NCBI RefSeq assembly: GCF_000424625.1
Contig: NZ_AUKG01000001.1
Span: 124,001-188,000, forward strand
DNA from: Conexibacter woesei Iso977N
GTDB lineage: Bacteria; Actinomycetota; Thermoleophilia; Solirubrobacterales; Solirubrobacteraceae
Length of the DNA stretch: 64,000 bases
Direction: 5' to 3'
This document shows positions 1 to 64,000 of this stretch, piece after piece. Under the pieces are notes generated by a model, which made no database searches, was not told the DNA's origin, and worked only from the letters and a program-made list of their open reading frames with translations. How positions within the stretch are numbered: the stretch's first letter is position 1; every line of letters starts with the position of its first letter. The translations under genes were made by a program, and so were the position numbers.

Positions 1-1425
1 GACGCCGAGGCGCAGCATCAGCGGGACGAAGATCGGCGCGAGGATCGCCCACTTCGCGATCTTCGCGGGCATGATGATGTCCACGACCATCGTCACGACG
101 ATGATCCCGAGCAACAACACCACCTTGCCGACGTCCAGGTTCTCGAGGATGTCGCCGAGCGCGATCGCCAGCACCTGCGCGATGTTCGAGAAGTCGAAGT
201 AGGCGATGAACTGGGCGATCAGCAGGAACAGGAACAGCAGCGACGCGAGGCTCGCCCACGACCTGACGATCATCCCGAGCGCGTCCTCGGAGCTCTTGAT
301 GACCTTGGTCGCGATCCCGAACGCCAGGCCGGAGGCCAGGAAGCACGCCGAGATGATCACGATCAGCGAGCTCATCAGCGGCGAGTCGCCGATGATGTCG
401 CCGTTGTCGGGGTTGCGCAGCGGCGCGCCGGACGGGAGCGTCAGCGCCGCCACGACGAGGATCACCGCGAGCAGCGCGTAGAGCGCCCAGCGCAGGCCCT
501 TGGCCTCCAGCGCCGGGTCGAGCCCCGCGTCGCCCTCCTCGCGCGCCAGCTCCTCCGGGTCGGCGGTCGACCGGTCCCAGACGCCCAGCCGCGGCTCGAC
601 CAGGCGCGTCGTGACCTGCGTGATCACGACGGTCAGGAACAGCGTCGAGACGATCCCGAACCAGAGGTTGGCCACCAGGTCGAGATGCACCGTCGGGTCG
701 ACGAGCTGCGCCGCCTCGTTGGTGATGTCGGTCACGACGCCGTCGGCGGGCGTCAGCAGGATGTTGACCGAGAACGCCGCGCTGACCGCGCCGAACGCCG
801 CGGCCACGCCCGCGAGCGGATGTCTCCCCACGCTGATGAACGCCGCCGCCGCGAGCGGCACCAGCACCAGGTACCCCGCGTCGGACGCGACCGACGACAC
901 GATCCCGACGAACACGATGATGTAGGTCAACGCCGCCGGTGAGGAGATCGCCACCAACTTGCGGATCAGCGCGCCGACCAGCCCCGAGTGCTCGGCGACC
1001 CCGACGCCGATCATCGCCACCAGGATCACGCCGACCGCGGCGAACCCGAGGAAGTTGGACACGAACGTCGTGAAGATGAAGCGGATGCCGTCGCCGGTCA
1101 GCAGGCCCTTGGCCTCGACGTGCTCCCGGACGATCCTGTACTCGCCCTGGTTGGCCGAGGAGTCGCGCGGGTCGTAGGAGTCGATCGCCGGCGCCGCGCC
1201 GCCCGTGTGCGTCGCGACCTGCGCGGCGGGCGGCTCGGCGACCTGGTGCGTGACGCCGACGTTCGCCCAGTCCAGCACCTGCGAGAGCAGGACCACGAAG
1301 ACGATCAACCCCACGAACAACAGCGCGGGGTTCGGGACGCGGTTGCCCGCGCGCTCGATCCAGCCGAGCCAACCGGTGTTCCCCTCGGGCGGCTCGGCGG
1401 CCGGCTCGGCGGCGGGCTCGCTCAC
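1..1425 (-). CDS. abgT: AbgT-family transporter, C-terminus cut by window edge
   Basis: Inner-membrane carrier of the AbgT family, whose members take up p-aminobenzoyl-glutamate or export sulfonamide-like antimetabolites. The visible 475 codons are strongly hydrophobic with many membrane spans. Family landmarks are visible: an [10 protein letters not shown] opening segment, GVGVAEHSG, and the SDAGY...[13 protein letters not shown] stretch. The GTG start at 1425 sits inside a GTGA overlap with the stop of the upstream M20 peptidase, so the two are translationally coupled. This pairing of transporter with an amidohydrolase recalls the E. coli abgABT locus, and the likely job is import plus hydrolysis of a peptide-like or aminoacyl-glutamate substrate. 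Substrate is inferred, not shown. The 3' end lies outside the window. Confidence 0.85.
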
Positions 1426-2726
1426 CGGAACGCCTCGGCGTAGCGCCCGAGGAAGTCCGCCTCGGCCGCGGTCGCGCGCTCCAGCTCGTCGAGCAGCACG
1501 CGCTCGTTGGGCCCGTGGATGTTCGCGTAGCCGTCGGTGGTGCCGACCAGCAGCGCCTCGGCGTCCGGGAGCGCGGCGGCCAGCGCGGAGACGATCGGGA
1601 TCGACCCGCCGGACCCGGCGAACACCGCGTCCTGGTCATAGGCCTTGCTCCAGGCGGCGCGCGCCGCGCCGTAGGCCGGGCCGCCGGTCCTCGCCGCGAA
1701 GCCGTTGCCGGTCGGGCCGGCCGACACCTCCAGCTCGATCCCGTAGGGGCGCGCGGCGCGCAGGTGGCGGATCACGGCGTCCTGCGCCTCGCCCGCGTCC
1801 TGCTCGGGGTGCACGCGGACGTTGAGCAGCGCGCGAGCGTGCGGCGAGACCGCGTTGACCGCGCCGTCGACCGACGGCACGTCGATCCCGACGACCGTGA
1901 TCGCCGGGCCGGACCAGACCCGCTCGGCCAGCGAGCCGGAGCCCAGCAGCGGCAGGCCGTCGAGGACCGTGCCGAGGTCGCGGAACTGCGCCTCGGCCTG
2001 CGCGGGGCCGTCCCACGGCGTGCGCTTGAGCCCGGCGACCGCGACGTCGCCGGCGTCGTCGTGCAGCGACGCGAGCGCGGCGATCAGCGCGAGCAGCGCG
2101 TCGGGCGCGGCGCCGCCGTACTGGCCGGAGTGCTTGCCGGACTCCAGCGTCCGGACCTCGACCGCGACGTTGGCCATCCCGCGCAGCGCGGTCGTCAGCG
2201 TCGGCGTCCCGGGCGCGATCGACCCCATGTCGCCGATGACCATCGCGTCGGCGCGGAACAGCTCCGGATCGTCGGCCGGGAAGCCGAGCAGCGCGCCGGA
2301 GCCGATCTCCTCGTAGCCCTCGATGCAGAGGCGGATCCCGACCGGCGGCCTGCCGTCCCACGCGCGCAGCGCGCCGACGTGCATCATGATGTTGGACTTG
2401 GTGTCGGCGGTGCCGCGGCCGTAGAGCGCGCCGTCGCGCTCGGTCGGCTCGAACGGCGGCGAGTCCCAGTCGCCGAGGTCGCCGGCGGCCACGACGTCGT
2501 AGTGGCTGTAGAGCAGGACCGTCGGCGCGCCGGGCGGCGCGGGGATCTCGCCGACGAGCACCGGCGCGGTGTCGGGCAGCTCGAGGCGGCCGACGCTGAC
2601 GCCGGCGTCGGCGAACAGCGCGCTCGTGAGGTCGAACGCCGCGAGCAGGTCCGGGCCGATCTCGCCGGGGACGGAGACCGAGGGGATCCGGACGAGCGCG
2701 TCGAGGTCCTCGCGGAGTTGGCTCAT
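1422..2726 (-). CDS. M20/M25/M40 family metallopeptidase
   Basis: Cytoplasmic di-zinc hydrolase of 434 residues. The M20 metal-ligand pattern is complete: SHYDVV (His75), GRGTADTK (Asp108), the catalytic-base and bridging region EGYEEIGSG (Glu139/Glu140), and Asp166 in VIGDMG. I start at ATG 2726, not the longer frame open to 2831, because a GGAG lies 8 bases upstream and the family core begins here ([19 protein letters not shown]). It overlaps the AbgT-type transporter by 4 bases. In the family such enzymes cleave dipeptides or N-acyl amino acids; with an AbgT partner, a p-aminobenzoyl-glutamate-like amide is a reasonable guess. Confidence 0.88.
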
Positions 2727-2818
2727 CGCCGCTCCAACCTCTCGGCGCGAGGGGTGACGCGAGGTCACCCCGCACGGGTGATTCACGGTCACTCGCCCGC
2801 GCGCGAGCGTGACAGGCC

Positions 2819-3766
2819 ATGCGGATCGCAACCGTCCTGCTCCTGCTCGCCGTCGTCGCCGGCGGCGGCGCGGCGGGGTGCGGGTCGGACTCGTCCGGGT
2901 CCGGGACGACCGCGACGACGGCGTCGGTGGCTGCCACCACCACGACGAGGGACCGCCCTTCGGCGGCCCCGCGCTCGCCGATCGAGAGCGAGGACGCGCA
3001 GAAGATGACGCGCGCGCTCCCGCTCAGCGGCGCTCCGGACCCGGCGTCGACCGACGCCACGAGGGCGGACGCGGCGTTCCTGCGCGCGTCGTTCGACTCC
3101 GCCCAGCAGCTCTGGCAGCGCCAGTTCACCGCGGCGGGCGTGCCGTTCCAGCCGGGCCACCTCGTCCTGTTCCACACGCAGGTGCACACGCCGTGCGGCG
3201 TGCAGTCGCCGGAGGTCGGGCCGTTCTACTGCCCGGCGTCGGCGACCGTGTACCTCAACACGGACTTCTTCGACGCGCTCGCCGCGCAGCACGGGCTGCA
3301 GTCCGGGTGGGCGGCGGGCTACGTGACCGCGCACGAGGTCGGCCACCACATCCAGACGTTGTTGGGGGTGTTGCAGCGCAACGCGGCGCTGGAGCAGACC
3401 GACCCGGGAGGCGCGAACGCGCGGTCGGTCCTGGTCGAGCTGCAGGCCGACTGCTACGCGGGCGTGTGGCTGCACGAGCTCAGGGGCGTCGGCGCGCTGA
3501 GCGAGAGCGACGTGCAGGACATCGTCAACGCGGCGGCGATCGTCGGCGACGACTTCCAGCGCAACCAGGCGGGCAGGGCGCTGGAGCCGGAGACGTGGAC
3601 GCACGGGTCCTCGGCCCAGCGCGTGCGCTGGCTGCGGATCGGGATGGACCAGGGCGCGCCGGCGGCGTGCGACACGTTCTCGTCCGACGAGCCGGGCGGC
3701 GCGGCGTCCTCGACGCCCGCGGCGACGGGCGCGACGCCGCCGAACACGGAGGGGACGGCGGGTTAG
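2819..3766 (+). CDS. Putative neutral zinc metallopeptidase lipoprotein (YpfJ-like)
   Basis: 315-residue exported protein. A lipoprotein signal ends at a lipobox cysteine (GGGAAGC) and is followed by a Ser/Thr-rich linker. The body carries [13 protein letters not shown], the HExxH zinc site, with the [16 protein letters not shown] and [11 protein letters not shown] segments typical of the zinc_peptidase family PF04228. Members are membrane-anchored proteins of poorly known substrate. It is divergent from the M20 gene and convergent (4-base overlap) with the MarR gene downstream. The C-terminal tail is Ala/Gly/Thr-rich and low in complexity. Confidence 0.85.
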
Positions 3767-4200
3767 GCGGGCGCGACGACCTCGGCGGCGAGGCGGCGCA
3801 GCTCGGCGCGGTCCTGCTCGCCCAGCCCGGCGGCGAGCTGCTCGACCTCCGCGTTGACGCGCCTCTGCGCCCTGCGCCCGACGCGCCGACCCTCGGCGGT
3901 GATCCGGACGTGGACGGCACGGCCGTCGTGGGTGGCGTCGACGCGCTCGACGAGGCCGCGCTTGGCGGCGCGGTCGACCAGGCCGGAGACGCTGGACTTC
4001 TCCAGGCCGAGCACGCGCGCGAGGTCGAGCATCAGCGGCTGGCGGTCGCGCAGGATCCCGAGCAGGCGCAGCTGGGTGACCGAGAGGTCCTGCTCGGCGG
4101 CCGCGGCGGCCAGCGCGGCGTGCACGGTGAACGAGAGCTGGACGAGCGCGTCCACGAGCGTGAGGTCTTCCGGGCGGTCGCCGAGCATCGTGGTTGACAT
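3763..4200 (-). CDS. MarR-family transcriptional regulator
   Basis: 145-residue winged-helix repressor. The recognition region LMLDLARVLGLEKSSVSGLVDRA and the wing VDATHDGRAVHVRITAEGR are standard MarR features. I use ATG 4200; a GTG at 4212 in the same frame is possible. It is transcribed away from the oxidoreductase gene at 4240, and the 39 bases between them hold a strong promoter and an inverted repeat. Autoregulation and control of the neighbour by a small-molecule ligand are therefore likely (inference). Confidence 0.85.
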   Translation of the reverse strand: MSTTMLGDRPEDLTLVDALVQLSFTVHAALAAAAAEQDLSVTQLRLLGILRDRQPLMLDLARVLGLEKSSVSGLVDRAAKRGLVERVDATHDGRAVHVRITAEGRRVGRRAQRRVNAEVEQLAAGLGEQDRAELRRLAAEVVAPA

Positions 4201-4237
4201 GGTACCTGACACGAACTACATTGGTTCGTTCCACCAA
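4194..4237 (+). promoter_or_regulatory. Sigma70-type promoter with MarR-type operator
   Basis: TTGACA (4194-4199), 17-bp spacer, TACATT (4217-4222) give a near-consensus promoter for the gene starting at 4240, leaving a 5' leader of about ten bases and no Shine-Dalgarno. An inverted repeat TTGGT-N7-ACCAA (4221-4225 / 4233-4237) covers the expected transcription start, as expected for a MarR operator that blocks initiation. Confidence 0.6.
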
Positions 4238-4239
4238 CT

Positions 4240-5172
4240 ATGCATGCCGCCGTCGTCACCTCCTTCTCCGCCCCACCCCAGTACGCCTCGTTCGAGGACC
4301 CGGTCGTCTCGGGCCCGGACGAACTCGTCGTCGATGTCCTTGCCGCTGGGCTCCACCAGCGCGTGCGCTCGGCCGCCGACGGGACGCACTACGAGAGCGA
4401 CGGGCAGCTGCCGCTGATCCCGGGGTTCGACGGCGTCGGCCGCGACGCGGACGGCGCGCTGCGCTACTTCATCCTGCCCGACACGCGGCTGGGCTCGATG
4501 GCGGAGCGCGTGGCGATCGACGCGCGGCGCAGCGTCGTCCTGCCCGACGACGTCGACCCGGTCGTCCTGGCCGCCGCGATGAACCCGGCGATGTCGGCGT
4601 GGCTGGCGCTGCGCCGCCGGATCGACTTCACGCCCGGGAGCAACGTGATGGTGTTGGGCGCGACCGGGAACGCGGGCCGGATGGCGGTGCAGATCGCTCG
4701 GCACCTCGGGGCGGCGTCCGTCGTCGGCGCCGCCCGTCCCTCCGCACGCCTGGACGCGCTGCTCGCGCTCGGCGCCGATCGCGTTGTCGCCCTTGACGAC
4801 GTCGGTCCCGCAGCCGGCGACGTGGACGTCGTCCTCGACTACCTGTGGGGCACCGCGACCGCGGCGGCGCTGCCCGCGGTCCTGACGGCGCGCCCCGATC
4901 GCGGCCGCCCGCTGACGTGGATCCAGATCGGCTCGATGGCCGGCCTCGACCTCACGGTCCCGTCCGCCTGGCTGCGCGCGGCGCGCCTGGCCCTCGTCGG
5001 GTCCGGCCAGGGCTCGGTCCCCACCCGCGACATCGTCGCGGAGCTGCCGGCGCTGGCCGCGCACCTCACGACCAACGCCTACACCATCGACGCGACCCCG
5101 ACGCCGCTGGCCGAGGTGGCGACCGCCTGGACGGCGCCACGCTCGACCAACCGCATCGTGTTCACGCCGTAG
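4240..5172 (+). CDS. Medium-chain dehydrogenase/reductase, quinone oxidoreductase-like
   Basis: 310-residue MDR-superfamily NADPH-dependent oxidoreductase. The N-terminal GroES-like half (PGFDGVGRDADG) is followed by a Rossmann half with VLGATGNAGRMAVQIARHLGA as the nucleotide-binding loop. The catalytic and structural zinc cysteines of alcohol dehydrogenases are absent, which favours a zinc-independent quinone/enone reductase. It is divergent from the MarR gene, whose palindrome overlaps its promoter, so induction by a reactive electrophile or phenolic is plausible. The true substrate cannot be read from sequence. Confidence 0.8.
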   Translation: MHAAVVTSFSAPPQYASFEDPVVSGPDELVVDVLAAGLHQRVRSAADGTHYESDGQLPLIPGFDGVGRDADGALRYFILPDTRLGSMAERVAIDARRSVVLPDDVDPVVLAAAMNPAMSAWLALRRRIDFTPGSNVMVLGATGNAGRMAVQIARHLGAASVVGAARPSARLDALLALGADRVVALDDVGPAAGDVDVVLDYLWGTATAAALPAVLTARPDRGRPLTWIQIGSMAGLDLTVPSAWLRAARLALVGSGQGSVPTRDIVAELPALAAHLTTNAYTIDATPTPLAEVATAWTAPRSTNRIVFTP

Positions 5173-5175
5173 TGG

Positions 5176-7416
<2,241 letters not shown>

Positions 7417-7842
7417 TCAGGAGATGGACTGGCAAGAGGGGCAGAGACCGAGGTACACGACCTCGGCCTCGTCGATGGTGAAGCCGTGGTCGTCGTGGGC
7501 GGTCAGGCAGGGCGCGGCGCCGACGGCGCAGTCGACGTCCTCGATCGCGCCGCAGGAGCGGCAGACCAGGTGATGGTGGTTGTCGCCGACGCGCGATTCG
7601 TACCGCGCCACCGAGCCCGGCGGCTGGATCCGGCGGATCAGCCCGGTGTTGGAGAGCGCGCCCAGGACGTCGTAGACCGCCTGCTGGCTGACCTCGCCGA
7701 GCTGCCGGCGGGTCAGGTCGACGATCGAGTGCGTATCCGCATGCGGATGCTCATGCACGACCCCGAGCACAGCAACGCGCGGCCGCGTGACCCGAAGGTC
7801 CACACCCCGCAACATCGCCTCGAGCTCACCGACCGCCGGCAC
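7417..7842 (-). CDS. furA: Fur-family peroxide/iron-responsive repressor
   Basis: 141-residue FurA-type regulator. The winged-helix half contains VTRPRVAVLGVV and VSQQAVYDVLGAL; the metal-binding half has NHHHLVCRSCG and GLCPSC, the two CxxC pairs of the structural zinc site. It precedes katG by 12 bases, the classic actinobacterial furA-katG arrangement in which metal-catalysed oxidation of FurA relieves repression. I keep the GTG start at 7842 because there is no better Shine-Dalgarno before ATG 7815; the leader appears short. A perfect 6-bp inverted repeat lies just upstream. Confidence 0.93.
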   Translation of the reverse strand: MPAVGELEAMLRGVDLRVTRPRVAVLGVVHEHPHADTHSIVDLTRRQLGEVSQQAVYDVLGALSNTGLIRRIQPPGSVARYESRVGDNHHHLVCRSCGAIEDVDCAVGAAPCLTAHDDHGFTIDEAEVVYLGLCPSCQSIS

Positions 7843-7865
7843 GGCACGGGAGTCTGTCAGATGTT

Positions 7866-7880
7866 CTGGAACGATTCCAG
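7866..7880. promoter_or_regulatory. Putative FurA operator
   Basis: CTGGAA-CGA-TTCCAG, a perfect 6-bp inverted repeat within an AT-richer stretch 24 bases upstream of the furA start. Its position and partial palindrome resemble the FurA box before furA-katG in other actinomycetes. It would control both genes. Confidence 0.6.
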
Positions 7881-7923
7881 AGAACCTGTCAGCGCACCGC
7901 CCGTTCGGAGGTCGCGCGCCCGG

Positions 7924-10149
7924 TCAGCGCGCGACGAGCGTCGCGCGCTGGCCCGCGCCGTGGCAGTCGACGGCGTTCCTGGCGCCGATCTTGGCCCAGA
8001 CCGTCGTCTGGCCGCTGTAGACGCCGCCGATCTCGGGGATGTCGTGCGAGAACGGGAACACGCGGACCTCGACGTAGCCGTGGCGGGCGATCGTCCCGCG
8101 CGCCACGCGCTGGTTGATCAGCGCCGTGACGTGGTGCCTGGCGGCGACGTCGAACACGCGGTCTGCCTGCTCCCTGGTCACCACCGAGTCCGGGTTGTTG
8201 TAGGGGAACCAGTTCCTGACGCCCGCGGCGTGCGCGACGCGGTCGGGCACGTCGGTGAAGATCAGCGCGGCGGTCCCGGGCGCCAGGCAGTGGCGCGCCG
8301 CGGCGATCGCGTCCGGCTCGCCGTAGTACGGGAAGACGTCCGCCGTCCGGGCGATGCGCGCCGGCTGGTGCACGGTGTAGTCGAGGTGGCGCAGGCCGTC
8401 GACGCCGAGCACCACGGTCCCCGCGAGCGCCACCGCGGCCAGCGGCCGGATCGCGCGGGCGCTGACGCCGCCGGCGGCGAGGCGGCAGCCGGCCTCCCAG
8501 CACAGCGCCGACAGCGCGATGCCCCACGGCAGGAACGTCGCCGGGACCGTGTCCGGCAGCGTGCGGCCGACGTAGTACTCGAACGCGCCGAAGCCGAAGA
8601 CGCCCGCGTAGACCAGGAGCGCGGCGCTGCGGCGGCCGTGGACGCCGGGCCGGACGTGCCCGAAGGCGACGATCCCGATGCCGGCCGTCGTCGCCGCGAC
8701 GAACGTCGCGAAGATCACCGTGTGGAGGTCGAGCAGGTGGTTCAGCGGCTCCATGAAGTAGCCGGCGGCGCCGAACTGGCGCGAGAAGTAGAAGAGCTGG
8801 CCCGGGTCCGGCAGGCTGCCGGACCTGACGAGCGTCAGCAGCGCGAACGCGGCGAGGACGGCGACGCCGCCGGCGAGCAGCTCGCCCGCGAGCACCGCGG
8901 TCCGGCGCAGCGGCGCGCGCGGGTCGTCGTTGAGCAGCGCGACCGCGAGCACCGCCCCGGCGACCGCGAACAGGCCGAACTCGACGTTGAGCAGGAACGT
9001 CGCCGTCGCCGCGGCGCCGAACGCGACCGTCTGCCCGCGGGTGCGCCTGGCGGCGCCGACGAGCATCACGGTGGCGAGGGCCAGCGCGAGCGGGCCGAGC
9101 TCGCGGATCGGCAGCAGGGCGAAGTACCCGGCGAGCGTGTGGACGTTCCAGCCGGCCACGACCTGGCCGGTGATGAAGCCGATCCCGATCGGCACCAGGA
9201 ACAGCAGCAACCCGCGCGCCGCAGTCCCGGTCACGGCGCGGAACGTGAGGTACAGGCACGTGAGCGCGACCAAGCCCAGCAGGGCCATGCTCAGCGTGAA
9301 CACCGCCAGCGTCGGGGCGAAGACGAGGTAGACCGGCGCCAGCAGCCACGACAGCAGCGCGGTGTACTGGGGCGTGAAATCGACCAGCGGCGTGTGGCCG
9401 TAGTAGACCGCCGTCGCCTCCTCGTAGGTGTACTGGACGTGCGAGCCGGTGTTGCCGGCGCTCAAGATGATGTTGCCGTCGGAGTAGATGCCCACCGACA
9501 GGACGGCGGCCGCCAGGACGAGCGCCACCGCGAGCCCGGCGAGCTCACCGGCGCGGCGGCGCGACAGGCGGTCGACGGCCAGCGCCAGCCAGCGCGCGCG
9601 CCCGGCGAAGAGCGTCGCGACCCCGAAGGCCAGCACGGCGGCCGTCACGATCGCCAGCACCGGGCCCATCGAGAGGAAGCGGTCGAACGTGCCGTGGCCC
9701 CTGGCCAGCGACACCGTCCCGACGACCACGACCGCGACGAACCCGGCGGCCGGGGCGTAGCACGTGATCGCGTCGAGGCTCCGGCGCCGCGCGACGAGCA
9801 ACGCGCAGGGAACGACCGCCATCGCGGCGAGGAGCGCGAGCAGGTAGCGCTGCTGCTCCAGCGGCTCCGGCCTCAGGTTGACGGCGTCGAACGGGAAGAA
9901 GTAGGGGCCGAAGGTGAGGCCGGTCCTGGGCCTGATGTCGAGCGCCGGCAGCAGCCAGGCGCCCACGACCCAGACGGCGACGGCCAGGACGAGGAGCGCG
10001 GCCCAGGTCGCGTTCCACGCGGGCGCGTCGACGACGAACGCGTCGCGGATCCTGCCCGGGAGGGTCGCGGCGCGCGCCCTGCTCGAGGCGGGTGGAGGCC
10101 TTGCCGCCGCGACGGGCGGGCGGTACCGGCTGGACGTCTTCGGGCTCAC
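7924..10149 (-). CDS. Large polytopic membrane protein, function unknown
   Basis: 741 residues. A basic, proline-rich cytoplasmic N-terminus is followed by roughly a dozen hydrophobic segments, starting with WAALLVLAVAVWVVGAWLL. A periplasmic loop after the sixth span or so reads GIYSDGNIILSAGNTGSHV, then VDFTPQYTALLSWLLAP. The last 180 residues are soluble (FTDVPDRVAHAAGVRNWFPY, DIPEIGGVYSGQTTVWAKIG). The topology resembles GT-C glycosyltransferase-like membrane proteins, but I see no firm catalytic motif. It stands alone, 81 bases before furA on the same strand. I do not recognise the family. Confidence 0.75.
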   Translation of the reverse strand: MSPKTSSRYRPPVAAARPPPASSRARAATLPGRIRDAFVVDAPAWNATWAALLVLAVAVWVVGAWLLPALDIRPRTGLTFGPYFFPFDAVNLRPEPLEQQRYLLALLAAMAVVPCALLVARRRSLDAITCYAPAAGFVAVVVVGTVSLARGHGTFDRFLSMGPVLAIVTAAVLAFGVATLFAGRARWLALAVDRLSRRRAGELAGLAVALVLAAAVLSVGIYSDGNIILSAGNTGSHVQYTYEEATAVYYGHTPLVDFTPQYTALLSWLLAPVYLVFAPTLAVFTLSMALLGLVALTCLYLTFRAVTGTAARGLLLFLVPIGIGFITGQVVAGWNVHTLAGYFALLPIRELGPLALALATVMLVGAARRTRGQTVAFGAAATATFLLNVEFGLFAVAGAVLAVALLNDDPRAPLRRTAVLAGELLAGGVAVLAAFALLTLVRSGSLPDPGQLFYFSRQFGAAGYFMEPLNHLLDLHTVIFATFVAATTAGIGIVAFGHVRPGVHGRRSAALLVYAGVFGFGAFEYYVGRTLPDTVPATFLPWGIALSALCWEAGCRLAAGGVSARAIRPLAAVALAGTVVLGVDGLRHLDYTVHQPARIARTADVFPYYGEPDAIAAARHCLAPGTAALIFTDVPDRVAHAAGVRNWFPYNNPDSVVTREQADRVFDVAARHHVTALINQRVARGTIARHGYVEVRVFPFSHDIPEIGGVYSGQTTVWAKIGARNAVDCHGAGQRATLVAR

Positions 10150-10222
10150 AACTGGTGAGCGTAGATCTGCGATCGGGGTCAGGAATAGGCCGGACCCCTG
10201 CCAGTTGGGTTCGAAGGCCTGT

Positions 10223-13200
10223 TCAGCGCGTGCGGCTGTAGCGGACGCTCGTGGTCACGGAGTTCGCGGGCTGGAGGGTTGGGTTGCCCGTGAAGTGGGC
10301 GGTGAGCTTGGGGGTGGGTGAGGCCTTGGGCTTCTTGGTGGTGATGGTGGCCTTGAAGGTGCAGGTCCTCGTGAGGTGCGCCGTGGTGTGGCCGAGGGTG
10401 CGGGTGGATTGCCTGAGGGTGAGGGTGATCGTTCCGGTGCAGGCCCTCTTGGAGGTCCCGGGCGCGAGCTTGAGCGTGCCGGTGATCGTGAGGCGCGTCG
10501 TGCTCTTGCGCGTGACCTTCACGGAGAGCGAGCGGGGCTTGGCGCGCCTGTCGGTGGGCGGCGCGGTGGCGTGGACGGGCGGCGGGGTCGTCTGCCCGGG
10601 CGCGGGCGGGGGTGACGTCTGCGTCGTCGTAGTCGTAGTCGTCGTGGTGATCGTCGTCGTCGTCGTCGGCGTCGTGTCGGTCGGCGGGTCGTCGCCGTCG
10701 TCGCCGTCGGGCGGCGAAGCCCTGGTGTCGCCGAGGCGGACGACGACCGTGCCGTCGGCCGGCGTGTCCATCGTCAGCACCGGCGCGTTGGAGCCGACGC
10801 CGAGCGGGACCGGGAACGACGACACCGGGCCGTCGGTCAGGTCCTCGGCCAGCGCGGTCCCGGCGGCGATGCCGTCGGTCGACCACAGCTCCATGCCGTG
10901 CTCGGCGTCGGCGGCCGCGAAGTACGCGACGTCGCCGTCGACCGCGATCGGCGCGCCCGTCGGCGGCGCGAACGGCACCGTGGACGAGAGCGCCACCGGC
11001 ACGCCGCCGGCCGCCGTGTCGTACCCGTACAACGTGGTCCCCGCCGCGAACAGCAGGTGCGTCCCGGCCGCCGTCAGCGTCCCGGGGTAGTGGATCGTCC
11101 CGTCAACCTCCCTCGTCCCGGCGGCGGTCCCGTCGGTCGTCCAGACCGTGGGCCCGTCGTCGGTCGCGGCGGCCGAGAAGTACAACCTGCCGCCCGCCGC
11201 CGTGAAGCCGCCCGGCATGCTCGCGCCGCCGTCGGTCCGGATGTCCTTGACCAGCCCGGTGCCGACGTCGGTGCCGTCCGACGCCCACAGCTCCTGGTCG
11301 TACTGCCTGCCGACGGCGTCGGCCGAGTAGTACACCTTGCCCCCGAAGGCGTACATGCCGGCCGGCGACACGCCGCCGGTGCCGGCCACGCTGTCCTGCA
11401 CCATCGCGGTCCCCGCGGCGGTCCCGTCCGACGCCCACAGCTCCTGGCCGTGCCTTCCGTCGGTCGCCGAGAACACCACCTTGCTCCCCAGCGCCGCCAG
11501 CGAGCCCGGCGACGACGCCGTCCTGCCCGGGTTGATGTCCTTGACGATCGCCGTCCCGGCGGCGGTGCCGTCGGTCTTCCACAGCTCGGCCCCGGTCGTC
11601 GCGCCGGCGTCGCCGACGAAGTACACGTACCTGCCCGCCGCCACCACGCTGCCGACGCCGCCCTGCACCAGCAGCCCCGGCACGCTGGTGACCTCGTGGG
11701 TCCCGGCCGCGGTCCCGTCGGTCGACCAGAGCTGGGTGCCGCCCAGGTCGGCGTCGAAGGCCACGAAGTACACCTTCCTCCTGAACACGGTCATGCCGCT
11801 CGGGCCCAACGCACCCGGGATCGCCCGCGTCCCGCCGGACGTGCCGTCGGTGACGTAGAGCTGCAGGTCGCCGCCGGGCCTCAAGGCCACGAAGAACTGC
11901 TGGTCGCCGAGCCGCACCGACGGCGTCGGGTTCGCCAGCCCCTGCAGCCGGACGTCGTCGAGCGTCGTGCCCGCGGCGGTCCCGTCGCTGATCCACGGCT
12001 CCTTGCCGTGCACGCCGTCGTCGGCCGTGAGCACGACGCGCCCGCCGCCGACCGCGGCCAGCGCGTCGCCGAACCCATCGCCGGCGCCCGGCATGATGTC
12101 CTTGACGAGCGCGGTCCCCGCGGCCGTCCCGTCGGTCCTCCACAGCTCGTACCCGTCGGCGTCCTCGCGCGCGCCGAAGAACAGCGCGGACCCGGAAGCC
12201 GTCAGCTGCTGGGGCGCGACCACCGGGTGGCCGCCCGCGTCGTGGACCACGGCGGTCCCGCCGGACGTCCCGTCGGACCGCCACAGCGCCGTCCCGTTGC
12301 CGTCGTCGGCGCTGAAGTACAGCGTCCCGCCGAGCGCGGTCAGCCACGTCGGCCCCGAGCTCCCCGTCGTGTTGATGTCCTTGACCTCAGCGGTCCCGCC
12401 GGTCGTGCCGTCGGACCTCCACAGCTCCACGTCCTGACCGCTGCCGCTGGCGTCGGCGGCGAAGAACAGCGCGTGGCCCACGACCGTCAAGTTGGTGGGA
12501 TTGCCGCTGTCATCGCCGGAGGCGACGTTCTTCAACAGCACGGTCCCGCCCACGGTGCCATCGCTCCGGTACAGCTCGTGCCCGCCGCTCGCGCCCGTCG
12601 CCGCGAAGTACAGCCTGCCGTCGAGCTCGGTGAACCCCTCCGCCCCGTCGAGGCCGGTCGTCACGACGTGCGTCCCGCCCGTGGTGCCGTCGCTCACCCA
12701 CGGCGCGCCATCGCCGTTGAACGCGACGCCGCCCGCGAACGGCGCCAGGTTCGAGACCGCGCCGAGCGCCGAGGTCAGCGGCCTGGTCCCGCTCGAGGTG
12801 CCGTCGCTGACGTACAGGTCGGCGCCCAGCACGAAGTACAGCTTCCCGCCCGAGGCCACCAGTCCCGCCGGGCTCGCGTCAGTGCCGAGGTCCCGGACCA
12901 TCGTGGTCCCGGCCGCCGTCCCGTCCGAGCTCCAGAGCTGCGGGCCGTGTGTCCCGTCGTCGGCCGTGAAGTACAGCGTGCCGCCGACCGCGGTCAAGTT
13001 CGCCGGGTTGGCGTCCGCCATCCCCGGGTTGATGTCCTTGACCAGCGTGGACGTCCCGCTCCCGTCGCCGTGGTACAGCTCGGCGCCGCGCGCGCCGTCG
13101 TTGGCCACGAAGAAGTACCCGCTGCCGACCGCCACCGCCGTGCTGGGCGACGACGTGTCGTTCATCGGGCTGATCGCCGCCAGCCGCGTGACGGCCGGGG

Positions 13201-13237
13201 CGGCCGCGCCGGCCGGAACGACCCCGGAGGCGAGCAA
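10223..13237 (-). CDS. Secreted ELWxxDGT-repeat protein
   Basis: About 1000 residues built of some sixteen repeats of the ELWxxDGTxxGT type (ELWRSDGTTGGT, QLWSTDGTAAGT, ELWASDGTAAGT), each followed by a beta-rich linker such as VKDINPG and YFSADDG. The pattern implies a large beta-propeller-like surface. The C-terminus has a Thr/Pro-rich linker and a basic beta domain ending RYSRTR. The listed end uses TTG 13237, but a clear signal peptide (VRLSRRGALLAAALASTLLA) is encoded in frame just upstream to about 13294 without an ATG, GTG or TTG, so the real start is probably a rare codon there. Role unknown, extracellular or cell-surface. Confidence 0.85.
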   Translation of the reverse strand: MLASGVVPAGAAAPAVTRLAAISPMNDTSSPSTAVAVGSGYFFVANDGARGAELYHGDGSGTSTLVKDINPGMADANPANLTAVGGTLYFTADDGTHGPQLWSSDGTAAGTTMVRDLGTDASPAGLVASGGKLYFVLGADLYVSDGTSSGTRPLTSALGAVSNLAPFAGGVAFNGDGAPWVSDGTTGGTHVVTTGLDGAEGFTELDGRLYFAATGASGGHELYRSDGTVGGTVLLKNVASGDDSGNPTNLTVVGHALFFAADASGSGQDVELWRSDGTTGGTAEVKDINTTGSSGPTWLTALGGTLYFSADDGNGTALWRSDGTSGGTAVVHDAGGHPVVAPQQLTASGSALFFGAREDADGYELWRTDGTAAGTALVKDIMPGAGDGFGDALAAVGGGRVVLTADDGVHGKEPWISDGTAAGTTLDDVRLQGLANPTPSVRLGDQQFFVALRPGGDLQLYVTDGTSGGTRAIPGALGPSGMTVFRRKVYFVAFDADLGGTQLWSTDGTAAGTHEVTSVPGLLVQGGVGSVVAAGRYVYFVGDAGATTGAELWKTDGTAAGTAIVKDINPGRTASSPGSLAALGSKVVFSATDGRHGQELWASDGTAAGTAMVQDSVAGTGGVSPAGMYAFGGKVYYSADAVGRQYDQELWASDGTDVGTGLVKDIRTDGGASMPGGFTAAGGRLYFSAAATDDGPTVWTTDGTAAGTREVDGTIHYPGTLTAAGTHLLFAAGTTLYGYDTAAGGVPVALSSTVPFAPPTGAPIAVDGDVAYFAAADAEHGMELWSTDGIAAGTALAEDLTDGPVSSFPVPLGVGSNAPVLTMDTPADGTVVVRLGDTRASPPDGDDGDDPPTDTTPTTTTTITTTTTTTTTQTSPPPAPGQTTPPPVHATAPPTDRRAKPRSLSVKVTRKSTTRLTITGTLKLAPGTSKRACTGTITLTLRQSTRTLGHTTAHLTRTCTFKATITTKKPKASPTPKLTAHFTGNPTLQPANSVTTSVRYSRTR

Positions 13238-13342
13238 AGTCGACGCGAGCGCGGCGGCGAGCAGCGCGCCGCGCCGTGAGAGACGAACGGAGATGACCAG
13301 AACCCTTCGTAGTCGAAAGCGGTGGAAGATCTAACCACTTCC

Positions 13343-13356
13343 GACACGCGCGTGTC
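13343..13356. promoter_or_regulatory. Perfect palindrome between ELWxxDGT gene and TetR gene
   Basis: GACACGCGCGTGTC is a 14-bp perfect palindrome centred between the divergently transcribed secreted-protein gene and the tetR-type gene at 13399. A TACAGT hexamer at 13357-13362 abuts it. It is a candidate regulator-binding site, but it differs in sequence from the twin operators at 13962-14034, so its protein partner is uncertain. Confidence 0.4.
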
Positions 13357-13398
13357 TACAGTTCGTTCGTAGGGGGCGCGTTATCGTGCGGCTCGCCC

Positions 13399-13959
13399 AT
13401 GCCTGCCGCTCGGACGCCCAAGGGACGTGCACCGCACCGCCGCAACGAGGAGGCGCGGCTGGCGGTCCTGCATGCCGCCGACGACCTGCTCGTCGAGCGT
13501 GGGTTCGGCGGCGTCTCGGTCGAGGGGATCGCCGCGCGGGCGGGCGTCGCGAAGCAGACGATCTACCGCTGGTGGCCGTCGAAGGTCGACATCCTGCTCG
13601 ACACGCTGATCCAGGACGCCGACCGCAAGCTCGTCGTGCCGGACACCGGGACGAGCGTCGAGCGCGTGACGAGGTACCTGCGCGACCTCGTGAAGTTCCT
13701 GACCAGGGACGACGCCGGCAAGGTGCTGCTCGCGCTGATCGGCGAGGCCCAGCACGACGCCGAGACCGCGAAGGTCTTCCACGAGCGCTACCTGACCCCG
13801 CGGCGCAGGCAGGAGCGCACGATGCTCGCGGGCCACGCGAAGACCGACGCCGACGCTGCGCTCGACGCGCTGGTCGGCCCGGTCGTCTACCGCGCGCTGA
13901 CCGGCGCGCCGATCCCGCCGAAGTTCGTCGCCGGCCTCGTCGCCGCGACGCTCGGCTAG
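13399..13959 (+). CDS. TetR/AcrR-family transcriptional regulator
   Basis: 186-residue repressor with an N-terminal helix-turn-helix (GVSVEGIAARAGVAKQTIYRWW) and a ligand-binding C-terminal domain of the TetR_C type. It is followed after about 100 bases by an MFS exporter on the same strand, and the gap holds two copies of a long inverted repeat. Control of the exporter, and possibly of itself, is likely. Induction by an exported compound is the usual logic but remains inference. Confidence 0.88.
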   Translation: MPAARTPKGRAPHRRNEEARLAVLHAADDLLVERGFGGVSVEGIAARAGVAKQTIYRWWPSKVDILLDTLIQDADRKLVVPDTGTSVERVTRYLRDLVKFLTRDDAGKVLLALIGEAQHDAETAKVFHERYLTPRRRQERTMLAGHAKTDADAALDALVGPVVYRALTGAPIPPKFVAGLVAATLG

Positions 13960-13961
13960 GC

Positions 13962-14034
13962 GAGACGCACCGTTGCGCCTGGGCGGCGCGGCGTGCTACC
14001 GTCGCTCGCAACACGAGACGCACCGTTGCGTCTC
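13962..14034 (+). promoter_or_regulatory. Twin TetR-type operators flanking the MFS promoter
   Basis: Copy 2 at 14015-14034 is a perfect palindrome, GAGACGCACCGTTGCGTCTC (8-bp arms, 4-bp spacer). Copy 1 at 13962-13981 matches it except for TGCGCCTG in the right arm. The centres are 53 bp apart, close to five helical turns, so both face the same side of the DNA. A possible promoter lies between them (TTGCGC at 13973, TACCGT at 13997-14002). The layout suits cooperative repression by the TetR protein encoded upstream. Confidence 0.65.
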
Positions 14035-14062
14035 ACCACACGACGAAGGAACCGCCTTCCCC

Positions 14063-15331
14063 ATGGCAACACCCACACCCCTCTCCTCCTCCCCCTCCGC
14101 CCGCCGTGCCGTCCGCGGTCTCGTCGCCGCCTTCGGCGTCAGCAGCGTCGGCTTCGGCGCGATGGCGCCGTTCCTGGTCCTCTGGGGCCACGACCGCGCG
14201 GGCCTCGCCGGCTCCGCCGCCGGCCTGCTGTTCGTCGCCCAGGCCGCCGGTGAGATCACCGGCGGCCTCAGCGGCGGCGTGCTCGCCGACCGCCTCGGCG
14301 GCCGCCAGGTGCTGCTCGTCTCGACGCTCGGGATGACGCTCGGCTACGGCTCGCTCGCGCTCGTCCACAGCGCGGTCCTGGCGATCGCCATCATCTTCGC
14401 CGCCGGCCTGTTCGAGGCCGCCTTCCACCCGACCGCGCTCGCGCTCGTCGGCGACCTCACGCCCTCCGGCGACCGCACGCACACCTACGGGATCATGCGC
14501 GCCGCCTCGAACCTCGGGACGATCCTCGGCCCGCTGGCGGGCGCGCTGGTCGTCGCGCACGCCTCGACGTCCGATGTCTTCCTCGTCACCGCCGCGCTGC
14601 TCGCCGCCGCCGGCGTCGTGATCGTCGCCACGCTGCCGCGCCGCTCCGCGCAGGTCGACCTCCACGAGGAGGCCGAAGAGCTCCAGGCCGCCGTGCCCGG
14701 CCTGAAGGCGATCGCCCACGACCGCCGCCTCGGCCTGCTCGTCGCCGGCGGCGGCCTGCTGGCGATCACGCTCGGCTGGTGGGAGGCCGACGGCCTCGCG
14801 ATCCTGCGCGACCAGCGCGCGTTCAGCACCACCGACTTCTCGGTGATGCTCGCTATCTCCGCGGCGATCACCGTGGTCTTCCAGATCCCCGTGACCAGGT
14901 ACACCAAGAACCGCCCGGTCGGGACGCTGCTGGCGATCGGCGCGACGCTCCAGGCGCTCGGGCTCGCGCTGCTGGCGACCGCCGCGTCCGGCCTCGCGTT
15001 CGTCGGCGTCGCGGTCGTCCTGGTCGCCTTCGGCCAGATGCTCTACGGGCCGAACCTCAACGCGCTGGTCAGCGAGATCGCGCCGCGCGGCCGGGGCGCG
15101 ACCTACCAGGCCGCGATCTCCACGACCGCCGACATCGGGATGGCCGGCGGCCCCGCGTCCGGGCTCGCGCTCAGCGCCGGGATCGGCGCGCGCGCCATGT
15201 GGCTGCTGGCGTTGCCGCTCGGGCTCGTCGCCGCCGCGGCGGCCAACCGCGCGGCATACTCAGCACATGAGCGAGGAGGCCGCCAAGAGAATCGACGAGC
15301 GCATCGCGGAGCTGGGCGACTGGCGGGGTGA
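14063..15331 (+). CDS. MFS transporter (drug-exporter type)
   Basis: 422-residue major facilitator with twelve predicted spans. The loop after TM2 reads GVLADRLGGRQVL, a variant of the MFS GxxxDRxGRR motif, and TM5 has ILGPLAGALV in the antiporter-type position. I start at ATG 14063, preceded by AAGGA 12 bases upstream, not at the upstream GTG inside the operator. The C-terminus (RENRRAHRGAGRLAG-like tail) overlaps the DUF1801 gene by 65 bases in another frame. The upstream TetR and its paired operators indicate ligand-induced expression. Confidence 0.87.
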   Translation: MATPTPLSSSPSARRAVRGLVAAFGVSSVGFGAMAPFLVLWGHDRAGLAGSAAGLLFVAQAAGEITGGLSGGVLADRLGGRQVLLVSTLGMTLGYGSLALVHSAVLAIAIIFAAGLFEAAFHPTALALVGDLTPSGDRTHTYGIMRAASNLGTILGPLAGALVVAHASTSDVFLVTAALLAAAGVVIVATLPRRSAQVDLHEEAEELQAAVPGLKAIAHDRRLGLLVAGGGLLAITLGWWEADGLAILRDQRAFSTTDFSVMLAISAAITVVFQIPVTRYTKNRPVGTLLAIGATLQALGLALLATAASGLAFVGVAVVLVAFGQMLYGPNLNALVSEIAPRGRGATYQAAISTTADIGMAGGPASGLALSAGIGARAMWLLALPLGLVAAAAANRAAYSAHERGGRQENRRAHRGAGRLAG

Positions 15332-15632
15332 CCTGCTGGCCCGGATCCGGGGGCTCGTGAAGGACGCCGACCCGGAGGTCGAGGAGGAGTGGAAGTGGCG
15401 CGGGGTGCCGACCTGGTACCACGACGGCATGCTCTGCACCGGCGAGACCTACAAGAAGGTCGTCAAGGTCACGTTCGCCAAGGGCGCGAGCCTGGACGAC
15501 CCGACCAACATGTTCAACTCGAGCCTCGACGGCAACGTGCGCCGTGCGATCGACTGGAGCGAGGGCGACGCGCTCGACGAGGACGCCTTCAAGGACCTGG
15601 TCCGCGCGGCGATCGCGCTGAACCAGCAGTAG
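15267..15632 (+). CDS. DUF1801-family protein
   Basis: 121-residue small soluble protein of the DUF1801 (YdhG-like) family. The recognisable core is EEEWKWRGVPTWYHDGMLC and the following strand pair KKVVKVTFAKGASL. Such proteins share a fold with frataxin-like YdhG/YyaP proteins; the biochemical role is unknown. Its start lies inside the end of the MFS gene (65-base overlap), so it is probably translated from the same message. No Shine-Dalgarno is clear. Confidence 0.75.
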   Translation: MSEEAAKRIDERIAELGDWRGDLLARIRGLVKDADPEVEEEWKWRGVPTWYHDGMLCTGETYKKVVKVTFAKGASLDDPTNMFNSSLDGNVRRAIDWSEGDALDEDAFKDLVRAAIALNQQ

Positions 15633-15754
15633 GAGCGGCGCTCGCGCCGGCAACGCGTACGTGTTGCTCGGCGGACCGGGTCCCGCGATCGGGGGAGATC
15701 AGACGCTGACACCGCGGCTCAGCCGATCGGCGGGGCCGCCGACCCCAGGGCTCC

Positions 15755-17590
15755 ATGCCCTCTCGCCTCCTCCCCACCAAGCTGCCGCTGCGCGTCAAGC
15801 TGCTCGCGGCGTTCGGCGTCATCGTGGTCCTGTCGCTGGCCTCCGGCCTCGTGGCGATCAACCGGATGTCGCACATCCAGAGCAACGTCAAGGCCATCAA
15901 CGGCAAGGTCGTCAAGTCGGTGTCGACGATCGGCGACGTCTCGCGCCAGATCGAGATGTTCCGCAAGAACCAGCTGGCGCGCACGTTCGCGCCGCACCGT
16001 TCCGACCGCCTGTTCCTCGACGGCCAGCTCACGACGCTGCGCAAGAGCATCGACACGAAGCTCGCCTACTACAAGGCGAACCTCGCGACGAACCCGCGCG
16101 ACGCCAGGGACGTCAACACCATCATCAAGGCGTGGGACGCCTATGAGCAGACGACGGCGCCGCTGATCGTCAAGGGCGAGCCGATCACGGCCAGGGAGGC
16201 CGCCGCGATCAACGCCGCGTACCCGTACTTCGACACGATCGAGAGCGCAACGACCGACTGGGTCGCCGTCAACACCAGGATCGGCGACGCGCAGTACGCC
16301 TCCGCGGTGTCGGCCTACCACTCGGCGCGCACGATCGCGATCGTCGCGCTGATCCTCACGGTCCTGGCCGCGGGCATCATGGCGTTCGTGATCTCCGGCG
16401 CGATCCAGCGCTCGGTCCGCGCGGTCCTGGACCGCCTGTCGCGCGTCCGCGACGAGTCGGTCGGCGGCCTGCGCACCGGCATCGCCGCGCTGGCCGAGGG
16501 CGACCTGACCGTCGTCGTCCGCGCCGACGTCGAGCCGATCGAGAAGATCTCGCGCGACGAGGTCGGCGAGATCGCCGTCGCCGTCAACGACATCACCGCC
16601 GCCAGCGCCGCGATGATCGACGCCTACAACACGACGCGCGCCTCGCTCGCCGAGCTGATCGGCGACGTCGCGGCCGGCGCGGGCGACGTCTCCCGCGCCT
16701 CGCAGCAGATGTCCGCCGTGACGCAGGAGACGGGCCGCGCGGTCGAGGAGATCGCCAACGCGGTCACCGAGGTCGCCAACGGCGCCGAGCGCCAGGTCCG
16801 CGCGATCGGCGACGCCCGCCGCCGCACCGACGACATGAGCGCGGCCTCCCGCGACGGCGCCGACCGCGCCGCCGCGACCGCCGACGCCGCCGAGCGCGCG
16901 CTGACGCTGGCCGCGCAGGGCGGCTCAGCAGTCGACGAGGCCACGGCCGCGATGCGCGGGATGCGCGCGTCGAGCGACCGCGTCAGCGAGACGATCCAGC
17001 ACCTCGGCGCGAAGTCCGAGCAGATCGGCGGGATCGTCGACGCGATCACCACGATCAGCGAGCAGACCAACCTGTTGGCCTTGAACGCCGCCATCGAGGC
17101 CGCGCGCGCCGGCGACCAGGGCCGCGGGTTCGCGGTCGTCGCCGACGAGGTCCGCAAGCTCGCCGAGGAGTCCCAGCAGGCCGCCGCGTCGATCTCGTCG
17201 CTGATCGGCGAGATCCAGGACGAGACGGGCCGCGCGGTCGAGGCCGTCGAGCTCGGGTCGCGCCAGGCCGGCGAGTCGACCGTCGTCGTCGAGCGCGCCC
17301 GCGAGGCGTTCGCCGAGATCGGCGACGCGGTCCGCGAGATGGCCGATCGCGTCGGCGAGATCCGCGACATGGTCGGCGGCTTCGCCACGACCGCGCAGGA
17401 CGTCGAGGTGACGATGTCGGAGATCGCGTCGGTCGCCGAGTCGTCCTCGGCCGGGGCCGAGCAGGTCAGCGCGTCGACCGAGGAGACCTCGGCGTCGGCG
17501 CAGGAGATCGGCGCCACCGCCGAGGGCTTGGCGCAGACCGCGGGCCGCCTGGAGCAGCTGATCGCGCGCTTCGAGCTGGAGAGGCGCTAG
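15755..17590 (+). CDS. Methyl-accepting chemotaxis protein
   Basis: 611-residue transmembrane chemoreceptor. TM1 is about residues 14-36, followed by a helical periplasmic sensor of the four-helix-bundle type, TM2 near 190-215 ([20 protein letters not shown]), a HAMP segment, and a long coiled-coil signalling domain. The conserved hairpin tip [19 protein letters not shown] that contacts CheA and CheW is intact. No che or flagellar genes lie in the window, so it must act with components elsewhere, or feed a non-flagellar Che pathway. Ligand unknown. Confidence 0.93.
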
Positions 17591-17638
17591 GCGCGCACAG
17601 GCGCGAGCGCGGGTCCCCGTGCGCCGTAGGATCGGCGC

Positions 17639-18073
17639 ATGGGGATCCAACGCATGGACCACGCCGGGCTGACGGTCACCGACATGGACGCCGCGGTGGC
17701 GTTCTTCACCGCGCTCGGCATGGAGAACGCGGGCGGGACGTCGGTCGCGGGCGAGGACGTCGACCGGATCGTCGGGCTCGACGGCGTCCGCAGCGACGTC
17801 GTGATGCTGCAGACGCCCGACGGGCACAACCGGATCGAGTTGTCGTCCTTCAGCGCGCCGCCCGCCGAGCCGGGCCCGGGGCGCGCGCTGATCAACGTGG
17901 TGGGGTTGCGCCACGTCTGCTTCCAGGTCGACGACATGGACGCGACGATCGCGATCGCGCGCGAGCACGGCGCCGAGCTGGTCCGGGAGGTCGTCACGTG
18001 GGGCAGCGCGTTCAAGCTCTGCTACCTCTGGGGTCCCGAGGGGATCATCGTCGAGCTGGCGGAGAAGCTGTGA
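17639..18073 (+). CDS. VOC-superfamily (glyoxalase-like) protein
   Basis: 144-residue vicinal oxygen chelate protein with two beta-alpha-beta modules. Metal-ligand-like positions are visible in MDHAGLTVTDMDAAVAFF, NRIELSSF, GLRHVCFQVDDMDATI and EGIIVELAEKL, matching the H-E-H-E pattern of glyoxalase, epimerase and dioxygenase members. The specific reaction cannot be assigned. Its TGA shares bases with the ATG of the next gene, so the two are coupled. Confidence 0.8.
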   Translation: MGIQRMDHAGLTVTDMDAAVAFFTALGMENAGGTSVAGEDVDRIVGLDGVRSDVVMLQTPDGHNRIELSSFSAPPAEPGPGRALINVVGLRHVCFQVDDMDATIAIAREHGAELVREVVTWGSAFKLCYLWGPEGIIVELAEKL

Positions 18074-18465
18074 TGCCCGCCGACGCCGAGCTCCGCGCCC
18101 GGATCCAGGAGCACTGGGACGCGTCCGAGCGCAACGACTTCGCGGCCGAGCACGCGATCTACGCCGACGCCGCGATCCTCGACTACCCGCAGTCCGGCGA
18201 GCGCTTCCGCGGCCGCGCCGCGATCCAGGGCCAGCGCGGCGGCCACGCGGCCGAGCGGCACTTCACGGTCCGGCGGATCAGCGGCGGCGGCGCGCTGTGG
18301 GTGAGCGAGTGCGTCATCACCTACGACGGCGCGCCGACGCACTCGGTCAGCATCATGGAGCTGGACCCCGACACAGGGGAAGTCGTACACGAGACCCAGT
18401 ACTTCGCAGATCCGTTCCCACCGGCGCCGGATCGCGCCGCGCTCGCGGAGGCGATCCCGGAGTAG
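18073..18465 (+). CDS. NTF2-like (SnoaL/DUF4440-type) protein
   Basis: 130-residue alpha+beta-barrel protein of the nuclear transport factor 2 superfamily. An N-terminal helix pair (RARIQEHWDASERNDF) precedes DAAILDYPQSGERFRGRAAI, a typical pocket-forming segment. It starts within the stop codon of the VOC gene (TGATG). The pair may act on the same small substrate, for instance as isomerase or hydrolase, but this is only suggested by their coupling. Confidence 0.75.
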   Translation: MPADAELRARIQEHWDASERNDFAAEHAIYADAAILDYPQSGERFRGRAAIQGQRGGHAAERHFTVRRISGGGALWVSECVITYDGAPTHSVSIMELDPDTGEVVHETQYFADPFPPAPDRAALAEAIPE

Positions 18466-18466
18466 C

Positions 18467-19042
18467 TCAGCCGCGGTGGTCGGGCGGCAGGTGCACGGTC
18501 ATCAGCAGCTCGCAGGGACCGCGGCCCGCGCCCTCGTAGGCGTGCTCGACGTCGGCGGCGAAGACGGCGGTCTCGCCGGTGCGCAGCGTGCGGGTGACGT
18601 CGCCGACGTCGAGCCGGAGCTGGCCGCGGGTGACCGTGATCGTCTCGGTGATCCCGGGGACGTGCGGCTGCTCGCCGTGGCGCTCGCCGGGATGCAGGAC
18701 CCAGCGCCAGACCTCGACCGGCGCCGGGCTGCGGTTGGTCAGCAGCAGCCGCGCGGTGCCGCCGTCCGGGCCGGTCCACAGCGGCGCGACGTCGGCCTGG
18801 TCGACGACGACCACCGGGTCGTCGGCCCGGCGGTCCTCGACCAGCGCGGACATCGAGAGGCCGAGCGCGTCGGCGAGCGCGACCAGCGTCGCGAGGTTCG
18901 GGTTCCCGCGCGCGGCCTCGACGGCGATCAGCGCGCCCTTGCTGACCTGCGCGCGGGCGGCGAGCGCGTCCAGCGACAACCCTGCCGCGGCGCGGGCGGC
19001 GCGGACGTTCGCGGCGATGACCTCTCGTGCGGCACCGTTCAT
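18467..19042 (-). CDS. XRE-family regulator with C-terminal cupin domain
   Basis: 191 residues. The N-terminal helix-turn-helix (GLSLDALAARAQVSKGALIAVE, then GNPNLATLVALADALG) is followed by a cupin barrel (HVPGITETITVTRGQLRLDVGD, HAYEGAGRGPCELL). This architecture is common in regulators that sense small ligands and control a neighbouring exporter or catabolic gene. It is divergent from the EamA transporter, with an inverted repeat between the two start codons. Convergent with the NTF2-like gene, one base apart. Confidence 0.87.
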   Translation of the reverse strand: MNGAAREVIAANVRAARAAAGLSLDALAARAQVSKGALIAVEAARGNPNLATLVALADALGLSMSALVEDRRADDPVVVVDQADVAPLWTGPDGGTARLLLTNRSPAPVEVWRWVLHPGERHGEQPHVPGITETITVTRGQLRLDVGDVTRTLRTGETAVFAADVEHAYEGAGRGPCELLMTVHLPPDHRG

Positions 19043-19045
19043 CGT

Positions 19046-19070
19046 GGTGCAACCGATTGTACCCTACAGT
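19046..19070 (+). promoter_or_regulatory. Operator and -10 element for the EamA gene
   Basis: An imperfect inverted repeat GGTGCAA-CCGA-TTGTACC (19046-19063, one mismatch) sits between the divergent XRE-cupin and EamA genes, followed by TACAGT at 19065-19070. The distance from that hexamer to the ATG at 19079 is eight bases, implying a leaderless EamA transcript repressed by the neighbour. Confidence 0.45.
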
Positions 19071-19078
19071 CGATTCGA

Positions 19079-19915
19079 ATGACCGCCCTGCTGCTCGCCC
19101 TCGCCAGCTCGATCGCCTACGGCGCCGCCGACTTCCTCGGCGGCTTCGCGGCGCGCGGCGCGCACGTCCTGCGGGTGGTGATGGTCGCCGCGCCGGTGAG
19201 CCTCGCGGTCGAGCTGCTGCTGTGGCCGGTCATCGGCGCGTCGTTCGACGGCGGCGCGGTCGCCTGGGGCGCCGCGTCGGGCGTGGCCTCGGCCGCCGCG
19301 TTCGCGTTGTTGTACAAGACGCTGGCGATCGGGCCGATGAGCGTCCTGTCGCCGGTCACCGCGCTCGTGTCGGCGGCGCTGCCGGTCGCCGTGGGGTTGG
19401 CGAGTGGTGACAGCCTCAGCGCGCTCGCGGTCGCCGGGATCGTCCTGGCGCTGGTCGCCGTCGTGGTCGTCAGCGGCGGCGACGCCGGCGGCGTGCGCCC
19501 GAGCCGCGAGGCGCTCGTGCTCGCCTTCGGCGCGGGCGCGGCGATCGCGCTGCAGCTGATCTGCCTCGACCAGGCGCCGCACGGCTCCGGCGTCGCGCCG
19601 CTGATCGTCGGCCGCACGGTGTCGTCGCTGATCGTGCTGACCGCCGCCTTCGCGCTCGGCGCCGCGCGCCTCGGCGCAACCCGCCCGGACACCCGCACCG
19701 CCGCGGGCGCGGGCGCGCTGGACTCGCTGGCGAACTTCTCGTTCCTGATCGCCGCGCGCCACGGCGACCTCTCGATCGTCGCCGTGATCACCGCGCTCTA
19801 CCCGGCGGCCACCGTCCTGCTCGCGCGCGTCCTGCTCGGCGAGCGGATCGGCCGCGTCCAGCTCGCGGGCCTCGGCGTCGCCGCGGTCGCGGTCAGCCTG
19901 CTCGCGCTCGGCTGA
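19079..19915 (+). CDS. EamA/DMT-family transporter
   Basis: 278-residue drug/metabolite transporter with ten hydrophobic segments arranged as two five-helix EamA halves. The C-terminal half ends with the typical TALYPAATVLLARVLLGERIGRVQLAGLGV. I start at ATG 19079, the first hydrophobic residue block (MTALLLALASSIAYG); the longer open frame upstream is antisense to the XRE-cupin gene. There is no Shine-Dalgarno, consistent with a leaderless message. The substrate is probably a metabolite exported when the cupin regulator is derepressed. Confidence 0.87.
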   Translation: MTALLLALASSIAYGAADFLGGFAARGAHVLRVVMVAAPVSLAVELLLWPVIGASFDGGAVAWGAASGVASAAAFALLYKTLAIGPMSVLSPVTALVSAALPVAVGLASGDSLSALAVAGIVLALVAVVVVSGGDAGGVRPSREALVLAFGAGAAIALQLICLDQAPHGSGVAPLIVGRTVSSLIVLTAAFALGAARLGATRPDTRTAAGAGALDSLANFSFLIAARHGDLSIVAVITALYPAATVLLARVLLGERIGRVQLAGLGVAAVAVSLLALG

Positions 19916-19916
19916 G

Positions 19917-21334
19917 CTACAGGTCGTAGGAGAGCTGCGCGAGCCCCTTGGCGCGCGCCCGCGCCTGCAGCGCGGCGAGGTTCCTGCTCGCCGGCGCGAG
20001 CTGCTCGGCGACCTTCATCGCCGAGTACAGCGCGGTCTCCTGGAGGTCGGCGCCGGTCGTGTACGTGCCGCTGAACCAGAGCCCGCCGCGGCCCTGATGG
20101 GCGCGCAGGGCGCGCGCGGCGGCGATCATGCGGGGGTCGATCAGCGGGTGCTGAAAGCGCCGTTCCAAGATGATGTGCTTGGGGTCGGCACGGCGGCGCT
20201 GGGCCCAGGACTTGAAGAGGTCGATCGGCGCGCCGCCCGGCAGCGGGTCGTGGAGGGCGCCGATCCAGGCGCTGCCCTCGCACTCGCGCCCGTCGGCGCC
20301 GGCGTTGTAGGCGGTCCAGTCGGTCCGGTTCCTGTACATGTAGACCGGGTCGCCGTGGACCAGCAGGCGCGAGTCGAAGTACGTGTACCTGCCCAGCAGC
20401 GCGGTGACGGCCGCGAACGCGGGCAGCGGGCGCAGCAGCGTGCGGCCGATGCGCGGCGGCGCGTTCATGATGATGTGCTTGAACGGGCCGGAGCGGCCGG
20501 CGGGCGTCCGGACCATCCACCCCGCCTTGGTGCGCGTGAGCGCGCGGACCGGCGCGTTGCGGTGCACGCGCGCCGCGGGCACGCGGTCGAGCATGTGCTG
20601 GAGGTTGCCCTGGAGGCCGATCTTCGAGTTGTAGGTCTTGGCGCCGGCGGCGGGGTCGGCCGGGAACGCGAGCGCGAACGTCTGCAGGATCGAGCGTGCG
20701 GAGACGCGCTGCGCGTCGGCGTGCGAGCAGCCGATCGTCGCGGTGATCCACGGGGTCAGGATGTCGTCCTTGAACGCCTGGTCCAGCGCCAGCCCGGCGA
20801 TCCACTGCGCGACGGTCGTCTCCCACGCCAGCCCACCGGTGACGGCCTGGCGCGCGAGCTGCGTGAAGGTCGCGAACTGGAGCGCCGACGGCAGCGTGTC
20901 GAGCGGGTGGGTGGAGGTGAACCGCGGCGCGCCGCCGCCCGCGATCGGGAACACGCAGAGGCTGCCGGTCGCCGCGTGCGTCTGCCGGTCCAGCCCGAGC
21001 TGCTCGAGGAGCGTGACGTAGAGCGGGTGCGTGTCGGGGTGGAAGAACTGCGCGCCGAGGTCGACGGTGACGTCGTGGCCCTCGTAGGCGACCCGCCGCG
21101 AGTCGCAGTGCCCGCCGATCCGCGAGCGCACTCGAAGACCTCCACGTCGCAGCTCCCGGCGAGGAAGTACGCGGCGGCGATGCCCCCGGCGCCCGCGCCG
21201 ACGATCGCGACCCGCTCCCTGCGCCGCCCGGCGGCGGCCGCGGCCACGGCCGGCACGGCGCCGCCCACCACGCCGGCACCGACGGCGGCGACGCCGCCCT
21301 TCAGGACTTCCCGGCGCGTCGACCGCCTCGTCAC
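19917..21334 (-). pseudogene. Tat-exported FAD-dependent amine oxidase-like protein, frameshifted
   Basis: A twin-arginine signal (TRREVLKGGVAAVGAGVVGG) from GTG 21334 leads into the FAD dinucleotide-binding motif VAIVGAGAGGIAAAYFLAG and then VEVFE. Here the frame breaks near 21,131: the protein continues one frame away as RSRIGGHCDSRR, VDLGAQFFHPDTHPLY and on to the stop at 19917. Adding one G (GAGTG to GAGGTG) restores a continuous 472-residue flavoprotein reading VEVFEVRSRIGGH, exactly what the family needs. Everything else looks intact, so it is a recent mutation or a sequencing error. Family: flavin-containing amine oxidoreductase-like. It follows the upstream secreted-protein gene by 10 bases. 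Confidence 0.8.
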
Positions 21335-21344
21335 GGGGGCGAGC

Positions 21345-22025
21345 CTACTCGTCGTAGCCGCAGCCGAGCCGGTTGAAGTTCCCGCCGAAGATCTTCCTCT
21401 GCGACGCGGTGCCCCCGAGCAGCGTGACGTGCATGTGCTGGTACGTGCGCTTGCTGCCGCACACCTTGCGCGACGTCAGCGTGACCCGGACCTTGACCTG
21501 GAACTTCTCGTAGGCGTCCTGGTAGTCCATCGTCCCGCGCCCGACCGCGGTCGCGGTGTTCCAGCCGGTCCACCTCATCCCGATGAACCCGCTGTGCGCG
21601 CCGTTCGGGAGCGTCTTCGGCTTGTACACCAACCTGCCATCGCGCGCGACGTAGACCTTCCTGCTCGGCGCGCTGCAGATCTTGAAGTCGATCGCGACCG
21701 CCTGCGGCAGCTCCCTCGGGCAGCCCTCCTGGCCCGAGTTCTCGTAGACGGACTTCCAGACGCCGCCCGCGTTGTGGAACACCGCGGCGCCGTCGGCGTC
21801 CGTGCAGTCCGGGTTCTGCGCGCTGTACAGCTCGGCGTAGGACTCGTCCTTGGTCGAGATCCGGACCGTGACGCACTGCACGTCGGAGTGCGCCGCGGCG
21901 GCGACCGCGGCCGCCTCCTGGTCGGTCGCGGCGCGGCTGGCGAGCGCCGAGGTGGCGACGAGCCCGAGGACGACGAGCGCCCCCAGCGCGAGGAGCAGGG
22001 CGAGCGGTCGTCTGCGGCGGGTCAT
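21345..22025 (-). CDS. Secreted protein of unknown function
   Basis: 226 residues with a signal sequence (MTRRRRPLALLLALGALVVL). The mature part contains several cysteines (VQCVTV, QNPDCTDADG, GCPRELP, FKICSAPSR, KVCGSKR) that could pair as disulfides, plus a domain ending FGGNFNRLGCGYDE. AAGGA ten bases before ATG 22025 supports this start over a longer frame. It lies 10 bases upstream of the Tat-exported flavoprotein and is probably in one operon with it, so it might be a partner of that periplasmic enzyme. I do not recognise the family. Confidence 0.75.
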   Translation of the reverse strand: MTRRRRPLALLLALGALVVLGLVATSALASRAATDQEAAAVAAAAHSDVQCVTVRISTKDESYAELYSAQNPDCTDADGAAVFHNAGGVWKSVYENSGQEGCPRELPQAVAIDFKICSAPSRKVYVARDGRLVYKPKTLPNGAHSGFIGMRWTGWNTATAVGRGTMDYQDAYEKFQVKVRVTLTSRKVCGSKRTYQHMHVTLLGGTASQRKIFGGNFNRLGCGYDE

Positions 22026-22091
22026 GGTGCGGCGGTCCTTGGGGTCGTGGGGCGCTTCGAAGCGATGAGGCGCGCGGATCATAGTGCCGCG

Positions 22092-22274
22092 CTAGGCGGC
22101 CCGGAGGCCGGGAGCGACCGCGGTGTCCGCGGCCAGCACCTGCGTCAGCGCGGCGACCGCGGCGGGCGTGAACTGCGCGCCCTCGAGGTCGTGACACTCG
22201 GCCAGCGCGTCGGCGGGCGTGCGCGCGGGCGAGTAGGGCCGCGCGCTGATCATCACGTCGTAGGCGTCCGCTTC
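22092..22274 (-). pseudogene. HD-GYP/HD-domain phosphodiesterase, 3' remnant only
   Basis: Reading the minus strand from 22274 gives ADAYDVMISARPYSPARTP, then ALAECHDLEGAQFTPAAVAAL and a stop at 22092. This is the C-terminal end of an HD-GYP-type domain (ADAYDAMTS-RPYR...G-QFDP). The part upstream, including the HD and GYP motifs, is missing: just before ADAYD the frame encodes unrelated residues that belong to the opposite-strand remnant. No start codon fits. Confidence 0.7.
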
Positions 22275-22394
22275 TCCGGCCGTGTCAAAGGCAGGAAGCT
22301 TGCGGCCGGGACCTACCGCATGGTGTTGGTCGCCGTGGCGGCCACCGGCCAGAAGAGCACCGCCAAGACGCTGAGCTTCACGATCGTCAGGTAG
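22270..22394 (+). pseudogene. 3' end of a secreted beta-sandwich protein, remnant
   Basis: The plus strand from about 22270 encodes FSGRVKGRKLAAGTYRMVLV followed by AVAATGQKSTAKTLSFTIVR and a TAG at 22392-22394. This is the typical last strand set of fibronectin/Ig-like domains in secreted proteins of this group (GRxLxxGxYRxxLxAxDxxGxxSxxxTLSFTIV). Nothing upstream continues it: the preceding bases encode the HD-GYP remnant on the other strand. Confidence 0.65.
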
Positions 22395-22403
22395 CGCGCC
22401 GGG

Positions 22404-23651
22404 CTAGTCGGCGCTGGGCCGGAACACCGGAGCGACGATCCGGCGGATCGCGCCACCGGCCGGTCCACCGAGGTCGCCGAACGGGCTGCACCGGGCGTTG
22501 GCCAGCTCGTAGACGGCGTCGTCGGTCGCCGCGAGGTCGCAGGCGTTGACGTCGTCGGGCGCGATCGGGTCGGCGGTCGTCGGCGTGGTCCCGGGCACGG
22601 GCGCGTGGCGGACGTCGCGCGGGAGGGCGACGAGCTCCAGGGAGTCGATGCCCTCGTCCTCGTCGGTCTCCTCCCAGTACATCGCCGCGTCGGTGATCGC
22701 CGGGCCGAGCTCGTAGCCGGTCGAGCCGTCGCTGTAGCGGTACGGCGTCTGCACCGCGCGCCAGCGGGCGCGCGATCCGGCGGCCGTGTCGAGCGCGGCG
22801 ACGGTCGTGCCCTCCAGCCCGGCGGCGGCGGCCTCCCCGGTGGCGGCCCTGCCGTCGATCCAGGCGAACACGTAGCGGCCGTGCAGCTCGGCGCGCGCGA
22901 ACCCCGTGCAGCGGGTGTAGAGCGTGCCGCCGAACCGGATCGCGGGAAGCGCGCGGCGGCGCGTGCCGTCGAGGCGCTCGAGCGCGAGCCGCGGCGCGCA
23001 GCCGCCCGGCCCGCCGGCCGTCCCGCGGCGCGCACCGGCGACCACCTGCCGCCCCTCGTCGACCCGCCCGGCGGCGGCCGCGGCGGCGGTGGGACCGGCC
23101 GTGCGGTGTGCGATCCGGAGTGGGTTGGCCGCGAGCGTGACCAGCTGCGCCGTGCACCGGCGCGCCCTGCGGTCGGCGCACGCCTCGACGGCGAGATGCG
23201 GCTCGGCGTCGCCACCCGGCCCGCGCAGCATCCGCAGCCGCCGCACCCAGCGCCTGCCGAGATCGAGCCTGACCGGCGTCCCGCCGCGCTCGTCGGCCAC
23301 GACGACGAGCGACCGCTCGGGAAGTCGCACCGGTGTGTCGGTGTCCACGACGTCGTCATCGTCGTCCGGCAGCCGATCGGCCGGCGTCCGGACGCTCCAC
23401 GCCACGAGCCGCCCACCCGCCGCGATCCGCTCGACCTGCCCCCGCGGATCCCGGAGGAACACGCCCCGCCGCGTCCCGGCGTGCGGGTCGGGCGCCCTGA
23501 GCAGGACGTGCTCGGTCGCCGGCCCGTGCTGGACCCGCTGCGCCTGGACGGCCGTCGCCGTCGCCCCGCCACCACCACTGCCGCCGCCGCACCCGACGCC
23601 CGCCACGCAGGCACCGGCGACCAGCACCGCCAGGACGACGACCCGGAACAT
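22404..23651 (-). CDS. Putative lipoprotein of unknown function
   Basis: 415 residues starting MFRVVVLAVLVAGACVAGVGC, a lipoprotein signal with cysteine 21 as the lipidation site, then a Gly/Ala-rich linker. The body looks beta-rich with repeated strands (GVFLRDPRGQVERIAAGGRLVAW, RSLVVVADERGGTPVRLDLG, RYVFAWIDG), reminiscent of six- or seven-bladed propeller sensors, but I cannot match a named family. Cysteine pairs near VEACADRRARRCTAQ and NACDLAATDDAVYELANARC may form disulfides. It stands alone, convergent with the remnant at 22394. Confidence 0.72.
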   Translation of the reverse strand: MFRVVVLAVLVAGACVAGVGCGGGSGGGGATATAVQAQRVQHGPATEHVLLRAPDPHAGTRRGVFLRDPRGQVERIAAGGRLVAWSVRTPADRLPDDDDDVVDTDTPVRLPERSLVVVADERGGTPVRLDLGRRWVRRLRMLRGPGGDAEPHLAVEACADRRARRCTAQLVTLAANPLRIAHRTAGPTAAAAAAGRVDEGRQVVAGARRGTAGGPGGCAPRLALERLDGTRRRALPAIRFGGTLYTRCTGFARAELHGRYVFAWIDGRAATGEAAAAGLEGTTVAALDTAAGSRARWRAVQTPYRYSDGSTGYELGPAITDAAMYWEETDEDEGIDSLELVALPRDVRHAPVPGTTPTTADPIAPDDVNACDLAATDDAVYELANARCSPFGDLGGPAGGAIRRIVAPVFRPSAD

Positions 23652-23690
23652 ACGCAGAGGTTCGCAGTGTTCGACGCCCTACGCGCCGGT

Positions 23691-24350
23691 TCAGGCCGCG
23701 CGCCGCTCCGGGTCCTCGATCTCGTCGCGCAGCTCGGCGTCGCGCTCCAGCGCGCGGATGAAGACCGACAGCGCGGTACCGAGCAGCGCGGGCGAGACGT
23801 GGTCGCCGTCGGCGACGCGCATCAGGCCGAGGCCGAAGCTCAACCCCAACATGACGTCGGCGGTGTTGCGCGCGCCCTGCTCGCTGACCGGCAGGCCGGA
23901 GTCCGCCGCGCTGTCGGCGCAGAAGCCCGCGAACATCTGGCGCAGCGCCTCCAGGCCGCCGGCGAAGCGCTCGCGCATCTGCTCGTCGCGGGCGGCGGCG
24001 ACCCAGAACTCGATCAGCAGACGGAACGCCTCCGGGCTCGCGTCGAGCTCGCGCATCCACACGTCGCTGCCGGCCTGCGGGCGCTTCCAGGTCGTCTCGT
24101 CGCGGTCGAAGAGCGAGATCTGCTCGGCGATCTCGGCCGCCAGGTACTCCTCCATCAACGCGACCAACAGCTTGTCCTTGGAGCCGAAGTGCCCGTAGAG
24201 CGCGCCCTTGGTCAGGCCGGCCTCCTCGGCGACGTCGTCGAGCGTCGCCCCGGCGAAGCCGTGCGCGGCGTAGACCTTGGCGGCGGCCTCCAGCAGCCGG
24301 GTGCGCGTGGCCGCCTTGCGGGCGCTGCGGTCGAAGTGGCCGCGCGGCAT
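23691..24350 (-). CDS. TetR/AcrR-family transcriptional regulator
   Basis: 219-residue TetR repressor: helix-turn-helix FAGATLDDVAEEAGLTKGALYGHF near residues 30-55, then an all-helical ligand-binding domain. It is divergent from the cytochrome P450 gene at 24432, and a TACCGGTCAGTA palindrome overlaps the P450 promoter. Control of P450 expression by a hydrophobic ligand is the simplest reading. Such TetR-P450 pairs are frequent in actinomycetes. Confidence 0.88.
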   Translation of the reverse strand: MPRGHFDRSARKAATRTRLLEAAAKVYAAHGFAGATLDDVAEEAGLTKGALYGHFGSKDKLLVALMEEYLAAEIAEQISLFDRDETTWKRPQAGSDVWMRELDASPEAFRLLIEFWVAAARDEQMRERFAGGLEALRQMFAGFCADSAADSGLPVSEQGARNTADVMLGLSFGLGLMRVADGDHVSPALLGTALSVFIRALERDAELRDEIEDPERRAA

Positions 24351-24363
24351 CAGCGCGCGCCCC

Positions 24364-24391
24364 TTGACTCATACCGGTCAGTACATATACT
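24364..24391 (+). promoter_or_regulatory. P450 promoter with TetR-type operator
   Basis: TTGACT (24364-24369), 16-bp spacer, TATACT (24386-24391). The spacer contains TACCGGTCAGTA (24372-24383), an imperfect palindrome of the TAC-N6-GTA kind common to TetR operators. Binding there would block the polymerase directly. Confidence 0.6.
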
Positions 24392-24431
24392 CATCCGCAC
24401 TCCGTCGACACTACCGCGAGAGGACCACGAC

Positions 24432-25766
24432 ATGCGGGCGACCTTGCCTCCCGGACCGCGAACGCCGGCGCTGGTGCAGACGATCGGCTGGTGGAGCCGG
24501 CCGACCGCGTACGTCGAACGGCTGCGCGACCGCTACGGCACGCGCTTCACGATGCGCCTGCTCGGCCAGCCGCCGTTCGTGGTGCTCTCCGATCCCGACG
24601 ACCTGCGCGAGGTGTTCACCACGTCGCCGGAGGTCCTGCACCCGGGCGAGGGCGCGCGGCTGCTGGAGCCGATCGTCGGCGCCAACTCGGTGATCCTGCT
24701 GGACGAGGCCCCACACCTGGAGCAGCGCAGGCTGATGCTGCCCGCGTTCCACGGCGAACGGATGCAACGGCTCACCGGTCTGATGACCGAGCTGACCGAT
24801 CGCGAGCTGGACTCCTGGCCGGCCGGCGAGCCCGTCGAGCTGCACGGGCGGCTCCAGGCGCTGACGCTGGAGATCATCCTGCGCGCGGTCTTCGGTCTCG
24901 ACGAGGGCGACCGGCTCGATCGTCTGCGCGACAAGCTGACCGCGATCCTGTCGTTCGGCGAGAGCCCGTTGTCGTTGCTGCCGCAGGCCCAGGAGCGGCT
25001 GCGCGGCCGTGGGAGGTTCGGGCGCTTCGAGCGCGACCGCGAGGCCGTCGACCGCGAGTTGTACGCCTTGATGGAGGAGCGGCGCGCCGACCCCGGCGAT
25101 CGCGACGACGTCCTGGCGATGCTGCTCGCCGCCGTTCGCGAGGACGGCTCGCCCATGAGCGACGAGGAGATCCGCGACGAGCTGCTGACCGCGCTGGTCG
25201 CCGGGCACGAGACGACCGCGTCGTCGCTGGCCTTCGCCTTCGAGCAGCTCGCCCGCGCGCCGCACGTGCAGGAGCGGCTGGCGTCCGACGAGGGCGGGAG
25301 GTACCTGGAGGCCACCATCAACGAGGTCCTCCGCCTCCGGCCCGTGCTGCCCAACGCCGAGCCGCGCCTGGTCAAGCAGGACGTCACGATCGGCGGGCAC
25401 ACCTATCCCGCGGGCAGCGTCCTGATCCTCGCGGCCGCGCTGGTCCACACCGACCCGAGGATCTACCCGGCGCCGCACGCGTTCCGGCCCGAGCGCTTCC
25501 GGGACACCAAGCCCGGCACCTACACCTGGATCCCCTTCGGCGGCGGCCGCCGCCGCTGCCTCGGCGCGAGCTTCGCGCTGCTCGAGATGCGCCTCGTCCT
25601 GCGTGCGTCCTCCGAGCGCTTCACGATCCACACCGCCGGCCCGCAGCAACCAACCCGCCGCCGCATGATCACGATCACGCCCGGCGACGGCGCACGCGTT
25701 CGGTTGGAACGCCGCTCGCGACCGGCGGCCGCCGCCGCGGATGCCGAGGCGGCGCTGGTGGCCTGA
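24432..25766 (+). CDS. Cytochrome P450
   Basis: 444-residue soluble monooxygenase. Visible landmarks in order: I-helix oxygen-binding AGHETTASS, K-helix EVLRLRP (ExxR), the PERF-type segment FRPERFRDTKP, and the heme thiolate loop FGGGRRRCLGASFA. It starts at ATG 24432 after a GAGAGGA Shine-Dalgarno. The sequence resembles bacterial class I P450s that act on fatty acids, terpenes or steroids, but the substrate is not deducible. No ferredoxin or reductase gene lies nearby, so electrons must come from elsewhere. Repressed, probably, by the divergent TetR. Confidence 0.93.
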   Translation: MRATLPPGPRTPALVQTIGWWSRPTAYVERLRDRYGTRFTMRLLGQPPFVVLSDPDDLREVFTTSPEVLHPGEGARLLEPIVGANSVILLDEAPHLEQRRLMLPAFHGERMQRLTGLMTELTDRELDSWPAGEPVELHGRLQALTLEIILRAVFGLDEGDRLDRLRDKLTAILSFGESPLSLLPQAQERLRGRGRFGRFERDREAVDRELYALMEERRADPGDRDDVLAMLLAAVREDGSPMSDEEIRDELLTALVAGHETTASSLAFAFEQLARAPHVQERLASDEGGRYLEATINEVLRLRPVLPNAEPRLVKQDVTIGGHTYPAGSVLILAAALVHTDPRIYPAPHAFRPERFRDTKPGTYTWIPFGGGRRRCLGASFALLEMRLVLRASSERFTIHTAGPQQPTRRRMITITPGDGARVRLERRSRPAAAAADAEAALVA

Positions 25767-25772
25767 CCGTCG

Positions 25773-26432
25773 TCAGCAGCAGTCGCAGACCTCGCCGCGC
25801 CAGGCCTCGCGGCCCTCCTTGACGGCCACGAAGGCGATGAACAACCCGATCAGCGGGTCGAGCCACCACGCGCCGACCGCCGCGTTGGCGGCCAGGCCGA
25901 CCAGGACGGCGGCAGCCTGGATCCCGCAAAGCACGTTCTGCGTGCCCTCGCCCGCCGTGGCGCCGGAGCCGAGCCGGTCGGCGAGCTTGTGCTTGGCCTT
26001 GCCGAGCAAGGGCATCAAGATGACGCTGGTGGCCGTCAGCGCCATGCCGATCGCCGTGACGCCGGCGTGGCCGCCGTCGGCCAGCGTCCGGACGCTCTCG
26101 ATCGCGACGACCGGCGCGAGGACGAAGAACTGCGCCGCGACCAGGCGCGCCGCGCGGTACTCGGCGGTGTCGGACAGGCGCCGGTCGCCGGTGAAGCGCC
26201 ACACGACGACCACCGACGCGAGGCCCTCGATGAACGACGCGAAGCCCCATGCGGCGAGCGCGACCGATCCGGCGGCCAGGCCCTGCCAGATCCCGACGCC
26301 GCCCTCGACGGCCATGTAGAAGAGGCTGACCCAGGACAGCAGGACCGCCGATCGCGCGGCGCGCTGCCAGTCGGCGTCGCGCGCCGGCGCCGGGGCCGGC
26401 GCCGCCTGGACGACGGGCAGCTCGAAGCTCAC
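25773..26432 (-). CDS. CDF-like cation transporter with non-canonical metal site
   Basis: 219 residues, six hydrophobic segments, no cytoplasmic C-terminal domain. The fold is that of cation diffusion facilitators, yet the usual HxxxD/DxxxD pairs are replaced: the TM2 position reads SFIEG and the TM5 position QNVLCG. The last residues are EVCDCC, a cysteine tail. These changes suggest a softer metal than zinc or a non-standard function. I start at GTG 26432, which overlaps the stop of the ArsR gene (GTGA), so the two are translationally coupled and the ArsR protein probably controls it. Confidence 0.78.
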   Translation of the reverse strand: MSFELPVVQAAPAPAPARDADWQRAARSAVLLSWVSLFYMAVEGGVGIWQGLAAGSVALAAWGFASFIEGLASVVVVWRFTGDRRLSDTAEYRAARLVAAQFFVLAPVVAIESVRTLADGGHAGVTAIGMALTATSVILMPLLGKAKHKLADRLGSGATAGEGTQNVLCGIQAAAVLVGLAANAAVGAWWLDPLIGLFIAFVAVKEGREAWRGEVCDCC

Positions 26433-26791
26433 GCCGGCACCGCCGGCGCGGCGGGCAGGACGGCGGCCAGCAGCGCGGCGCCGAGCACGGTGAGCGAGTA
26501 CATCACCATCTTGCCGTCGCGCCGGGAGCGGACCAGCCCGGCGCCCCGGAGCTGGCGCACGTGGTGTGAGACCAGCTTGTCGGAGCGCTCGGTCACCCAC
26601 GCCAGGTCGCAGACGCACAGCTCACCGCCGTTGCGCAGCGCGTCGGCGACCACGAGCCGCGTCGGGTCCGCGAGCGCCTTGGCCGCGCTGGCGGCGCCGA
26701 CCAAGTCCTCCATGTCGGGTCGCGCGGTGCGCAGGGCCTCGGCCTTCGGCAGGTCGAGGCAGAGGAGGTCGCAGCGGTCGATCGAGCTCAC
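26429..26791 (-). CDS. ArsR/SmtB-family metal-sensing repressor (CadC/CmtR-like)
   Basis: About 120 residues. The winged helix contains ALADPTRLVVADAL and the metal-binding helix ELCVCDLAWV; a cysteine pair near the N-terminus (CDLLCLDLP) adds the second part of a CadC-type site for cadmium, lead or zinc. The recognition helix is SDKLVSHHVRQLRGAGLV. I prefer GTG 26791, preceded by AGGA eight bases away; ATG at 26800 and 26812 are alternatives. It is coupled by a 4-base overlap to the CDF-like transporter, and divergent from the arsenic operon. Confidence 0.85.
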   Translation of the reverse strand: MSSIDRCDLLCLDLPKAEALRTARPDMEDLVGAASAAKALADPTRLVVADALRNGGELCVCDLAWVTERSDKLVSHHVRQLRGAGLVRSRRDGKMVMYSLTVLGAALLAAVLPAAPAVPA

Positions 26792-26849
26792 GCACAACAT
26801 CCTAACGACCATGAGATCGTTTGCCCGTCCTCACGCATAACCAAATAGC

Positions 26850-26878
26850 TTGTTCATAACCATTCGGTTGTGTATCTT
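26850..26878 (+). promoter_or_regulatory. Promoter and operator of the ars operon
   Basis: TTGTTC (26850-26855), 17-bp spacer, TATCTT (26873-26878). The spacer contains CATAACC-ATTC-GGTTGTG (26855-26872), a 7-bp inverted repeat with one mismatch, as expected for an ArsR operator. A second half-site CATAACC lies at 26836-26842. Transcription should start at or beside the GTG start codon at 26886, giving a leaderless arsR message. Confidence 0.6.
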
Positions 26879-26885
26879 CCGCGCC

Positions 26886-27242
26886 GTGAGCACCGCCCTT
26901 CCCGTCATCAGCCCCCGCGAGCGCCAGGCCGGCGGCTGCTGTGAGGCGCCGGTCGAGCCGGACCTGACCGCGGCGGCCGCGGTCGAGCTGGCGGCCGTCG
27001 TCAAGGCGCTGGCGGACCCGACGCGGCTGCGGATCGTGGACACGCTGCGCAAGGCGGCGCCGGAGGCGGTGTGCCAGTGCGAGCTGATGCCGTTGTTCGA
27101 CATGTCGCAGCCGGCGTTGTCCAAGCACTTGAAGGTGCTCGTCGGCGCCGGGGTCATCGGGACCGAGCGGCGCGGGCTGTGGGCGTACTACTACATGTTG
27201 CCTGGGGCAACGGAGGAGCTGATCGCGTGGCTGAAGAAGTGA
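26886..27242 (+). CDS. arsR: ArsR-family arsenic-responsive repressor
   Basis: 118-residue winged-helix repressor, first gene of the arsenic operon. It has VVKALADPTRLRIVDTLRKA, a metal helix with AVCQCELMPLF, and the DNA-recognition helix SQPALSKHLKVLVGAGV. An N-terminal GGCCE offers extra thiols; As(III) would be bound by three cysteines and release the DNA. I choose GTG 26886, since the -10 element leaves room only for a start here and the frame further upstream runs through the promoter. The gene overlaps arsM by 16 bases. Confidence 0.88.
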   Translation: MSTALPVISPRERQAGGCCEAPVEPDLTAAAAVELAAVVKALADPTRLRIVDTLRKAAPEAVCQCELMPLFDMSQPALSKHLKVLVGAGVIGTERRGLWAYYYMLPGATEELIAWLKK

Positions 27243-28114
27243 CGTCCACGGCGGAGTGCTGCGCGCCCGCCGCGCAGGCGAGCTGCTGCGGGCCGGAGGA
27301 GAAGGCCGGCGGGTGCTGCGATCCACAGGCGCACGCGGCCGGGTCGTGCGGGTGCTCGGCGGGCAAGAGCGACGACGTGCGCGAGGTGGTGCGCGAGCGC
27401 TACGCCGAGGCGGCGCGCGCCGCCGCGAGCCCGGGCGGCGGGTGCTGCTCGTCGGTCTCGCTGGTCGACGCGTCCGGGACCGAGGTGTTCGGCAACGCGG
27501 TGTACGCGGGTGCGGAGGTCGACGGCGCGGGTGGCGCGCTCGGCGCCTCGCTGGGCTGCGGCGTCCCGACCGCGGTGGCCGACCTGCACGCGGGCGAGAT
27601 CGTCCTGGACCTCGGCGCGGGCGCGGGCGCCGACGTCCTGATCTCCGCCCAGCGCGTCGGGCCGACCGGCAAGGCCTACGGGTTGGACATGACCGACGAG
27701 ATGCTCGACCTCGCGCGCGCCAACGCCGCGCAGGCGGGCGCCGGGAACGTGGAGTTCTTGAAGGGGTACATCGAGGACGTCCCGCTGCCGGACGACGCGG
27801 TCGACGTCGTCATCTCCAACTGCGTCATCAACCTGGCGACCGACAAGTTGGTGGTCTTCCGCGAGGCCGCGCGCGTGCTGCGCGCCGGCGGCCGCTTCGC
27901 GGTCTCCGACGTGATCGCCGACGACGGCATGGACGACGCGACGCGCGCCGACATGGCCGCGTGGACCGGCTGCATCGCGGGCGCGCTGACCCAGCGCGAG
28001 TTCGAGGACGGGCTGCGCGCCGCGGGGTTCGAGGACATCGAGATCCGCGCGACGCACCGCGTCCACGAGCACGCGGCCTCGGCGATCATCCGCGCACGCC
28101 TCGCCGCCGCGTGA
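27227..28114 (+). CDS. arsM: Arsenite S-adenosylmethionine methyltransferase
   Basis: 295-residue enzyme that methylates As(III) with SAM, yielding methyl- and dimethylarsenicals. The SAM site is VLDLGAGAGADVLISAQRVG. The three conserved arsenic-binding cysteines are present: Cys111 (SLGCGVPTA), Cys199 (SNCVINL) and Cys249 (WTGCIAG). An extra cysteine-rich N-terminus (CC, CC, CC and CGC within 45 residues) may capture or deliver arsenite. GGAGGAG eight bases before GTG 27227 fixes the start, inside the end of arsR. Cytoplasmic; acts after ArsC and next to a putative arsenite channel. Confidence 0.92.
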   Translation: MAEEVTSTAECCAPAAQASCCGPEEKAGGCCDPQAHAAGSCGCSAGKSDDVREVVRERYAEAARAAASPGGGCCSSVSLVDASGTEVFGNAVYAGAEVDGAGGALGASLGCGVPTAVADLHAGEIVLDLGAGAGADVLISAQRVGPTGKAYGLDMTDEMLDLARANAAQAGAGNVEFLKGYIEDVPLPDDAVDVVISNCVINLATDKLVVFREAARVLRAGGRFAVSDVIADDGMDDATRADMAAWTGCIAGALTQREFEDGLRAAGFEDIEIRATHRVHEHAASAIIRARLAAA

Positions 28115-28797
28115 CGACCGATCTACGCCGCCGCCTGCTGGCCGAGTTCCTGGGGTCGATGTTCCTGGCCGCGGTCGTCGTCGGGTCCGGGATCGCGGCG
28201 GCGCGGCTGTCGCCGGGCGACACCGGCCTGCAGCTGCTGGAGAACAGCGCCGCGACGGCGGCCGGGCTGTTCACCATCATCTTGATGTTCGGGCCGGTCT
28301 CCGGCGCGCACTTCAACCCGGCGGTGTCGCTGGTCGACGCGGCGCTCGGCGGGGTGACGTGGCGCGCGGCGTTGTCCTACATCCCGGCGCAGGTCGCCGG
28401 CTGCGTCGCGGGCGCCGTGCTCGCCAATGCGATGTTCGCCCAGGCCGCGGCGAGCATCGCCACGACCCACCGCGCGACGCCCGCGCACCTCCTGGCCGAG
28501 GTCGTCGCGACGGCCGGGTTGTTGTTGGTGATCTTCTCGCTGGCCCGGACCGGACGCGCCGCGAGCGCACCCGCGGCGGTCGGCGCCTACATCGGCGCGG
28601 CGTACTGGTTCACGAGCAGCACGAGCTTCGCCAACCCCGCGATCACGGTCGGCCGCATGTTCTCCGACAGCTTCGCCGGGATCGCGCCCGCGTCGGCACC
28701 CGCCTACGTCGTGGCGCAGCTTGCCGGCGGGGCGGTCGGCCTCGGCCTGATCCGGACGCTCTACCCTACGCCCGTGCGCGCGACGGTCGCGGCCTGA
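28111..28797 (+). CDS. aqpS: Aquaglyceroporin-type channel (AqpS-like)
   Basis: 228-residue MIP-family channel with six spans and both pore motifs: HFNPAVS (Asn69) and FANPAITVGR (Asn175, with the selectivity-filter Arg181). Embedded in an ars operon, it resembles Sinorhizobium AqpS, which lets arsenite formed inside the cell flow out down its gradient and replaces ArsB/Acr3 pumps. Starts at GTG 28111, overlapping the arsM stop (GTGA). No ArsB or Acr3 is present in the window. Selectivity for As(III) over glycerol or water is inferred from context. Confidence 0.88.
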   Translation: MTTDLRRRLLAEFLGSMFLAAVVVGSGIAAARLSPGDTGLQLLENSAATAAGLFTIILMFGPVSGAHFNPAVSLVDAALGGVTWRAALSYIPAQVAGCVAGAVLANAMFAQAAASIATTHRATPAHLLAEVVATAGLLLVIFSLARTGRAASAPAAVGAYIGAAYWFTSSTSFANPAITVGRMFSDSFAGIAPASAPAYVVAQLAGGAVGLGLIRTLYPTPVRATVAA

Positions 28798-29216
28798 TGT
28801 CCACCGTCCTGTTCGTCTGCCTCCACAACGCCGGCCGCTCCCAGATGAGCCGCGCGCTGTTCGACCAGGCCGCTCAAGGCAACCACCATGCCTTGAGCGC
28901 CGGCAGCGTCGCCGACCCCGACGGCCACGTGCATCCCGAGGTCGTCGAGGTCATGCGCGAGGTCGGCATCGACCTCACCGGCGTCCGCCCCGTCCGCCTC
29001 ACCCACGAGCTGGCCGAGCAGGCCGACATCATCGTGACGATGGGCTGCGGCGACGCCTGCCCCTACATCCCCGGCAAGCGCTACATCGACTGGGACCTCC
29101 CGGACCCCAAGGGCCGGCCGCTCGAGGCGGTCCGGGCCACCCGCGACGAGATCGCCCGCCGGATCGCGGAGCTCCTCCACGGCGACGCCCGCATACCTGA
29201 TGACCTGTTCAGCTAA
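28797..29216 (+). CDS. arsC: Arsenate reductase, low-molecular-weight phosphatase fold
   Basis: 139-residue reductase of arsenate to arsenite. The catalytic P-loop is CLHNAGR (Cys8 to Arg14), with SQM after it as in mycothiol- or thioredoxin-coupled ArsC. Two more cysteines sit in MGCGDACP (Cys84, Cys88), and DLPDP carries the acid. In actinomycetes this family uses mycothiol and mycoredoxin or thioredoxin. The ATG overlaps the channel gene's stop by one base. It supplies As(III) to ArsM and the channel. Confidence 0.9.
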   Translation: MSTVLFVCLHNAGRSQMSRALFDQAAQGNHHALSAGSVADPDGHVHPEVVEVMREVGIDLTGVRPVRLTHELAEQADIIVTMGCGDACPYIPGKRYIDWDLPDPKGRPLEAVRATRDEIARRIAELLHGDARIPDDLFS

Positions 29217-29225
29217 GCTTTCGTC

Positions 29226-29594
29226 GTGGCCCACGGCACGAACCGACACGAGGCGGACCGGCTTGACCCGGCGTTCGCGCAAGTCGTCGCCGACACGATG
29301 CAGGCGCTCGCGACGCCGAGCCGCGTCCGGATCCTCGGCCGGCTGCAGGCCGGTCCGTGCTCGGTCAACGAGCTGGCCGAGGCGGTGGGGATGGAGGCGT
29401 CCGCCGTGTCGCACCAGCTGCGGCTGCTGCGGCACCTCGGGCTGGTCGTCGGCGAGCGCGACGGTCGCCGGGTCGTCTACGACCTGTACGACGAGCACGT
29501 CGGGGAGCTGCTGACGCAGGCGATCTCCCACGCGGAGCACATGCGCGCCGGGCTCTCGCGCGGCGTACGCGTCGCCGATGCGGCGTCGGCGTGA
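29226..29594 (+). CDS. ArsR/SmtB-family metal sensor (NmtR/CzrA-like)
   Basis: 122-residue winged-helix repressor. ATPSRVRILGRLQAG and the recognition helix EASAVSHQLRLLRHLGLV are clear. There is no CxC in the metal helix; instead the C-terminal helix has DEHVGELLTQAISHAEHM, the histidine/acid alpha-5 site typical of zinc, cobalt or nickel sensors. It precedes and overlaps (GTGA) the His-rich CDF exporter, so it is probably the zinc-type repressor of that exporter. It follows arsC by nine bases and may also be reached by read-through from the ars promoter. Confidence 0.87.
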   Translation: MAHGTNRHEADRLDPAFAQVVADTMQALATPSRVRILGRLQAGPCSVNELAEAVGMEASAVSHQLRLLRHLGLVVGERDGRRVVYDLYDEHVGELLTQAISHAEHMRAGLSRGVRVADAASA

Positions 29595-30244
29595 GCGACC
29601 ACGTGCACGGCCACGCACACGGGCACGGCCACAGCCACGGGCTCGTGGACCCGTCGATCACGCGCTCACGCGACGGCCTCCGGGTCGTGTTGGTGTCCTT
29701 GGTCCTGCTCGGGATCACCGCCGCCGCGCAGGCGGCGATCTACGTCGCGACCGACTCCATCGCTTTGCTCGCCGACCTGATCCACAACGTCGGCGACGCG
29801 TTCACGGCGATCCCGCTGGGCGTCGCGTTCCTGCTGCGCTCCGACCGTGCCGAGCGCGGGGCCGGCCTGGCCGTCGTCGCCACGATCTTCGCCAGCGCCG
29901 TCGTCGCCGCGTTCTTCGCCGTCGACCGCATCATCAACCCGCTGCCGCCCGAGCACCTGCCGGCGCTCGCGCTCGCGGGTGTGGCCGGCGTGATCGGCAA
30001 CGCGATCGCCGCCCGCGTCCGCCTCGCCGGAGGCCGCCGGCTCGACAGCGCCGCGCTCGTCGCCGACGGCAGGCACGCGCAGTCCGACGCGATCGTCTCG
30101 GTCGGCGTCGTCCTCAGCGCGATCGCGGTCGCGCTGGGCGCCCCGATCGCCGATCCGCTCATCGGCCTGGCGATCACGTTGATGATCCTGCGGATCACGT
30201 GGCAGAGCTTCCACACCGTCCGCAACGACGACCGCGGCCGCTGA
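29591..30244 (+). CDS. Cation diffusion facilitator with His-rich N-terminus
   Basis: 217-residue, six-span divalent-cation/proton antiporter. The cytoplasmic N-terminus is DHVHGHAHGHGHSHG, a metal-collecting tail. Both metal-site pairs are canonical: HNVGD in TM2 and HAQSD in TM5 (HxxxD each), pointing to zinc, possibly cobalt or nickel. The usual cytoplasmic C-terminal domain is missing, as in the CDF-like gene at 25773. GTG start 29591 is coupled to the ArsR/SmtB gene. Together with the arsenic genes it forms a metal-defence block. Confidence 0.88.
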   Translation: MSDHVHGHAHGHGHSHGLVDPSITRSRDGLRVVLVSLVLLGITAAAQAAIYVATDSIALLADLIHNVGDAFTAIPLGVAFLLRSDRAERGAGLAVVATIFASAVVAAFFAVDRIINPLPPEHLPALALAGVAGVIGNAIAARVRLAGGRRLDSAALVADGRHAQSDAIVSVGVVLSAIAVALGAPIADPLIGLAITLMILRITWQSFHTVRNDDRGR

Positions 30245-30343
30245 CGGCGGGGCCGGGTTCCGGCGGGTACTTCTGAGGGCTCAGGGTTCATCGTCACCGT
30301 GACGCCGGTTCCTGGCCGGCGCGCGTGTCGGATGGCGAACGTC

Positions 30344-30937
30344 CTAGGACAACAACAGCGCAACGAGACCTAGATAGCCCCCGGCCAAGCACCAGACGAC
30401 GGCTTGACGAAACAACGTCAGCCGCGTGGCAAATGTGTTCTCGCCCTCCGCCATCATGCCGGAATACGCTTTCGCCAACTCGAGATCAATTGGTTGTTGC
30501 AGCGAACTCATTACGGCGGCGTGGATGTTTCGGAAGTCAGCCCGCGTGACCATGATCGCCGCCGCTCCGCCGACTCCGTACACGAGCGCCGCGAGCCCGA
30601 GGATCCACAGCACGCTGACCCATAGGTCCGGCCGGTGGGAAGCCAGACTCGCGCCCAGCCCACCAAGCGCCGCCACAGCCACTGTGAACAGCCACTGCGC
30701 CCGTCCGCGAAGAGCTTGTAGATCCGCCTGCTGGCGATCAGACTGGCGACGGCCCTCTTCGATCAACAGCTTGAGTTCATCCTGACTCCACTGGGTGACG
30801 TCCCCCGGTTTGAGTTGGTCAGCCGCGAACGCGGGCAACTTCTTGCCTGGGACGAGCAGACTGAGGAAGTGGATCAGATAGATAAACTGACTACTAGCAA
30901 CCTCGGCCCGCTTAGACCACCCTGGCAACTTAGGCAT
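30344..30937 (-). CDS. Small membrane protein of putative graspetide cluster
   Basis: 197 residues, last gene of a five-gene overlapping minus-strand operon. After a soluble N-terminus comes a charged coiled-coil-like helix (ELKLLIEEGRRQSDRQQADL) leading into two close hydrophobic spans (WLFTVAVAALGGLGASL, SVLWILGLAALVYGVGG), a soluble stretch, and a final span (AVVWCLAGGYLGLVALLLS). The start overlaps the ATP-grasp gene by eight bases. No transporter or protease motif is seen. In a RiPP cluster it could be an immunity, export or membrane-receptor factor; that is inference. GC content is visibly below the surrounding 70%. Confidence 0.75.
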   Translation of the reverse strand: MPKLPGWSKRAEVASSQFIYLIHFLSLLVPGKKLPAFAADQLKPGDVTQWSQDELKLLIEEGRRQSDRQQADLQALRGRAQWLFTVAVAALGGLGASLASHRPDLWVSVLWILGLAALVYGVGGAAAIMVTRADFRNIHAAVMSSLQQPIDLELAKAYSGMMAEGENTFATRLTLFRQAVVWCLAGGYLGLVALLLS

Positions 30938-31856
30938 GCTCTAGATACCTCGCGACCGCGGCGCTGACCTGCGAGCAGACGGGCTCGGGTAGAAAGAGCC
31001 ACTGGCCGGCTGGATTCAAGTCAATGAACAGCCACCGCGTCCCGGTGTCGAGCCAGTCTTGACTGGAATAGCCCAACCCCATGTCATTCGCGATCTTGAG
31101 CGCAAGCGCCTCTAGCTCGGGCTCGGATGTCACACGGAAGCTGGAGTGGGCCGCCTCGCTGCGCCGCCAGTCCAGGGGCAACTCGTCCGCCTCAAGCTCG
31201 CAGCTCCACGCACGGTCGGCGCATGTAACGACGCGCAGGTGACGGCGAGCCACAATGCGCTCCTGCAACAGAAAGGGCGCCCCCGTTAGGGCCGCTAGGC
31301 GTGGGTCATCGCGCTGCATCTCCTGAGCCCATACCACCTTTGCATTCCCATCGAGCTCGACGAAATGCCCGGGGCCGAGTGGCTTGATCACCAATCGGTC
31401 CCCGAGTTGTTCCGGGATCATTCCAGGGCTTCGAACGACCGCTGTACGTGGCGCCGCAATTCCGAGTCGACGCGCGTGGGCTAGTTGCCGCAGCTTGTTC
31501 TCCGCTGCGAGCAACCGGGGGTAAGGCGTCAGCCAATCAACTCCCGGGTGGCTTGCTATCCCTACAACAAGAGATATGAAGGCGGCTCTCTCGGCCGAGG
31601 CTTGCGAGCCGGATACCACTGATCGGCGCCACCCGGGGGCGCTCAGCCGCCGCACCCACCCCCGCGAGTCAGAAAGGCCGACTGACCTAAGCTCGGCCGC
31701 GTCGCCCACTTGAAGAAGCTCGGCGTCGTCGAGGACGTAGTCAACGCCGTCCAGCGTCGATGCGTCCACAACGAGCGGCTCAGCGGATCCAGCAAACGCG
31801 AGCACCGCCTGCACGTGCTCGTCGTCGCGACTGCCGATGATGAGCGAAGAAGTCAG
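30930..31856 (-). CDS. MvdD/RimK-like ATP-grasp ligase, candidate graspetide maturase
   Basis: 308-residue ATP-grasp enzyme. The N-terminus SSLIIGSRDDEHVQAVLAF is the pre-ATP-grasp fold of graspetide ligases. Then come AAENKLRQLAHARRLGIAAP, RLVIKPLGPGHF (ATP lysine), QERIVARRHLRVV, LPLDWRR, and the metal-binding end WLFIDLNPAGQWLFLP. Such enzymes join Asp/Glu side chains to Thr/Ser/Lys of a precursor as omega-esters or amides. No ATG, GTG or TTG exists in frame early enough; CTG 31856 overlaps the upstream peptide's stop as CTGA and restores the conserved N-terminus. The first conventional start (GTG 31814) would delete 14 conserved residues. Directly preceded by three paralogous short peptides. 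Confidence 0.85.
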   Translation of the reverse strand: MTSSLIIGSRDDEHVQAVLAFAGSAEPLVVDASTLDGVDYVLDDAELLQVGDAAELRSVGLSDSRGWVRRLSAPGWRRSVVSGSQASAERAAFISLVVGIASHPGVDWLTPYPRLLAAENKLRQLAHARRLGIAAPRTAVVRSPGMIPEQLGDRLVIKPLGPGHFVELDGNAKVVWAQEMQRDDPRLAALTGAPFLLQERIVARRHLRVVTCADRAWSCELEADELPLDWRRSEAAHSSFRVTSEPELEALALKIANDMGLGYSSQDWLDTGTRWLFIDLNPAGQWLFLPEPVCSQVSAAVARYLEHA

Positions 31857-32020
31857 AGTTCGAGGATGTCGTCGTCGGGAACATCCTCAGTGTCGTCGTC
31901 GATGGTTTCCTTGGTCGCAGTGATGCGAGTCTCGCCGACCGTCGCCGAAACGGGCGCAGGCTCACCCAGAACGCGATAGAGCGAGTCCTCAATCACCAGC
32001 GACTCCGGCGAGTTATTCAT
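31853..32020 (-). CDS. Candidate graspetide precursor peptide 1
   Basis: 55 residues, beginning MNNSPESLVIEDSLYRVLGE. The middle block has LYRVLGEPAP, then GETRITATKETIDDDTED and an acidic end VPDDDILEL. The Thr/Lys residues followed by an Asp/Glu cluster are what an ATP-grasp ligase would link. It shares the EPxP-(N)-GETxxTxxxET(I/V)D(D/E) plan with two upstream peptides. Its TGA overlaps the CTG start of the ligase by four bases, and its ATG lies inside the end of peptide 2 (eight-base overlap). Too short for standard gene finding; conservation within the operon is the evidence that it is real. Confidence 0.75.
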   Translation of the reverse strand: MNNSPESLVIEDSLYRVLGEPAPVSATVGETRITATKETIDDDTEDVPDDDILEL

Positions 32021-32123
32021 GATGATCGCCAAACTCCTCGTCGATGGTTTCGATCGTCTTCGTCATGCGAGTCTCCCCCAAGGCAAGGGCGTCAGGAGCA
32101 GGCACGGCAAGCAACTCATACAT
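32013..32123 (-). CDS. Candidate graspetide precursor peptide 2
   Basis: 36 residues: MYELLAVPAPDALALGETRM, then TKTIETIDEEFGDHHE. It is the shortest paralogue: the leader is cut down to the YELLAVPAP block, and the GETRMTKTIETIDEE block aligns gap-free with peptide 1 (GETRITATKETIDDD). The ending has two histidines. Overlaps peptide 3 and peptide 1 by eight bases each. Candidate linkages would be between its Thr residues (and Lys22) and Glu/Asp25-32. Confidence 0.7.
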   Translation of the reverse strand: MYELLAVPAPDALALGETRMTKTIETIDEEFGDHHE

Positions 32124-32304
32124 TGAGCTCACCTGAACCGGCGATGATGTCGACGTCGAACTCAACAGCTTCAGCGTCATTGTCCACGGTCTCCTTCTGA
32201 CGAGTGTGGGTCGTCTCGCCAGCGCGGCCGTTCGCCGGCACCGGCTCCGATAGAACCCCGTAGAGACTGACGAGGCAGCCTTCAGCAGTCACAGAGCCGA
32301 CCAT
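32116..32304 (-). CDS. Candidate graspetide precursor peptide 3
   Basis: 62 residues, first gene of the operon. After MVGSVTAEGCLV comes SLYGVLSEPVPANGRAGETT, aligned with peptide 1's SLYRVLGEPAP, then HTRQKETVDNDAEAVEFDVD and a longer tail IIAGSGELNV. The core KETVDND has one Asn where peptides 1 and 2 have Asp or Glu, so the ring pattern may differ. A single cysteine near the N-terminus is not shared. No Shine-Dalgarno precedes ATG 32304; a plausible -10 element eight bases upstream suggests a leaderless start. Confidence 0.7.
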   Translation of the reverse strand: MVGSVTAEGCLVSLYGVLSEPVPANGRAGETTHTRQKETVDNDAEAVEFDVDIIAGSGELNV

Positions 32305-32312
32305 ACGCGACG

Positions 32313-32340
32313 GAGATATGGCGAGATCACCGATGGTCAG
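32313..32340 (-). promoter_or_regulatory. Possible promoter of the graspetide operon
   Basis: On the minus strand CTGACC (32340-32335), 16-bp spacer, TATCTC (32318-32313), with the ATG of peptide 3 starting nine bases further on. The hexamers are imperfect, but the spacing and the absence of any ribosome-binding site fit a leaderless transcript. Confidence 0.35.
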
Positions 32341-32703
32341 GGCTCAGCCCTCGGATCTCTCGACTCAGCCTTGTGTCTAGCGTAACCAAGAGCAGGCTCA
32401 TCTGATACGAGGTCCCCGCCGGTCGAAGCGGTTGGCGAACGCGAGCCTCGGGCTTCCGAAAGCGCACCCAGCGAGAATGATCGTGAAGCGCTGAGCATCG
32501 CAACGGGCACCCGGCTCGCCCGCGTCGCGCGGGCGATGATGATCGACGAAACGCCGTCGCCGCCAGCTCAAGGATCCCCGCGCGCGCCTGCGCAATCTTA
32601 CGAACTGGGCGACCTGGAGCGCGCCGGGCACGTCGCTAAGCACGAGGCGATCGACGCCGAGGGTCAGGCCGACCGCGGCGTTCGCAGAGAGTTCTTCGTC
32701 CCC
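32341..32703. other. Gene-poor stretch between graspetide operon and tRNA-Asp
   Basis: About 360 bases in which I find no convincing gene. Short frames exist on both strands (for example 32398-32643 on the minus strand) but they are arginine-rich, lack Shine-Dalgarno sequences and match no family I know. A short GGGCTGAGCCC hairpin lies near 32340-32352. Base composition rises back toward the chromosomal average across it, as at the edge of an acquired segment. Confidence 0.4.
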
Positions 32704-32744
32704 GAAAACACAAACACCGCCGCTCTAGCCGAGACGGCGGTGTT
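32704..32744 (-). terminator. Rho-independent terminator of tRNA-Asp
   Basis: Minus-strand stem AACACCGCCG / CGGCGGTGTT (10 perfect pairs, arms at 32735-32744 and 32713-32722) with a 12-base loop, followed by TGTGTTTT. It starts eight bases after the tRNA 3' end and is the clearest intrinsic terminator in the window. Confidence 0.85.
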
Positions 32745-32751
32745 GAAAGGA

Positions 32752-32825
<74 letters not shown>

Positions 32826-32890
32826 GAGTCGATCGGGACGCACATTATGGCAGCAGTTGGGTCGGCGTGGAGTGACGGGGTTCGCGCCTG

Positions 32891-33190
32891 CGGAGACTGG
32901 CGAACGCGGGAAGTGATGCGATGGACGACGCATCGGTACCGCTGAGGTTCGCAGTGGTAGGAGGTGTGGCCGCGGATGCGACGGATGGCGTTGCCCAGGG
33001 CGACCGTGACCGCGTGTACCGACGACGGCGGAGACCGCCGAACGCTTGGCGTGATGCGACGTGCCACGCATCGGTACCGCTGAGGCTCGCGGTGGCGGCA
33101 GTGTGGCCGTGGATGCGACGGATGGCGTTGCCGAGGGCGATCGGGACCGCGTGTACCGACGGCGGCGGAGACCGGCGAACGCGGGAGTTT
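32891..33190 (+). repeat. Tandem ~138-bp repeat, two copies plus partial third
   Basis: The marker CGGAGAC(C/T)G(G/C)CGAACGC occurs at 32891, 33029 and 33166, giving periods of 138 and 137 bp. Within each unit GCATCGGTACCGCTGAGG and GGATGCGACGGATGGCGTTG are identical, and CCGCGTGTACCGACG ends the unit. The two full copies differ by scattered substitutions, so the duplication is not brand new. No ORF with protein-like composition covers it. It fills the 420-base gap between tRNA-Asp and the P450 gene. Function unknown. Confidence 0.85.
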
Positions 33191-33248
33191 CGGGACGCGT
33201 GTGACCCGGAAACTGGCTGGTTGGCCAAATCGGTTGTACGGTTCCGGC

Positions 33249-34670
33249 ATGGGTGAGGTGAGGGTTTTTGCCCCGGAGGCGCCGACGAGTACGAACCCGT
33301 TCAGGCGGATGGCGGGCGACTATGCGATCGAGCGCACGGCCAGGGGCAAGTTCCCGCCGGGCGATACGGAGTTCTCGATGAAGCGGACGATGGGGTTCAC
33401 CCGGGATCCGCTCACGTTGCTGCTGGACGCCTACGAGCGCTACGGACCGGTCTTCACGCAACGCGTCTTCCACCAGAACATCGTGTTCGTGCTGGGGCCG
33501 GAGGCCAACCACCACCTGCTGGTCTCCAACGCCTCCAACTACGAGTGGCGCACGGGGCACTACGGCGACCTGATGCCGCTCCTCGGCGACGGCATGCTCG
33601 CGATCGACGGGTCGTTCCACCGCCTGTCGCGCAAGGCCATGCTCCCGATGTTCCACCGAGAGCGGATCGCACAGGCGACCGATCTGATGGAGGAGGAGGT
33701 CGACCGCGCGCTCGCGCAGTGGCACGACGGCATGCAGATCGACCTGTACCACTGGACCCGCGAGCTCGCCCTGCGCATCGCCATGCGCGCGCTGTTCGGC
33801 CTCGACCCCGACGAGGCCCAGAGGACCCACGGCATCAACCCCGCCGACGAGTTCGAGAACGCGCTGAGCTTCTGGTCAAAGGACTACGTGTTGCAGGTCC
33901 TGCGCGGTCCGCGCTCGCCGTGGAACAAGATGCGCGCCGCGGCCAAGCGGCTGGACTCCGTCATCTACGCCGAGATCAACCGGCGCCGCGCCGCCAAAGA
34001 CCTGGGCGACGACCTCCTCGGCCTCCTGCTCGCCACCGCCCACGACGAGGACGGGCGCCTCGCGCTCACCGACCGCAACATCCGCGACGAGGTCATGACG
34101 CTGCTCTTCGCGGGCCACGACACGACGACCTCGACGGTCGCCTTCCTCTTCTACGAGCTCTCCCGCAACCCGCAGCTCGCCGAGCAGCCGGACTTCGACC
34201 TGGGCACCGCCCTCGACGAGACCCTGCGCATCTACCCGCCCGCCTGGATCGGCCCCCGCCGCGCGATCGGCGACGCGACGATCGCCGGCGTCGACATCCC
34301 GGCCCGCGTCCCGGTGGAGTACTCCTCCTGGGTCTCCCACCACCTCCCCGACGTCTGGGACGACCCCTTCACCTTCAAGCCGGAGCGGTTCTCCGCCGCC
34401 AACCGCGACAGGATCCCCAAGGGCGCCTACGTCCCCTTCGGCGGCGGCTCCCGCACGTGCATCGGGATGCGCTTCGGCCAGGCCGAGATCCACGTGATCG
34501 CGTCGAAGATCCTGAGCAAGTACCGCCTCGAAGTGGATCCGGGCTACGCGCTCACCGTCCGCCAGATGCCGACGATCGGCCCCCGCGACGGCATGCCCGT
34601 GACCGTCCGGACCGCCCGTCCCGCCGCCGGCCTCGGCGGCGATGGCATGCACGAGCCCATCGCCGCCTAG
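33249..34670 (+). CDS. Cytochrome P450
   Basis: 473-residue monooxygenase. I-helix FAGHDTTTSTVAF, ExxR ETLRIYPP, the segment FKPERFSAANRD, and heme loop FGGGSRTCIGMRFG are all present. Length and the YPPAWIGPRRA segment suit CYP102/CYP4-like or plant-type sequences more than small class I P450s. I start at ATG 33249 (MGEVRVFAPEAP); the longer frame would begin inside the repeat region. No regulator or redox partner is adjacent. Substrate unknown, a long-chain or terpenoid hydroxylation being typical for this group. Confidence 0.92.
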   Translation: MGEVRVFAPEAPTSTNPFRRMAGDYAIERTARGKFPPGDTEFSMKRTMGFTRDPLTLLLDAYERYGPVFTQRVFHQNIVFVLGPEANHHLLVSNASNYEWRTGHYGDLMPLLGDGMLAIDGSFHRLSRKAMLPMFHRERIAQATDLMEEEVDRALAQWHDGMQIDLYHWTRELALRIAMRALFGLDPDEAQRTHGINPADEFENALSFWSKDYVLQVLRGPRSPWNKMRAAAKRLDSVIYAEINRRRAAKDLGDDLLGLLLATAHDEDGRLALTDRNIRDEVMTLLFAGHDTTTSTVAFLFYELSRNPQLAEQPDFDLGTALDETLRIYPPAWIGPRRAIGDATIAGVDIPARVPVEYSSWVSHHLPDVWDDPFTFKPERFSAANRDRIPKGAYVPFGGGSRTCIGMRFGQAEIHVIASKILSKYRLEVDPGYALTVRQMPTIGPRDGMPVTVRTARPAAGLGGDGMHEPIAA

Positions 34671-34691
34671 AGAGCCGGAGCGCCGCGCGCG

Positions 34692-36944
34692 CTACTTCTT
34701 CTTGGCCCTGCCCACGTGCACGACCAGGACCTTCGACCCGTCGCCGTGCGACCGGAAGTTGCCCTGCCACTGCGCGACGAACGTGTTGTCGCCCTTCGCC
34801 AGGTTCCAGGACGACGTGAACGTGCCGTTGGCCGAAGCCGTCACCGTCTGCGTCCGCCACGACGTCGCCCCCGGCGCCCGGTAGGCCACCGTGATCCGCT
34901 CGTTGCCCGACGCCGGCTTCAGCGCCCCGGTCACGACGATGTGCGCCGGCTTCGTGTACTTCGTCCTCGGCGCGGCGATCGACAGATCGGAAGCCGCTCC
35001 GGCATCCCCACCGGTCGTCGAGTACAGCAGCGACTGCGTCCCGCCGAGCAGGTAGTCGGTCCCGCCGCCCGCGGCCACGCCCTCATCCGCGATCGGGTCG
35101 CTGACCACGAACTGCGGGTGCCACGTCGCGCCGCCGTCGTCGGTCCGCAGCAGGAAGCCCGTGGACTGCCGCACGTCGCCGAACGACGAGATCACCAAGT
35201 ACCCCGACTTGGTCGACGAGAACGACATCCCGCGCGCCGCGTTGGTCCCGACGCCCGGCAGCTCGGTCCACGCCTTGCCGCCGTTGGCCGTCCGCCACAG
35301 CCGCCCGGACCCGTCGAGCAGGAACCCGTTGTTGGCATCGACGAAGTCCACGTTGCGGACGCTCAGCCGGTTGACCCTCTTCTTGTGACGCCCGACCCTG
35401 ACCGTCTTGTACCTCCCCGGCTTCAGGACCGTCGTCCACGTCTTGCCGTTGTCGACCGACCGCGCGACGTCCTGCGACCCCCAGGCCACCACGGCGCCGC
35501 CCGCGCGATCGACGCCCGACAGCTGCACCGAGCCCACGGCCGCACCGTGCACGGCGCTGAACGACCCGCCGCTATCGGTCGACCGCCGGATGCCCGTCGG
35601 ACCGACCACCATCACAACCGAGGCCGACGGCGCGTAGACCGCCTGGGCCCGCGCGGTCGAGCCGGTGTCCAGCGTCGCCCAGTGCCCGCCGCCGTCGTTG
35701 GTGTTGAACACCCCGCCCGCGACGTCCAGCGCGTAGCCGTCGTTCACGTCCGGGAACGAGACGTCCAAGACGTCCTCGGACGTCGCGACGTTCCCGCGCG
35801 TCCACGTCTTGCCGCCGTCGACCGTCCGGCCCAGCGTGCCGTCCGGACCCGGTGCGAACGCCGAACCCGCAACCCGCCCCGCGACGACCTTCGAGAACTT
35901 CCCGAGCAGCCGCCCGCCGACCGGCGCGAACGTCGCGCCCGCGTCGTCGGAGACGACCGTCGACCCCTGCTGCCCCGCCGCGACCAGCCGCGTCGCCGAC
36001 GCCAGCCCGGCCGCGTACAGCGGGTCGCTCGACGGCGTCGGCCACGCCCAGCCGGTCCCGCCGTCCTTGGTCACGCCGACCTTGGACCCCGCCTTGGTCG
36101 AGAGCACGCACACATCCTCACCGGCGCACTCGACGCCGGTCAGGTCCTCGCCGTCCGGCGCGCCGTCGGGCTTGGCGACCCACGTCGCGCCGCCATCGGT
36201 CGACTTCAGGAACAGGTTCCCGTCGCCCACCGCGTAGGCGACCCTCTCGGTGGCGAACAGCACCGACCGCACCGGGCGGTCGGTCTTGGACACCGACAGC
36301 CACGAGTTGCCGCCGTCGGTCGTCTGGTAGATGTTGCCGTCGCTCGTCGCCACGAAGCCGACCGTCGGCGACCGGAACACCGCGTCGGTCGGCACCGCGC
36401 CGCCGCCGACCGCGCGCGTCCCCGGCACCGCGATCTTCGCCGCGAAGCGCGTCCCGCCGTCGTCGGTCTGGAAGACCTGGCCGCCCTGCTCGAACACGAA
36501 GCCCGTGTTGGCGTCCAGGAACGCCAGCGCCGCCAGGTTCGCCTCGGCCGGGCAGTTGGACTCGACGTTCGTGAACGCGATCCGCGTGAACGTCTGGCCG
36601 CCGTCGGTCGACCGCCGCGCCACGCACCCGCCGCCCGCGACCAGCGTGTTGCCGTCGAGCACCTGCAGCACCGTCAGGTTCGAGAACGTCCCGGCCGGCA
36701 GCCCGGACCACGACGCGCCGCCGTCGCCGGTCTTCAGCAGCGTCCCGAAGTCGCCCGCGGCATAGCCGGTCGACCCCGAGAACTGCATCGCGCGCAGCGT
36801 GTTGCCCTGCGGCAGCGGGTTGCCCCACAGCCATCCGGACGACCCGACCTGCACGTTGGCCGAAGCACCCGCCGGCACGACGGCGGCGGCCACCGCCACC
36901 GCGGCCAGCCCGACGCCCGCGCGTGACCGCAGCAGCCTTCTCAT
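34692..36944 (-). CDS. Secreted BNR/YCF48-like beta-propeller protein
   Basis: 750 residues with a signal peptide (MRRLLRSRAGVGLAAVAVAA, cleavage near ASA-NVQ). About ten TxDGGxxW-type repeats follow (TGDGGASW, TTDGGNSW, STDGGATW, TVDGGKTW, SVDNGKTW, TDDGGATW), the hallmark of sialidase/BNR and YCF48-like propellers. The C-terminal 100 residues form an Ig-like domain (VTGALKPASGNERITVAYRA) with a basic KKK end. AAGGAG ten bases before ATG 36944 sets the start. Probably an extracellular binding or structural protein; no sialidase catalytic residues can be claimed. Convergent with the P450 gene. Confidence 0.85.
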   Translation of the reverse strand: MRRLLRSRAGVGLAAVAVAAAVVPAGASANVQVGSSGWLWGNPLPQGNTLRAMQFSGSTGYAAGDFGTLLKTGDGGASWSGLPAGTFSNLTVLQVLDGNTLVAGGGCVARRSTDGGQTFTRIAFTNVESNCPAEANLAALAFLDANTGFVFEQGGQVFQTDDGGTRFAAKIAVPGTRAVGGGAVPTDAVFRSPTVGFVATSDGNIYQTTDGGNSWLSVSKTDRPVRSVLFATERVAYAVGDGNLFLKSTDGGATWVAKPDGAPDGEDLTGVECAGEDVCVLSTKAGSKVGVTKDGGTGWAWPTPSSDPLYAAGLASATRLVAAGQQGSTVVSDDAGATFAPVGGRLLGKFSKVVAGRVAGSAFAPGPDGTLGRTVDGGKTWTRGNVATSEDVLDVSFPDVNDGYALDVAGGVFNTNDGGGHWATLDTGSTARAQAVYAPSASVVMVVGPTGIRRSTDSGGSFSAVHGAAVGSVQLSGVDRAGGAVVAWGSQDVARSVDNGKTWTTVLKPGRYKTVRVGRHKKRVNRLSVRNVDFVDANNGFLLDGSGRLWRTANGGKAWTELPGVGTNAARGMSFSSTKSGYLVISSFGDVRQSTGFLLRTDDGGATWHPQFVVSDPIADEGVAAGGGTDYLLGGTQSLLYSTTGGDAGAASDLSIAAPRTKYTKPAHIVVTGALKPASGNERITVAYRAPGATSWRTQTVTASANGTFTSSWNLAKGDNTFVAQWQGNFRSHGDGSKVLVVHVGRAKKK

Positions 36945-37070
36945 CGTTCCAAGCTCCTTGTTCATCGCCTTCATGTGCCGCTCGAACGAAGCCCGTGCGC
37001 AGAAGTTACGAAGGACACCCGGCTCAAGTCCCCGCGCGTGCCGCCGACCCCACGGAGGAAGACCTGCCCG

Positions 37071-40025
37071 ATGTCCCTCCGCCACGCCCCCACCAGCGAC
37101 GAAGAGTGGTCCCGCCTCCTCGGCCCGGCGGCCGATGCGACGACGGAGGGCCTCGCGGTCATCGACGCGACCGCGACGATCCGCGCGTCCAACCGCGCAG
37201 CACGGCTGATCACGGGCTTCCACGACCTCGACCAGGACGGCCTCGCCGGCCGCAACGCCGCCGACGCGCGCTCCACCGACGCGCTGCGCCACCCGGACGG
37301 CACCGCGATGGAGATCCCGGACCAGCCCGGCCCACGCGCGATCGCGACCGGCGCGCCGGTCCGCGACGTCCCGATGGTCCTGGCCAACCGCGACGGCATC
37401 ACCCGCCACCTGCGCGTCAACGCGGTCCCGCTGTACATCGAGGGCGCCGCCGCCCCGTACGGCGCGGTCATCTCGATCACCGACGTCACCGCCTACGTCG
37501 AGGCCCAGGCCGCGCTGGCCGAGCGCGAGCGCGACCTCGCGCTGCTCGCCACCCACGCCGGCGACCTGATCGCGCGCCACGCGCCCGACGGCAGGATCGT
37601 CTACGCGGCCGGCGGCGCCAAGGCGCTGCTCGGCTTCGACGCCGAGCACCTCGTCGGCTTCTGGGCGGTCGACGTCTGCCACCCCGACGACGCGCAGGCG
37701 ATCCGCGACGCGCACGAGCTCGCCCGCAGCGGCCGGCGCACGGTCGTCTCCTACCGCATCGCCCGCGGCGGCAACCCGGACGACATGATGTGGTTGGAGT
37801 CCACGGTCTCCCCCGTCCTGGACGCCGACGGCAACTTCGTCGAGGCGGTCACGACCACCCGCGACATCACCGCGCGCAAGCAGGACGAGCTGCGCCTGCG
37901 CGACGCCGAGGAGGCCGCGAGCCGCCAGCAGGCGCTGCTCGAGGAGGCCCAGGCGATGGCGGGCATGGGCTCGTGGTCGAGCGACCCGGTCCAGGACGGC
38001 GCGTCGTGGTGGAGCCCGGGCCTGTTCAAGATCTTCGGCGTCGACCCCGCGCGCAGCCGCGGCGGCTACGAGGCCCACGACGCGCTGATCCACCCCGACG
38101 ACCGCGGCGCCCTGCGCGGCGCGCTGGCCCGCGCGGCACTCGACGGCGAGCCGTTCGACATCACCTATCGCCTGATCCGCCCGGACGGCGTGGAGCGCAT
38201 CATGCACGGGCGCGGCGCGTCGGCCGAGCGCGTGGACGGCAGGATCACGCGCGTCTGGGGCACCACGCAGGACGTCACCGAGCGCCATCGCCTGGAGACC
38301 TCGCGCCGCGAGGCCGAGGCGCGCTTCCGGACCGCCTTCGAGCACGCGCCGATCGGCGTCTGCGTCCTGAACCTGCGCGGCGCCAACCCGGGTCAGTGGA
38401 TCACCGTCAACCCCGCGCTGGCGCAGCTGCTCGGCTACGAGCGCAACTCGCTGCTCGGCACTCGGGTCGCCCGGATCGTCCACCCCGACGACGTCGACGC
38501 CGGCAAGCGCCTCCTCGGCGGGCTGATCCGCGGCAGGACCGCGCAGATCGAGACCGAGGCGCGGCTGCTGCACGCCGACGGGCACGTCGTCTGGACGCTC
38601 GTGACGGTCGCGGTCGTCAACGGCGACGACGGCAGGCCGGCCTTCGGGATCGCGCAGGTCATGGACATCACGGAGCGCAAGCGCTTCGAGGGCCAGCTGC
38701 AGTACCTCGCCGACCACGACGCGCTGACCGGGCTGTTCAACCGGCGCCGCTTCGAGGAGGAGCTGGAGCACGTGCTGGCCGGGGCCGAGCGCTACTCGCG
38801 CGCGGGCGCCCTTCTTGTCCTCGATCTCGATGGCTTCAAGTACGTCAACGACACGCTCGGCCACCCGGTCGGCGACGAGCTGATCGCGCGCCTGTCGGCG
38901 ACGCTGCGCACCGAGCTGCGCGAGTCCGACGTGATCGCACGGCTCGGCGGCGACGAGTTCGGCGTGATCCTGCCGGAGGCGACCGAGGCCGAGGCCGGCG
39001 CGGTCGCCGAGAAGCTGCTGCGCGCCGTCGCCCGCGACGGCGTCGTCGCCGACCAGACGCGCCAGGCGCGCGTGACCGCGTCGATCGGCCTGGCGCCGTT
39101 CTCCGGCGCGGACAGGTTGAGCGCCGAGGAGCTGCTGGTCGAGGCCGACATCGCGATGTACGACGCCAAGGAGGCGGGCCGCAACCGCGCGGCGACCTCC
39201 GAGCGCGACGAGGACGCCGCCGGCGCGGGGCGCCACGTGTCGCGCCTGTCGTGGCTGGAGCGGATCCGGACCGCGCTGGTCGAGGACCGCTTCGAGCTGC
39301 ATGCGCAGCCGATCGTCTCGCTCGAGCTGACCGAGGACGCGGCGCCCGCGTTCGAGCTGCTGATCCGGATGCGCTCGGACTCCGGCGAGCTGGTCCCGCC
39401 CGCGACGTTCCTGCCGATCGCCGAGCGCTTCGACCTGATCCCGCTGATCGACCGCTGGGTCGTGGAGCGCGCGGTCGCGCTGGTCCGGCGCGAGCACGAG
39501 CGCGGCACGCCGGTGACGCTGAGCGTGAACCTGTCGGGCAAGACGATGGGCGACGCGGAGTTCGCCGGCTGGCTGGAGGCGCTGCTGGTCGCCACGCCGG
39601 TCCCGGCCGGGAGGTTGATCGTGGAGATCACCGAGACGGCGGCGATCGTGAACCTGGAACGCGCGCGGGCGCTGGCCGACACGCTGCGGCGCCTCGGGTG
39701 CCTGCTGGCGCTGGACGACTTCGGCGCGGGCTTCGCGTCGTTCGCGTACCTCAAGCACCTCTGCTTCGACCTGCTGAAGATCGACGGCGAGTTCGTGCGC
39801 GGACTGCGCGACAACCCGACCGACCGCCTGGTCGTCGAGGCGGTCGTGGCAATCGCGCGGGGTCTCGGGACGCGGTCGCTGGCCGAGTTCGTGGGCGACT
39901 CCGCGACCCTGGACGCCGTGCGGGAGCTGGGCGTCGACTACGCGCAGGGCTTCCACCTCGGGCGCCCGGAGCCGGTCGACGAGGCGCTCCGGATAGCCCA
40001 CTTGGGGGCTGGACGCACCGCTTAG
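37071..40025 (+). CDS. PAS-PAS-PAS-PAS-GGDEF-EAL cyclic-di-GMP enzyme
   Basis: 984-residue cytoplasmic sensor; no membrane span is seen. Four PAS-type domains occupy about residues 15-540, several with a PAC end (TRDITARKQDEL, TTQDVTERHRLE, VMDITERKRFE). Then a GGDEF domain with intact LGGDEFGVIL and an RESD I-site five residues before it, and an EAL domain with ELL in place of EAL but with the downstream NLSG, EITET, DDFGAGFAS and KID residues kept. Both synthesis and breakdown of c-di-GMP are therefore possible. GGAGGAAG precedes ATG 37071. The phosphofructokinase gene follows after ten bases. Confidence 0.93.
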   Translation: MSLRHAPTSDEEWSRLLGPAADATTEGLAVIDATATIRASNRAARLITGFHDLDQDGLAGRNAADARSTDALRHPDGTAMEIPDQPGPRAIATGAPVRDVPMVLANRDGITRHLRVNAVPLYIEGAAAPYGAVISITDVTAYVEAQAALAERERDLALLATHAGDLIARHAPDGRIVYAAGGAKALLGFDAEHLVGFWAVDVCHPDDAQAIRDAHELARSGRRTVVSYRIARGGNPDDMMWLESTVSPVLDADGNFVEAVTTTRDITARKQDELRLRDAEEAASRQQALLEEAQAMAGMGSWSSDPVQDGASWWSPGLFKIFGVDPARSRGGYEAHDALIHPDDRGALRGALARAALDGEPFDITYRLIRPDGVERIMHGRGASAERVDGRITRVWGTTQDVTERHRLETSRREAEARFRTAFEHAPIGVCVLNLRGANPGQWITVNPALAQLLGYERNSLLGTRVARIVHPDDVDAGKRLLGGLIRGRTAQIETEARLLHADGHVVWTLVTVAVVNGDDGRPAFGIAQVMDITERKRFEGQLQYLADHDALTGLFNRRRFEEELEHVLAGAERYSRAGALLVLDLDGFKYVNDTLGHPVGDELIARLSATLRTELRESDVIARLGGDEFGVILPEATEAEAGAVAEKLLRAVARDGVVADQTRQARVTASIGLAPFSGADRLSAEELLVEADIAMYDAKEAGRNRAATSERDEDAAGAGRHVSRLSWLERIRTALVEDRFELHAQPIVSLELTEDAAPAFELLIRMRSDSGELVPPATFLPIAERFDLIPLIDRWVVERAVALVRREHERGTPVTLSVNLSGKTMGDAEFAGWLEALLVATPVPAGRLIVEITETAAIVNLERARALADTLRRLGCLLALDDFGAGFASFAYLKHLCFDLLKIDGEFVRGLRDNPTDRLVVEAVVAIARGLGTRSLAEFVGDSATLDAVRELGVDYAQGFHLGRPEPVDEALRIAHLGAGRTA

Positions 40026-40035
40026 CATCCTCGCC

Positions 40036-41073
40036 ATGGCCAGGATCGGGGTATTGACGGGCGGCGGCGACTGCCCGGGGTTGAACGCGGTCATCCGCGC
40101 GGTCGTCCGCAAGGGCGTCGCGGATGGGCACGAGCTGGTCGGCTACAGGTACGGCTGGGCCGGCCTGCTGGAGCGCGACGCGGAGCCGCTGACGGTCGAG
40201 TCGACCAAGGGGATCCTGCCGCGCGGCGGGACGATCCTGGGGTCGTCGCGGACCAACCCCTACAAGAAGGACGGGGGCGGGACCGAGGCGGTCCGGGCGG
40301 GGATGGCGGCGTTCGACGTGGACGTGCTCGTGCCGATCGGCGGCGAGGACACGCTGGGCGTCGCGGCGCGGCTGGCGGCCGACGGCGTCCCGGTGGTGGG
40401 CGTGCCCAAGACCATCGACAACGACCTCAAGGGCACCGACTACACGTTCGGCTTCCAGACCGCGGTGCAGATCGCGACCGACGCGGTCGACCGGCTGCAC
40501 ACGACGGCCGAGTCGCACAACCGCGTGATGGTCCTGGAGGTCATGGGCCGCCACGCGGGGTTCATCGCGGCGCACGCCGGGATGGCGGGCGGCGGCGACG
40601 TGATCCTGGTGCCCGAGAGGCCGTTCGACATCGAGGTCGTCTGCGACCACCTGCGCAGGCGCCACGCGCACGGGCGGACGTTCTCGATCGTGGTGGTGAG
40701 CGAGGGCGCGGTGCCGCAGGAGGGGACGCTGACGACTTCGGGCGAGGCGGGCAGGCTGGACGCCTTCGGCCACGAGCGCCTGGGCGGGATCGCGGTGACG
40801 CTGGAGTCCGAGATCGAGAGGCGGACCGGCTACGAGACGCGGATGACGATCCTCGGCCACGTCCAGCGCGGCGGGACGCCGACCGCGTTCGACCGCGTGC
40901 TGGCGACCCGCTTCGGCGTCGCCGCCGCAGAGGCCGTGACCGCTCAGCAGTCCGGCGTGATGGTCGCGCTGCGCGGGACCGACATCGTGACGGTGCCGAT
41001 CAGCGAGGCGCTCGGCGACCCGAAGACGTTGGACGACAAGTTCTTCGCCGACGCCGAGGTCTTCTTCGGCTAG
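40036..41073 (+). CDS. pfkA: 6-phosphofructokinase
   Basis: 345-residue glycolytic kinase converting fructose 6-phosphate to the 1,6-bisphosphate. Motifs: GVLTGGGDCPGLNAVIRA, IGGEDTLG (phosphoryl-donor loop), PKTIDNDL (catalytic base), MGRHAGFIA and GHVQRGG. TIDND places it in the mixed-substrate group III common in actinomycetes; GGEDT is the form usually linked to ATP, where pyrophosphate enzymes have GGDD. Ten bases after the c-di-GMP gene and convergent (4-base overlap) with an aldo/keto reductase gene. Confidence 0.93.
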   Translation: MARIGVLTGGGDCPGLNAVIRAVVRKGVADGHELVGYRYGWAGLLERDAEPLTVESTKGILPRGGTILGSSRTNPYKKDGGGTEAVRAGMAAFDVDVLVPIGGEDTLGVAARLAADGVPVVGVPKTIDNDLKGTDYTFGFQTAVQIATDAVDRLHTTAESHNRVMVLEVMGRHAGFIAAHAGMAGGGDVILVPERPFDIEVVCDHLRRRHAHGRTFSIVVVSEGAVPQEGTLTTSGEAGRLDAFGHERLGGIAVTLESEIERRTGYETRMTILGHVQRGGTPTAFDRVLATRFGVAAAEAVTAQQSGVMVALRGTDIVTVPISEALGDPKTLDDKFFADAEVFFG

Positions 41074-42200
41074 GCCAGCTGCAGGCCGTCGGGCGCGATG
41101 TCCCAGCGGGCGCCGATCGCCTCGAGGTCGGCGTCCAGCGCCCAGCGGTCCGGCTTGGCGTCGCCGTCGTGGTCGGGCACGCCGCCCTTGAGCCTCATGG
41201 AGCGCGTGTTGTCGCCGATCGCGCGGATCTCGTCGACCTCCTCGTCGCTCAGCACGACGTCGGCGGGCGTGGCCGCCAGCTCGGCGCGTTGGCCCTCGAC
41301 GGGCTTGGCGCCGTCCCAGGACTCCTGGATCAGCGTCGGGACGACCGACTCCACCGCGGGGTGCGCGAGGTTCCACTGCGCGGCGAGCTGGAGCATCGTC
41401 AGGCCGTGGCGCTCGGCGATCGGGCGCAGCGCGTCGAGACGCTCGACGCCGCGCTGGACCCAGCCGTCCGGGCGGAACTTGCGGTGGTCGAACTCGGCCA
41501 TCGGCAGGCCGGGGCGCAGGTCGTCGTGGAAGAGCCCGCCGTAGTCGGCGACGCGCGTGATGACCTTGACGTCGTGGGCGACGGCGGCCGGCAGCGCGAG
41601 CTCGCCCGGCCACGGCTCGAACGGGTTGAGGATCAGCATCGCCCAGTCGATCGAGGCGCCGAAGCGCTCGAAGCAGTCGATCACGTCGAGCGTGAAGCCG
41701 TTGGCGGGGCCGGGCGCGACGCCGAGCAGGCGGGTCAGGCCGGCCTCACGCACCGCCTCCAGGCCCTCCCAGACCGCGGGGCTCGTGTAACCCGTGCGGT
41801 CCGGGTTGTGCAACAACAACAGGTCGAAGCGGTCGGCGCCGATGCGCTGCAGCGAGCGCTCGGTCGCGGTCCTGAGGTAGGACGCGTACTCGCTCTCCGG
41901 CCGCAGCCGCGGGTCGGTGAAGCGCGGGAAGCCCTTCGGCCCCTCGCGCTCGCCCTCGTAGAAGTCGTGGCCGACGGCGCCGACGAGGCAGTAGGAGTCC
42001 CGGTCCAGGCCCTCGAGCGAGCGGCCGAGCAGCGTGTCGGCCTCGCCCGCGCCGTAGACGTCGGCGGTCAGGACCGTCCGGACGCGCTCGTCCGGGCGGA
42101 TCAGCGCGAGGTAGCGGTCGTCGTCCAGCGGGGCGCCGAAGTGCATGAAGCGGCCGCCCGACCAGGTGCCGAGCGCGGTGTGGGTGGGATCCAGGGACAT
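41070..42200 (-). CDS. Aldo/keto reductase
   Basis: 376-residue NADPH-dependent oxidoreductase with the TIM-barrel order of the AKR superfamily: TADVYGAGEADTLLG (catalytic Asp/Tyr region), VGAVGHDF, RFDLLLLHNPDR (catalytic His region), IGADRF, and AQWNLAHPAVESVVPTLIQE near the cofactor end. I begin at ATG 42200; the longer frame to 42410 is antisense to the lipoprotein gene. It is slightly longer than usual because of inserted loops. Substrate not determined, probably a sugar or aldehyde. Confidence 0.87.
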   Translation of the reverse strand: MSLDPTHTALGTWSGGRFMHFGAPLDDDRYLALIRPDERVRTVLTADVYGAGEADTLLGRSLEGLDRDSYCLVGAVGHDFYEGEREGPKGFPRFTDPRLRPESEYASYLRTATERSLQRIGADRFDLLLLHNPDRTGYTSPAVWEGLEAVREAGLTRLLGVAPGPANGFTLDVIDCFERFGASIDWAMLILNPFEPWPGELALPAAVAHDVKVITRVADYGGLFHDDLRPGLPMAEFDHRKFRPDGWVQRGVERLDALRPIAERHGLTMLQLAAQWNLAHPAVESVVPTLIQESWDGAKPVEGQRAELAATPADVVLSDEEVDEIRAIGDNTRSMRLKGGVPDHDGDAKPDRWALDADLEAIGARWDIAPDGLQLA

Positions 42201-42246
42201 CGTCCTGAAGGGTACGCGGCGGCGCCGAGTCTGGGAGGATCGGGGC

Positions 42247-42753
42247 ATGCGCCGCCCCATCGCCCTGCTCGCGCTCGTCGTTGCGCTGCTCGCCGCCGCC
42301 GGGTGTGGCGGAGGTGGCGGGGGTGGGTCGACGACGGCCGACTCGAAGGCCGAGTACGGCAAGGAGCTCGCCGCGGCGACCGCGCAGCTGCAGAGGACGT
42401 TCGGCGACATCTCGGATCAGACGGGGTCGAACACGTCGTCGGCGCAGATCGCCGCGCGGCTGGACAGGGGCGCGGACGCGATCGACCAGTCGGCCGACAA
42501 GTTCGCCGCGATCACGCCGCCGGCGGCCGCGAAGGACGCGCACGCCAAGCTCGTGACCGGGCTGCACGAGATCGCCGATCAGCTGCGCAAGGCGGCGGAT
42601 GCGGCGAGGAAGAACGACTCCAAGACGCTCGCCGCCGCGTTGCAGAACCTGCTCAAGGGCGACGGCGCGCAGAAGCTGGCGCAGGCGACGGCGGAGCTGA
42701 AGAAGCAGGGCATCGCGACGGACACGACGTCGAGGACGTCGACGACCGGCTGA
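42247..42753 (+). CDS. Small putative lipoprotein, helical
   Basis: 168 residues: lipoprotein signal MRRPIALLALVVALLAAAGC, Gly-rich linker, then an almost entirely helical mature domain with heptad-like Ala/Leu spacing (YGKELAAATAQLQRTFGDI, AARLDRGADAIDQSADKFAA, LVTGLHEIADQLRKAADAAR). It ends in a Thr/Ser-rich tail. This looks like a small periplasmic four-helix bundle of unknown role, a class common in actinobacteria. Divergent from the aldo/keto reductase; convergent with the serine hydrolase. Confidence 0.75.
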   Translation: MRRPIALLALVVALLAAAGCGGGGGGGSTTADSKAEYGKELAAATAQLQRTFGDISDQTGSNTSSAQIAARLDRGADAIDQSADKFAAITPPAAAKDAHAKLVTGLHEIADQLRKAADAARKNDSKTLAAALQNLLKGDGAQKLAQATAELKKQGIATDTTSRTSTTG

Positions 42754-42755
42754 GC

Positions 42756-43565
42756 TCAGCAGACGGTCGCGCGGTCGGGGAGGCCGCGGAGGAGGCGGCG
42801 CGCCAGTGCTTCGAGCGTTTGCTTCCCGTAGGCGTGCGTGCCGTCGCCGGTGGTGAGGATGGCGAGCGACACGCGCTGGTTGCCGCGCGTGAGCAGCGCG
42901 ACCTGGTGGTCGACGCGGCCGGTCCCGGAGCCCCAGCCGCCCTTGAAGTGCAGCGTCCAGCCGCGAGGCGCAACTTTGGCGACACCCCAGCGCTGGCTGC
43001 GGACGATCGTCCGCAGCAGCGTGAGCGCGTAGGCGCGGTGGCGGGCGGGGACGCGGCGGTCGTAGTGCAGCAACAACCGCGCCTGATCGCGCGCGGTGAT
43101 GGTTGAGTCACCCCACGGGTTGTTGATGGCCTTGAACGCCCTCATGCCCCAGCGTCCCGCGTCATGTTGTAGGCGTCGCGCGCCGCCGTCGAGCGCGAGC
43201 ACGCGCGTGGCCGCGGCGTTGTCGGAGCGCCGGATCATGGGGGCCAACAGCGCCCGCTGGTTCCTGCCGAGCGGCTCGGCCGGGACGCGCTGCAGGTACG
43301 CGAGCAACAACATGGCCTTGAGCACCGACGCGCTCGGCACCGCCCGATCCTGCCTCCACCCCCACTCGCCGCACGCGGTCCGCACCGCGAACGAGATCCC
43401 ACCCCGCCGCCTCGCCGCGTAGCGCTCCGCCGCGACGACACCGGGCTGCCACCGCGCCGCCGAGGCACGCGCGGAGACGTGCGCGGCCGCGACTCCGCCC
43501 ACCCCCGCGCCTCCGCCCGCGAGCGCGGCTGCGGCTGCGGCTGCGATCCAGGCGGCGCGCCTCAT
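42756..43565 (-). CDS. Exported serine hydrolase of beta-lactamase/DD-peptidase fold
   Basis: 269 residues with an Ala-rich signal sequence. The active-site motifs are Ser80-Val-Leu-Lys83 (SxxK, in PSASVLKAMLL), Ser114-Asp-Asn (SDN, RRSDNAAA) and a KGG box (HFKGGWGSGTG). The class A omega-loop ExxxN is not seen, so I would not call it an antibiotic-resistance enzyme; a peptidoglycan-related or unknown hydrolase is more likely. Starts at ATG 43565, and is divergent from the methyltransferase at 43632. Confidence 0.8.
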   Translation of the reverse strand: MRRAAWIAAAAAAALAGGGAGVGGVAAAHVSARASAARWQPGVVAAERYAARRRGGISFAVRTACGEWGWRQDRAVPSASVLKAMLLLAYLQRVPAEPLGRNQRALLAPMIRRSDNAAATRVLALDGGARRLQHDAGRWGMRAFKAINNPWGDSTITARDQARLLLHYDRRVPARHRAYALTLLRTIVRSQRWGVAKVAPRGWTLHFKGGWGSGTGRVDHQVALLTRGNQRVSLAILTTGDGTHAYGKQTLEALARRLLRGLPDRATVC

Positions 43566-43594
43566 GGCGCCGATGGTTCCCGGCGCGATCACCC

Positions 43595-43629
43595 TGGACA
43601 CAGTGTCTGTTATCACGTACACTTGTACG
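43595..43629 (+). promoter_or_regulatory. Near-consensus promoter with two palindromes
   Basis: TGGACA (43595-43600), 17-bp spacer, TACACT (43618-43623), with the ATG of the methyltransferase eight bases after the -10 hexamer, so the message is probably leaderless. Two perfect palindromes overlie it: GACAC-A-GTGTC (43597-43607) over the -35 and CGTAC-ACTT-GTACG (43616-43629) over the -10 and start. They look like operators for a repressor not encoded next door. Confidence 0.55.
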
Positions 43630-43631
43630 CT

Positions 43632-51997: not shown

Positions 51998-52774
51998 TCA
52001 GGGAGTGTCGAAGGCCACGTAGTAGAAGGTCGTCGTCGGCGCCGGGATGGCCTCGGTCGGGTCCGAGCCGATCCGGCAGGCCACGACGCGGATCGTGTTC
52101 CCGGCCCCCGGGTTGGCGACGACGAGGATCTGGTCCGGCCATCCGGACGTCGTCGGGGACGCCGACACGATGTCGTCGGCGATCGAGTTGCTCTGCCCCG
52201 GAGCGGCCGGCTGCGGGTTGAGGATCGTCGACTCCTTGCACTGGTCGGCCGTGAAGTCGCCGAACGAGATCGTCACCGACCCGTAGAAGTCGCCGAGGTC
52301 GCGCGTCTGCAGCCCGCCGTCGGCGATCGCCGCCGCGCCGACCGAGCCGTCCGCGATCTTCGACGACGTCACCGCGCCGCCCGCCAGCTGCGTCGACCCG
52401 ACCGCGCCGTCCGCCAGCTTGCCGGCGTCAACCGCCCTGGCGGCCAGCTGCGCGTTGCCGACTGCGCCCGCCGCGAGCTTGGTCGCGTCGACCGATCCGG
52501 GCGCCAGCGCGCGCGAGCCGACCGCGCCGTCGCGCAGCTGCGTGGCCCCCACCGACCTGGCGGGCGTCGTGCGCAGCGTCTTGTAGGCCAACGCGGACAG
52601 GTCCACCGTCTTGATCGTGTGGTTGCGGATCTGCGCGTTGGTGATGGAGTTGCGCCTGATCGTCTTGCCGTCGATCAGATGGGCCGCCGAGGCGGGCCCG
52701 CCGAGCGCGACGAAGAGGGCGAGGGAGGCGACGACCAACGCGGGCGATGGCCGGCGCCGCAGGAGAAGCGGCAT
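51998..52774 (-). CDS. Secreted short-repeat protein
   Basis: 258 residues with a signal peptide (ALVVASLALFVALGGPASA). The middle is a run of degenerate ten-residue units, for example SVDATKLAAGAVGNAQLA, GAVGSTQLAGGAVTSSKIAD, reminiscent of the collagen-stalk-like or beta-helical repeats seen in many secreted proteins of this bacterial group. A folded C-terminal domain has DQCKESTILNPQPAAP and VVACRIGSDP. Extracellular; function unknown. The repeats are typical of Thermoleophilia genomes, supporting the taxonomic guess. Confidence 0.75.
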   Translation of the reverse strand: MPLLLRRRPSPALVVASLALFVALGGPASAAHLIDGKTIRRNSITNAQIRNHTIKTVDLSALAYKTLRTTPARSVGATQLRDGAVGSRALAPGSVDATKLAAGAVGNAQLAARAVDAGKLADGAVGSTQLAGGAVTSSKIADGSVGAAAIADGGLQTRDLGDFYGSVTISFGDFTADQCKESTILNPQPAAPGQSNSIADDIVSASPTTSGWPDQILVVANPGAGNTIRVVACRIGSDPTEAIPAPTTTFYYVAFDTP

Positions 52775-52912
52775 CGGGACGTGGATTCAGAGGGTCACCG
52801 CGAGCCGACCACAGCCCGCGTAGTACGGGAACTGTGTCACGCCGAGCGGCGCAAACAGAAGGCTCGACGGACGTACGACGCCCAACCCGGTGCATCACCA
52901 CTCACCGTTCAG

Positions 52913-52984
52913 TACCCCCAAGGGGAATCGAACCCCTGCTTCGAGCGTGAAAGGCTCGTGTGCTAACCGCTACACCATGGGGGC
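52913..52984 (-). tRNA. tRNA-Glu (TTC)
   Basis: 72 bases starting GCCCCCATGGTGTAGCGGTT on the minus strand. Anticodon arm CGAGC-CTTTCAC-GCTCG (anticodon TTC), T arm AGGGG-TTCGATT-CCCCT, discriminator A. It is divergent from tRNA-Lys, 26 bases away. Confidence 0.92.
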
Positions 52985-53010
52985 GAGCAACTTCAGTCTA
53001 GGCTGGTTGA

Positions 53011-53084
53011 GCCCTCGTAGCTCAATCGGTAGAGCGCGCGCCTTTTAAGCGTTGAGGTTGTGGGTTCGAGCCCCACCGGGGGCA
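53011..53084 (+). tRNA. tRNA-Lys (TTT)
   Basis: 74 bases starting GCCCTCGTAGCTCAATCGGT. Anticodon loop CTTTTAA gives TTT. T arm GTGGG-TTCGAGC-CCCAC is perfect, acceptor GCCCTCG/CGGGGGC has one T-G pair. The anticodon stem has a C-T mismatch at its base (27:43). Its 3' two-thirds are overlapped by the end of the Fic reading frame on the other strand. Confidence 0.9.
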
Positions 53085-54302
53085 TTCCGTCGCGAGTTCG
53101 GCCTCCAGGTCGTCGAAGGCGTCGATCAGCTCCGGCGCCTCCAGAACGCGGTTGCGGCGACCCACGGTCGTCTGCTTCAGGACGCCGGTCTCGACCAGCC
53201 GGCCGACCGCGAGGTTGGTCGCCTGCACGCTGCGGCCGATCAGCGCGGACGCAGTCTGCACGGTCAGCACGGGCGCGCCCGGGAGCGCCGCCAGCAGCAG
53301 CTCGACCGCCGACCCCGCGCGCACGGCGCCGAGCCGCTCGCGCCAGCCGGCGTCCACGTCCGCGACGCGCGCCTCGTAACGCTCTGCGTCGGCCACGGCG
53401 CGGGTCGTCGCCGCGGCGAACAACGAGACCCATTGGTCGATGCCCTCCTGCGCCGCGGTCGACCCGACGGCACTGCGGTGGCGCGTCGCCGAGAGCCCGT
53501 TCACGTAGTCGCGCGACCACATCGCCAGGACCAGCGAGATCGGCGGCAGCGCGACGGGCGCCAGCCCACGACGGCGCAGGATCACGTGGACCAGCGCCCG
53601 CCCCGCGCGGCCGTTGCCGTCCACGAACGGGTGGATCGTCTCGAACTGCGCGTGCGCGAGAGCGGCCTGGACGATCGCCGGCAGGTCGTCGCGCTCGCAG
53701 AACGCGCACAGGTCCTCCACCAGGCGCCTGACCCGGCGCGGCGGAGGCGGGACGAACGCCGCCGCGCACGGGTTGAACGAGCTGCCGCCGATCCAGTTCT
53801 GCTGGGTGCGCAGCCGGCCCGCGTACGTCGACAGCCGCGTGTTCTCGAGCAGGCGCCGGTGGATCCCGAGCAGCCCGTCGACCGTGATGCGCTCCGCACC
53901 GGCGAGCTCGTCGACCGCCCAGCGCATCGCCTCGATGTTGTTGAGGATCTCGGTCGCCGTGACGTCCTCTGCGTCGAGCCCCGCGCCCTGTGCGAACTGC
54001 GCCTTGAGCAGCCGGCGGCCACCGACCTCCAGGCCCTCGATCTTCGAGGACGCCACGGACTCGGCGCGCAGCAGCAGGCGCGCCATCGCCTCCGAGCCGG
54101 CCAGGACCTTCGACGCGCGGTTGAGGCGCGCGACCTCGCGCTCGGCTTCGGCGACGTCGGCCAGCGTCCAGCCGCTGAGCGCGAGCGGGCGGCCGGAGAG
54201 CAGGTCCGGGACGTAGGCCTCGTAGGCGCATCCGGCACGGTCGCGTCGCGAGAGCCCGGACGTCGCCGCCGGCCTCCACGTAAGCTTGACCACCTCCGCC
54301 AT
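53022..54302 (-). CDS. Fic-family protein (class II, self-inhibited)
   Basis: 426 residues. The catalytic motif is HPFVDGNGRAGR (His224), used to transfer AMP or another group from a nucleotide to a protein hydroxyl. An inhibitory helix SSKIEG (Ser85 to Glu89) lies N-terminal, as in class II Fic proteins. A C-terminal winged-helix (TVQTASALIGRSVQATNLAV) follows. The last codons (CPRWGSNPQPQRLKGARSTD) are the reverse complement of tRNA-Lys, so the natural stop was lost and the frame now ends inside the tRNA gene. A palindrome upstream may be its operator. No partner toxin-antitoxin gene is seen. Confidence 0.88.
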   Translation of the reverse strand: MAEVVKLTWRPAATSGLSRRDRAGCAYEAYVPDLLSGRPLALSGWTLADVAEAEREVARLNRASKVLAGSEAMARLLLRAESVASSKIEGLEVGGRRLLKAQFAQGAGLDAEDVTATEILNNIEAMRWAVDELAGAERITVDGLLGIHRRLLENTRLSTYAGRLRTQQNWIGGSSFNPCAAAFVPPPPRRVRRLVEDLCAFCERDDLPAIVQAALAHAQFETIHPFVDGNGRAGRALVHVILRRRGLAPVALPPISLVLAMWSRDYVNGLSATRHRSAVGSTAAQEGIDQWVSLFAAATTRAVADAERYEARVADVDAGWRERLGAVRAGSAVELLLAALPGAPVLTVQTASALIGRSVQATNLAVGRLVETGVLKQTTVGRRNRVLEAPELIDAFDDLEAELATECPRWGSNPQPQRLKGARSTD

Positions 54303-54321
54303 GTAATCAAGCTTATCCCAT

Positions 54322-54354
54322 AACCTTGAACATGGCTACACCCTGATCAAGGTT
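54322..54354. promoter_or_regulatory. Inverted repeat upstream of the Fic gene
   Basis: AACCTTGA (54322-54329) and TCAAGGTT (54347-54354) are perfect 8-bp arms 17 bases apart, 20 bases upstream of the Fic start. The Fic protein has its own winged-helix domain, so autoregulation through this site is possible. The local AT content is higher than around it. Confidence 0.4.
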
Positions 54355-54626
54355 CTCCGCCACCCCCTCGTCCTTACGCAATCGTTAGATCGCCCTCAGC
54401 TCGCCTTGGGGTTCGACCCGCATCATGCGCTTCAGCGGACACCGAAGACGTCGGTTCCTTGGACCGGCCGGCGGCTTCACACCCCTCCGCAACGAGAGCA
54501 AGTGCAGTTCCTCCCCACCTCGCCCGCGGGGCGCTCAGGCGCCTCGCGGGTGTAGGCACCGGAGTTGATGGGATTGAGATGGATGCAGCGAATGCGGACC
54601 TGGACCCTCCGCAAGACCCAAGTGCG
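54355..54626. other. Intergenic stretch without a recognisable gene
   Basis: About 270 bases between the Fic regulatory repeat and the stop of the PEP mutase-like gene. One 61-codon frame (54374-54559, minus) lacks a Shine-Dalgarno and has shadow-like composition (many Arg and Ala), so I do not call it. I see no RNA gene, terminator or repeat. Confidence 0.4.
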
Positions 54627-55433
54627 TCAGGCGGCCGGCGGGCGGTAACTCAGCTCGCCGGCCGGGACGCCCCCTCCGAGGAGGTCGCTCGCCGTCCGTG
54701 CCAGCGCCGCCAGCGCGACGCCCATCGGGCCCGGCCCGAACGACACGCGCGCCACGCCGAGCTCCTGCAGCTCGCTGACCGACGGCGCGCCCGGCCGCGC
54801 CAGCACGCTCACGGGCGCGTCGATGCCCTCGACCAGCTCCCGGATCGTCTTCGGATCGACGACGCCCGGCACGAAGATGCAGTCCGCCCCGGCCCGCGCG
54901 TAGGCCTGGCCGCGCAGGAACGCGGCCTCCGGGTCGTCGGTCCCGCGCAGGTAGACGTCGGTGCGCGCGTTGATGACCACCGGGACGCCCGCCGCATCGG
55001 CGGCGGCGCGCGCCGCCGCGATCCGCTCGGCGGCCTCGCTCGCGTCGCGCAGCTCGGCGCCGTCGCGCAGCCCGTCCTCCAGGTTGCACCCGACCGCGCC
55101 CGCGGCGAGCGCGCGCTCGATCGTCTCCCCCACGTCGGCCGGCGTCTCGCCGTAGCCGCCCTCGAGGTCCGCGGTGACCGGCAGCGTCACGGCGCGCGCG
55201 ACCGTCTCGACGGCGCGCAGCATCCCCTCGCGCCCGATCGCCTCGCCGTCGGCGAGCCCGTGCGCCGCCGCGATCGCCCACGACGCCGTGGCGATCGCCC
55301 TGCACCCGGGGACCGACGCGACCGTCGCGGCGCTCGCCGCGTCCCACACGTTGACCAGCACCAGGATCGCCGGGTCGGTGTGCAGCCGGCGCAGCTCCTC
55401 GGCGCGGGCCTTCAGGTCGTCCGTGGCCGTCAT
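54627..55433 (-). CDS. Isocitrate lyase/PEP mutase-family enzyme
   Basis: 268-residue TIM-barrel enzyme. Family marks are NVWDAASA, LPVTADLEGGYG, GCNLEDGLRDG, VINARTDVYL and CIFVPGVVDPKTI. The metal ligands and EGGYG loop match the oxaloacetate decarboxylase/PEP mutase branch more than isocitrate lyase, whose KKCGH motif is absent. It cleaves or forms a C-C or P-C bond next to a 2-keto acid; the exact reaction is unknown. Transcribed in the same direction as, and 13 bases after, the SF2 helicase gene. Confidence 0.85.
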   Translation of the reverse strand: MTATDDLKARAEELRRLHTDPAILVLVNVWDAASAATVASVPGCRAIATASWAIAAAHGLADGEAIGREGMLRAVETVARAVTLPVTADLEGGYGETPADVGETIERALAAGAVGCNLEDGLRDGAELRDASEAAERIAAARAAADAAGVPVVINARTDVYLRGTDDPEAAFLRGQAYARAGADCIFVPGVVDPKTIRELVEGIDAPVSVLARPGAPSVSELQELGVARVSFGPGPMGVALAALARTASDLLGGGVPAGELSYRPPAA

Positions 55434-55446
55434 GCCACGAACCGTA

Positions 55447-57093
55447 CTAGCGCCGCGCGGGCGCCTTGCCGGCGAGCGCGTCCAGAAGGAGGTCGATCGA
55501 CTCCTCCAGCTGATCCAGCGTCGCGTCCTCGACGCGCGCGACGCCGACCGCGCCGTTCAGCCACGCGTTGATCTCGGCGTGCGGGCGGCGGTCGCGGCGG
55601 CCGAGGTCGCCGACCAGCCGGTGGCGCTTGTCGCGCAGGATCGTCCGGCGCTCGAACGCGCTCAGGCGCGACGTCGGCTCGCCGTGCGCGGCGTCGGTCT
55701 CGGCGCTGGCCGCGGGCGTGAACTCCGCCAGGATCGCGGGCGGCGGCGTCGGGACGTGCGGCTGGACGACCGACGGGCCGCCGAACAGCGACATCTGCGA
55801 CGTCGGCGCGACGTCGGCGCTGATCACCTGGAACTCGGCGGCCTCGGACTTCTCGGTCTCGCGCCGCGGCTCGCGCTCCTCGAACAGCTCCTCGTCGGAC
55901 TCGCGGCGGCGCAGCACGTGGCGCAGCTCGCCCTCGACGTCGGCCGCGTGGCGCCTCAGGACCCCGTCGGCCGGCAGGAACAGCCACGACATCTCCGCCG
56001 GGCGCCCCGCGATCGTCCGGACGAACCGCCCGACGACCTGGCGGAAGATCAGCGGCGTCCTGGCGGCGCTCGCATACACGCCGACGCGCAGGCGCGGGAT
56101 GTCGACGCCCTCGGAGACCATGTTGACCGCGACGATCCACTCGTCGCGCGCGTCGGTGAACGCCTGGAGCTTCCTGTGCGCGCCGGACTCGGTGTGCAGG
56201 ACGACGGTCGGTGACCTGCCGGAGACGTCCTTGAGCAGCTTGGCGATCTTGCGCGCGTGGTCGGAGTCGGCGGCGACGACGAGCCCGCCCGCGTCGCGAT
56301 GGCCCGCCGCGCGCGCCTCCAGCAGCTTCGCGTGCGCGGCCGCCAGGATCCGCGGGAGGCCGTCGGCCAGCTCGGCGGAGATCGCCGTGCGGTAGCGGCG
56401 CGACGCCTCGCGCGAGGACAGCACCGTGTCGAACCCCGCCTCGATCACGTCGTCACCCGACCGCCACTGCAGCGTCCCGTCGTACGGGATGAACGTCACC
56501 GGGCGGCAGACCCCATCGCGGACCGCGTCCGCGTAGGTGTAGGCGATGTCGGCGACCGCGACGCCCTCGGCGTCGTAGCGCACGCCCGGGATCGGCGTGG
56601 TGTCGGACCGGAACGGCGTCCCGGACAGCAGCAGCCAGCGCGCCGCGTTGCGGAACGCCAGCGCGAAGCCCTCGCCCCACGCCAGCTCCTCGCCGAGGTG
56701 GTGGGCCTCGTCGGCGATCACGAGCGTCCGGCCCGTGCACTGCGCGCCCCACTTCGCGGCGACCATCGAGATCTTCGCGTACGTCACGGCCACGCCGTGG
56801 AAGTCGCGCGGCGGGATCAGCTCGTTGGAGTCCGGCTGCAGGTTCAGGCCCAGGCGCCCGGCGGCGAGCGCCCACTGCCGCGTCAGCGGCGTGGTCGGGC
56901 AGACGATCGCGACCCGGTCGATCAGCCTGGCCTTCAGCATCCGGTTGGCGATCTCGATGGACGGGCGGGTCTTGCCCGCACCCGGGGCCGCAGAGATCAG
57001 GAACGGGCCCGAATCCCATGTGCGCATCGCCTCGAGTGCGGAGACCTGCCACGCCCGCAATCCGTGTCGGGCGGTGGACTTCGTAGCGCTCAC
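55447..57093 (-). CDS. SF2 DEAD/DEAH-box helicase
   Basis: 548 residues. Motif I APGAGKT, motif II ADEAHH, motif III LSGTPFR, motif V-like MVSEGVDIPRLRVGVY and motif VI QVVGRFVRT are all present, so it is an active ATP-driven nucleic-acid translocase. The C-terminal 180 residues are charged and partly disordered (RRRESDEELFEEREPRRETE), then a helical end. It resembles stand-alone XPB/UvsW-like actinobacterial helicases. No endonuclease, methylase or defence partner lies next to it, so I class it as a repair-type helicase, with lower certainty. Confidence 0.85.
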   Translation of the reverse strand: MSATKSTARHGLRAWQVSALEAMRTWDSGPFLISAAPGAGKTRPSIEIANRMLKARLIDRVAIVCPTTPLTRQWALAAGRLGLNLQPDSNELIPPRDFHGVAVTYAKISMVAAKWGAQCTGRTLVIADEAHHLGEELAWGEGFALAFRNAARWLLLSGTPFRSDTTPIPGVRYDAEGVAVADIAYTYADAVRDGVCRPVTFIPYDGTLQWRSGDDVIEAGFDTVLSSREASRRYRTAISAELADGLPRILAAAHAKLLEARAAGHRDAGGLVVAADSDHARKIAKLLKDVSGRSPTVVLHTESGAHRKLQAFTDARDEWIVAVNMVSEGVDIPRLRVGVYASAARTPLIFRQVVGRFVRTIAGRPAEMSWLFLPADGVLRRHAADVEGELRHVLRRRESDEELFEEREPRRETEKSEAAEFQVISADVAPTSQMSLFGGPSVVQPHVPTPPPAILAEFTPAASAETDAAHGEPTSRLSAFERRTILRDKRHRLVGDLGRRDRRPHAEINAWLNGAVGVARVEDATLDQLEESIDLLLDALAGKAPARR

Positions 57094-57154
57094 GCGACGG
57101 TCAAGATTGGGCGACGTTCCGGACGGAACGCGAAGCCCCTGCTCGTTGCGAACT

Positions 57155-57544
57155 TCACAGGTTCTCGATGAACGCGTCGGCCTCGATCTCGACGAGCATG
57201 CGCGGGTCGATGAAGCCGGAGACCTCGTACATCGCGGTCACGGGACGGACCTTCGAGAAGACCGCGCCGTGCGCCCGGCCGATCTCGTCCGAGCGCGAGA
57301 TGTCGGTGGTGAACATGCGGGTCCGGACGACGTCGTCGGCGGTCGCGCCGACGCGCGACAGGGCGTCCAGGATCCTCCTGAGCGCGATCGCCGCCTGCTC
57401 GCCGGGCGTGATGCCCTCGACCACGCCGTACTCGTTGACCGACGTGCAGCCGGCAACCCATACATGTTGCCCCGCGCGCACGACGCGCGAGTAGCCGACG
57501 GCCTCCTCGTAGGGCCCGGGCGGGACGGATCCGAGGCGGTCCAT
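57155..57544 (-). CDS. RidA/YjgF-family protein
   Basis: 129-residue member of the Rid family, which hydrolyses reactive enamine/imine intermediates from PLP enzymes. The sequence shows GYSRVVRAGQHVWVAGCTSV, RRILDALSRVGATADDVVRT and EVSGFIDPRMLVEIEADAFI. The arginine that binds the carboxylate in true RidA appears as RMLVEIEADAF. Cytoplasmic trimer expected. It lies between the helicase and purH, 12 bases after purH, and is likely co-transcribed with it. Confidence 0.87.
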   Translation of the reverse strand: MDRLGSVPPGPYEEAVGYSRVVRAGQHVWVAGCTSVNEYGVVEGITPGEQAAIALRRILDALSRVGATADDVVRTRMFTTDISRSDEIGRAHGAVFSKVRPVTAMYEVSGFIDPRMLVEIEADAFIENL

Positions 57545-57556
57545 GGTCCGACGCGC

Positions 57557-59149
57557 CTAGTGCCGGAAGTGCCGGCGCTTGGTGAAGACCATCGCGACGC
57601 CCGCCTCCTGAGCGGCGGCGATGACCTCCTCGTCGCGGACCGACCCGCCGGGCTGGATGATCGCGGTCACGCCCGCCTGGACGGCCAGCTCGGGGCCGTC
57701 GGCGAACGGGAAGAACGCGTCGGAGGCCAGCGCGCCCCCCTTCAGCGAGTCCTCGTACTGGCACTTCTCGACGGAGAGCCGGACCGAGTCGACGCGCGAC
57801 ATCTGGCCCGCGCCGATCCCGATCGTCGCGAGGTCGCGCGTGACGACGATCGCGTTGGACTTCACCTTGGTCGCGACGCGCCAGGCGAACAGCAGGTCGC
57901 CCCACTGCTTGTCGGTCGGCACGCGGTCGGTGACGACCTCCATCGACTCGCGCTCCTCGCGGGCGCTGTCGCGGTCCTGGACGAGCAGGCCGCCGGTGAC
58001 CTGGCGGATGTCGGGCTCGCCGAGCGCGGGCAGGCGGCGCTCCTCGTCCTCGAGGATCCGGATGTTCTGCTTCTGCTGGAGGACCTCGAGCGCGTCGTCG
58101 TCGTAGCCGGGCGCGATCAGGACCTCGATGAACTGCCTGTGGAGTTGCTCAGCAGTCTGCTTGTCCACGCGGCGGTTGAAGGCGATGATCCCGCCGTAGG
58201 CGGACACGGGGTCCGACTTGAAGGCCTTGAGGTAGGCGTTCAGCGGCGTCGTGTCGAGCGCCACGCCGCACGGGTTGTTGTGCTTGACGATGACGCAGGC
58301 GGGGACCTCGAACTCCCGGACCAGCGTGCGGGCGCTGTCGAGGTCCAGGATGTTGTTGTAGGAGATCTGCTTGCCGTGGTGCTGGCGGACCTGGCTGAGG
58401 ACCGTCGCGCGGGCGCCGACCTGCGCGTAGTAGGCGGCGCGCTGGTGCGGGTTCTCGCCGTAGGGGAGGTCGAGGACCTTCTCGTAGGCGCGGACGAAGA
58501 GCGACGGGAAGTCGTCGGACTTCTCGGCGAACCAGCGCGCGATCGCGGTGTCGTAGCGGGCGGTGTAGGCGAAGGCCTCGGCGGCGAGCGACTCGCGCGT
58601 GGGCATGCTCAGGGTGCCCCCCGCGTCGTTCAGCTCTTCGAGGATCGCGTCGTAGGACTCCGGGCTTGTCACCACCGCGGCGTAGGCGTGGTTCTTGGCC
58701 GCCGCGCGGATCATCGTCGGGCCGCCGATGTCGATGTTCTCGATGACCTCCTGCTCGCCGACGCCGCGCCTGGCGGCCGTGCGCTCGAACGGGTAGAGGT
58801 TCACGCACACGAGGTCCACGAACTCGATGTCGTTGTCCTCGGCCTGCGCCATGTGCTGGTCGTTGTCGCGCACCGCGAGCAGCCCGGCGTAGAGCTTGGG
58901 GTGCAGCGTCTTGACGCGCCCGTCCATGATCTCCGGGAAGCCGGTGAAGTCGTCGATGGCGCGGACGTCGAGCCCGGCCTCGCTGAGCGCGGTGGCGGTG
59001 CCGCCGGTCGAGACGATCTCGACGCCCAGCTCCGCGAGCCCCCGAGCGAAGTCGACGATCCCTCGCTTGTCCGACACCGACAACAACGCACGCTGAATAC
59101 GAACAGCCCCGGGCACGATCGGTGCCTCGGGGGAGGTCTCGGAGGCCAT
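57557..59149 (-). CDS. purH: Bifunctional AICAR formyltransferase/IMP cyclohydrolase
   Basis: 530-residue enzyme for the last two steps of IMP synthesis. The N-terminal cyclohydrolase has SVSDKRGIVDFARGL and GRVKTLHPKLYAG; the C-terminal AICAR transformylase has YGENPHQRAAYY, VKHNNPCGVA and SDAFFPFADGPE. The Lys-His pair (VKHNNPCG) of the transformylase is intact, and the length is normal. Starts at ATG 59149; a longer frame exists but begins outside the conserved region. purN is on the same strand 1.65 kb away, separated by three unrelated genes. Confidence 0.95.
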   Translation of the reverse strand: MASETSPEAPIVPGAVRIQRALLSVSDKRGIVDFARGLAELGVEIVSTGGTATALSEAGLDVRAIDDFTGFPEIMDGRVKTLHPKLYAGLLAVRDNDQHMAQAEDNDIEFVDLVCVNLYPFERTAARRGVGEQEVIENIDIGGPTMIRAAAKNHAYAAVVTSPESYDAILEELNDAGGTLSMPTRESLAAEAFAYTARYDTAIARWFAEKSDDFPSLFVRAYEKVLDLPYGENPHQRAAYYAQVGARATVLSQVRQHHGKQISYNNILDLDSARTLVREFEVPACVIVKHNNPCGVALDTTPLNAYLKAFKSDPVSAYGGIIAFNRRVDKQTAEQLHRQFIEVLIAPGYDDDALEVLQQKQNIRILEDEERRLPALGEPDIRQVTGGLLVQDRDSAREERESMEVVTDRVPTDKQWGDLLFAWRVATKVKSNAIVVTRDLATIGIGAGQMSRVDSVRLSVEKCQYEDSLKGGALASDAFFPFADGPELAVQAGVTAIIQPGGSVRDEEVIAAAQEAGVAMVFTKRRHFRH

Positions 59150-59290
59150 GCCCCGATGGTATTCGACGGCCCACCCGATCGGCACGTCCCACCCACCGAA
59201 CCCGCCCGTTGTGGCGACTCAGCACATACCGCCCGCCGCCTCAGCGCCGCGCCGGGCGACGCTTAGCCGCTCGGCGCAGCACGGCGCGCG

Positions 59291-59752
59291 TCACTCCGCG
59301 GCGGCGTCGCGCTCGACGTGGTGGGCGACGACGCGGGTCAGGAGGCGGGTCAGCTCGGCGCGTTCGGCTTTGGTCAGGGGGGCGAGGAGCTCGTCCTGAG
59401 CGGCGTCGACCTTGGCGTCGAGGCGGCGGAGCTGGGCGCGACCCCTCGCGGTCAGCTTGACGCGGTTGCGGCGGGCGTCGGCGGGGTCGCGGTCGCGGTC
59501 GATCAGGCCGTCGCGCTCCAGGTCGGCGACGATCGCGTGGAGGTCGCTGCGGTCCAGGGCGAGCCGGCGGCCGAGGTCGGCCTGCGACGCCGGGCCCGAC
59601 TCCGAGAGGGCGACGAGCACCGCGAAGTGCTTGCGCCTGACCCCCGCGGCGTCGAGCTGCGCGCTCACGACCCTCGCGGCGCGCAGCGCGACGCGGGAGA
59701 CCAGCCAGCTCGGCGTCGACCACAGCTTCTTGGGGGCGTCGCGCTCGTTCAT
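59291..59752 (-). CDS. MarR-family transcriptional regulator
   Basis: 153-residue winged-helix repressor: helix-turn-helix SQADLGRRLALDRSDLHAIV, wing DPADARRNRVKLTARG. Divergent from the NTF2-like gene at 59847, with a perfect inverted repeat over that gene's promoter. I start at ATG 59752; the frame open to 60154 is antisense to the neighbour. It lies between purH and purN but is unrelated to purine synthesis. Confidence 0.87.
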   Translation of the reverse strand: MNERDAPKKLWSTPSWLVSRVALRAARVVSAQLDAAGVRRKHFAVLVALSESGPASQADLGRRLALDRSDLHAIVADLERDGLIDRDRDPADARRNRVKLTARGRAQLRRLDAKVDAAQDELLAPLTKAERAELTRLLTRVVAHHVERDAAAE

Positions 59753-59776
59753 CGGGGCGGAGCGTAGCGGGGACCG

Positions 59777-59809
59777 TTGACAGCACCAACGATCCATGAG
59801 TATCGTTGG
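59777..59809 (+). promoter_or_regulatory. Promoter with MarR-type operator
   Basis: TTGACA (59777-59782) and TATCGT (59801-59806, 18-bp spacer) form a promoter for the gene at 59847. CCAACGAT-N8-ATCGTTGG (arms 59786-59793 and 59802-59809) is a perfect 8-bp inverted repeat inside it. A further CCAACG half-site pair follows within 30 bases. This is a good candidate operator for the divergent MarR protein. Confidence 0.65.
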
Positions 59810-59846
59810 CGTCACCAACGTTGTAGTGACCAACGAAAGGCTCCCC

Positions 59847-60245
59847 ATGACCTCCACCCTCTCCCTCACCGACCGCGCCGAGCTGACCGACCTGGTCTCC
59901 CGCCTCGGCCGCTGGCTCGACGACGGCGCGACCGGCGACCCCGCCGTGCTGTTCGCCGACGACGTCCGGGTCTCGACGCCGGGCGGCGACTCGACCGGCG
60001 TCGCCGCGATCGTCGACCAGGCCCAGCGCAACCACGACGCGCCGACCCAGCACGTCATCGCGAACGTCCTGGCCGACATCGACGGCGACGCCGCGCACGT
60101 CACCGCGAACATGGTCGTGACGTTCGCCGACACCGAGACGCAGCTGCGCCGCACCGGCGGGACCTACGCCTTCGACGCGACCCGGACCGCGGCCGGCTGG
60201 CGCTTCGCGTCGATCACCGTCCGCCGCGTGTGGCGCGAAGGCTGA
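59847..60245 (+). CDS. NTF2-like (SnoaL-type) protein
   Basis: 132-residue cone-shaped alpha+beta-barrel protein. Opening helix LTDRAELTDLVSRLGRWLDD, then FADDVRVSTPGGDSTGVAAI and the paired strands DAAHVTANMVVTFADTET. These domains act as isomerases, hydrolases or binding proteins. AAAGG upstream of ATG 59847 supports this start. It is repressed, probably, by the divergent MarR protein; the two make a small inducible unit. Confidence 0.78.
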   Translation: MTSTLSLTDRAELTDLVSRLGRWLDDGATGDPAVLFADDVRVSTPGGDSTGVAAIVDQAQRNHDAPTQHVIANVLADIDGDAAHVTANMVVTFADTETQLRRTGGTYAFDATRTAAGWRFASITVRRVWREG

Positions 60246-60285
60246 ACCATGTGTGCCTCGTCGCCGGTCGGGGAACCCAGTCCCC

Positions 60286-60738
60286 ATGACCGGCGACGAC
60301 GTGGCACAGCAGCTCGAGCACCAGGCCGACCAGCTCGAGCACCACCTCGACGAGCTCGAGGACCACATCTCCGATGCCCAGAAGTCCGCCGGCCACCTCC
60401 GCGAGAAGACCAACCCGGAGACCGTCGGCGACTTCGAGAACACCCGCGGCACCCCCGGCCAAGGCGACGACCCCGAAGGCGCCGCCGCAGCCGCGCCCGC
60501 CGACGAAGCCCAGACCGCCTCAGCCGACGAGTCCGCCGCAGAGTCGAGCGGCTCGGCGGAGAGCGACGACGACGGGTCGAGCGACGACTCCGCGGCGGCG
60601 AGCGACTCCGGATCCGACGACTCCGCAGCCGACGACTCCGGCGCGGGCGACGAGACTTCCTCCGGCGACGAGGGCCACGGCGACGATGACGCGGTCGGCG
60701 GCCCCGCGCCGGGGCACGCCTCCGGCGGCGACGACTAG
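60286..60738 (+). CDS. Highly acidic, low-complexity protein
   Basis: 150 residues. A helical, charged N-terminus (DDVAQQLEHQADQLEHHLDE) could form a coiled coil; from about residue 60 the chain is a run of Asp, Ser, Ala and Glu (SAESDDDGSSDDSAA), very acidic and probably disordered, ending GGPAPGHASGGDD. No signal peptide or span. Highly acidic tails bind metals or cations or act as flexible linkers, but nothing specific is shown. The start ATG 60286 is chosen over a longer frame that has no ribosome-binding site. Confidence 0.6.
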   Translation: MTGDDVAQQLEHQADQLEHHLDELEDHISDAQKSAGHLREKTNPETVGDFENTRGTPGQGDDPEGAAAAAPADEAQTASADESAAESSGSAESDDDGSSDDSAAASDSGSDDSAADDSGAGDETSSGDEGHGDDDAVGGPAPGHASGGDD

Positions 60739-60801
60739 ACCAGGCTTCCTAGGTCGCGCGCCGCATGGGGACGGGAACCGCGGCGCGCGGCCCGGGGATG
60801 G

Positions 60802-61416
60802 TCAGTCGGTGATGAGGATCCGGCGGGGGTTCGCCGGATCGCGGGAGAGGCGGCCGGCGGCGATGAGGCGGATCGCGTCGGGCAGCAGCGCGTGCTCGAT
60901 CGGACGCAGCAGCGAGAGCGCGGCGGCCGAGTCCGCGTCGGGCGGCAGCGGGATCGCGGACTGCAGGATGACCGCGCCGGTGTCGACGCCCTCGTCGACG
61001 AAGTGGACGGTCGCCCCGAACAGCTTCGACCCGTAGTCGATCGCCTGCTGCACGGCGGCGAGCCCCGGGAACGCCGGCAGCAGCGACGGGTGGATGTTGA
61101 TGATCTTGTCCGGGAACCGCCGGATGAACCCGGGCGTCAGGATCGCCATGTACCCGGCGAGCACGACGAGCTCCGCGCCCTGCGCGTCGAGCCAGTCGCC
61201 GATCGCCGCGTCGCGCGCCGCGCGGTCCGGGTAGGCGCCGAGCGGGAACACCGACGCCGGGACGCCCGCCGCCCTCGCCCGCTCCAGGGCGACCGCGTCG
61301 GCCTTGTCGGAGGCAACCCCTACAACTTTGGCCTCGAAGCCGTGGACGCTGTCGAGGATCGCCTGCAGGTTGGTCCCCGACCCCGAGGCCAGGACCCCGA
61401 CGCGCAGCAGCGCCAT
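60802..61416 (-). CDS. purN: Phosphoribosylglycinamide formyltransferase
   Basis: 204-residue GAR transformylase, third step of purine synthesis. GVLASGSGTNLQAILDS binds the phosphate; NIHPSLLPAFPG and GATVHFVDEGVDTGAVILQ contain the catalytic Asn, His and Asp. ATG 61416 overlaps the RecQ stop by one base. It uses 10-formyl-THF. In many relatives purN lies directly next to purH; here a MarR/NTF2 pair and an acidic protein lie between them. Confidence 0.95.
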   Translation of the reverse strand: MALLRVGVLASGSGTNLQAILDSVHGFEAKVVGVASDKADAVALERARAAGVPASVFPLGAYPDRAARDAAIGDWLDAQGAELVVLAGYMAILTPGFIRRFPDKIINIHPSLLPAFPGLAAVQQAIDYGSKLFGATVHFVDEGVDTGAVILQSAIPLPPDADSAAALSLLRPIEHALLPDAIRLIAAGRLSRDPANPRRILITD

Positions 61417-63236
61417 CAGGCCGCTTCGATCGACAGCGAGGACTGCCCGTCCGGCGCCGCGGGCGGCGGCGCGTCCGGTCCCGGCTTCAGCACCGGGCGC
61501 GGGCCCTCGGTCTTGTCGAGCCGCCCGTCGTCGACCATCGCGTCGATCTTCGACAGCACGGTCGACGACGTCATGTGCGCGTAGGTCGCGTACTCCGGTA
61601 GCCCGTCCCAGCCGTTGCGCAGCAGCGCCTTCGCCTGACCGCCACGCAGCACCTCGGCGACGCGCGTCCGCCCGATCGACGGCCGCGCCGCGCGCACCAC
61701 CGACAGGATCGCCGCCTCGATCGTCTCGTGCTTCGCGGTCCCCGCGTTGGCGTGCGACAGCGCGCGCGACGGCGACGCGGGCACCAGCGACGGGTCGCAC
61801 ACGTCGCAGCACGGCACCCCGGGATCGGTCGTCGGCGCTGCCGGATCGCCGAAGTGCCGGAGCACCCGTGCGCGGCGGCAGCCGTCGTCCTCGACGAACG
61901 ACCACACCGACCGGTACTGCTTCCAGCGCGCCCGCTGACCCTCAGCCGCGCTCGACCGCGCCAGCGCCTGCGCGCGCCCGTCGTACTGGCCGACGACGCG
62001 CCCGCGCACACGGTCCATCGGCGACGGCGCCGGCTGGATCACGCCCGCCCGCGCAAGGTGCCCGACGATCGCCCGGACCCGCTCGGCCTCGTCGTCCAGG
62101 TACGACAGCGCGACGTCGAAGCGCCCGTCGACCGACGCGCCGAGCAGCCGCCCGGCGACCTGATCCAGGATCCCCTCGCTCACCTCGGAGCGGTTGATGA
62201 AGAACACGTGCAGCGACTTGTCGCGCTTCTCGGCGAACAGCAGCGCGCGCGCCGGGGCGCCGTCGCGGCCACCGCGGCCGGCCTCCTGGTAGTAGGCCTC
62301 GACCGACGGCGGCACGACCTCGTGCGCGACCGTCCGGACGTCGGACTTGTCGACGCCCATCCCGAACGCGTTGGTCGCGACCACGACATCGACCCGGCCG
62401 TCCATGAACCGCCGCTGGACCGTCGCGCGCTCGCCGCGCGGCAGGCCCGCGTGGTAGGCGACGACCTCGATGCCGAGGTCGACGCCGAGCCGCTCGGCCA
62501 GCGCGTCGCACGCCTTGCGCGTGCCCGCGTAGACGATCGCCGGCCGCGCCGCCGGATCGCGCAGCGCCTCCGCGATCCGCGCGTGCTTGTCGGCCGTCGT
62601 CGCGCACGGGACCACGGCGAACGACAGGTTCGGCCGGTCGAAGCCCGTCGTGACGATCGCCGGCTCCTGCAGCCCCAGCCGCGCCACGATGTCGCGCGCG
62701 ACCTCCGGCGTCGCCGTCGCCGTCGAGGCCACCAGGGCACGAGCGCCCAGCCACCGCGCCGCGTCCGCCAGCCGGAAGTAGTCCGGGCGGAAGTCGTGCC
62801 CCCACTGCGACACGCAGTGCGCCTCGTCGACCACGAACAGCCCGATCGGGACGTTGCGGATCGCCTCCAGGAACCCGGGCGACGAGAACCGCTCCGGCGC
62901 CACGTACAGCAGCTTCAGCGCACCCGACCGCGCGCGCTCCAGCACCGCCGCGTTGGTGGCCATGTCCTGCTGGGCGTTGATGACGCCCGCCGCGCCCGGG
63001 ACGCGGCGCTCCAGCGCCTCGACCTGGTCCTGCATCAGCGAGACCAGCGGCGAGACCACGATCGTCAGGTCCTCGCGCACCAGCGCGGGCAGCTGGTAGC
63101 AGAGCGACTTGCCCGCGCCCGTCGGCATGACCACGAGCGTGTCGCGCCCGTTCACCGCAGCGGTGACCGCGGCCTCCTGGCCGGGGCGGAAGTCGGCGAA
63201 GCCGAAGTGGTCGGTGAGGGCGGCGCGCAGATCCAT
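61416..63236 (-). CDS. recQ: RecQ-family ATP-dependent DNA helicase
   Basis: 606-residue 3'-5' helicase. Motif 0 FGFADFRPGQEAAV, motif I MPTGAGKSLCYQLPAL, motif II VVDEAHCVSQWGHDFRPDY, motif VI YYQEAGRGGRDG are all intact. A zinc-binding region follows with CRRARVLRHFGD and CCDVCDP. No HRDC domain is recognisable; the C-terminus is a winged-helix-like region (AAILSVVRAARPSIGRTRVA) and a low-complexity end. It works in recombination and replication-fork repair. Operon with purN (one-base overlap). Confidence 0.92.
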   Translation of the reverse strand: MDLRAALTDHFGFADFRPGQEAAVTAAVNGRDTLVVMPTGAGKSLCYQLPALVREDLTIVVSPLVSLMQDQVEALERRVPGAAGVINAQQDMATNAAVLERARSGALKLLYVAPERFSSPGFLEAIRNVPIGLFVVDEAHCVSQWGHDFRPDYFRLADAARWLGARALVASTATATPEVARDIVARLGLQEPAIVTTGFDRPNLSFAVVPCATTADKHARIAEALRDPAARPAIVYAGTRKACDALAERLGVDLGIEVVAYHAGLPRGERATVQRRFMDGRVDVVVATNAFGMGVDKSDVRTVAHEVVPPSVEAYYQEAGRGGRDGAPARALLFAEKRDKSLHVFFINRSEVSEGILDQVAGRLLGASVDGRFDVALSYLDDEAERVRAIVGHLARAGVIQPAPSPMDRVRGRVVGQYDGRAQALARSSAAEGQRARWKQYRSVWSFVEDDGCRRARVLRHFGDPAAPTTDPGVPCCDVCDPSLVPASPSRALSHANAGTAKHETIEAAILSVVRAARPSIGRTRVAEVLRGGQAKALLRNGWDGLPEYATYAHMTSSTVLSKIDAMVDDGRLDKTEGPRPVLKPGPDAPPPAAPDGQSSLSIEAA

Positions 63237-63317
63237 GAGACGGGCGTCGGACCTTAGCGCCGCGATCGGCCTGCACCCCCGATCTGCGCACTTCCGTGAC
63301 GCTTCCTGCGCGATTTC

Positions 63318-63959
63318 TCAGGACGCCGACGCCATCGCGCTGCGCAGCGCCGCCACCAGCGCCGGATCGGCCTTCTCGACGCAGCCCGCGTCGAACGGCG
63401 GCTGCGGGTCGTACTCGATCCCGAGCTGGATCGCGCGCGCCGTGTCGTCGCCCGCGATCCGGGCCGCCAGCGCCAGCGCCATGTCGATCCCCGCCGAGAC
63501 ACCCGCAGCCGTCACGATCCGCGAGCCCTCCGGCCCGAAGACGACGCGGCCGCCGACCTCAGAGGCCCCGAACCCGCGCAGCGACTCCAGCTCCGACCAG
63601 TGCGACGTCGCGGGCAACCCCTCCAACAACCCCGCCGCGCCCAGCAGCAGCGAGCCGGTGCACACCGACGTCGTCCACGTCGTCGTCTCGTGCACCGAAG
63701 CGATCCACGACGTCCACATCGAGTCCTCCAACAACGCGCGCGTCCCGAACCCGCCCGGGACGAGCAGCACGTCGCACGCCCTCACGTCCGCCAGCGACGC
63801 CTCGGCGACCAAGGACAACATCCTGGTCTCCGTCGTCACCGGCCCGGCCTCCGGCGCCACGAACCGCACGCGCCCGCCCAGCCGCGACAGCACCTCGTAG
63901 GGCCCCACCGCATCCAGCGCGGTGAACCCGTCGTACACCGGGATCACGATGTCCATCAT
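63318..63959 (-). CDS. DJ-1/PfpI-family protein, isonitrile hydratase-like
   Basis: 213 residues. The nucleophile elbow is TSVCTGSLLLGAAGLL (Cys100, Thr101), and Asp16 in DGFTALDAVGPYE fills the third position known from Pseudomonas isonitrile hydratase InhA (Asp17, Cys101, Thr102). The rest has VLLVPGGFGTRALL and GVSAGIDMAL. The likely reaction is hydration of an isonitrile to an N-substituted formamide, but DJ-1 relatives also include amidases and glyoxalase III, so this is family-level inference. Begins at ATG 63959, directly beside an oppositely directed gene start. Confidence 0.83.
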   Translation of the reverse strand: MMDIVIPVYDGFTALDAVGPYEVLSRLGGRVRFVAPEAGPVTTETRMLSLVAEASLADVRACDVLLVPGGFGTRALLEDSMWTSWIASVHETTTWTTSVCTGSLLLGAAGLLEGLPATSHWSELESLRGFGASEVGGRVVFGPEGSRIVTAAGVSAGIDMALALAARIAGDDTARAIQLGIEYDPQPPFDAGCVEKADPALVAALRSAMASAS

Positions 63960-64000
63960 GTCGATCTACGCCGCCTTCGTCTCGCTTGCCATGAACCGCT
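63958..64000 (+). CDS. Start of a gene cut by the window edge
   Basis: ATG 63958 opens MSIYAAFVSLAMNR and the frame runs off the window. The sequence is compatible with the start of a protein divergent from the DJ-1-like gene, but 14 codons are too few to be sure. The two starts overlap by two bases, which would be unusual, so one of them may actually start later. Confidence 0.3.
   Translation, partial: MSIYAAFVSLAMNR

What the first reader, a model, noticed from the sequence alone, without database searches (positions are those of the whole stretch)
30344..32304. Unannotated graspetide-like RiPP cluster with three paralogous precursors
Seen: an MvdD/RimK-like ATP-grasp gene (GSRDDEH N-terminus, DLNPAGQWLFLP end) is immediately preceded by three short reading frames of 62, 36 and 55 codons. 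All three share LYxVLxEPxP or a shortened form, then GETxxTxxxET(I/V)D(D/E) and an acidic end. Each gene overlaps the next by 4-8 bases, ending with a small membrane protein. Known: ATP-grasp ligases of this family join Asp/Glu side chains to Thr/Ser/Lys of precursors (microviridins, plesiocin, fuscimiditide). Inference: the three peptides are substrates and would give ester- or amide-bridged products. I could not match the core to a known graspetide group, and the leader motif EP(A/V)P differs from the PFFARFL leader of microviridins.
Basis: partly seen in the sequence, partly recalled or inferred. Interest (0 to 1): 0.92.

Follow-up and report, generated by a model that had tools for sequence, protein, structure and literature searches.

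The report
Three-peptide graspetide cluster with membrane partner
An actinobacterium carries a small, probably mobile gene set that should make three short peptides, tie each into rings with one enzyme, and hand them to a membrane protein; related sets turn up in other actinobacteria and on a virus-like contig, several of them beside anti-phage genes.

Summary
Window 30344-32304 (minus strand) holds three paralogous peptides (62, 36, 55 aa), an ATP-grasp ligase and a membrane protein, each gene overlapping the next by 4-8 bases. The ligase matches graspetide maturase models (TIGR04187 96 bits, MvdC 64, MvdD 56) far better than RimK (12), though below all curated cut-offs. Searches gave nine loci whose ligases form one clade (100/100). 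All nine encode peptides with an L[YF]xx[LM]-type leader motif and an E[TS]xD core preceded by Thr/Ser: 15 of 15 intact peptides, plus one split between two frames. Leader-core spacing is 24 residues in all eight peptides of the window's family. A membrane protein of the same type follows the ligase at six of nine loci (weakly at one). Five of seven genomes searched show no C39 peptidase. Six of 15 cores fit TxxTxxxExxDxD, recalled as the thuringinin motif; leader, single cores and partner differ from microviridin and tgm systems. Unexpectedly, four of nine modules adjoin defence genes (IetAS in the same operon; ThsA; PifA-like; ApeA-like). No chemistry was tested; products and the membrane protein's role are inferred.

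The parts
32116..32304 (-). precursor peptide 1 (62 aa), leader SLYGVL, core GETTHTRQKETVDND
   Evidence: profile hit 78.5 bits in the own genome (the profile includes this peptide)
32013..32123 (-). precursor peptide 2 (36 aa from the overlapping ATG), leader MYELL, core GETRMTKTIETIDEE
   Evidence: profile hit 66.9 bits
31853..32020 (-). precursor peptide 3 (55 aa), leader SLYRVL, core GETRITATKETIDDD
   Evidence: profile hit 78.2 bits
30930..31856 (-). ATP-grasp graspetide-type ligase; probable CTG start at 31856 overlapping the stop of peptide 3
   Evidence: start inferred
30344..30937 (-). membrane protein, 197 aa, long predicted helices about 52-100, 105-144, 152-196; partner conserved at 6 of 9 loci (only 22% identical at L091)
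   Evidence: (low-confidence model); membrane nature by reading of hydrophobic stretches
32749..32826 (-). flanking tRNA-Asp (GTC) upstream of the operon; not part of the module

Best explanation
This is a compact graspetide biosynthesis operon. Shown by sequence: a ligase of the graspetide macrocyclase family, three co-encoded substrate-like peptides with a constant leader motif at a fixed distance from a Thr-rich, acidic core, and an overlapping membrane protein gene. Inferred: the ligase binds the L[YF]xx[LM] segment of each leader, phosphorylates Glu/Asp side chains of the E[TS]xD region with ATP, and lets upstream Thr (or Ser) hydroxyls attack, giving about two omega-ester rings per peptide (minus 18 Da each). 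The three peptides would give three related products from one enzyme. Maturation does not use a C39 double-glycine peptidase. The membrane protein most likely handles the product at the membrane (export, immunity or effector; not resolved).
For: Ligase models: TIGR04187 2.1e-27, MvdC 1.8e-17, MvdD 4.5e-15. In the PDB the ligase profile hits AMdnB, MdnB, MdnC, CdnC, 9bou (PruB) and PsnB at 7.7e-21 to 2.6e-6, then three chance-level hits, no RimK; Foldseek order. Same operon order in G013 (three peptides) and G063 (two peptides), ligases 57% and 49% identical. Nine ligases form one clade, 100/100. Leader motif 15 of 15, E[TS]xD 15 of 15, two or more Thr/Ser in the 8 residues before it 15 of 15, spacing 24 residues in 8 of 8 peptides of G000, G013 and G063 and 23-29 overall. 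In the family the subfamily ligase (over 540 bits; five further genomes have only 60-80-bit matches) and the membrane protein (over 340 bits; one further weak hit in G145 at 8e-4) are in the same 3 of 146 genomes. C39 peptidase matched in 2 of 7 module genomes, elsewhere than the module.
Against: No chemistry. The ligase scores below every curated cut-off (96 of 350 for TIGR04187), with 15-22% identity to the listed solved enzymes. Nine of 15 cores do not fit TxxTxxxExxDxD exactly, and 4 of 15 do not fit even [TS]xx[TS]xxxE[TS]xD. The membrane protein was not found at 3 of 9 loci: no match in the whole genomes of G728 and G1135 nor on the NBC_00015 record (its chromosome was not searched); at L091 it is only 22% identical. 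Foldseek TM-scores are about 0.5, RimK follows closely, and the ligase model has mean pLDDT 69.6. The precursor of G685 is broken in this assembly. Peptide 2 of G000 and G013 are not reciprocal best matches.
Confidence: 0.86

Rival explanations
1. The ATP-grasp enzyme adds an amino acid or another group to the peptides (like PGM1 of pheganomycin or RimK) rather than closing side-chain rings.
For: Fold shared with RimK, which follows the graspetide ligases closely in Foldseek; acidic C-termini of the peptides of G000, G013 and G063.
Against: RimK model only 12 bits against 96, 64 and 56 for peptide macrocyclase models; the PDB sequence search returns only macrocyclase ligases above chance level; the conserved positions are Thr/Ser followed by Glu/Asp, as in graspetides, with near-constant spacing.
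Confidence: 0.06
2. The operon is an ordinary secreted graspetide in which the membrane protein is simply the exporter, and the defence neighbours are coincidence (compatible with the best explanation; a rival only on the role of the product).
For: Makarova et al. 2022 (PMC8939145, section 7 read) suggest transport for an uncharacterized membrane protein family at thuringinin loci. The window locus itself shows no clear defence gene: its neighbours gave only a methyltransferase-type mad2 hit among the ORFs scanned (gene identities by my reading).
Against: No transporter family match for the membrane protein or its relatives (at L091 only a sub-threshold DUF2157 hit). Defence genes beside 4 of 9 loci; at 9 other graspetide loci the hits were capH, mad2, PDC-S07, CARF-type and RmrA only.
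Confidence: 0.45
3. The small frames are regulators or antitoxin-like peptides and the ligase works on another substrate.
For: Peptides are short, and 13 of 15 lack a GG, GA or GS doublet between leader motif and core.
Against: Peptides and ligase occur together at 9 of 9 loci (one broken); leader-core architecture typical of RiPP precursors; no Pfam or NCBIfam match of the three window peptides up to E 1.
Confidence: 0.04

Closest known systems
Thuringinin-type graspetides (Bacillus)
   Same: Core TxxTxxxExxDxD (motif recalled, paper not held) fits 6 of 15 peptides: two of three in G000, two of three in G013, two of two in G063. An uncharacterized membrane protein family accompanies thuringinin loci (PMC8939145, section 7); whether ours is related was not tested.
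   Different: Thuringinin is trivalent, three cross-linked repeats in one peptide (PMC12291112, legend passage); here one core per precursor and up to three precursors. Ligase closeness to the thuringinin ligase not tested.
Microviridin (MvdC/MvdD, MdnB/MdnC)
   Same: ATP-grasp macrocyclase family, leader plus core precursor.
   Different: One ligase instead of two, no PFFARFL leader, no Lys-x-Pro-Ser-Asp core; separate clade from Nostoc MvdC/MvdD.
tgmA/tgmB/tgmC (TIGR04187, actinobacterial graspetides such as fuscimiditide)
   Same: Nearest curated ligase model (96 bits) and same phylum.
   Different: Far below the cut-off of 350; separate clade from tgmB of Streptomyces NBC_00080, whose locus has a methyltransferase tgmC; different leader (RPFG in ThfA, PMC13003496 passages).
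Partner-dependent graspetide rosaritide (PMC13097080, sections 7 and 8 read)
   Same: A co-occurring extra protein beside the ligase.
   Different: There the partner is PpiC-like; here a membrane protein with no family match.

Membership tests
Graspetide (RiPP cross-linked by an ATP-grasp ligase) | ATP-grasp ligase of the macrocyclase family | tested here: met
   scores below curated cut-offs
Graspetide (RiPP cross-linked by an ATP-grasp ligase) | adjacent short precursor with conserved leader and core of Thr/Ser/Lys before Glu/Asp | tested here: met
Graspetide (RiPP cross-linked by an ATP-grasp ligase) | side-chain ester or amide cross-links in the product | not testable with these tools
   needs mass spectrometry
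Microviridin group | PFFARFL-type leader (PMC8939145, section 5) and TxKxPSD core (recalled) | tested here: not met
   absent by eye from the 15 peptides printed
Microviridin group | two ligases MvdC and MvdD | tested here: not met
   one ligase match in the own genome at E 1e-20 with the protein and at 1e-15 with the profile
tgm / TIGR04187 system | ligase above the model's cut-off of 350 bits | tested here: not met
   96.2 bits
Thuringinin group | TxxTxxxExxDxD core (recalled motif) | tested here: inconclusive
   6 of 15 exact; definition not checked, as the paper is not held and the string is in no held paper
Thuringinin group | several core units in one precursor | tested here: not met
   one core per peptide, by eye, in the 15 printed
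Thuringinin group | ligase closest to the thuringinin ligase | not tested
   no thuringinin ligase sequence was fetched
RimK-type glutamate ligase | match above RimK family cut-off | tested here: not met
   12 bits against 143.4; Pfam RimK 11.2 against 21

The most novel reading that the evidence does not exclude
The clade is a mobile, intracellular conflict module: the ligase makes ring-closed peptides that are never exported and that act with the linked membrane protein (or an EcsC-like protein) as part of anti-phage immunity. In G685 ligase and membrane protein are the third and fourth genes of an IetA-IetS operon; on a viral contig the module sits between a serine recombinase and a ThsA gene.
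Probability: 0.2. Interest if true: 0.88.

Novelty: new variant of a known kind. Interest (0 to 1): 0.6.

Why it matters
It adds a well-separated ligase clade with its own leader code, a nearly invariant leader-to-core distance and several separate substrates per enzyme, a clean system for asking how one graspetide ligase reads different cores. If the defence link holds, it would connect graspetides, whose natural roles are mostly unknown (my recall of the field), with bacterial immunity, and would be directly testable by deleting single genes in an IetAS-type operon.

Tried and rejected
RimK or other non-peptide ATP-grasp enzyme: rejected on model scores and structure order. Microviridin or tgm membership: rejected. 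A tRNA-Asp attachment site: no stretch of 16 bases or more of the tRNA recurs in the window, only a 15-base match at 62697, so integration at the tRNA is not supported. Naming the membrane protein: for the window protein NCBIfam, PADLOC and PHROGs gave nothing and Pfam only a weak TM1506 hit at E 0.3; relatives in G685 and G1042 gave nothing in Pfam; PDB sequence search chance level; AlphaFold model mean pLDDT 55, so I did not search folds with it. A weak relative in G145 was looked at and not followed. The first viral scan with the single protein found nothing; the phage collection gave only a distant Leptospira phage gene. Membrane protein in the plasmid collection: no match. The empty insertion site in sister genomes was not examined.

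Limits: genome draws overlap between and between 57 and 74; the first look often scored only 5-16 candidates per genome, so counts are lower bounds. Trees: of 27 other ligase loci (L010-L024, L037-L048) 22 gave a row; I left out 5 of these as near-copies and added L091-L094. Defence comparison: 62 ORFs (55 from a crude GC-frame caller within 5 kb of seven ligases, plus 7 hand-picked in the window; module genes included) against 77 of 83 ORFs (six left out by me) round 9 other graspetide ligases, all from one family (Streptomyces-like); a tenth control locus (L081) was fetched and not used, its ligase lying at a contig end. PADLOC matched 33 families (25 shown) in the first set and 5 in the second. 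Some matches are generic (mad2, capH, CARF-type), the control has two PDC-S07 (candidate defence) matches, and the PDC-S40, Csa3 and TIR-type matches of the first set I did not assign to a locus. L091 was found later and is not in that test. It is suggestive, not a statistic.

Full report
What is there. The minus strand of the window between 32304 and 30344 carries five overlapping genes: three short peptides, an ATP-grasp ligase and a membrane protein. The window is part of contig C1 of a 5.7 Mb genome. The operon lies between a plus-strand gene that I read as a cation-efflux gene and a tRNA-Asp gene, and is poorer in G+C than the window (62.2% against 72.5%). The ligase appears to start at CTG (31856), overlapping the stop of peptide 3 by four bases; G063 also has CTG at that point, G013 has ATG.

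The ligase. Against NCBIfam it matches TIGR04187 (96 bits), MvdC (64) and MvdD (56), with the RimK family at 12 bits, all below curated cut-offs. A three-sequence profile finds in the PDB the macrocyclases AMdnB, MdnB, MdnC, CdnC, 9bou (PruB) and PsnB, then three chance-level hits. The AlphaFold model (mean pLDDT 69.6, pTM 0.72) gives MdnC, CdnC, AMdnB, PruB, PsnB and MdnB before RimK in Foldseek, at TM-scores near 0.5.

Where it occurs. In the family 3 of 146 genomes hold the ligase at over 540 bits; five more have matches of 60-80 bits to what look like other graspetide-type ligases. In the order 3 of 232 pass 1e-25. In the family of G573, 14 of 345 pass 1e-25, but only G728 and G685 exceed 300 bits, the rest being at or below 106. 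In the class drawn round G573, 3 of 345 pass 1e-35, one of them (G728) already known. In the phylum draw 10 of 396 pass 1e-15, and only G000 and G013 exceed 75 bits. A Streptomyces NBC_00015 plasmid record and an IMG/VR contig add one each. Nine loci result: G000, G013, G063, NBC_00015, G728, G685, G1135, G1042, L091. Their ligases are one clade at 100/100 on a long stem, apart from tgmB, MvdC, MvdD and the other ligases included.

The peptides. Peptides per locus in that order: 3, 3, 2, 1, 1, 1 (split between two frames), 1, 2, 2. All 15 intact ones have [LM][YF]xx[LM] and E[TS]xD with at least two Thr/Ser in the eight residues before it. The distance from leader motif to the core Glu is 24 in all eight peptides of G000, G013 and G063 and 23-29 in all 15. 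TxxTxxxExxDxD fits 6 of 15 exactly; [TS]xx[TS]xxxE[TS]xD fits 11 of 15. The core half of the G685 peptide also fits, but in another frame than its leader. A precursor profile, built with these peptides, finds the three in the own genome and otherwise only two hits there at E 0.18 and 0.53; of two same-genus genomes without the ligase, G005 gave none and G113 only weak hits at 0.056 and 0.73 inside long frames. Peptides 1 and 3 of G000 and G013 are reciprocal best matches; peptide 2 is not, so at least two of the three types seem older than the split of these genomes. dN is below dS for all three pairs, with dS near saturation.

The partner. The membrane protein follows the ligase in G000, G013, G063, G685, G1042 and, at 22% identity, L091; NBC_00015 and G728 have an EcsC-like gene upstream (Pfam EcsC for NBC_00015, PADLOC PDC-S29 for both) and G1135 a 123-aa gene downstream without a match. 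No family names it. Of seven module genomes searched whole, five have no C39 peptidase match at E 0.001, and in the other two it lies elsewhere, so the usual double-glycine route is unlikely; only 2 of 15 peptides have a GG, GA or GS doublet between the motifs.

Defence neighbours. In G685 the order is ietA, ietS, ligase, membrane protein, split precursor; ietS and ligase overlap by GTGA, with two AbiTii-like frames upstream. L091 has a serine recombinase on one side and, beyond a HIT-domain gene, a ThsA macro gene (5.8e-131) on the other. G013 has a PifA-like KAP NTPase, G1042 an ApeA-type gene (ApeA_NTD1; PADLOC only PDC-S58 at 1e-5). Less clear: a NACHT-type neighbour of NBC_00015 just below Pfam's cut-off and a TIR gene about 6 kb from the G728 ligase. 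G000, G063 and G1135 show none that I recognise; G063 lies beside conjugation-type genes. Nine control graspetide loci gave only capH, mad2, PDC-S07, CARF-type and RmrA hits. No held paper has graspetide together with anti-phage, or ATP-grasp, anti-phage and RiPP together.

Literature. PMC8939145: abstract, sections 5, 6 (parts 2 and 3), 7 and passages read. It describes 174 families, uncharacterized membrane proteins at graspetide loci, and two ligase branches tied to peptidases; its main text holds no word beginning with defense, phage or immunity. PMC13097080: abstract and sections 7 and 8 read; 24 earlier and 19 new groups. Whether one of these equals the present clade could not be checked, because supplements are not open here. 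PMC12291112, PMC13003496 and PMC7823629: passages only. The original thuringinin, 12-group and 24-group papers are not held, so the thuringinin motif is from memory.

Verdict. A genuine graspetide-type operon, different in leader, ligase clade and partner from the groups I could compare, with a context that hints at bacterial conflict. The chemistry and the role of the membrane protein are open.

Noticed in passing
L051:6240-6446 (G685): Precursor leader and core lie in two reading frames downstream of the membrane gene: a frameshift in the gene or the assembly.
   Followed up: partly
window 31853-31856; L005 near 2408: Ligase genes of G000 and G063 appear to start at CTG, overlapping the end of the last precursor gene.
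   Followed up: partly
L091: Subfamily module on an IMG/VR contig between a serine recombinase and a ThsA macro gene: likely prophage or integrative element cargo.
   Followed up: partly
L092-L096; Leptospira phage KF114876: More distant graspetide-like or RimK-like ATP-grasp genes on viral contigs and in one phage record.
   Followed up: no
L028: A protein in G145, weakly like the membrane partner, beside a gene that reads like a nucleoid-associated protein (my reading).
   Followed up: no
window 27071-30244: Genes that read like an arsenic methyltransferase, aquaporin, arsenate reductase, ArsR regulator and cation efflux protein (my reading, no family search for naming).
   Followed up: no
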